DNA from: a virus
DNA: 24,858 nt
IMG/VR virus record: IMGVR_UViG_3300042451_001762
Span: 1-24,858 of that record
Reading direction: 5' to 3' (one strand)
Shown here: piece after piece, positions 1-24,858 of the stretch
Position numbering within the stretch: position 1 is the first letter of the stretch
How the letters are laid out: every line of letters starts with the position of its first letter
Translations under genes and position numbers: made by a program
Notes under the pieces: generated by a model
Seen by the model: the letters and a program-made list of their open reading frames with translations, nothing else
The model's database searches: none
What the model was told of the DNA's origin: nothing

Positions 1-121
1 GGCTAAGATTGACAAATGGACTGAAGCCGGCGGTACTGGTATTCTGCATAACGATGCAACTGATACTATTAAAGTATTAGAAAAAATTCTCGAAAGACTT
101 CGAGGCGGTTCTCAGACCTAA
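1..121 (+). CDS. C-terminal fragment of unknown phage protein
   Basis: An open frame runs in from the left edge and stops at TAA 119-121, leaving 39 visible residues (first complete codon at base 2). The end reads ...IKVLEKILERLRGGSQT, an amphipathic helix followed by a short polar tail. I do not recognise the family and the fragment is too short for a functional call. It is convergent with the tail sheath gene and is followed by a strong hairpin terminator, which supports it as the true 3' end of a + strand gene. Confidence 0.55.
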   Translation, partial: AKIDKWTEAGGTGILHNDATDTIKVLEKILERLRGGSQT

Positions 122-157
122 ACTGAGTGGTGGAGTCGACCTCAAATCGGTCATGCC

Positions 158-195
158 CAAAAAGAAAAGGACCTCATTGAGGTCCTTTTCTGATT
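158..195. terminator. Bidirectional intrinsic terminator between convergent genes
   Basis: Bases 163-176 and 178-191 are perfect reverse complements (14 bp with the core AGGACCTCA/TGAGGTCCT; the apical pairs must open to form the loop). The arms begin with an A-rich tract and end with TTTTCT, so the hairpin has a U-run in both directions. It lies between the unknown + gene ending at 121 and the sheath gene ending at 213, and probably terminates both. Confidence 0.85.
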
Positions 196-212
196 TAGGT
201 AGTTCCTTATCT

Positions 213-3200
213 TTAGAATGAAGGAGTAAATCCGCTCGATTGAGAAGATAACTGGCCTCCAGCTCTTGTGATAGTGATACGGTTGACAAACTTGTGAATT
301 CCTCTTGGGAAATCGATGATAATATCGATAATTCCAGCATTGTTCTCAAGTACTTCCGGTCCGTTATTACTCTCGTCAAAGACAATATCATAACTTGAAA
401 TTCCACGAGCATCTTTCACAGCCTCTAAGTAGTTTCTAACTAGAGTCTTAACTCGAAGTCTAGTGATTTCATCGTTAAAGTCGAATAGGAAGTTTAGAAG
501 AATTCTTTCAACGTCTTTCTCGATTGTTACTAGCGCTTCTCTAACATGGATATTATTTAGAGCTGACTTAACTCTTTGATATGCAGTGTTGTTTGAGAAT
601 ACCATGATTCCAAAACCGCGACGGCGTACAATCAAGTTATGACCTGCTGGCTCTAAGAAATCTCTGTCCTCGTTAGTTAGATCGTATTCTACACCAACTA
701 CTTCTGGATCAGTGATTATGCCTCGCTTACCAGCTGCAATTGAGAATGTGTTACCACTACGATACTTTTTCATGAACAAGTTAGATACGTAAGCTGCCGG
801 TGGAACTGATTTATTTCTACCATTTTCTTGAATAATCAAGTTAGGCATAAAATAAGCAGCGTATGATTGTAATGGAATGCCATTCTTTTCGCCAGCTGCA
901 AATCCAGCTTGGAAGCTTGGATTTTGAGTTAAGTCTCCACCTGTCGCAATGTATTCAGCAGATACTAATTTAGTTACTGGGTTTACAAAGCTTGGGTCAG
1001 TTGATCTTTCTAGTTGAGCAAATGATGGGTTATTTAGAATCGCTAGTGCTTTACCGTGATCAGCTGCCAATTGAACTAGTGCAGATTTTGCATTAGCTGC
1101 GATTTGACCTTCGTACGAATCAACAATGTAACGATAATCTAGAGTTTCACCATCGGCTAGAGTAGATGCGATATTGTATTCATACATGAAATCTAAGATT
1201 TCGTCCTGTCTAGCAGAAGTCCCGTTAGGATATAGATCATTCTCTGCCCAATCTAATCCAGGTAGTTTAACGCCAACTGCGTGAGAAGAGAAATTCTTGA
1301 TTCCTTTGTAAACGCTAATGATGTTTGAAGTTAAATCAAAACCTAGAGTATTTGCTGCGGTTGGGGCTGCAGTTGTAACTGTGTACTTCAACGTGGTCGA
1401 AGCGTTAACCGTTACTTTTTGTGCAACAACTGAAGTAATCTTTAAGAGACGACCTCTACCTGCTGAAACTCCAGCTTTAATGTATTGACCTACTTTAAAG
1501 AATTCATCAACCTCAGTTCTCTTAGCTGAATCATAGTTACCGTTTACTGGTTCTCCTTTTGCAGTGTTACCGTACAAGTTAGGATTCAGTGTGAATGTAA
1601 TCTTGTTAGGCGCAAAGTATTGATATGCTCCGCTAAAGTAAGCAGTATTAGTTAAATCAAATTGATTTTTGAACTTATCGCCGCTTGTTGTAATGTTTAA
1701 TACATTAAGAGTGTTAATCGTAGTCGCTACTGCATTTGTCTGGTTAGTTAAAGTTGCGTCGTTGTAGAACAGAACTTCAATGTAATTAACTCCCTGTGAA
1801 GTTTTAACTAAACCATCAATTTTGATATACAATAAACTACTTCTGTCGCCAGTTTTAATAATACCTTTCTTCCAAGCATTCCAAACTTCTCCACCTTCGT
1901 ATGCAGCAACGTATTTATTGTTTTGAGTAATTACTTGAGTGTATACATCAAATCCACCAGCTACGTAGTTAACGTTTCCACCAGCAATGATTCCATTACC
2001 GTGAGTAATTGTTAGCACGTCATCGTCTGCACCAGGAGCACTTTCTGGAGTATAACTTCTTGCTGAAATTGCAACGTAAACACCAGCAGTAGTTGTTAGT
2101 AAGTATTTACCTACGTCAAATGATGTTGATAAATCTACTCCTGCTCCGGTAACAGTTAGAGTTGTGTTATTAACTCTAGTTACAACGGCAGTTAATGGAG
2201 TAATTGAAGTTGCTGTGTATGAAGTAGTAGTTGAACTTGGGATAATGTGTGATTGGCCAGCAATCGCATCTCCAAGTACTGCATCGATATCGTGAATTCT
2301 AAATTGGAAGTTTCCGTCCGCTGCTTTTCTGTGACTTAATACATCGATTAGAGGAGTTTTAACGGTCGCACTTGCGTCTAACCAATACTCGTTCTCATCA
2401 AATCCATGACCTACTAGATCAAGGCGATGAGTTCTAACATCTTCGTTACCTGAAGTATTATCAAACTCGTCTTCAGTTAGGTCCATAATGTCAACTTTAC
2501 CAAAGTCTAATGCACAGAATACGCCGGATTGAGCAAACGCTCTGTTAAAGATACGATCGATTGATACATTTGAATTTGTAAGATCTCTAAAGTCTGGGAT
2601 AATGCAGCCAATTGCTTTATTAAGTAGAGTTACTTCACGAAGAGAAACAAAATCATTCAATTTAGAAATGATCAAGCCGCTTTCAGTAAAGTACTGACCA
2701 TAAACTGGATCTTTGCTAAGTTTTAGGTAATCAGTCCAATCGCCTTCAACTGCAATCGCTTCAACAAAGAAGTCAGATACAATATCGTCGACGTGTAGAT
2801 ATTCTGGAATTTCAACATTTTGGCCAAGTAGCTTGTAGTACTCAGCAACAGTTAGATCATAACCAGTTACACTAGCGATTCTAGTCCAAACAGTTACGTC
2901 TTTTTTACCTAAGTTAACAAAACTTAAGATTTTGTTCGCATCCTTATCTAGTGCACCATAAGTTGTGCCTGAATTTACATAAAGATCACCGAGCGCAAGG
3001 TTTTTAGTCTTGTTTAATTGATCAATGCTCGCAAACCAAAGCTTCTGAGTATTATAGTAATCAGAAATTTTGCTTTTGAATAAATTTGGTGCCCAAGTTG
3101 AATTGTTTGAAGCTGATTCAGTGTTAAAAGTTCCAAAAAACGCCTTATCTGTGTCACTAACTGGCACAAGGTTTAGCGCGAAAACTGGACCTTCTCTTAA

Positions 3201-3446
3201 AGCAACATCAATTGTTCTGTGAAAGTAGCTTCCGTTTTTTTCCAATTTTGTATCAATCTCACCATACACAGCAAGTCTCGTTCTAAGATCGTTTACTGCA
3301 ACTACTGAATTGATAGGGCCCTTCTTACTCGAACCAACGATTAGACGTCCTGTTGAGATAGGAAGGCTCAAATTGGTGCTTTCGTCAATTTCTACAGTAT
3401 AGACTCCGCTTGATTTGAACCTATTCAGATTTAATTTTTCTGCCAT
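213..3446 (-). CDS. 18: Contractile tail sheath protein (gp18-like), unusually large
   Basis: Predicted tail sheath subunit, which polymerises around the tail tube and contracts to drive DNA delivery. The N-terminus (residues about 10-60, with SGVYTVEID and TGRLIVGSSKKGP) and roughly the last 190 residues (FGIMVFSNNTAYQRV, then a stretch of VREALVTIEKDVERI type ending near a TITRAGGQL strand) match the general pattern of phage sheath proteins. At 1077 residues it is far longer than T4 gp18 (659). The extra length is mainly a Thr/Val/Asn-rich, beta-looking middle region, about residues 390-760, probably surface-exposed domains. The ATG at 3446 has no Shine-Dalgarno but lies 24 bases below a late-promoter-like motif. 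The gene stands alone between a terminator and its promoter region. In T4 it is next to the tube gene; here the tube gene is about 15 kb away. Confidence 0.9.
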   Translation of the reverse strand: MAEKLNLNRFKSSGVYTVEIDESTNLSLPISTGRLIVGSSKKGPINSVVAVNDLRTRLAVYGEIDTKLEKNGSYFHRTIDVALREGPVFALNLVPVSDTDKAFFGTFNTESASNNSTWAPNLFKSKISDYYNTQKLWFASIDQLNKTKNLALGDLYVNSGTTYGALDKDANKILSFVNLGKKDVTVWTRIASVTGYDLTVAEYYKLLGQNVEIPEYLHVDDIVSDFFVEAIAVEGDWTDYLKLSKDPVYGQYFTESGLIISKLNDFVSLREVTLLNKAIGCIIPDFRDLTNSNVSIDRIFNRAFAQSGVFCALDFGKVDIMDLTEDEFDNTSGNEDVRTHRLDLVGHGFDENEYWLDASATVKTPLIDVLSHRKAADGNFQFRIHDIDAVLGDAIAGQSHIIPSSTTTSYTATSITPLTAVVTRVNNTTLTVTGAGVDLSTSFDVGKYLLTTTAGVYVAISARSYTPESAPGADDDVLTITHGNGIIAGGNVNYVAGGFDVYTQVITQNNKYVAAYEGGEVWNAWKKGIIKTGDRSSLLYIKIDGLVKTSQGVNYIEVLFYNDATLTNQTNAVATTINTLNVLNITTSGDKFKNQFDLTNTAYFSGAYQYFAPNKITFTLNPNLYGNTAKGEPVNGNYDSAKRTEVDEFFKVGQYIKAGVSAGRGRLLKITSVVAQKVTVNASTTLKYTVTTAAPTAANTLGFDLTSNIISVYKGIKNFSSHAVGVKLPGLDWAENDLYPNGTSARQDEILDFMYEYNIASTLADGETLDYRYIVDSYEGQIAANAKSALVQLAADHGKALAILNNPSFAQLERSTDPSFVNPVTKLVSAEYIATGGDLTQNPSFQAGFAAGEKNGIPLQSYAAYFMPNLIIQENGRNKSVPPAAYVSNLFMKKYRSGNTFSIAAGKRGIITDPEVVGVEYDLTNEDRDFLEPAGHNLIVRRRGFGIMVFSNNTAYQRVKSALNNIHVREALVTIEKDVERILLNFLFDFNDEITRLRVKTLVRNYLEAVKDARGISSYDIVFDESNNGPEVLENNAGIIDIIIDFPRGIHKFVNRITITRAGGQLSSQSSGFTPSF

Positions 3447-3468
3447 TGCGGGTACTTATTATTTTTAA

Positions 3469-3483
3469 AGTTATTTATTTATC
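3469..3483 (-). promoter_or_regulatory. T4-type late promoter motif for the sheath gene
   Basis: On the - strand the sequence reads GATAAATAAATAACT, an ATAAATAA-type box like the T4 late -10 element TATAAATA, about 24 bases before the sheath ATG. The same box precedes other structural genes in the window at similar spacing. Confidence 0.65.
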
Positions 3484-3504
3484 AGCTTCTGCCCAAATTT
3501 CACA

Positions 3505-3545
3505 TATTTATAATCCGGGCGATCTGCTGTCTAACGTTATTTATC
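3505..3545 (-). promoter_or_regulatory. Two additional late-promoter-like boxes upstream of the sheath gene
   Basis: Within the 168-base gap 3447-3614, the - strand carries an exact TATAAATA at 3505-3512 and GATAAATAAC at 3536-3545. With the box at 3469-3483 this makes three stacked motifs. The rest of the gap shows no ORF and no obvious hairpin. It must also hold the promoter of the + strand gene at 3615, which I could not identify. Confidence 0.4.
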
Positions 3546-3614
3546 AGCCAGTGATCTACAAAACCTAAACTTTTTCGGCTTTCTGGGTAAAAGACACCTA
3601 GATACACGAAATTT

Positions 3615-4094
3615 ATGGCAAATACTGATAATACCTGTTCACAATTGGAGATCAAAGACTATTGGTCAGATCGAGCTGAGCCTAGTGAAGATACACTTGG
3701 AGATATTCTAAATCTGCAGGCCGAGACACAAAAAGATGTTTACGGTTATGACTTTAAGAACATGGCCCTCAGAGAAGTAATGGACTTTTGGCACATGAAC
3801 AATCACGCAATGATTGATGAAATCCATGAGGCAACTGATGCGCTCGGTGGAATCAAAGATGGTTCAGGCAATGCCATTTGGAAAAGATGGAAAAAGGACT
3901 ATAGTTCATTTGGATCAAAGAAATTCTCTGATTTGTCAGAAGCAGACCAATTAGAGTGCAAGTTTGAAATTGTCGACATGCTTCACTTCTTTATGAATTA
4001 TGCGGCTTCAATCGGTATGACTTCTCAGGAGATGTACAATATGTACATGGCAAAAAATGAAGAAAATCGTCAACGTCAACAACGGGGATATTAG
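3615..4094 (+). CDS. 56: gp56-like dCTPase/dUTPase (all-alpha NTP pyrophosphatase)
   Basis: Predicted to hydrolyse dCTP and/or dUTP to the monophosphate plus pyrophosphate. The 159-residue protein has the metal-binding pattern of the all-alpha NTP-PPase (MazG/dUTPase type 2) superfamily: ExxE at E69/E72 in DEIHEATD and ExxD at E118/D121 in FEIVDMLHF. The end (YMAKNEENRQRQQRGY) closely resembles the C-terminus of T4 gp56 as I recall it (YLKNKENFARQDNGY), as does the preceding LSEADQLECKFEIVDMLHFF. In T4, gp56 removes dCTP and supplies dCMP to gp42. A gp42-family gene and dCMP deaminase occur about 13 kb downstream. This is the only + strand gene between two - strand structural genes, followed by a terminator. 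The dCTP versus dUTP preference cannot be read from sequence. Confidence 0.85.
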   Translation: MANTDNTCSQLEIKDYWSDRAEPSEDTLGDILNLQAETQKDVYGYDFKNMALREVMDFWHMNNHAMIDEIHEATDALGGIKDGSGNAIWKRWKKDYSSFGSKKFSDLSEADQLECKFEIVDMLHFFMNYAASIGMTSQEMYNMYMAKNEENRQRQQRGY

Positions 4095-4128
4095 TTTAAA
4101 AACGACTTAATACTTATACTTAGAGTAT

Positions 4129-4163
4129 AAAAAAAGGAGCGATTATAAACCGCTCCTTTTTTA
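4129..4163. terminator. Bidirectional intrinsic terminator
   Basis: Left arm 4130-4141 (AAAAAAGGAGCG) pairs perfectly with right arm 4151-4162 (CGCTCCTTTTTT) around a 9-base loop. The A-run and T-run at the outer ends give a U-tract on either strand. It separates the convergent gp56-like gene and the fibre gene. Confidence 0.88.
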
Positions 4164-4180
4164 TTTTAAATAAGTTGAAC

Positions 4181-6610
4181 TTATGAGTTTCGCTTAGATA
4201 CTCCAGTTTGACCTCCAATTACGATAATTGAATCAAACGCGCCGATTGCATCGCCGGCATGAGTTAAGCTTCCGTCTACTGTTACAGAATACGAACCGGA
4301 TACAGCTAATTCCGCTGAATCTATACGGTATGCATCAGTTGATCCGTCGATAATAATGATCAAGCCACTTGTTTTAACTACCGCTCCCTTAATCGGCAAT
4401 GCCGTGCCATTAATCTGGTTTTGAGTCCAAGTTGAACCCGCTGCAACTATATCGGCGCACAAGTTAATTTGGGTTTCAGAACTAGCTGTTGCTATAATTT
4501 TAGTCGCAGCTAATGTGATGCTTGCACTAGTAAACTGTTCTCCAACTGGTAAATTGGTTGCCACGTGAATTGTATCCCATGACGAGCCAAAGTTACTTGT
4601 GTATGCAACTTTGTTAGCTGATACAGCAATTAGGTGATTTCCACTTGCTCTTTCGATCGCAATCTTATTAACTGATGAGTTTGTTACCATATTGAGAGTA
4701 GGTAACCAGTTAGCTCCAAAATCAGTTGTTTTGTAAAGGTATCCGTTCGTTGCGCCAACTAAGAAGTCAGTTGAACTCACTCTAACTCCAGCAGTTGGAG
4801 TAAAAGCTAATCCGGTCAATACTTCCCAACCAGCTCCATCTGATACAGCAACTCCAAAGCCAGACGTTGCAATCCAGCTATCTTGTAGCATGTTAATACC
4901 ATTAATTCTACCGCCTCCTGGGATAACCGCTGCTGCGTTCCAAGTAGATCCAGCGTTGTCTGATCTCCAAATTTCTCCAGTATCAGTACCTGCTAGGATA
5001 ATATCGCCGTAAACGTCGATTGCTGTGATATTGCCGTCGATTGGTGCACTGTACGATGTATACGCAGGTGCCGCTGTAGTAATCGGTGAAGTTGTAGTCG
5101 TCGTGCTAGTTGTCGTAGTAGTTGTGGTAGTTACCGCTGGGTTAGCAACTTCATTTACTTTATCTCCATAGTAAAGCACAGTAATAATATCGCTAGACTC
5201 CAATGGGAATCCAACGCCAGTATAACTTCCGCTTGTGTTGGAACCAGCATAAACAGTTACTGTGCTTGAGCCAGCAGCCCATTGACACTCATAATATTTA
5301 CACTTAACTCCATTAATGAATACTTGTACGTATTCACTATTTGCTAAAATGTCTTTAAATTCTCCAGTTGAAACTGCATAACTTAATGTTATTACGGCAT
5401 TGCCGCTACCGTCTAGGGTAAACTTACCTGCTGCAGCTGATGCGGCATATACAATATCTTCATGAATCGTACCACGAATAATTACTTTAAGTGCTTCAAC
5501 TCCAGTAACTTTCTTAACTAATGCAGTATCTGAATCACTAAATACTAAACTTTCAGAAAGTAGGTTGATGCCGTATTGATTAGGCGTTGCACTGTCTTCG
5601 TATGTCTTAACTTGTAAATTAAATGATGCTGCAATCTCATTAATGTCTACCGCGATTGAGATTGTTCCAGTACCTGCTGCTCCAGAATCAGTATACGCCA
5701 AGTTAATGCCATATCCCTCAGTTAAGGTAGCATTCATTAGGTCTTGAATAGCCTCTTTGGCATTATTACCCAACGAAATAAATTCAACATTGTTTGCATC
5801 AAGGCCGTAAATCTTTAGATTTGCAGCGGTTAAGGCACTCATTGCGGTAGTTGTAGTTGGTTCAACAGTAGACGTAAACAGTCTAAATTGACCTTCTGTT
5901 GAATTATAGATTAAACCAGCATATGCACTACTTCCAGTTTGTTGATAAAGACCTGTGATTGTAACTGAACCAGTGTTACCGTTTGCAAGTTTAATGAATC
6001 TGTCTTGAACAACTACGTCATTAACTGCAGTTTGGGTAACATTACCAACAACGTTAAAGTTACCTTGAACGGTTAAGTCTCCAGGAACAGTTGCGTTATT
6101 TCCAGCAAAATGCGATCCTTCAATGTAAACCTCTCCATTAGTTGAAGAAATTGTTAGGTTACCTGTGCCTGTGTGAGTTACTGTCTGTGAGTTTCCAGAC
6201 AAGGTAACGTTACCTACTAATTCAGTAGTAGTTGTAACCTTTAAAGAACCTGGAGCGATTACTGCAGATGGCAAGCTAAACGTATACTCGACACCATTCG
6301 TTAAATCAGCCTTTGAAACGCTAACCTGATTCGCAGTACTCTTAAGATCAATTGTTGCCTGTTTAGTTAGGTTCTTACTACCAGCGCCGTTCACTAAATA
6401 TGTAAAATAGAGACCGTCAATCTGATCTGCAATGTCATCAATTGCTCCAACAATTTTGTCAACGACGATTTCGTATTGGTCGCCGGCTGTAATCGAATAC
6501 GCGCCCGCTGCAATTCCAGCTAAGTTGTCAATACCAAATACGTTACCGGATACGTTGCCAACTGGGGTTTTAATGTACAGATCAATCTGTTTACGTTTAA
6601 TTAATGCCAT
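4181..6610 (-). CDS. Virion fibre/adhesin-like protein with C-terminal Asp-box beta-propeller
   Basis: Probable structural protein exposed on the virion, perhaps a tail or head fibre. Three parts are visible. (1) Residues about 1-490 are a beta-rich, Asn/Thr/Gly-rich shaft, including the phage-fibre motif GDLTVQGNFNVVGNVTQT...VVVQDRFIKLANG at 177-210. (2) Residues 494-507 are an uninterrupted Thr/Ser linker (T8-S-T5). (3) Residues about 517-809 hold Asp-box-like repeats (SDNAGSTW at 550-557, then TTDFGANW and TSNFGSSW) typical of BNR/sialidase-type beta-propellers. No catalytic sialidase residues are evident, so binding is likelier than cleavage. The ATG at 6610 lies 24 bases below an exact TATAAATA box. 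The precise virion location is unknown. Confidence 0.75.
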   Translation of the reverse strand: MALIKRKQIDLYIKTPVGNVSGNVFGIDNLAGIAAGAYSITAGDQYEIVVDKIVGAIDDIADQIDGLYFTYLVNGAGSKNLTKQATIDLKSTANQVSVSKADLTNGVEYTFSLPSAVIAPGSLKVTTTTELVGNVTLSGNSQTVTHTGTGNLTISSTNGEVYIEGSHFAGNNATVPGDLTVQGNFNVVGNVTQTAVNDVVVQDRFIKLANGNTGSVTITGLYQQTGSSAYAGLIYNSTEGQFRLFTSTVEPTTTTAMSALTAANLKIYGLDANNVEFISLGNNAKEAIQDLMNATLTEGYGINLAYTDSGAAGTGTISIAVDINEIAASFNLQVKTYEDSATPNQYGINLLSESLVFSDSDTALVKKVTGVEALKVIIRGTIHEDIVYAASAAAGKFTLDGSGNAVITLSYAVSTGEFKDILANSEYVQVFINGVKCKYYECQWAAGSSTVTVYAGSNTSGSYTGVGFPLESSDIITVLYYGDKVNEVANPAVTTTTTTTTSTTTTTSPITTAAPAYTSYSAPIDGNITAIDVYGDIILAGTDTGEIWRSDNAGSTWNAAAVIPGGGRINGINMLQDSWIATSGFGVAVSDGAGWEVLTGLAFTPTAGVRVSSTDFLVGATNGYLYKTTDFGANWLPTLNMVTNSSVNKIAIERASGNHLIAVSANKVAYTSNFGSSWDTIHVATNLPVGEQFTSASITLAATKIIATASSETQINLCADIVAAGSTWTQNQINGTALPIKGAVVKTSGLIIIIDGSTDAYRIDSAELAVSGSYSVTVDGSLTHAGDAIGAFDSIIVIGGQTGVSKRNS
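5090..5131 (-). repeat. Poly-Thr/Ser linker tract inside the fibre gene
   Basis: Fourteen consecutive codons encode Thr (13) or Ser (1), using ACT, ACA, ACG and ACC mixed. This is therefore a protein-level homopolymer and not a simple DNA microsatellite. It separates the beta-rich shaft from the propeller and probably acts as a flexible or glycosylatable linker. Confidence 0.85.
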
Positions 6611-6631
6611 TTGTGCTTACAAGTTCTTTGT

Positions 6632-6644
6632 AGTTATTTATATC
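6632..6644 (-). promoter_or_regulatory. Late promoter motif for the fibre gene
   Basis: The - strand reads GATATAAATAACT, containing an exact T4 late box TATAAATA (6635-6642), 24 bases before the ATG at 6610. Confidence 0.75.
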
Positions 6645-6704
6645 GACCCCAGCAAAGAACTTTAGCGGATTTTTTAGTAAATTAGATAGACCAAATATCT
6701 TTTC

Positions 6705-8087
6705 ATGATAATAAGTACAGAATTCAACCAAGATACCTCAGAATTAATGGTATCATACTATGATGCAAACGGCCAAGTTGCATTTATCAAAAAATACATT
6801 CACGATATTGACCAGTTCAATTGGGTTTTAACTCCAAGTCCAACTGAGTATCGTAATTGGGACAATCGTTTTCTAAAAAAGTCCAAGAATAAGTGGCTCA
6901 GTCGTTTTAGACTCGAAGAGCTCATTCAGGAGAGATTTACCCCAGAAGAACTCGCCTTAATCTACTCAAACCAGGGCCCAAAGAAGTATTATCTCGATAT
7001 TGAGATTCAGTTAACGTCAAACGAGTTCCCAGATCCAGCCAAAGCTGCGATGCCTGTGAACTTAATAACATTTGTGAATGAAGAAAACGTCTGCTATGTC
7101 ATGTCGACCATGAAAGACTTAGAATCAGGTGTAGTTTCGCAGCTAGAAACTGAAGTTAACGAATACTTTGTGGCTCACAATCAGACTTTCTCTCTCAAAT
7201 ACCTATTCTTTGATACAGAGGAAGCCTTAATGTCAACCTTCTTTTTGAAAGTCTTACCAAAGATTCCATTTTTTACTGGTTGGAACGTGATAGGCTTTGA
7301 CTGGATCTATCTGGTCAATCGAGCCAAGCGCTTAAAGATTGAAGCAATGGAGAATATGCCAAGTGATAAGCTAATTGGTCAATCCAAGATGCCACTCCAC
7401 ATCGGCCTACTCGACTACATGGAAGTATTTATGAATACTAAGCCATACAAAGTTGTCGAAAACTATAAACTTGACTATATTGCTAACCTCGTTTTAGGCA
7501 CAACGAAACTTCACAGTGAATATGCAACAATGATCGAGGCCCAGCAAGACGTTGAGAACTTCGTCAAGTACAACATCATTGATACAATCCTAATCAAACT
7601 AATTGAAGATAAGTTGGGCTTGTTAGACGTTGCCTTCTCTATTTCTCAACTTGCAAAGGTTGATGTATCTAAAGTATTCTCAGCTGTGTACATTACTGAG
7701 ACGCTGATGTGTCGAGAATTCTTGAGCAGAGGTAAACTAATGGCCAGCGACCGACGAGACATTGAAAATGAGGCAACTTATGACGGAGCCTTCGTTGCAA
7801 CTCCAGTGCCAGGCTATTATAAGTATGTTTCATGCTTTGACTTTGCCTCAATGTACCCGAATTTACAAATTCAATTTAACATTTCACCAGATTCATATTT
7901 GGGTAAATATAATCCGGCTCAGCAGGTGCCAGATGAAACTATTTTCACCAAAAATGATACAATATTCACAAATAAGTTCGACTCAGCCGCTAGAGCTATT
8001 CTAAAGGGTCTGTACAATGAACGATTTGAAACAAAGGCAAAAATTAAGTCGTTAGAAGACGAGCTAGCGCATGAAAAAACTAATTAA
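6705..8087 (+). CDS. 43A: Family B DNA polymerase, N-terminal half only (exonuclease plus start of palm), gp43A-like
   Basis: Replicative DNA polymerase fragment. All three 3'-5' exonuclease motifs are present: Exo I YLDIEIQL (D98, E100), Exo II GWNVIGFD (N194, D199) and Exo III YNIID (Y289, D293). Polymerase motif A follows at 379-386 (DFASMYPN), preceded by the usual YDGAFV element at 359-364. The frame then closes at residue 460, inside what should be the fingers. Motif B (KxxxNSxYG) and motif C (DTDS) are missing and I find them in no frame of this window. T4 gp43 is about 900 residues, so half the enzyme is absent. Split gp43A/gp43B polymerases are known in Aeromonas T4-like phages; the same is likely here, with the other half outside the window. 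The exonuclease half looks intact. The next gene overlaps its end by 17 bases. Confidence 0.9.
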   Translation: MIISTEFNQDTSELMVSYYDANGQVAFIKKYIHDIDQFNWVLTPSPTEYRNWDNRFLKKSKNKWLSRFRLEELIQERFTPEELALIYSNQGPKKYYLDIEIQLTSNEFPDPAKAAMPVNLITFVNEENVCYVMSTMKDLESGVVSQLETEVNEYFVAHNQTFSLKYLFFDTEEALMSTFFLKVLPKIPFFTGWNVIGFDWIYLVNRAKRLKIEAMENMPSDKLIGQSKMPLHIGLLDYMEVFMNTKPYKVVENYKLDYIANLVLGTTKLHSEYATMIEAQQDVENFVKYNIIDTILIKLIEDKLGLLDVAFSISQLAKVDVSKVFSAVYITETLMCREFLSRGKLMASDRRDIENEATYDGAFVATPVPGYYKYVSCFDFASMYPNLQIQFNISPDSYLGKYNPAQQVPDETIFTKNDTIFTNKFDSAARAILKGLYNERFETKAKIKSLEDELAHEKTN

Positions 8088-8751
8088 CCGAATAAAAAAA
8101 GCATTAGGTATGGATATCGAAGCATTAATGTCACTAAAAAATAGCTTTCAAAACCAAAGATTTCAATTGGTTAAGGGCAAGCCATCGCCAAGATTAGGCA
8201 AAGTATTTGAAGTCATGGACATCGGCCAGAGCCGAACTGGCTTCTATGCAGAATTTAGCGACGGTGTCAGAGTTCCAGTCGATGCTCTATCTAACGACTA
8301 TATGATGTTGATGGACGATCAAAAGCCATTAACACCTATGGAGATTCAATCGATCAATATCGATTACGCTCCGTCAATGAATACTGTTAATGCAGCGGAA
8401 ATTAGTCCAGATTTACAGATACCTGAGGAACTTAAAGCTGAAATAATTGCACCAGCACCAAAGGTAAGTGCACCAGCTCCGCAAGTTAGTGCACCGGCTC
8501 AAACGACTGATTTATTTGGCATGTTTTCGTTAGAGGAAACTCAGCTCAATATCTCAATCAAGGTACAACTGCCAAATAAAACTCTACTTAAGGCAATGTA
8601 TCAGAATTCTCAAAATCAATCAGACTTTGTCAATAAGCTCTCTAGTCATATAAATAATAGTGTAACGGCAGATTCCATTAAAGAATCTTTATGGAAAATG
8701 CTCGATCCAGACAAAAAGAAGCAGCTTAATGACAAATCGACCAAAGATTGA
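8071..8751 (+). CDS. Unknown protein overlapping the split polymerase gene
   Basis: 226 residues, not recognised. Visible parts: a basic N-terminus (MKKLINRIKKALG); a small beta-like segment at about 30-80 (GKVFEVMDIGQSRTGFYAEF) resembling a compact barrel; a Pro/Ala linker at about 150-165 with repeated VSAPAP; and a Lys-rich helical C-terminus. It begins 17 bases inside the polymerase fragment and ends 23 bases into the next gene, so it is part of the same operon. It has no DNA polymerase motif B or C and no intein-like block, so it is not simply the missing polymerase half. Its place directly after the break makes a role connected with the polymerase possible but unproven. Confidence 0.7.
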   Translation: MKKLINRIKKALGMDIEALMSLKNSFQNQRFQLVKGKPSPRLGKVFEVMDIGQSRTGFYAEFSDGVRVPVDALSNDYMMLMDDQKPLTPMEIQSINIDYAPSMNTVNAAEISPDLQIPEELKAEIIAPAPKVSAPAPQVSAPAQTTDLFGMFSLEETQLNISIKVQLPNKTLLKAMYQNSQNQSDFVNKLSSHINNSVTADSIKESLWKMLDPDKKKQLNDKSTKD

Positions 8752-9307
8752 ATCTAGAGTTCCATTAATCGATACTCGATATGAAATGGTCTCAATTCAC
8801 AGAGACCAAGATCAGCTTAACCAGTTAAACTATTTGAAAACTGGCGTAGCCGTTTTACCTTTTACTAGATCACAAGACGGTAAGATCTCAAAGATCTATG
8901 CGCTGTCTCAACCTAATTTTATCAACGACCAAGACTCAGTGACCCTTATTACTGACGAATATGATAGCGAGCTTGATGCTTCTCCATTTGAGTCAGTTGG
9001 TCGTTGCATGATTGAAGAATGCGGCATGGACCTGTCTAGATTTGACCTAAATGAAGACTCAATGTTTTATTTGGGAGATCTATCGTCAGTCAACCCAATC
9101 TACTCAACTTATAAGTGTTACGCGATTGATGTAACCGGTGCATCAAGCAACACAAATTTTGCTTTCTCTCGAGTTCTATCCAAGAACCCAGTTACCAAGG
9201 ACAATTCTTCAATCGAAGAAATTGGTTTTTACAAAATCGTTAACGGCGACCATTCGGACACTCTGCTCCTAGCTGCGTGTTTTCTACTTGTTTCATATTT
9301 TTCGTGA
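8729..9307 (+). CDS. Nudix-fold-like protein with degenerate Nudix box
   Basis: 192 residues. The segment ASPFESVGRCMIEECGMDL aligns with the Nudix signature GETPEEAALRELEEETGL. The Arg, the paired Glu and the Gly are kept, but the usual RE is RC and the upstream conserved Glu is replaced. A hydrophobic strand (GVAVLPF) precedes it and YSTYKCYAIDV follows, as in Nudix domains. Active members cleave nucleoside diphosphates linked to another group. Loss of canonical residues could mean altered or no catalysis. The gene sits between the polymerase block and uvsX and overlaps the preceding gene by 23 bases. The ending LLAACFLLVSYFS is hydrophobic. The family call is a pattern match by eye. Confidence 0.5.
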   Translation: MTNRPKIESRVPLIDTRYEMVSIHRDQDQLNQLNYLKTGVAVLPFTRSQDGKISKIYALSQPNFINDQDSVTLITDEYDSELDASPFESVGRCMIEECGMDLSRFDLNEDSMFYLGDLSSVNPIYSTYKCYAIDVTGASSNTNFAFSRVLSKNPVTKDNSSIEEIGFYKIVNGDHSDTLLLAACFLLVSYFS

Positions 9308-9362
9308 AACCAGGTTAAAGCTCAGTGTACAAGATACTGAACTTTAAAAATATTAAGGATAC

Positions 9363-10559
9363 ATGGCTAAATCACCGTTAGATGCGTTTGCAAAATTCAA
9401 TGACATATTAGATAAGCGAGTAAAATCCAAAGTTGAGATCAGAGGTTTTTCTGATATCGATGAGTACATCTCAACTGGTAACTACTTACTCAATGCCCAA
9501 ATGTCGGGCTCAGTATTCGGAGGCTATCCAAATACCAGAAGTATTGGTATTGCTGGAGACTCTGGTGCAGGTAAAACATTCCTCTGCCTAAACGCAGTTC
9601 GTGAATTACAAAAAGCAGGCTATTACGTCTTCTACATCGATACTGAAGGCGCAATCGACTCGTCAGATTACATTAAATTTGGAGTTGAGCTTGAAAAGCT
9701 GCGTTATCTGCGCATGGGACTAATCAGCGAAGTTAAATTCTTTATCAATGACCTTATTGAAACTATTCGAGAAAATGCTGGCTTAAAACTTGCAGTATTT
9801 GTCGATTCAGTTGGGATGTTGGATACCGATAAGAGTAAGACAGACATGGATAAAGGTAAGAATGCAGCCGATATGGGATTGCGTTCTAAAGAGATGAGAG
9901 CCCTATTCAAGTCTTTCACATTAGACTTATCGAATTACAAAGTACCATTCATCTTTACAAACCACACCTATGCTTCAATGGATCAGTATACTCCAAAGGG
10001 CATGTCAGGCGGTGGAGGCCCAGAGTTTTCAGCATCAATTATCTTAATGTTGAGCAAAGGAACTTTGAGAGATGAGGCAAAAACAACAACTGGCATTATA
10101 GTTAGGTCAAAGACGAAAAAGAATCGTCTTGCAAAGCCTCTCGATATTGAATTCCATATTTCATTTCACAAAGGTATGAATCCATTTGTTGGTCTTGAAA
10201 ATTATGCAACTTGGGAAAGCTGTCGAGTTGGTCGAGGTAACTTGATTACTCAAAAAGAATTTGATAAGATGAAGCCTGCCGAGCAGGAGGAGTGCATCGC
10301 ATTTGATCTTAAAGGCGAACAACACTATTTTCAACCCAAGAAATTAGGCAAATCATACTTGAATGGCTTTACTGGAGAATCAATTCCAGTTAGAGAGTTC
10401 TTTTCGCCCAAGCTGTTTTCTGAGGAAGTATTAAGAGCACTTGATGAAAACGTAATCAAGCCAACCTTTAAATACCCAGAAACTCAATCCGGTATTGACA
10501 CATTAGAAACTGACGAATTAGAAGACTTAACCGACTTTGATAGTGATGTACAAGATTAA
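9363..10559 (+). CDS. uvsX: UvsX/RecA-like recombinase
   Basis: RecA-family strand-exchange ATPase for recombination-dependent replication and repair. Walker A is GDSGAGKT at 65-72. The Walker B-type strand is LAVFVDSVGML, and FIFTNHTYASMD fits the sensor region of UvsX/RecA proteins. A Gly-rich loop (MSGGGGPEFSAS) follows, like the DNA-binding loop region. The length of 398 residues is close to T4 UvsX (about 390). The C-terminus is acidic (ETDELEDLTDFDSDVQD), as in many recombinases. It is followed by a small gene and then the gp41-like helicase, matching T4 order uvsX-40-41. The ATG has AAGGA nearby, one of the few SD-like sequences in the window. Confidence 0.93.
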   Translation: MAKSPLDAFAKFNDILDKRVKSKVEIRGFSDIDEYISTGNYLLNAQMSGSVFGGYPNTRSIGIAGDSGAGKTFLCLNAVRELQKAGYYVFYIDTEGAIDSSDYIKFGVELEKLRYLRMGLISEVKFFINDLIETIRENAGLKLAVFVDSVGMLDTDKSKTDMDKGKNAADMGLRSKEMRALFKSFTLDLSNYKVPFIFTNHTYASMDQYTPKGMSGGGGPEFSASIILMLSKGTLRDEAKTTTGIIVRSKTKKNRLAKPLDIEFHISFHKGMNPFVGLENYATWESCRVGRGNLITQKEFDKMKPAEQEECIAFDLKGEQHYFQPKKLGKSYLNGFTGESIPVREFFSPKLFSEEVLRALDENVIKPTFKYPETQSGIDTLETDELEDLTDFDSDVQD

Positions 10560-10881
10560 TGACCAATTGCCCGTCAAATATCATTTCTCTGTGCACACAT
10601 CCATGCCAAGTTATCCAACGTATTCTGATTTTGTTTTCGACGTTTGTTCTTATCTACTGAGAGTGCATGGCCAAAAGAAGCCTGTGCTTACTCAACACGA
10701 GTTAAAGTTCTCAGTCAAGACTCTAAAATACGTGTTTGGTACTAACATGGAAAATGAGGATTTTCGAATTCGCCTCAAAGAGCACCTAACCGATGGAATA
10801 GGTTTAGGCCATCTACAAAAAAACGGAGAATTCATTTTTATTTCAGAAGAATCGTTTACCAATTACTTTTCCATAGTATAA
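10546..10881 (+). CDS. Small unknown protein between uvsX and helicase
   Basis: 111 residues from the ATG at 10546 (MYKINDQLPVKYHF), overlapping the end of uvsX by 14 bases; in-frame TTG at 10537 and GTG at 10543 are possible earlier starts. It contains HELKFSVKTLKYVFGTNMEN and ends FTNYFSIV. I recognise no domain. Position matches T4 gene 40 (uvsX-40-41), but that is synteny only. A helicase-loading or single-strand-binding accessory role would fit the neighbourhood and is speculation. Confidence 0.65.
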   Translation: MYKINDQLPVKYHFSVHTSMPSYPTYSDFVFDVCSYLLRVHGQKKPVLTQHELKFSVKTLKYVFGTNMENEDFRIRLKEHLTDGIGLGHLQKNGEFIFISEESFTNYFSIV

Positions 10882-10888
10882 CTTTTAT
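10866..10888 (+). promoter_or_regulatory. Candidate non-late promoter or leader motif upstream of gp41
   Basis: CATAGTATAA overlaps the stop of the preceding gene and lies directly before the gp41 ATG. It shares its layout with the sequence before the gene at 16408. No late ATAAATAA box is present. Confidence 0.28.
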
Positions 10889-12397
10889 ATGATAGACTTT
10901 AAAGAAAATATAGATTTGCTTGAGAAGATCATCTTCAATTTTGCATTGACTGAGGATGATAATGATCGAGTGATTCGACCAAAAAATTACGAAGGTGTTG
11001 AAAAGAGAGAAATAATCCCAGCGATTAAGGCTCACTATTTCAATGATGACTCTTTACAGAAAGTCTATCGTGAAGCAAAGAAGTTTTTTCATGAGTACAT
11101 GAAGATCCCGACCCGTACTGAATTAAGAGAAGTCTGTAATCTGACAAATCTCAATATCCCAGACGCCAAATTTAATTCTTTGTTTGAGGTTGACCTTTCT
11201 CAATACAATTACGATTTTCTCTATAAGTACACAAAGTCATTCATATTCTATAAAAATCTTAACGAAACAGTTATTGATGTATTGTCTTTCTTAAAGACGG
11301 CTGACATTAATCCAGGCAACGTTGAGCTTATTACAAATGATGTTAGACAAAAGTTTAATGATAAACTAAACGTCAATTTTGCAAATGCGGCATCAGGACT
11401 AGACTTCTTTAATGCTGAACACCACGTCCAATTATCAAAGATCGGTACACCAACTGGTTTTCCATACTTTGATAAAGTATTAGGTGGAGGTTGGAACCCA
11501 AAAACACTAGTCGTTTTCCAAGGCAGACCAAAGGTTGGTAAGTCAATGGTGTTATCAAACATTGCAACTCGTGCCTTTCTAGCCGGCTGTGAAGTTGGAG
11601 TTGCGACGCTTGAATTATCTGATGCCAAGTACATGAAACGTATAGGCTCAAACGCCCTCAACATCGTCTTTAAAGAATACGATTCTCTCCTACATAGGGA
11701 TCAAGTTGGCGGAGTCAAGGAGAAAATTGAGATACTGAAAAAGAATAATCCCCAAATGGGACAAATGATGGTAAAGGAATTTCCAACTGGAACTGCCTCA
11801 GCTATCGATATTGAAAACTACTTCATCACTGTTCAAAATAACACAGGTATAAAGTTTAAAGTAATAGTCGTCGACTATATTAACCTGATGAGACCTTTAC
11901 GTGAACAGGGCAATGTATACGAAAAAATCAAAGTAATTTCTGAAGAGCTACGTGCAGTCGCGATTAGAAACGAATGGTGTATTATCACAGCAACCCAAAT
12001 TAAAAGAGACGCAGTTGACGACCAAGACATTGGCATGAGTGATATTGCTGAATCTTTTGGATTAGTTCACACAGTCGATTCTCTGTTCGGTCTAATTAGA
12101 GGCCCAATGGAGAGACGTATGAAGATCAAGCTAATTGCAAACCGTGATGGAGGTTACACTGAAAGCTTTAAAATGTACCGAATGGATTATGATTATGCTA
12201 GGTTAGTTGAAGAAACTGATCCAGCCAGTCAATATTACTCAGATGATGACGATACTATTTCGCTAGAGAATGAAATGCGAAATCAATATCAAAGTCATTC
12301 ATCACAAAATGGCATTCAGCCTATTACCGCAACAACGCTACCACCAGTCCCAGCTGGTGTATCGCCACACGATGATATTCTAAATTCCATTAATTAA
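10889..12397 (+). CDS. 41: Replicative DNA helicase, DnaB/gp41-like
   Basis: Hexameric 5'-3' replicative helicase of the DnaB family. The N-terminal helical domain covers about residues 1-165. The RecA-fold core follows, with GTPTGFPYFDKVLGGG at 186-201, Walker A GRPKVGKS at 212-219, Walker B VIVVDYINLM from 325, and the ATATQIKRDA sensor region. LIANRDGGY matches the arginine-finger region. The length of 502 residues is near T4 gp41 (475). The C-terminus past about residue 450 is acidic then low-complexity (Ser/Gln/Pro), perhaps a partner-binding tail. There is no recognisable gp61 primase in the window. The ATG is preceded by a CATAGTA-containing sequence shared with the gene at 16408. Confidence 0.93.
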   Translation: MIDFKENIDLLEKIIFNFALTEDDNDRVIRPKNYEGVEKREIIPAIKAHYFNDDSLQKVYREAKKFFHEYMKIPTRTELREVCNLTNLNIPDAKFNSLFEVDLSQYNYDFLYKYTKSFIFYKNLNETVIDVLSFLKTADINPGNVELITNDVRQKFNDKLNVNFANAASGLDFFNAEHHVQLSKIGTPTGFPYFDKVLGGGWNPKTLVVFQGRPKVGKSMVLSNIATRAFLAGCEVGVATLELSDAKYMKRIGSNALNIVFKEYDSLLHRDQVGGVKEKIEILKKNNPQMGQMMVKEFPTGTASAIDIENYFITVQNNTGIKFKVIVVDYINLMRPLREQGNVYEKIKVISEELRAVAIRNEWCIITATQIKRDAVDDQDIGMSDIAESFGLVHTVDSLFGLIRGPMERRMKIKLIANRDGGYTESFKMYRMDYDYARLVEETDPASQYYSDDDDTISLENEMRNQYQSHSSQNGIQPITATTLPPVPAGVSPHDDILNSIN

Positions 12398-12413
12398 AAA
12401 GACACACTATGAA

Positions 12414-13100
12414 TTGGAACCATTTAATAGACTACCCGATGAAGATGACGATCTAACTCAATACAACGACAGCGATGAAATTGAGGAATTAGGTCTTGAA
12501 CCAGATCACTTTGATCCGGACTTTGATGATCATTATGACGATGATTTAGACGAAGACCCAGCTGAGCTAGAAAGACGTCGACAGCGATATGCTGAGCTCA
12601 AAAAAGACGACAAGATTTTCAATAACACCTATAATATGGGTTATGAAAATCCAATGGACGAAGATGAGCCAGACGAAAATAGCCGAGGAGGCCGAGAAAT
12701 CAAAGTAGATTCGTCGTCGCCTGATTTTTTCTTGTATGATCAAGACAAATATTCAGAATATGTCGATTCGCAAATCATTCAAAAGGAAATCTTTTCCTAC
12801 ATTGAAACAAGCGAGGAGATAAATCAGATACTTGGAACTGAACCTGAAAAAAAGAAATTTGTAAAGACTGAAATAAACCAGATTTTCTCAATCTTATGCA
12901 AGAATCTAATAACTCGAAATAACCGAAACTATTTTATAACACCAATCTATGTGCTTGATGCTATTTCAATAACTGTTGCAATGGACTATAAAAAGCTATT
13001 TGATATGTTAAGTTATGAAAACAAAGAAGTGTTATTGTTGGAGTTAAATACTAAGTACGGATTCTTGGATAAGATCATGAAATCCAATAAAATGTTTTAA
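12414..13100 (+). CDS. Acidic unknown protein between helicase and gp47
   Basis: 228 residues if the TTG at 12414 is used; no in-frame ATG occurs until about residue 74. The first 70 residues are extremely acidic (runs such as PDFDDHYDDDLDEDPAELE), then residues about 110-228 form a helical, probably globular domain (FSYIETSEEINQILG, FSILCKNLITRNNRNYF). An out-of-frame ATG lies 5 bases upstream (12409); one missing base would join them. Not recognised. The acidic N-terminus suggests DNA mimicry or binding to a basic replication partner, which is inference. Its stop overlaps the gp47 start (TAATG). Confidence 0.65.
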   Translation: MEPFNRLPDEDDDLTQYNDSDEIEELGLEPDHFDPDFDDHYDDDLDEDPAELERRRQRYAELKKDDKIFNNTYNMGYENPMDEDEPDENSRGGREIKVDSSSPDFFLYDQDKYSEYVDSQIIQKEIFSYIETSEEINQILGTEPEKKKFVKTEINQIFSILCKNLITRNNRNYFITPIYVLDAISITVAMDYKKLFDMLSYENKEVLLLELNTKYGFLDKIMKSNKMF

Positions 13101-14218
13101 TGACGACCTTAAAAGACATTCGAAAAATACACCTAGTTGGTGACCTACACTTAGGCATCAAAAACAATGCAATAGAATGGCTTGAAATTCAAAAAAGCTT
13201 TCTATTGGAAGACCTTATTGAAAAGGTTGACTTTGACTTTGATGAAGCTCGAGATATTCTAATTTTTGAAGGAGATATTTTTCACTCTAGGGAATCAGTA
13301 AACATTCGAATTCAAAATGAAAGCTTTGCAATCTTTGCACAGCTAGCCAAAAAGTTTAAACGTGGTGTCTATATTATTTTGGGCAATCATGACGTCTACT
13401 ACAAAGATAAGAATACAGTCAATTCAGTTAAGTCACTATCTTACCTATCAGACAACATTCATGTATTTGAGAGATCTGAGATTTTATCAATAAACGGCAA
13501 GCATAACTTTTTAATGCTACCGTGGGTTGACGATTATACTCGACTTGCTGGTATAATTGAAGATAATCGTGATGATGCAGACTATATTATTTGTCATGCT
13601 GACATCAAGGGTTTGACACTAAACAAGTGGGCCAAAGTTGAACACGGTATCGAACTTAGTGCTTTATCTACATTTAAGAAAGTATATTCTGGCCATATTC
13701 ACATTAGGCAAGAAAAAGCAAATTTGCTCTATACTGGTACCCCATATCAAATGGATCGAGGAGATCGTGATAATCAAAAGGGCCATTATGTTTTAGATGT
13801 TACAGGAGATCAAATCGTCGAAGAATTTTTACCGAATGTCAAGTCGCCAGTCTTTTTAAAGCTCAATATCTTTGAGATCTTGGAAATGCCGTTAGCTGAT
13901 ATTGAGAAAATGTTCAGAAACAATTTCATTGATGTCATGATAAGCGTCAGTTTTGCCAGTAAGTTGTCGATTACCAGTTTTTTAGAAAAAATTCAGGACA
14001 CAGGTTATCGAAAGATCGAGTTCTTTACTTATGTTGATGCTAAACCAGAAGAACAGACGACACAAGTTGAATTTGATCTACAAGACAATTTCAACATTAA
14101 TGATATTTTCTCTCATTACCTAACGATTCAAAATTACACAGAACCAGTTAAAGAGGCCTTAACTGAAAAATTCTTGGAGACTCTACAAAAAGTTAGAGAA
14201 CTTGATAAGTATGCATAG
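13100..14218 (+). CDS. 47: Recombination nuclease subunit gp47 (SbcD/Mre11-like)
   Basis: Metallophosphoesterase nuclease that works with gp46 to resect DNA ends for UvsX-dependent recombination. All calcineurin-like motifs are visible: DLH at D15/H17, GDIFH at 58-62, GNHD at 95-98, CHAD at H166 and GHIH at 198-201. The length of 372 residues is close to T4 gp47 (339). It starts at ATG 13100 overlapping the preceding stop by one base, and the next gene begins 8 bases inside its end. Confidence 0.94.
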   Translation: MTTLKDIRKIHLVGDLHLGIKNNAIEWLEIQKSFLLEDLIEKVDFDFDEARDILIFEGDIFHSRESVNIRIQNESFAIFAQLAKKFKRGVYIILGNHDVYYKDKNTVNSVKSLSYLSDNIHVFERSEILSINGKHNFLMLPWVDDYTRLAGIIEDNRDDADYIICHADIKGLTLNKWAKVEHGIELSALSTFKKVYSGHIHIRQEKANLLYTGTPYQMDRGDRDNQKGHYVLDVTGDQIVEEFLPNVKSPVFLKLNIFEILEMPLADIEKMFRNNFIDVMISVSFASKLSITSFLEKIQDTGYRKIEFFTYVDAKPEEQTTQVEFDLQDNFNINDIFSHYLTIQNYTEPVKEALTEKFLETLQKVRELDKYA

Positions 14219-14705
14219 ACCGTTTATTCATAGAGCAATTGAAGTTAGACCAGTCGGTCCAAACCGGTTTGCAGTATTTTCAACTGACAATATTGGTCGC
14301 GGTACTCGAATCGAGGCTTGTGCAATTATCCCAATAACCAAGCAAGCTCACACAGCACTGACTAAAACTAGAACATCGGCAGCTGATAGACTAGTTCAGA
14401 ATCCAGACGGTATTCTGAAAGAGCGCAATATTCTAAATTCAATTGCTGAAATGGAATTGGAAAAGCGCTTTGACGCGGGCCTAGTTTCAACCGAAGACAT
14501 TAAGAAAATCCTATTCGAATCAGGTAACCTAACTCAAGTACTCGATATTGAAACCCACGGCTTTTTATCGGGATATGGCTCATTCTATTCCAAGTCTCAG
14601 TATCCGAATGCCTTGATTGAATATGATGCTGAGTCTAAACTATATAATGTCACAACAGTAAAAGATATTACACCTAACACAGAGATTACCTATTTTACTC
14701 GATGA
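14211..14705 (+). CDS. SET-domain protein (possible lysine methyltransferase)
   Basis: 164 residues from ATG 14211 (an in-frame TTG at 14202 would add three). The order of elements matches a small SET domain: RFAVFSTDNIGRGTRIE at 19-35 resembles the first SET motif (GxGVFAT-DIxxGxxIE); near the end GYGSFYSKSQYPNALIEY corresponds to the xNHSxxPNA motif; and VKDITPNTEITYFTR corresponds to RDIxxGEELTYxY, with the Tyr in the catalytic position. The Asn-His of NHS is replaced, so activity is uncertain. SET enzymes transfer methyl groups from AdoMet to protein lysines. The gene lies inside the gp47-gp46 pair, overlapping gp47 by 8 bases and gp46 by 4 (ATGA), so it is co-expressed with the nuclease. 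The target is unknown. Confidence 0.68.
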   Translation: MHRPFIHRAIEVRPVGPNRFAVFSTDNIGRGTRIEACAIIPITKQAHTALTKTRTSAADRLVQNPDGILKERNILNSIAEMELEKRFDAGLVSTEDIKKILFESGNLTQVLDIETHGFLSGYGSFYSKSQYPNALIEYDAESKLYNVTTVKDITPNTEITYFTR

Positions 14706-16372
14706 GAATAGAAGAATTTGCATTTAGAAATATATGTTCGTATGGTAACAAGCTGCAGCAATTCAAGTTTGATGATTTGCCGAAACTTGTGCTGGTCCAG
14801 GGTAAGAATGGTGGAGGCAAGTCATCTATTTCAGATGCACTGACTATCTCGATTTATGGTAAATCAGCAGTTCGTAAAACCAAAGAGATTCCAAACCGCA
14901 TTAATAAGAATGCCTACACCCAAATCAAGTTCAAAACAAATACTGGCGATACTGTTTCGATTGAGCGTGGACTTGAACCAAATTTTTCAAAACTCGAAAT
15001 AAACGGAGTTCAACATAATTTACCAGATAAGAGACGAGTCGACGAATTTATTGAAGACGAGCTGACTCAAATCCCATTCAACGTTTTTTCAAATACAATC
15101 AGTTTATCAGTAAACGACTTTAAAAGCTTTGTTAAGTTAAGTCCACAGGACAAACGTAAGATTATTGATAAAATCTTTGGACTTGACATTCTAAATGAAA
15201 TGTCGACCTTAACCAAAGATGAGACTAGAGAAACTCTTGCTCGTAGTCGAGCTTTACAGGTATCAATTGATCAAAATACGACACTCCTACAAAATTCGAC
15301 TGAACAGCTAATTGGCCTAAAGACCGATGTCGTAAAGATTAATCAAACTAGGTTAGATGAAGTTATCGAGCAAATTGCAAAGTTAGAGACTCTGCAAGCA
15401 ACTTCAAAAGAGGAATTTTTAAGACTTAAGGGAGATGTTCAAAAAATACAAGCTGAATTAACTACCGTTACTGAACAAAAATCCAAGATTAGATTCACAG
15501 TTGACGAGATCAATAAAAAGCTCGCAATCTACGAAAAGAATAAGTGCCCTCACTGTTTATCCGATCTAACTGATACAGTTCATCTTGAAATAAAGACTAA
15601 GCTTGAAGCAAAACGTCAGGTAGAGCAGGACAAAGTGCCTGCCATTCAAACTCAAATCAACGAGTTGGCTGCTAGAATTAAAGAGCTTGAGACTTTACAA
15701 AACGATGCAAAATCAAATCACCAGACAGCAACTGCGCAAATACCAGCTCTAACTCGTGAAAAGACTCAACTGTCTAACCCAACTACGACTGATTCAGCTG
15801 CAATCGAAAGAATGCAGACAATCATTGATAATATAGGCACCAAGTTAAAAGAGTTATCATCTGAGAAATCCGAGCTTGATGCTAAATTGAAACTTAATCA
15901 AGAATTGGACGTCATACTGGGTGACTCTGGAATGAAGAGACTACTAATGAATCAGATCATTCCAATTCTGAACAAGAAGATTCTAAAGATTGCAAAACTG
16001 CTAGAGTTTAAGTTTGCATTTGAATTTGATTTAGAGTTTGATCCTATCATTACTCATCTGGGTGTACAAGTTTCGCCAGACTCGTTATCAACTGGCGAAC
16101 AGAAAAAAATGAATTTGATTGTACTGCTCTGTATACTTGAACTAATTAAACTTAAACATCACCGAGTAAACTTATTATTCTTAGATGAGGTCTTTTCTTC
16201 ACTTGATGTTGAATCGATCTATCGAATTGTTGATCTGCTTAAGGAATTTTCAAAGAAATACAATATGACAATCTTTGTAATTTCTCATGACATGCTACCT
16301 GAAGAGCTTTTTGACATGAAGATCTTTGTTGAGAATAACGACCATTTCTCTGACATGAAAGTCGTTAATTGA
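14702..16372 (+). CDS. 46: Recombination nuclease ATPase subunit gp46 (SbcC/Rad50-like)
   Basis: SMC-like ATPase partner of gp47. Walker A is GKNGGGKS at 34-41. Long coiled-coil segments (about 170-400) flank a zinc-hook CPHC (C282, C285). The ABC signature is LSTGEQKKM at 462-470 and Walker B is LLFLDEVFSSLD from 491. The length of 556 residues matches T4 gp46 (560). The product forms the DNA-end resection complex with gp47, unusually with a SET-domain gene in between. ATGA overlap with the preceding gene. Confidence 0.95.
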   Translation: MRIEEFAFRNICSYGNKLQQFKFDDLPKLVLVQGKNGGGKSSISDALTISIYGKSAVRKTKEIPNRINKNAYTQIKFKTNTGDTVSIERGLEPNFSKLEINGVQHNLPDKRRVDEFIEDELTQIPFNVFSNTISLSVNDFKSFVKLSPQDKRKIIDKIFGLDILNEMSTLTKDETRETLARSRALQVSIDQNTTLLQNSTEQLIGLKTDVVKINQTRLDEVIEQIAKLETLQATSKEEFLRLKGDVQKIQAELTTVTEQKSKIRFTVDEINKKLAIYEKNKCPHCLSDLTDTVHLEIKTKLEAKRQVEQDKVPAIQTQINELAARIKELETLQNDAKSNHQTATAQIPALTREKTQLSNPTTTDSAAIERMQTIIDNIGTKLKELSSEKSELDAKLKLNQELDVILGDSGMKRLLMNQIIPILNKKILKIAKLLEFKFAFEFDLEFDPIITHLGVQVSPDSLSTGEQKKMNLIVLLCILELIKLKHHRVNLLFLDEVFSSLDVESIYRIVDLLKEFSKKYNMTIFVISHDMLPEELFDMKIFVENNDHFSDMKVVN

Positions 16373-16385
16373 TAAACTAAATTCA

Positions 16386-16407
16386 CTTTACATAGTAAAA
16401 TACTTAT
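16386..16407 (+). promoter_or_regulatory. Candidate non-late promoter or leader motif
   Basis: The sequence just before the gene (CTTTACATAGTAAAATACTT, then ATATG) is strikingly like that before the gp41 start at 10889 (CTTTTCCATAGTATAACTTT, then TATATG). Both have CATAGTA(A/T)AA about 10-15 bases before the ATG. It could be a middle or early promoter -10 region or a translation signal. Two occurrences are weak evidence. Confidence 0.3.
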
Positions 16408-17304
16408 ATGCTAGTTTTTAAAGGAAAGACTTTTGCCCAAGCCTATTGGATTTCAATTAAGGCTTTGATGGAATTAGGCAAGACTAATAATGCCAGAGGC
16501 ACAACCAGTAAAGAATTTCTGGATGCATGCCTTGTAATTGAAGATCCAAGCCAATGCTTATATGAAAATCCAGCTAGAGGCTCGCAGTTTAAATACTTGG
16601 CGGCTGAGTTCTTTTGGTATTTTCTAGGTCGAAATGATGTAGACTATATCGCAAAGCATGCCAAATTCTGGAAGCAGATCCAAAACGAAGATGGAACTGC
16701 TAATTCTGCATACGGCAACCTAATCTTTGCAACCAAGAATGAATTTGGTACGTCTCAATACCAGTGGGCTCTAAATAGTCTAATTGCAGATTCGAATACC
16801 AGACAAGCAGTAATGCATTTTAATATGCCAAAGCACCAATATCCAAATAACAAGGATTTTGTGTGTACGATGTATGCGAATTTCCACATTAGAGAGAATA
16901 AACTCTATATGAGTGTCTTTATGCGTAGTAATGATGCAATTTGGGGAACACCAACTGATGTTGCATTTTTCTGTGCTCTCCAAATGCAGATGCATGCCCA
17001 TCTTAAGGCAACTTATCCAGATCTAGAGCTTGGCACCTATTCACATACCGCAAATTCATACCATATCTACGATAGACACTATGAACTTGCTAAAAAAATG
17101 ATAGCTGGTCATTTTAATCCAGTTACGCTACCGCCAGTTAAAACTGATTTAATTGACGCAAGCGGTAGAGCTACTTCTGATCTACGTACAGCTTTTCAAT
17201 TTGTTGAGAATCCGACTCCTGACTCTACATTAATCTTTCAAGAAAAAGACGATCTACTACACTGGATTTACGAAAATTATCCGAAGGCTTCTCAAGATAT
17301 ATGA
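16408..17304 (+). CDS. 42: Thymidylate synthase family enzyme, likely dCMP-specific (gp42-like dCMP hydroxymethylase)
   Basis: Folate-dependent pyrimidine C5 transferase, 298 residues. The catalytic Cys is C153 in KDFVCTMYANFHIRENK, followed by MRSNDAIWG (R173-D176) and the C-terminal SYHIYDRHYE. At the position where dUMP-using thymidylate synthases have Asn (E. coli Asn177 in LPFNIASY), this protein has Asp184 (GTPTDVAFF). T4 dCMP hydroxymethylase gp42 has Asp179 there, and Asn-to-Asp at this site in thymidylate synthase is known to change preference to dCMP. The block DFVCT...IRENKL...MRSND also resembles gp42 (DFMCT...IRDKKI...MRSND) more than typical ThyA (APCH). So dCMP hydroxymethylase or methylase is the best guess; ordinary dTMP synthesis is the alternative. 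It overlaps dCMP deaminase by ATGA. Confidence 0.8.
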   Translation: MLVFKGKTFAQAYWISIKALMELGKTNNARGTTSKEFLDACLVIEDPSQCLYENPARGSQFKYLAAEFFWYFLGRNDVDYIAKHAKFWKQIQNEDGTANSAYGNLIFATKNEFGTSQYQWALNSLIADSNTRQAVMHFNMPKHQYPNNKDFVCTMYANFHIRENKLYMSVFMRSNDAIWGTPTDVAFFCALQMQMHAHLKATYPDLELGTYSHTANSYHIYDRHYELAKKMIAGHFNPVTLPPVKTDLIDASGRATSDLRTAFQFVENPTPDSTLIFQEKDDLLHWIYENYPKASQDI

Positions 17305-17765
17305 AAATACATCCAAATTCAGAAAGGCAACATCAATATGATGTAACTTACATTAAAATGGCCTTAACTTGGGCAGAACTATCTAAAGCCAATCGTAAAA
17401 AGGTTGGTGCATTAATAGTTAAAGGCACTACGATTATTTCAGATGGCTACAATGGTACTCCATCTGGCTTTGAAAACGAGTGCGAACTCCCAGTATTTGA
17501 CCAAGACAATAATTTCGTCGATTACGAAACTAAGTGGTATGTGCTGCATGCTGAGTCTAATGCAATTGCTAAAGTTGCTAGATCGACGCAAAGCTGCGAG
17601 GGCTCAACCTTGTATATCACTTACTCTCCATGTAGAGAATGTAGCAAATTAATTCTGCAATCGGGTATTACCCGAGTTGTCTATCTTGAAGAATATCGAG
17701 ATAAACAGGGGCTTGATCTATTACGTAAAGCTGGAATCGATATTAAAAAAATCGAGCTAGAATGA
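17301..17765 (+). CDS. cd: dCMP deaminase
   Basis: Zinc enzyme converting dCMP to dUMP, the precursor of dTMP. The zinc-binding signature is complete: HAE at 83-85 (LHAESNAIAKVA) and PCREC with C111 and C114 (SPCRECSKLI). The glycine-rich loop DGYNGTPSGFENEC at 48-61 is typical of dCMP deaminases. The length of 154 residues is somewhat shorter than T4 Cd (193). The start overlaps the end of the TS-family gene (ATGA), so the two are translationally coupled and probably balance the dCMP pool. Confidence 0.93.
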   Translation: MKIHPNSERQHQYDVTYIKMALTWAELSKANRKKVGALIVKGTTIISDGYNGTPSGFENECELPVFDQDNNFVDYETKWYVLHAESNAIAKVARSTQSCEGSTLYITYSPCRECSKLILQSGITRVVYLEEYRDKQGLDLLRKAGIDIKKIELE

Positions 17766-18157
17766 TAGAATCAGAAGACCGACTACTTGAAATATTATTT
17801 GTTAGAGACCAACGCCAATTTGTTAACAAATTCTCAAAAAAAGCCAAGAGCGATTATTTACTAAACGTAAATAAGATCCTAAAGGAGAAGTTTGAACAAG
17901 ATATAGTTGTTCCAAACAAAATTCAAGCTTTTTTAATTAACTACGAGATTAAGAAATTAATCGATAAAGCAGTCAATGTTCGTAATCGAAAGTACAGCCG
18001 AATTATCTATGTGAACGGTAATCTAAGCCTAACTTCAATTATCAATACTTTGGAGTTCTTAAATCAATCGTATTTAACTGTTAAGTTTTATGCTAAAGTG
18101 CTGGATCCAGATGACGAGTTTGAAACAGATTCTGCTAATATTACTATTATAAAATAA
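17762..18157 (+). CDS. Unknown protein, last gene of the replication block
   Basis: 131 residues, unrecognised. Lys-rich helical N-terminal half (residues 1-75), then a more beta-like half (SRIIYVNGNLSLTSIINTLEF, then LTVKFYAKVLDPDDEFE). It overlaps dCMP deaminase by ATGA and ends exactly at the terminator, so it is a genuine operon member. No catalytic motif seen. Confidence 0.65.
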   Translation: MIESEDRLLEILFVRDQRQFVNKFSKKAKSDYLLNVNKILKEKFEQDIVVPNKIQAFLINYEIKKLIDKAVNVRNRKYSRIIYVNGNLSLTSIINTLEFLNQSYLTVKFYAKVLDPDDEFETDSANITIIK

Positions 18158-18187
18158 AAAAGGAGGACGCTAAGCGACCTCCTTTTA
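18157..18187. terminator. Bidirectional intrinsic terminator at end of replication block
   Basis: Bases 18158-18166 (AAAAGGAGG) pair with 18178-18186 (CCTCCTTTT). An A-A mismatch and an inner CGC/GCG pair close on a TAA loop. Located between convergent genes ending at 18157 (+) and 18210 (-), with A/T runs on both sides. Confidence 0.85.
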
Positions 18188-18209
18188 GGTTATTGAGAAT
18201 CTATAAGTA

Positions 18210-18833
18210 TTACTTATCTTCGTCTTCTTCTTCCTTATCGTCTGAATCTTCGTTACCTTCTTCTTCGTCTTCAGTTTTGCAAACCTTTTCGATAGTAGCG
18301 CAGATGTAATCGCAGCATTCAGCTTTATCAAGTTCCATCTTTTCGCAGATTTCGTCGATCATCTCTTTCATCTGATCTCCGAATTCTTCCATAAGCATTT
18401 CGAGTTTTTCCTCGTCTAGCTCAGGTTTTTCGTCCATCGGCATGTCATCATTTGGCATGTCTTCAGTGTCGTTCATCATCTCTTCGAAGTTTTCATTTAC
18501 GAATTCTTCAAAACGGAAGATTCTACCTTCTTCAATTTTGGTAGAGTTTTTTGTTGCAGGAGTAGAGTGCATTGGGTCAAATGGTTTTTTTCCAGCTTGT
18601 CTAGACACAACGTCTCTTGAGACTGCCTTCCAAGTGGTATCGTAGTTATTTATAGTCTTACCGCCTTCAAAATCAGCATTTCTATCAACTACGCGCTGAT
18701 AGCCTTTTAAAAATTCTCTTTTTGACTTATCAAAATCAGTCTTTTCTTTTGGGCCGCCGAATTCTGGCTTTGAAAGATCCATCCAGTTATCCATCTTTGG
18801 ATTTCTACGAGATTTTGCATTAAACATATCCAT
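18210..18833 (-). CDS. Acidic structural-block protein of unknown function
   Basis: 207 residues. The N-terminal half (1-95) is basic/polar; the middle has KIEEGRIFRFEEFVNENFEE at about 98-117; residues 120-207 are strongly acidic and Met/Glu-rich, ending in a Glu/Asp tail (EEEGNEDSDDKEEEDEDK). A four-Cys segment (EICEKMELDKAECCDYICA region, plus VC) lies before the tail. The IEE-G site fits the (L/I)-x-E prohead protease consensus, so it could be a prohead core protein, but this is inference. It is the last gene of the - strand virion block, 19 bases after the tail tube gene, with a TATAAAATA sequence over the tube stop codon. Confidence 0.65.
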   Translation of the reverse strand: MDMFNAKSRRNPKMDNWMDLSKPEFGGPKEKTDFDKSKREFLKGYQRVVDRNADFEGGKTINNYDTTWKAVSRDVVSRQAGKKPFDPMHSTPATKNSTKIEEGRIFRFEEFVNENFEEMMNDTEDMPNDDMPMDEKPELDEEKLEMLMEEFGDQMKEMIDEICEKMELDKAECCDYICATIEKVCKTEDEEEGNEDSDDKEEEDEDK

Positions 18834-18845
18834 GATTAAATCTTT

Positions 18846-18857
18846 CGTTATTTTATA
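18846..18857 (-). promoter_or_regulatory. Weak late-promoter-like box before the acidic protein gene
   Basis: The - strand reads TATAAAATAACG, one base longer than the TATAAATAAC seen elsewhere, overlapping the tube gene stop and 12 bases before the ATG at 18833. The spacing and the extra A make it less convincing than the other boxes. Confidence 0.3.
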
Positions 18858-19437
18858 GTGCGCCTAGGCGATTTTCAGTGTAAGTATCCGCTGAGAATGT
18901 TGCAGTCAATCTGTAAATTTCGTCAGATGCATAATCTAATTTCATTTCAGTTAACTTATCTGGACCAATAAATACTGGTTCAAAATTGAATTCTCTAAAG
19001 ATCTGGCCTGAGCGATTAAACACGTTTACTGTGATAGCTGCATCTGCATAATCTCTTTTTAGACCTTGTGCACCAGTTAGTGGATTGTAAACTAGATCTG
19101 CCCAAGCTCTCAATGCATTGTACGTATACATATCATTGTTCTCATTTAAGTTAACCTCAAAATCGATTTTAAGAGTCGCAGTAGTTGCTTCAGGCTTTGC
19201 TGCTGCATACAATCTCTTAGCGAACTTATAGAATTGTTCAACTAGTTTTCCAGTTCCAGATTGTTCTGGTAAACCTTCAATCTTTTTAACATGATCTAGC
19301 ATCAAGGTCCCACCGAATCCAATCGCAGCTGCTACTGCAGGCGGTGGAGTGATTAGTATCTCAAACTGGTTAAGATAGATCGGTTCGTATTTCTCCTTCG
19401 ATGCGAGTGAATTTCTCCAATGTGGTAATCCAGCCAT
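18853..19437 (-). CDS. 19: Tail tube protein (gp19-like)
   Basis: Predicted subunit of the inner tail tube inside the contractile sheath. 194 residues, similar in size to T4 gp19 (163). It has the tube-type layout: N-terminal strand YEPIYLNQFEILITPPP, a mid-region AALRAWADLVYNPLTG-like helix after a beta strand, and the C-terminal half (ITVNVFNRSGQIFREF, EPVFIGPDKLTEMKLDY, then YRLTATFSADTYTE). This last part resembles the gp19 pattern where an inter-strand loop and a final beta strand build the ring. The ATG at 19437 is about 20 bases below an ATAAATAAC late box. The match is by pattern, not alignment. Confidence 0.78.
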   Translation of the reverse strand: MAGLPHWRNSLASKEKYEPIYLNQFEILITPPPAVAAAIGFGGTLMLDHVKKIEGLPEQSGTGKLVEQFYKFAKRLYAAAKPEATTATLKIDFEVNLNENNDMYTYNALRAWADLVYNPLTGAQGLKRDYADAAITVNVFNRSGQIFREFNFEPVFIGPDKLTEMKLDYASDEIYRLTATFSADTYTENRLGAL

Positions 19438-19455
19438 TTCGTGTTTATACTTTTT

Positions 19456-19467
19456 AGTTATTTATTA
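19456..19467 (-). promoter_or_regulatory. Late promoter motif for the tail tube gene
   Basis: The - strand reads TAATAAATAACT, about 20 bases before the tube ATG. The box includes the TAA stop codon of the preceding 277-residue ORF. Confidence 0.7.
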
Positions 19468-20291
19468 GAGTCAGATTTGCTTGCTTGCATTTCCTGCGTT
19501 TTCTTTGCAGTTCGGGTTTGTCTAATTCTGAGGATCATGTTTTCAATCTCAGATAACTTTTCTTCTGGTAACTTTTCTAAATCTGCTCTAACTGCTTTTG
19601 TTACTTTAACTTCAGTCGATTCTTGATCATCGTATGCGTAAACGTCCTCTTTTGCTTTAAATTTAACCTCAATCGATGGTAGTGCTTGAATGACTAGGTT
19701 TCCACCAAATTTAGTTACATCTTCCTCAAACTTACTTAATTCAAATACCTTTTGAAAAGGTTTACTGTTTAATAAGTAGGAAACTTGCACCGAGATCTTA
19801 TCTTGATTAGTTAAGCCGCCACGACCAAGTTCTGGCTGTAAATTTTCAGAAATTTTAAATAGTAATTCAGCATTAGCCGTTGTAGTATTTCGCTGACCTT
19901 CAGTAAATCTGATCTTATCAGCGACGATCAATACTGTATAATTACCTAGAACCTTTTTGTCTTCATTCTCGGTCACCCCAGTTTGATTAGTATCTGTATC
20001 ATTAGGTTGCTTATCTTCTTCAGGTTTAGGTGACTCTGGTTGCTCTGATAGGATTAGAGCTTCAATCTTTTGATTAATTGCAGCTAACAATTCGTTGATT
20101 CTTGCGGCTGATACGTATTTAACGTACGTTGCTCTTGCGCTAGCTTCAGTATATTCTAAATCAGGATACACGTCAGCATCGTGGATAGTAATCTTTTGGG
20201 CATTCTGATCCCATTTGATTTCGCCATCCACTTTTTGCCAAGTAGTTTCAAAACTTGCAGTAGTCTCAATAATTACACCGCGTGCGTTCAA
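19458..20291 (-). CDS. Unknown structural-block protein with TTG start, in frame with the upstream ORF
   Basis: 277 residues if translation starts at the TTG at 20291. No in-frame ATG exists before about residue 250, and the frame upstream is closed by the TAA of the preceding ORF only six bases earlier. Residues 1-82 include helical RINELLAAINQKIEALIL. Residues about 83-112 are a disordered acidic linker (PKPEEDKQPNDTDTNQTG). Residues 113-277 look beta-rich then helical, ending in a charged tail. Not recognised. It lies between head genes and the tail tube gene, so a head-completion or tail-terminator role fits position only. It may be the second part of one protein with the ORF at 20295-20618. 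Confidence 0.62.
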   Translation of the reverse strand: MNARGVIIETTASFETTWQKVDGEIKWDQNAQKITIHDADVYPDLEYTEASARATYVKYVSAARINELLAAINQKIEALILSEQPESPKPEEDKQPNDTDTNQTGVTENEDKKVLGNYTVLIVADKIRFTEGQRNTTTANAELLFKISENLQPELGRGGLTNQDKISVQVSYLLNSKPFQKVFELSKFEEDVTKFGGNLVIQALPSIEVKFKAKEDVYAYDDQESTEVKVTKAVRADLEKLPEEKLSEIENMILRIRQTRTAKKTQEMQASKSDSNK

Positions 20292-20294
20292 GTG

Positions 20295-20618
20295 TTAACC
20301 AACAGTTTTTTCACCTTTGAATTCTTTACCGACGTTTGCTTTCTTCTTGGTTGGATCAACTGGCTTATAGTTTGCCCAGATCTCATTGTAGATTCTGCAA
20401 GATGCGCCCATAAAGTTAACGATACCGATATACTTTTTACGGTCTTCGCCCTTCATTTTGGTAATCTTTTTACCGATTGCTCTAGCATCATCTAGATCAA
20501 GTTCTTCTTCGTCAGTCTTGCCGACTAAATCCTTTAAAGAATTCTCTTGAATATAAGATGAAAAGCTCTCAGCAACATAGCCCATTTCAAGGCTGCTATT
20601 TGAGGTAGCTTTTTTCAT
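20295..20618 (-). CDS. Unknown structural-block protein
   Basis: 107 residues, unrecognised. It starts at ATG 20618, 10 bases after the basic repeat protein gene, with no promoter of its own. The N-terminal part has MGYVAESFSSYIQENSL; residues 35-60 are acidic/basic helical (EEELDLDDARAIGKKITKMK); the C-terminus is Lys-rich. I-Q-E-N could be a prohead protease site. Its stop TAA is followed in the same frame, after one codon, by the TTG start of the next ORF. Confidence 0.6.
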   Translation of the reverse strand: MKKATSNSSLEMGYVAESFSSYIQENSLKDLVGKTDEEELDLDDARAIGKKITKMKGEDRKKYIGIVNFMGASCRIYNEIWANYKPVDPTKKKANVGKEFKGEKTVG

Positions 20619-20628
20619 TATTCAATAA

Positions 20629-20991
20629 TTACTTTTTAGGCATTTTAGCCATTGCAGGATCAACTGACTTCTTAGAAGTAGATCCTTTAACTACTAGGTT
20701 TGCAAACTTAGAATCAACAGATTTCTTTGGTGTGCTGCCCTTTGTAGTTGGTAATTCTGCGGCACCAGTCTTAACAGACTTAGATGGCATAGAACCCTTA
20801 CCTTTTGGAAGATCTGCCATTTCAGGTTTAACTGATTTGCCAGCTGACTTGCCTTTAACGTCTAATTTTGCCATTCCAGCATCTACTGATTTGCTAGGAG
20901 CAGAACCTTTTGCTGCAGGCAACGCTGCTAGGTCTTGATTAGCTTTTTCAGCAATGTATTCGAAATAGTTTAATACAGGCTTAGTGCTCAT
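20629..20991 (-). CDS. Basic, Lys/Ser-rich repeat protein, possible internal head protein
   Basis: 120 residues. After a 20-residue N-terminal helix (LNYFEYIAEKANQDLAALP), the rest is about five imperfect 18-19-residue repeats of the form A-x-LP-xx-KGS-xPxKSVD-xxM (SAPSKSV, SAGKSVK, SMPSKSV, STPKKSV, STSKKSV). It is strongly positively charged and looks disordered, like DNA-binding internal head proteins or histone-H1-like tails. The I-A-E-K site after the N-terminal helix fits the prohead protease consensus and could release the basic part inside the head (inference). It has its own late box and follows the capsid gene terminator. Confidence 0.7.
   Translation of the reverse strand: MSTKPVLNYFEYIAEKANQDLAALPAAKGSAPSKSVDAGMAKLDVKGKSAGKSVKPEMADLPKGKGSMPSKSVKTGAAELPTTKGSTPKKSVDSKFANLVVKGSTSKKSVDPAMAKMPKK
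20637..20940 (-). repeat. Five degenerate 18-19-codon tandem repeats
   Basis: The repeats begin at LPAAKGSAPSKSVD and recur every 18-19 codons with a conserved K-G/S-x-x-x-K-S-V core. Nucleotide copies have diverged, so the repeat is conserved at the protein level. Confidence 0.75.
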
Positions 20992-21014
20992 GTGATGTAT
21001 ATTTTTTTCTGTAG

Positions 21015-21026
21015 AGTTATTTATTT
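21015..21026 (-). promoter_or_regulatory. Late promoter motif for the basic repeat protein
   Basis: The - strand reads AAATAAATAACT, 24-26 bases before the ATG at 20991 and directly after the capsid gene terminator. Confidence 0.65.
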
Positions 21027-21035
21027 GCGAACAGG

Positions 21036-21069
21036 TTAAAAAAAGAAAGGCTTTCCTTTCGGAAAGCCT
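21036..21069 (-). terminator. Intrinsic terminator of the major capsid gene
   Basis: On the - strand AGGCTTTCC (21069-21061) pairs with GGAAAGCCT (21056-21048) around a GAAA tetraloop, followed by TTCTTTTTTT. This is a textbook intrinsic terminator 25 bases after the capsid stop codon. Confidence 0.92.
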
Positions 21070-21093
21070 CTCAATATTCGAAATCAGTTACGA

Positions 21094-22710
21094 TTACGCT
21101 GTTAAGTAACTTGGGTTAGTAACAGTTAATGTGAAGTACTGAGTTTCAGGGTGCCATCCAGCTTCAGTGATAGCATAGCGAGACTTCATACCGATCTTCG
21201 GAGAGAAAGTACCCTCAGAGATAGTTTGAAGAGATTCTGCCATGATATATGGAAGGAATTTAACACCTGGTTCTTCGTCTGCACCTTTACGGCCGATAAT
21301 GATACGAGTGTCGTTGAACTTCATGTTAGGATCAACGTATACAGTTAAGCCGTATACTTTACCAGCTGGGTACAACTGACCTGCTCCAGCAGGAAGATCG
21401 TTGTTGAAAGGAGCGATAACGTAGCCAGATACGTCTGCAAGAGCAGAAGCGATACGGCCGTTAGTTACTACGAAAGTACCTGCACCGAAACGTCCTCTGT
21501 GGTAGATTAAGTTTGCGATTTCAAGGATCTTAGTAACAACTTTACGTTGGTTAGCGCTAAGAGTGAATGCGTCAGCAGCACCTACTGGGTTTATTAGAGA
21601 ACCTAGGGTAGCTCCAACACCTTCTATTTCGTTCGCTTTAGTTGCGTGAGCTGCACCAAGCTGAGCAACACGGTCAACCAACTTCTTGTTGATAGACTGA
21701 GCAAGTTCGTTAACTGCTACGTTCTCCAACATAGAGATTACGTCGAAGTTCCATACGCGGTTAAGATCTTGGATTTGCTCAACAGAAGCAGAGATAGCAA
21801 CTTGGTCGCCTTTTGCTTCGATGAACTTGGTGAACATTCTTAAGCCCATTTGACGGAACTTAGATTGCTCAGCTGCTTCTCTAGTCATGCCGAATGCAGA
21901 CTGGTTACCAGTTGTATCAGCGAAAGGACCGTTGAAGTCAGTAGTTGCATAATCAGCATCAGATACTGAAGTGAAACCAGAGATGTGGTTCTCAAGAGCA
22001 GATACTAGAGATACAACGTTAGCTGCATCAAGAGTAATGCTGTTTAGAACGTTACCTGCTGCAATGTAAGTTGCAAGGGTAAGAGACTCGTCAGAAGAGA
22101 TCACTTTGAAGATAGGATCGCCATCAACACGTGAAGCACCTACATACTGAAGAGTAAGAACTGCTGCAGTACCAGCACCATCACCGTCAATAGTGTAGTT
22201 TGAACCAGCTGCGAAAGTTGCTACTTCAACTGCGGTAAAACCAGCAATTTTGATTAGGTAAGGCTCGTACTCAGAACCTAAGCTACCACCTTGGTAAACG
22301 TAGTCTAGGTAAGGAAGGAAACCTACTGGAGAATCCATAGGAACAACACCAACTAGGTCGAAACCGATAGTTTTAGCTGCTACTTGAATTGCAACTGGCA
22401 TAAGTGATGGGAATTTATCACCTGAACCAGCAGCGGTTGTTTTTGCACCACCTGCAGTGAACGGAGTCATTGCGTTGGTTGGAGCGCTGATTGCGCCCAT
22501 AGAGCTGATAGAACCTGGTTGTTGGAAGAACAAACCTGGAGCTACAGCTGCTTCGTTGATAGCGCCAGCGTTTTCGAAGATAGCGTGGTTGTGAGCATAG
22601 TCAACTAACCAAGGGCGTGCATTTAAGTCTACGCCATAACCTTCTAAAACTGGAGCCCAAGTCTCACGTACGCTTGCGTCGTTGAGTCTTTTGAAAACTT
22701 TAGTTGCCAT
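21094..22710 (-). CDS. 23: Major capsid protein (gp23-like)
   Basis: HK97-fold capsid subunit. The 538 residues are near T4 gp23 (521). The region KFPSLMPVAIQVAAKTIGFDLVGVVPMDSPVG at about 98-130 corresponds to the T4 segment with IPNLIAFDICGVQPMNSPTG. Late segments (GRFGAGTFVVTNGRIASALADV, VYVDPN, then RIIIGRKGADEEPGVKFLPYIMAE) follow the gp23 order. The N-terminal propeptide probably ends at I51-N52-E53|A54, matching the (L/I)-x-E consensus of T4 prohead protease. Residues about 180-260 seem to contain an inserted beta-rich domain. It lies 18 bases after the protease-scaffold gene, as 21-22-23 in T4, with no separate promoter seen; codon use is more GC-rich than neighbours, consistent with high expression. 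Confidence 0.92.
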   Translation of the reverse strand: MATKVFKRLNDASVRETWAPVLEGYGVDLNARPWLVDYAHNHAIFENAGAINEAAVAPGLFFQQPGSISSMGAISAPTNAMTPFTAGGAKTTAAGSGDKFPSLMPVAIQVAAKTIGFDLVGVVPMDSPVGFLPYLDYVYQGGSLGSEYEPYLIKIAGFTAVEVATFAAGSNYTIDGDGAGTAAVLTLQYVGASRVDGDPIFKVISSDESLTLATYIAAGNVLNSITLDAANVVSLVSALENHISGFTSVSDADYATTDFNGPFADTTGNQSAFGMTREAAEQSKFRQMGLRMFTKFIEAKGDQVAISASVEQIQDLNRVWNFDVISMLENVAVNELAQSINKKLVDRVAQLGAAHATKANEIEGVGATLGSLINPVGAADAFTLSANQRKVVTKILEIANLIYHRGRFGAGTFVVTNGRIASALADVSGYVIAPFNNDLPAGAGQLYPAGKVYGLTVYVDPNMKFNDTRIIIGRKGADEEPGVKFLPYIMAESLQTISEGTFSPKIGMKSRYAITEAGWHPETQYFTLTVTNPSYLTA

Positions 22711-22728
22711 TTTTTAGAAACGGTTTTT

Positions 22729-24702
22729 TTAATTTTGTGCTCTACGTTTTAGAGCTGCAAGATAGTCGTTTGAGTAACCTCTTAGACTTTCATTGACTTT
22801 ATTTAACGAGACGTAGCCTTCTGCACCTTGGCTTTCGTTAATTTTTTCTGAATTTGATTTTTCAACAGCTAATCTTTCGTAAATTCCGCGAAGATCACGA
22901 GAATCCCAGAATGATTTAACTTGGTAAGCATTATTTAATTGGAAGTTATGCGCTTGAGCTGCAATCCAATTTCTCTCACCATCTGTCATGCTTTCAAATA
23001 CTTCTTTGTATTTTTCTGGCATAAATCTTACGTATTTAGGAGTATTTTCCTCCTGCTTATTAAGAACTGCCTCCATTAGATTGATAACTTCAGCTTCTGT
23101 GAAGTAAACTGCACCTCTTAGAGTTTCTACGATTGCAGTTTTAGTCTCTTGATCTAATGAGAAGAATTTTTGTTTATTGTTTTCGCTTAGAAGCTTTAAG
23201 AATGGGTATCTGTTCTCTAGAACTGTATTTGCTGCATTTGATTTAATGTGGCCGATAATGCCGTCAACTGCTGCAACTAGTTCGTCTACTCCAGACTCTT
23301 CATTTACTTCGTAATTAACACCTTCATTTAAGGTCTTAACGTCGGCTAGTAATTTGCGAGCAGAGATTGCTGCGCTTGGAGAAATCTTTTCATTCATAGT
23401 TTCAGCTAGATACTCAGAATACTTGATTCCTTTTTCTAGATTCTCTCCTAAGTAGTCTGCGTATTTAATAGCAGCTTCTAGATTTTCGCCAATGTACTCA
23501 GAATAACGAATTCCTTTTTCAGCTTGTTCAGCAACATACTCTGCATACTGAATTCCTTTGTCTGCTTGTTCAGCAACGTATTCTGTATACTTGATGTTCT
23601 TTTCAACCTGTTCAGCAACATATTCTGAATAGTTAATTGATTGATTTACTTTTTCGCCTAAATAGTCAGAGTACTGAATGTTCTGTTCTGTCTTTTCTGC
23701 TAAGTAATCAGAGTAATCAATTACGTTGTTTACTTTTTCTGCAACATGCTCAGTATAGTTAATTCCTTTATTCAACATAGTTGAAAGGTAATTAGTATAC
23801 TCAACAAGCTTTTCCATTTCGCCAGCTAGATAGTTAACATAAGTAACCATCTTTGGAGAATCGTTAGAACTTTCAGATAGAGCGTTGATGCCCTGGTTGT
23901 TCTTTGTAATGCTTTCTTGAAGAGCCTCGAACTTTTTCTTAACTAGCTCAGAGTACTGATTAAGTTCTTCTCTACTTACAAACTCATTTGCCATTTGTTT
24001 GTTGTTATTTTGAGTAGGTGTATTCATTTCTGAATTATTTATCCTATAGACCTTCACAGAATCCTCGAAATTGAAATTTTCTGAAATATCCATAAGTTTA
24101 TTTGTAACGGAAGTTTGCTTTAATAGATCTAATGATTCAAACACGCTTGTGAATTGTGTTTGTAAACCTTCGTTTACTGATTTTTGTAAAATTGCTTGCG
24201 AGAAACCTGGCTCGGCAACTAGGTCGTAAGTAAAGATTCTGTGAAGTTTTACTTTACCTTCATTCATTACTTGACCAGCAGCTCTAGAAGAACATGAGAT
24301 TGTGCAACCAGACTCAACTAAAGTCTTTGCGATCTGACCGGCTGGTGTATTTAGGATACGAAGCTTGATTTTTACTGAATTAGATCCTTCGTCATAGCTT
24401 AGGCCTTCAACTACGTGTGAAACGTTCTTAAGCGAAACGTCAAAGCTTTGTGGGTGATCAAGTTCTCCGAAAAGCTGACCCTTTGAAATTTTTTCCTGCA
24501 GATAAGAAAGGTGAGGTAAATACTCCTCCTTCTCATAAACTCGGTTGTTATTATTCTTAACTCCGAATACTGCAGCGGTACCTTCTAATACAATGTCTCC
24601 ATTCTCATTAGATACATCAAGTCCCTCATTGATTCTCTCAACGATGAAAACCTCATTCTCAGTTGGAACCGGCGTGCTCAAATTGATAAGTTTAGTATTC
24701 AC
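22729..24702 (-). CDS. 21: Prohead protease fused to scaffold protein (gp21-gp22-like)
   Basis: 657 residues in two parts. Residues about 15-175 are a prohead core serine protease (T4 gp21 family): GELDHPQ with H83, ISCSSRAAG with S138/S139, and TYDLVAEPGF with D160 as likely catalytic Asp. Residues about 237-657 are a highly helical scaffold-like region: coiled coil, then eleven 14-residue repeats at 287-440, then a helical C-terminal part. In T4 the protease (gp21) and scaffold (gp22) are separate genes; here they are one frame directly upstream of the capsid gene. The start is GTG at 24702 (no usable ATG), preceded by a two-codon ATG-GCT-TAG whose stop overlaps the GTG. An internal late box and Met226/Met237 suggest that the scaffold is also made alone. 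Confidence 0.88.
   Translation of the reverse strand: MNTKLINLSTPVPTENEVFIVERINEGLDVSNENGDIVLEGTAAVFGVKNNNNRVYEKEEYLPHLSYLQEKISKGQLFGELDHPQSFDVSLKNVSHVVEGLSYDEGSNSVKIKLRILNTPAGQIAKTLVESGCTISCSSRAAGQVMNEGKVKLHRIFTYDLVAEPGFSQAILQKSVNEGLQTQFTSVFESLDLLKQTSVTNKLMDISENFNFEDSVKVYRINNSEMNTPTQNNNKQMANEFVSREELNQYSELVKKKFEALQESITKNNQGINALSESSNDSPKMVTYVNYLAGEMEKLVEYTNYLSTMLNKGINYTEHVAEKVNNVIDYSDYLAEKTEQNIQYSDYLGEKVNQSINYSEYVAEQVEKNIKYTEYVAEQADKGIQYAEYVAEQAEKGIRYSEYIGENLEAAIKYADYLGENLEKGIKYSEYLAETMNEKISPSAAISARKLLADVKTLNEGVNYEVNEESGVDELVAAVDGIIGHIKSNAANTVLENRYPFLKLLSENNKQKFFSLDQETKTAIVETLRGAVYFTEAEVINLMEAVLNKQEENTPKYVRFMPEKYKEVFESMTDGERNWIAAQAHNFQLNNAYQVKSFWDSRDLRGIYERLAVEKSNSEKINESQGAEGYVSLNKVNESLRGYSNDYLAALKRRAQN
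23383..23844 (-). repeat. Eleven tandem 14-codon (42-base) repeats in the scaffold region
   Basis: Residues 287-440 are exactly 11 x 14 residues with the pattern x-Y-s-e-Y-v/l-a/g-E-x-x-x-x-x-I, for example KYTEYVAEQADKGI and RYSEYIGENLEAAI, with no insertion or deletion. Fourteen residues are two heptads, so a continuous coiled-coil rod is likely. Nucleotide copies are diverged. Confidence 0.92.
24035..24043 (-). promoter_or_regulatory. Internal late promoter motif within the protease-scaffold gene
   Basis: The - strand reads GATAAATAA at the boundary between the protease and scaffold parts, 7 bases before Met226 and 40 bases before Met237. It matches the boxes found before the other structural genes and could drive a separate scaffold mRNA. 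Confidence 0.5.
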
Positions 24703-24723
24703 TAAGCCATGTAAATTTTTTAT

Positions 24724-24731
24724 TATTTATA
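24724..24731 (-). promoter_or_regulatory. Late promoter motif for the protease-scaffold gene
   Basis: The - strand has an exact TATAAATA, about 21 bases before the GTG start at 24702. Confidence 0.72.
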
Positions 24732-24740
24732 CAGGAATAA

Positions 24741-24754
24741 CCCGCCAAAACGGG
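24741..24754 (-). terminator. Weak hairpin after the upstream - strand gene
   Basis: CCCG (24741-24744) pairs with CGGG (24751-24754) around a 6-base loop, followed on the - strand by TTATT. The stem is only 4 bp and there is no long U-run, so termination is doubtful. Confidence 0.25.
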
Positions 24755-24769
24755 CGATTTCCGTATACC

Positions 24770-24781
24770 GTTATTTATTAC
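24770..24781 (-). promoter_or_regulatory. Late-promoter-like box overlapping the upstream gene's stop
   Basis: The - strand reads GTAATAAATAAC, including the TAA of the gene that enters from the right edge. It is a second box about 68 bases before the GTG at 24702. Confidence 0.5.
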
Positions 24782-24858
24782 GGCCGACTTAGTAAATTCA
24801 CCAGAGTGGCGATCTCTTCATCGGACAGAGCCGACAAATTTGGTTTGATAACATTTAG
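24778..24858 (-). CDS. C-terminal fragment of unknown phage protein
   Basis: A - strand frame enters at the right edge and ends at TAA (24780-24778), showing 26 residues ending SDEEIATLVNLLSRP. In T4 the portal gene 20 and small core genes 67/68 lie upstream of 21, so one of these is the positional expectation. The fragment is too short to identify. Confidence 0.55.
   Translation of the reverse strand, partial: LNVIKPNLSALSDEEIATLVNLLSRP

Follow-up and report, generated by a model that had tools for sequence, protein, structure and literature searches.

In the 24,858-base viral fragment that makes up the source record (the window, analysed here over its whole length), a small gene lies between those of gp47 and gp46, the two subunits of a phage Mre11-Rad50-like nuclease. 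The original prediction saw in its product a SET-domain protein lysine methyltransferase, with the caution that it might be a binding domain only. Is this protein an enzyme, or has it kept the SET fold and lost the catalytic residues? And does it belong with the nuclease, is it directed at the host, or is it cargo in a junction where genes happen to insert?

The nested gene and its neighbours

Reading rightward, the window carries a family-B DNA polymerase ORF, UvsX/RecA-like and DnaB-like helicase genes, gp47, the nested SET gene, gp46, thymidylate synthase and dCMP deaminase. The nested gene is a real gene (Table 1) and, as had been claimed, it overlaps both of its neighbours, with 8 nt shared on the gp47 side and 4 nt on the gp46 side. 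Judged from these overlaps in the sequence, it is plausible that the nested protein is produced together with the gp47-gp46 complex. The start of gp46 is without a Shine-Dalgarno sequence in 38 of 39 SET-bearing rows and in all 36 SET-lacking rows. We reject this absence as a sign of translational coupling, because such sequences are nearly absent anyway from the 19 gene starts examined in the window (there is one Shine-Dalgarno-like AAGGA, before 9363). Such scarcity is as in phages whose hosts do not depend on these sequences.

The family-B DNA polymerase ORF (460 aa, window 6705-8087, plus strand) contains the exonuclease domain and the first third of the polymerase domain only, with a Pfam DNA_pol_B match covering 16-145 of 453. 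It is followed by an unrelated ORF at 8071, so that the polymerase is split or truncated.

Table 1. Features of the gp47/gp46 junction and parts of the nested protein, in window coordinates
Feature	Position	Strand	Remarks
gp47, Mre11/SbcD-like nuclease subunit, 372 aa	13100..14218	+	PHROG SbcD-like, 5e-55
Nested SET-fold gene, 164 aa, degenerate SET domain	14211..14705	+	ATG at 14211, stop ends at 14705; Pfam, model
Overlap of gp47 end and nested gene start, 8 nt	14211..14218	+	
SET-N half, residues 1-43	14211..14339	+	GxG is R-F-A, both glycines lost
Helical SET-I insert, residues about 44-113	14340..14549	+	SHOCT-like hairpin, below threshold, in many relatives
SET-C half, residues 114-164	14550..14702	+	GYGSFY...PN core, then ITY and chain end
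S127-K128-S129, replacing AdoMet-binding N-H-S	14589..14597	+	
Motif IV, E158-I-T-Y161-F-T163	14682..14699	+	T163 at catalytic-tyrosine position of active SET enzymes
Overlap of nested gene stop and gp46 start, ATGA, 4 nt	14702..14705	+	
gp46, Rad50/SbcC-like ATPase subunit, 556 aa	14702..16372	+	CPHC zinc-hook-like motif; PHROG SbcC-like, 1e-75

A SET fold and its catalytic positions

The nested protein is a SET domain by four routes, namely its Pfam score, the matches of its relatives, a family profile compared with PDB chains, and the predicted fold. The window protein reaches 24.2 bits against the Pfam SET model PF00856, above the cut-off of 22.4; a six-frame search of the window record with this model finds the C-terminal half only, at 16.7 bits, which is below the cut-off. 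SET matches at E up to 0.1 are present in 24 of the 26 aligned members of the main group (A1), the best at 1.5e-8. A profile from 26 family members has S. pombe Set7 as its best PDB chain (8.4e-12), and also matches P. falciparum PFL0690c (PfSET, 1.1e-8) and PBCV-1 vSET (2.2e-7). Comparison with solved SET domains points the same way: the AlphaFold2 model (mean pLDDT 87, pTM 0.73) has a predicted SET fold, for which vSET is the top match in Foldseek (E 2e-7) and Set7 in VIA-align (Z 13.6, rmsd 2.7, 113 aligned), and the structural alignments reach the final residues of the model. A degenerate version of the SET motif order does occur in the window protein, with RFAVF-STDNIGRG close to the start, then GYGSFYSKSQYPNA, and EITYFTR at the C-terminal end; it is backed by the Pfam score, the family profile against PDB and the fold search.

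Set7, PFL0690c and vSET, the nearest solved folds and sequences, are small stand-alone SET methyltransferases that have the SET-N/SET-C core in common with the nested protein. Solved small SET chains have 105-123 residues, whereas the nested protein has 164 and a helical insert, in which E71, R86 and G90 are invariant in A1. The closest viral model is the BFVD entry A0A6J5SSB1, from an uncultured Caudovirales phage; at 164 aa, with a TM of 0.89 and 41% identity, it is of one family with the nested protein and is known by its database name only ('SET domain-containing protein'). Searches of PHROGs and NCBIfam assigned no family to the nested protein. SHOCT (PF09851) matches 16 of 26 members at E up to 0.1 (best E 1.8e-4), and this identity was rejected since the best-scoring member, L012, has 21.6 bits against a curated cut-off of 27.

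A divergent clade (A2), whose gp46 is 58-59% identical to that of the window, has no Pfam SET match in any of nine members. Over its full length, however, its nested protein can be aligned with those of the main group (hhalign E 1.2e-11), and the structure predicted for it (pLDDT 76, pTM 0.58) is still a SET fold.

Have the residues needed for methyl transfer been retained? The family alignment holds 37 distinct nested proteins, 27 of the main clade and 10 of the divergent clade. None has NH at positions 127-128, the AdoMet motif, and none has tyrosine at catalytic position 163. The altered NHS noticed in the window protein is correct, and it is true of the whole family; RR is the commonest replacement, read from the alignment in 12 of the 37. 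The aligned motif is intact in vSET and PFL0690c, and NHD in Set7. Seven of the 37 chains end one residue past T160-Y161. The GxG motif is also degenerate, being R19-F20-A21 in the window. Glycine is never found at 19 in the 27 main-clade proteins and is found at 21 in 18 of them; the 10 divergent-clade proteins have it at 19 and never at 21. All 26 proteins of the A1 alignment share T160, Y161, E35 and the PN core. The invariance of Y161, which extends to all 27 main-clade proteins and is missing in the 10 divergent ones, suggests that part of the active-site geometry may be retained.

The residue register has two sources: sequence alignments without gaps to Set7, to vSET and to one full-length phage SET, and the structural alignments, in which the final model residues meet vSET 105, SET8 337 and MLL3 4887. 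If one counts from the last aligned pair towards the N-terminus, T163 is paired with residue 105 of vSET, where that chain ends, and with MLL3 4886. The catalytic tyrosine of vSET is Tyr105. By this register Y161 is at MLL3 4884 and T163 at MLL3 4886, and both of these positions are named as tyrosines in PMC5094779.

Full-length SET genes of three phage lineages retain NHS and the tyrosine, and one of these lineages also has the nested gene. Phage SET genes can therefore stay intact, and those of the nested family did not. When 20 records were searched with the SET model, four had a second SET gene elsewhere, at 48.2 bits; the four are near-identical 270-kb phages, counted as one lineage, and the gene (L100) has YNHSETPN and ELCSYYG. 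NHS and the tyrosine are likewise present in SET genes of the 735-kb phage LR756501 and of the L115-L118 lineage. These full-length proteins (L100, LR756501, L115) have the same domain as the nested protein, and the A1 profile matches the L100 gene with an hhalign E of 2e-14, the helical stretch appearing as an insertion. They differ in their intact NHS and tyrosine, in being without the long insert, and in lying outside the gp47/gp46 junction. In the 270-kb phages (L100:1462-2950, minus strand) the intact SET gene is two genes downstream of a 222-aa ORF that has metallophosphoesterase-like motifs by eye.

The claim of a lysine methyltransferase finds no support in these comparisons, as GxG is degenerate and both NH and the catalytic tyrosine are missing in 37 of 37 nested proteins, while the full-length phage SETs keep NHS and the tyrosine. 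From its sequence, the nested protein is probably not an enzyme. What stands of the original prediction is the SET homology, the nesting, the conserved gp47-SET-gp46 order (below) and the caution that this might be a binding domain only, which we judge to be right; what is left without support is the methyltransferase activity.

Inactive SET domains of the Set3 subfamily offer a parallel. According to PMC5094779, the XGXG, Y and NH of active enzymes have become NKKI, F and RR in human MLL5, which cannot bind AdoMet and is inactive. C. elegans SET-24 is similar to MLL5 and has lost the NH motif and the active-site tyrosine (PMC12886896). Both are like the nested family in the loss of NH and the active-site tyrosine, and the change of NH to RR in MLL5 is the one seen in 12 of the 37 nested phage proteins. 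They differ in that they belong to eukaryotic chromatin, and MLL5 has a PHD finger, a domain absent from the Pfam result for the window protein. We offer this likeness in working as an analogy.

Distribution and rate of change

A gp46 search of IMG/VR gave 80 loci, and the later set comprised 83 loci and the window. Between gp47 and gp46, 59 loci hold an ORF of 161-169 aa, amounting to 37 distinct proteins; among these loci are several overlapping stretches of a single contig, and also the window, as L083. In 58 of the 59 the ORF shares 8 nt with gp47, and on the gp46 side the two genes overlap by up to 4 nt or stand at most a few bases apart. After two further gp46 scans, and with incomplete rows and rows lacking the neighbour left out, the sample stood at 78 distinct full-length gp46 sequences preceded by gp47. 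The gp47-SET-gp46 order is thus found in other phages: the nested gene is present in 39 of the 78 (gap 478-498 nt), gp47 directly adjoins gp46 in 36 (gap -4 to +3), and three have other arrangements. In the gp46 tree all 39 SET-bearing sequences lie on one side of a single branch (support 81/86, 78% of bootstrap trees), of which a single gain of the nested gene is the simplest reading.

Four scans with the SET gene, which reach close relatives only, returned 22 rows, several of them sharing contigs. All 22 adjoin gp46, gp47 or both: 20 have both neighbours directly adjoining, in one the gp47 alignment stops short, and one is at a contig end. The close relatives are all metagenomic contigs, presumably, to judge by the type of collection, of freshwater phages. 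Among sequenced phages no relative was found of the window protein at E 0.01, nor of the L018 protein at E 10, and one scan of bacterial and archaeal genomes found no relative of the L012 protein. Read by eye, the ORF lists of large phages with a remote gp46 (LR756500, LR745206, LR756502, LR756504, LR756501 and Lak-C1) include no SET-like ORF beside gp46. Judging by their entries, none of the literature found on phage SET proteins, or on SET with gp46/gp47, describes the nested gene.

The dN/dS of the nested gene is 0.02-0.32 in 10 of 11 pairs, the remaining pair being saturated, and the nested protein is therefore kept by purifying selection. Of 115 pairs in which gp46 is at least 80% identical, however, 113 show greater divergence in the nested protein than in gp46. 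The mean ratio of SET to gp46 divergence is 3.4 times, with 2.0 in most clades and 3.8 and 6.7 in two others. The helical insert is the region of lowest conservation overall. In the divergent clade it changes fastest, with 42% identity where the two SET halves have 62-63%, and in the other clades the three parts of the protein are nearer one another in identity.

In the L049-L052 clade gp46 is 98-99.5% identical and the nested SET protein only 85-90%. The L051/L052 pair has gp46 99.5% alike and SET 88%; dS is also higher in SET for this pair (0.19 versus 0.07-0.09), which local recombination could explain.

What the nested protein may do

On balance, we regard the nested protein as probably a catalytically dead SET-fold adaptor or regulator that would be made with the phage Mre11-Rad50 nuclease and bind to it. 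The gene and its fold, the missing residues, the fixed place, the purifying selection and the fast change are observed, whereas we infer the absence of methyl transfer, the binding to gp46/gp47 and the regulation. The ancestor would have been a SET lysine methyltransferase whose AdoMet-binding and catalytic residues were lost, and whose SET core was retained as a scaffold, with the 70-residue helical insert sitting at the substrate-recognition place of active enzymes. Expressed within the gp47-gp46 operon and timed with the nuclease, the protein would most likely bind the nuclease complex, and might tune the nuclease or ATPase, or bridge to another phage or host protein by way of its fast-changing insert. 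The fixed nesting, the retention on a single branch and the lack of detached copies favour a partner of gp46/gp47, and the fast change favours a moving interface, perhaps one that moves with the host. With 36 of 78 gp46 lineages lacking the gene, its product does not count as a core subunit.

Evolution 2-7 times faster than that of gp46 is unusual for an internal subunit, and a host-facing role fits it equally well. The dead SET scaffold might block a host protein, such as a RecBCD-like nuclease, a nucleoid protein or a defence protein, and share expression with gp46/gp47 for timing only. The nested protein does outpace gp46 in 113 of 115 close pairs, by 3.4 times on average and 6.7 times in one clade; gp46 is 99.5% alike in L051/L052 against 88% for SET; and the insert is the least conserved part overall. 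However, host-takeover genes usually change genomic location, and the nested gene is never away from the nuclease genes, which it adjoins in 22 of 22 scan rows. The single gain on the gp46 tree, as the simplest reading, also weighs against a host target, and lost catalysis can relax constraint without any host contact. Our first choice is accordingly an adaptor or regulator of the nuclease built on a dead SET scaffold; a host-facing binder that merely shares the operon, which is possible but rather unlikely, comes second.

It is improbable that the gp47/gp46 junction is simply an insertion hot spot, with the SET-like gene as tolerated cargo that has no role in the nuclease. Unrelated genes do occupy this junction, among them the T4-type 46.1/46.2, an 86-codon ORF in cyanophage S-RIM50 and an Endonuclease_NS gene in L236, and they count against a partner of the nuclease; the purifying selection and the single-branch retention across 39 distinct gp46 sequences argue against cargo. 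The least probable of the readings, and a very doubtful one, is an active unorthodox methyltransferase that would use AdoMet through changed residues and Y161 on the nuclease or a host protein: the fold is kept, the 26 aligned A1 proteins all have Y161, T160, E35 and the PN core, and intact SET genes exist in other phages, but NH and the catalytic tyrosine are each found in 0 of 37, the GxG glycines are degenerate, even Y161 is missing from the divergent clade of 10, and the C-terminal flank that normally follows the tyrosine is absent.

If the dead SET scaffold does serve the nuclease, we would tentatively go further and propose that a SET pseudoenzyme evolved independently in phages as an accessory subunit of Mre11-Rad50, its insert steering the nuclease or shielding it against a host factor. 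This would place a non-catalytic SET protein in DNA repair and phage-host conflict, outside chromatin. Such pseudoenzymes are familiar from the chromatin of eukaryotes; this one would sit in a phage nuclease operon, retained across diverse phages. The phages with and without the nested gene would form a natural contrast for the effect of an extra subunit on the Mre11-Rad50 machine, and the rapid change of the nested protein marks an interface of interest in phage-host conflict.

The T4-type 46.1 and 46.2 and the S-RIM50 ORF are, like the nested gene, small genes at this junction, and their sequence relation to the nested SET protein is undetectable. As reduced SET domains, 46.1 and 46.2 were rejected (hhalign E 0.72 and 0.3, probability under 1%), as was the S-RIM50 ORF on the same lack of a detectable relation. 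The gene in L236 (2427-2999, plus strand), in a phage of the SET-lacking clade, encodes a DNA/RNA non-specific endonuclease (PF01223, 6e-25) with a hydrophobic N-terminus, and it too has an 8-nt overlap.

Follow-up and report, generated by a model that had tools for sequence, protein, structure and literature searches.

We analyzed a stretch of viral DNA of 24,858 nucleotides (IMG/VR record IMGVR_UViG_3300042451_001762, hereafter the window), in which a single 657-codon open reading frame combines a T4 gp21-type protease, a disordered linker and a helical scaffold, and lies directly before a Gp23-type capsid gene. The features of the locus are the following:

24771..24779, minus strand: AATAAATAA, the more distant of the two upstream late boxes, where the preceding gene ends (motif match)
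24723..24731, minus strand: TATAAATAA, late box for the protease start, 20-22 nt upstream of the GTG and at the same place in close relatives
22729..24702, minus strand: fused head maturation protease-scaffold ORF, 657 amino acids, GTG start, one open frame
24172..24630, minus strand: gp21-type serine protease domain, residues 25-177 (H83, S138/S139, D160), from Pfam S80/S77 and from PDB 5jbl by profile and fold
24079..24087, minus strand: I206-S207-E208, a conserved [ILV]-x-E and candidate protease/scaffold cleavage site (alignment)
24035..24043, minus strand: internal late box GATAAATAA, read in frame as codons for R-I-N-N (motif match and conservation)
24025..24027, minus strand: Met226, not conserved (comparison of relatives)
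23974..24042, minus strand: disordered N/Q/K-rich linker, residues 221-243 (AlphaFold2 pLDDT about 30-45), which by its start-context score would double as an A-rich leader
23992..23994, minus strand: Met237, conserved putative internal start codon of the nested scaffold (conservation and start context)
22729..23994, minus strand: nested scaffold gene beginning at the conserved Met237, predicted product 421 amino acids (about 47 kDa)
23389..23838, minus strand: about eleven 14-residue repeats of the YSEYVAEQVEKNIK type, forming a long helix (repeat analysis and AlphaFold2)
22852..23205, minus strand: conserved C-terminal helical domain, residues 500-617 (pLDDT 70-82), possibly the capsid-binding part
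21094..22710, minus strand: Gp23-type major capsid protein (Pfam Gp23, 1.8e-37), the next gene after the fused ORF

Residues 25-177 match the Pfam families Peptidase_S80 (E 1.2e-9, 38.1 bits against a cut-off of 23.4) and Peptidase_S77, the family of T4 gp21 (E 3.5e-9, 36.9 bits against a cut-off of 27), and H83, S138, S139 and D160 are invariant in relatives. An AlphaFold model of the ORF was built from 29 relatives; its overall confidence is low, and being weak for the scaffold (mean pLDDT 57) it was used just for domain limits and for the protease fold. With this low-confidence model, Foldseek returned T4 gp21 (5jbl, E 6e-7) as the best solved structure and the pseudorabies virus protease pUL26N (4v07) as the second structural match. 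The model comprises an ordered protease domain with its last strand at residues 216-220, disorder at residues 221-243, long helices from residue 244 and the helical C-terminal domain at residues 500-617. An initial annotation of the window had proposed a protease and a long helical scaffold-like region in one 657-codon frame, and both parts are borne out by the ORF at 22729-24702 (-), by the Pfam matches and invariant active site residues, and by the predicted helices. The scaffold repeats at 23389-23838 (-) keep a strict 14-residue period with paired Tyr residues; their number differs among relatives and may be linked to head size. About 100-130 nt before the capsid gene, a run of synonymous codons (AAC GAA AGC CAA GGT ... 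TCG, 22807-22839 (-)) is fixed in the window's group; it is not a late box.

We compared the ORF with 66 distinct fused relatives (31-100% identity) from the IMG/VR collection and from huge phages of 462-735 kb; the relatives are not fully independent samples. Each full-length relative has one uninterrupted frame. Annotated phages of Rhizobium, Acinetobacter, E. coli and Thermus, too, contain a T4-type protease and scaffold fused in one frame, and the fusion alone is therefore not new. The hosts of the window's phage group are probably Bacteroidota, because relatives have been binned with Bacteroidetes genomes and because their genes lack Shine-Dalgarno sequences. Some relatives encode a bS21 ribosomal protein (G013:C1:41662-41814, G015:C1:46716-46874, G007:C1:40696-40851). 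We do not claim identity with the bS21 phages of lake Bacteroidetes (PMC9723584); in G013 and G015, the protease and bS21 genes are >100 kb apart.

Two in-frame Met codons, 226 and 237, had been put forward at the protease/scaffold boundary, and the comparison separates them. A Met is kept at the Met237 position in 66/66 distinct fused relatives, and in the 29-sequence alignment Met237 is the sole invariant residue between residues 203 and 242. Met226 is missing in L010-L018 and in nearly all other relatives and was ruled out as the scaffold start. The internal Met, located by pattern across the relatives (by hand in L107), sits in a hypervariable N/Q/K-rich linker, in contexts including MANEFV, MADFV, MNEYV, MAENKDFV and MTEVKENEYV. 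Its spacing to a conserved FVT-like motif varies by several residues among the 66 relatives, and a conserved Met with such variable spacing behaves like a start codon. A Shine-Dalgarno-like sequence precedes just 1-10% of the genes in these phages, and true starts have A-rich leaders. With a start-context score derived from 461 genes, Met237 reaches the 98.5th percentile among internal ATGs and ranks 1 of 11 in its ORF. Its strong conservation and start-like context constitute the sequence evidence for an in-frame internal start that would give the scaffold alone.

Rhizobium phage RHph_TM61, E. coli phage IME392 and Acinetobacter phage Ab1-TPeters likewise have, ahead of the capsid gene, one ORF for a T4-type protease and a coiled scaffold, with an in-frame Met at the boundary. 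In these three, however, initiation appears to be of the Shine-Dalgarno type: a Shine-Dalgarno sequence is found at normal spacing before the boundary Met (Met207 in TM61, Met204 in IME392, Met218 in Ab1) and before no other internal Met of the fused frame. This supports, independently, the assignment of an internal start. Unlike the window, the three fusions have no late box at the boundary (no TATAAATA nearby), and their records ('prohead core scaffolding and protease' ORFs) carry no annotated separate scaffold product. These fusions suggest that the nested design is a recurrent one among T4-type phages.

Among 8-mers upstream of genes in the window's group, ATAAATAA is the most strongly enriched. 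It precedes 32/190 genes in G001 (0.3 expected from counts inside genes), 26 genes in G013 (0.2 expected) and 21 in G012 (0.6 expected), mostly at 15-25 nt before the ATG. ATAAATAA thus has the properties of a T4-type late promoter, a NATAAATA box at fixed spacing upstream of late genes. The late box of G010 and G009 is GATATATA (31 against 0.2 expected and 32 against 0.5, respectively). A match to a gp55-like late sigma factor was found in 9/10 related genomes, the eight best with E values of 1e-6 to 8e-5 and the ninth with 0.006. The T4 late box spans -13 to -6, and its first base is poorly conserved in other T4-like phages (PMC1524935). Judged by motif and conservation, GATAAATAA is a real late-box variant of the window's phage group, and an ordinary one, because the first T4-box base is so poorly conserved elsewhere.

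The internal late box that had been noted at the protease/scaffold boundary is indeed found, as GATAAATAA at 24035-24043 (-), and is conserved across relatives. By T4 spacing, transcription from it is predicted to start at ~24030, which would leave about 3 nt ahead of Met226 and about 36 nt ahead of Met237, similar to the first estimates (Met226 nearly leaderless, about 30 bases to Met237). Counted over the whole window with one mismatch allowed, TATAAATA is no commoner than expected by chance, and we discarded this count as a test. Taken singly, the internal box is thus no proof; it gains its significance from the comparison of relatives. In the first group, to which the window belongs, 34/35 relatives have ATAAATAA within 80 nt upstream of the internal Met, with 1 occurrence elsewhere in 63 kb of fused ORFs. 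In the second group, GATATATA takes this place in 24/24 relatives and is absent from the remaining 45 kb of ORFs. The boundary boxes thus match the promoter dialects, and they are not swapped between groups, bar one extra ATAAATAA in a second-group member; L066 carries ATAAATAGT. The initial annotation had singled out conservation of box and Met237 among relatives as the comparison that could refute it. The Met holds in every relative and a boundary box in 58/59 relatives of at least 37% identity, but in the seven most divergent fusions (L020-L024, L126, L127) the Met persists while the box is degenerate. In nearly all relatives, 37-71 nt separate box and Met. The usual distances are 15-25 nt or 4-6 nt, and this greater length counts against reading the pair as an internal promoter with its start at Met237.

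The locus was next set against known head gene arrangements. T4 shares the protease family and fold (5jbl), the gene order 21-22-23 and gp55-type late boxes, whereas its protease (21) and scaffold (22) are separate genes. In T4, the late box of gene 22 overlaps the stop codon of gene 21, 27 nt upstream of gp22, and corresponds in position to the internal box of the window. Because of this overlap, the simplest history for the present layout would be a T4-like 21/22 pair in which the gene 21 stop was lost and the late promoter and start of gene 22 were retained. In Sphingomonas phage PAU, a homologous protease (gp151) is followed by the scaffold (gp152) in two separate adjacent genes, representing the unfused state. 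The box of T4 gene 23 lies 134 nt upstream, inside gene 22; the capsid gene likewise has its own box 138-152 nt upstream, inside the scaffold end, in 15/32 relatives, and none in the window.

Herpesvirus UL26/UL26.5 also places an N-terminal protease and a C-terminal scaffold in one frame (PMC4498786). The linker from release site to scaffold start measures 21 residues in pseudorabies virus (PMC4498786) and about 28 here. The protease folds are related (4v07), but the catalytic triad is Ser-His-His in herpesviruses and Ser-His-Asp here, and hosts and promoters differ. Herpesviruses make a shorter, 3'-coterminal in-frame scaffold, and their nesting has been demonstrated experimentally, whereas here such a scaffold is predicted from sequence; for a transcript of its own, as with UL26.5, the indications are the conserved late box and the synonymous constraint described below. 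In lambda C/Nu3, the scaffold is read in the same frame from inside the protease gene, as we propose here, but C belongs to a different, ClpP-like protease family, and Nu3 arises by translation from an internal start codon, with no T4-type late promoter involved. The likeness to lambda drawn in the initial annotation is thus supported for the nesting layout, but lambda is not the sole closest parallel, UL26/UL26.5 being at least as close.

Together, these features make it likely that the locus is a nested gene, in which the fusion is expressed from the upstream box, a separate 421-residue scaffold is expressed from the internal box and Met237, and the two products co-assemble through their common scaffold part. 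Expression from the late box TATAAATAA, with a weak GTG/TTG start, would yield the full-length protease-scaffold fusion in modest amount, and the internal late box GATAAATAA with Met237 would yield the free scaffold. Sharing the scaffold part, the fusion would co-assemble into the core and bring the protease into the prohead. The protease would then probably release itself at the [ILV]-x-E site before the linker and cut up the scaffold. The protease starts of close relatives are GTG or TTG, and the contrast with the ATG of the scaffold is only suggestive of an excess of scaffold over protease. It is also likely, if somewhat less so, that huge T4-type phages of Bacteroidota in general have such a herpesvirus-like nested gene, with the gp55-type late promoter of the scaffold located inside the protease frame and kept from T4 gene 22 after loss of the gene 21 stop.

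In principle, conservation of the protein itself, at K-I-Y-[KR]-I-N-N and at the scaffold N-terminus, could have produced box and Met incidentally. Partial conservation is indeed seen at these residues, and the box partly overlaps the K-I-Y and I-N-N residues, so that only the synonymous part of the box is independent evidence. ATA encodes the Ile of I-N-N in 19/19 first-group representatives, compared with 0-37% ATA at 12 other conserved Ile columns. In the second group, it is the Ile of K-I-Y that is ATA in 15/15 (0-53% at 22 other Ile columns), the preceding Lys/Gln codon always ends in G (AAG/CAG in 15/15), and the Ile position of I-N-N varies freely. The two group boxes thus occupy different codons of the same stretch. 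L095 has lost the I-N-N residues, yet it has two ATAAATAA boxes closer to its Met, apparently having re-made the box. Synonymous choice that is fixed only at the box codons, the shift to other codons in the GATATATA group and the boxes of L095 together cannot be explained by protein conservation, which leaves this account barely credible. The same constraint, with its matching to the promoter dialects, is left unexplained if the fusion is the sole product, cleavage in the linker releases the free scaffold, and Met237 and box are incidental. Such processing would fit the single long frame in all relatives, the conserved [ILV]-x-E before the linker and the roughly doubled number of [LI]xE sites in the scaffold (14 compared with 7.2 in shuffles), the cleavage rule of the T4 prohead protease being L/I-X-E (PMC9026906). 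It does not account for an invariant Met amid variable neighbors in a start-like context, and we regard it as very improbable.

A greater, though still rather low, probability attaches to the free scaffold being made only by translation initiation at Met237 on a long transcript, with the box serving mainly the capsid gene or being redundant. No other late box lies between the protease start and the capsid gene in the window, and the internal box is hence the last before the capsid gene. The distant relatives that keep the Met without a clean box and the fusions with Shine-Dalgarno starts, which have the start but no TATAAATA nearby, can be read in the same way. T4 gene 21 itself has an internal start, Met45 (PMC9026906), but its product is a shorter protease and not, as proposed for Met237, a scaffold. 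The boundary box is, however, conserved even in the 15 relatives in which the capsid gene has its own box, which argues against its serving mainly that gene.

If this holds true, T4-type heads join herpesviruses and lambda in having a nested protease/scaffold gene, and there is a simple route to nesting, in which one stop codon is lost while promoter and start are kept. It would provide a mechanism for setting the protease:scaffold ratio and for carrying the protease into very large proheads. Where the scaffold lies concealed in an ORF named protease, as in some of the largest known phages, current annotation would then overlook it. Our search of the open-access literature found no description of a nested protease/scaffold gene in T4-type phages.

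Upstream of the protease gene, in the region 24739-24779 (-), the two late boxes are separated by a short G+C-rich hairpin-like stretch; relatives retain the boxes, but the sequence of the stretch varies. Late-box dialects differ among related huge phages (G001-G006 compared with LR7565xx), with ATAAATAA, GATATATA and TTAATATATA as the variants. The late box of the LR7565xx phages is ATATATA, and TATAAATAAT is not enriched in them. These dialects offer a chance to study the joint change of a late sigma factor and its boxes. Late boxes in part of LR756502.1 (140001-280000), G010 and G001 fall into two spacing classes, one at about 15-28 nt before the ATG and one sharply peaked, in which 4-5 nt separate the end of the box from the ATG (22/79 in the LR756502.1 segment). 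If T4 spacing holds, transcription in the short-spacing class would start at or next to the start codon, giving leaderless late mRNAs.
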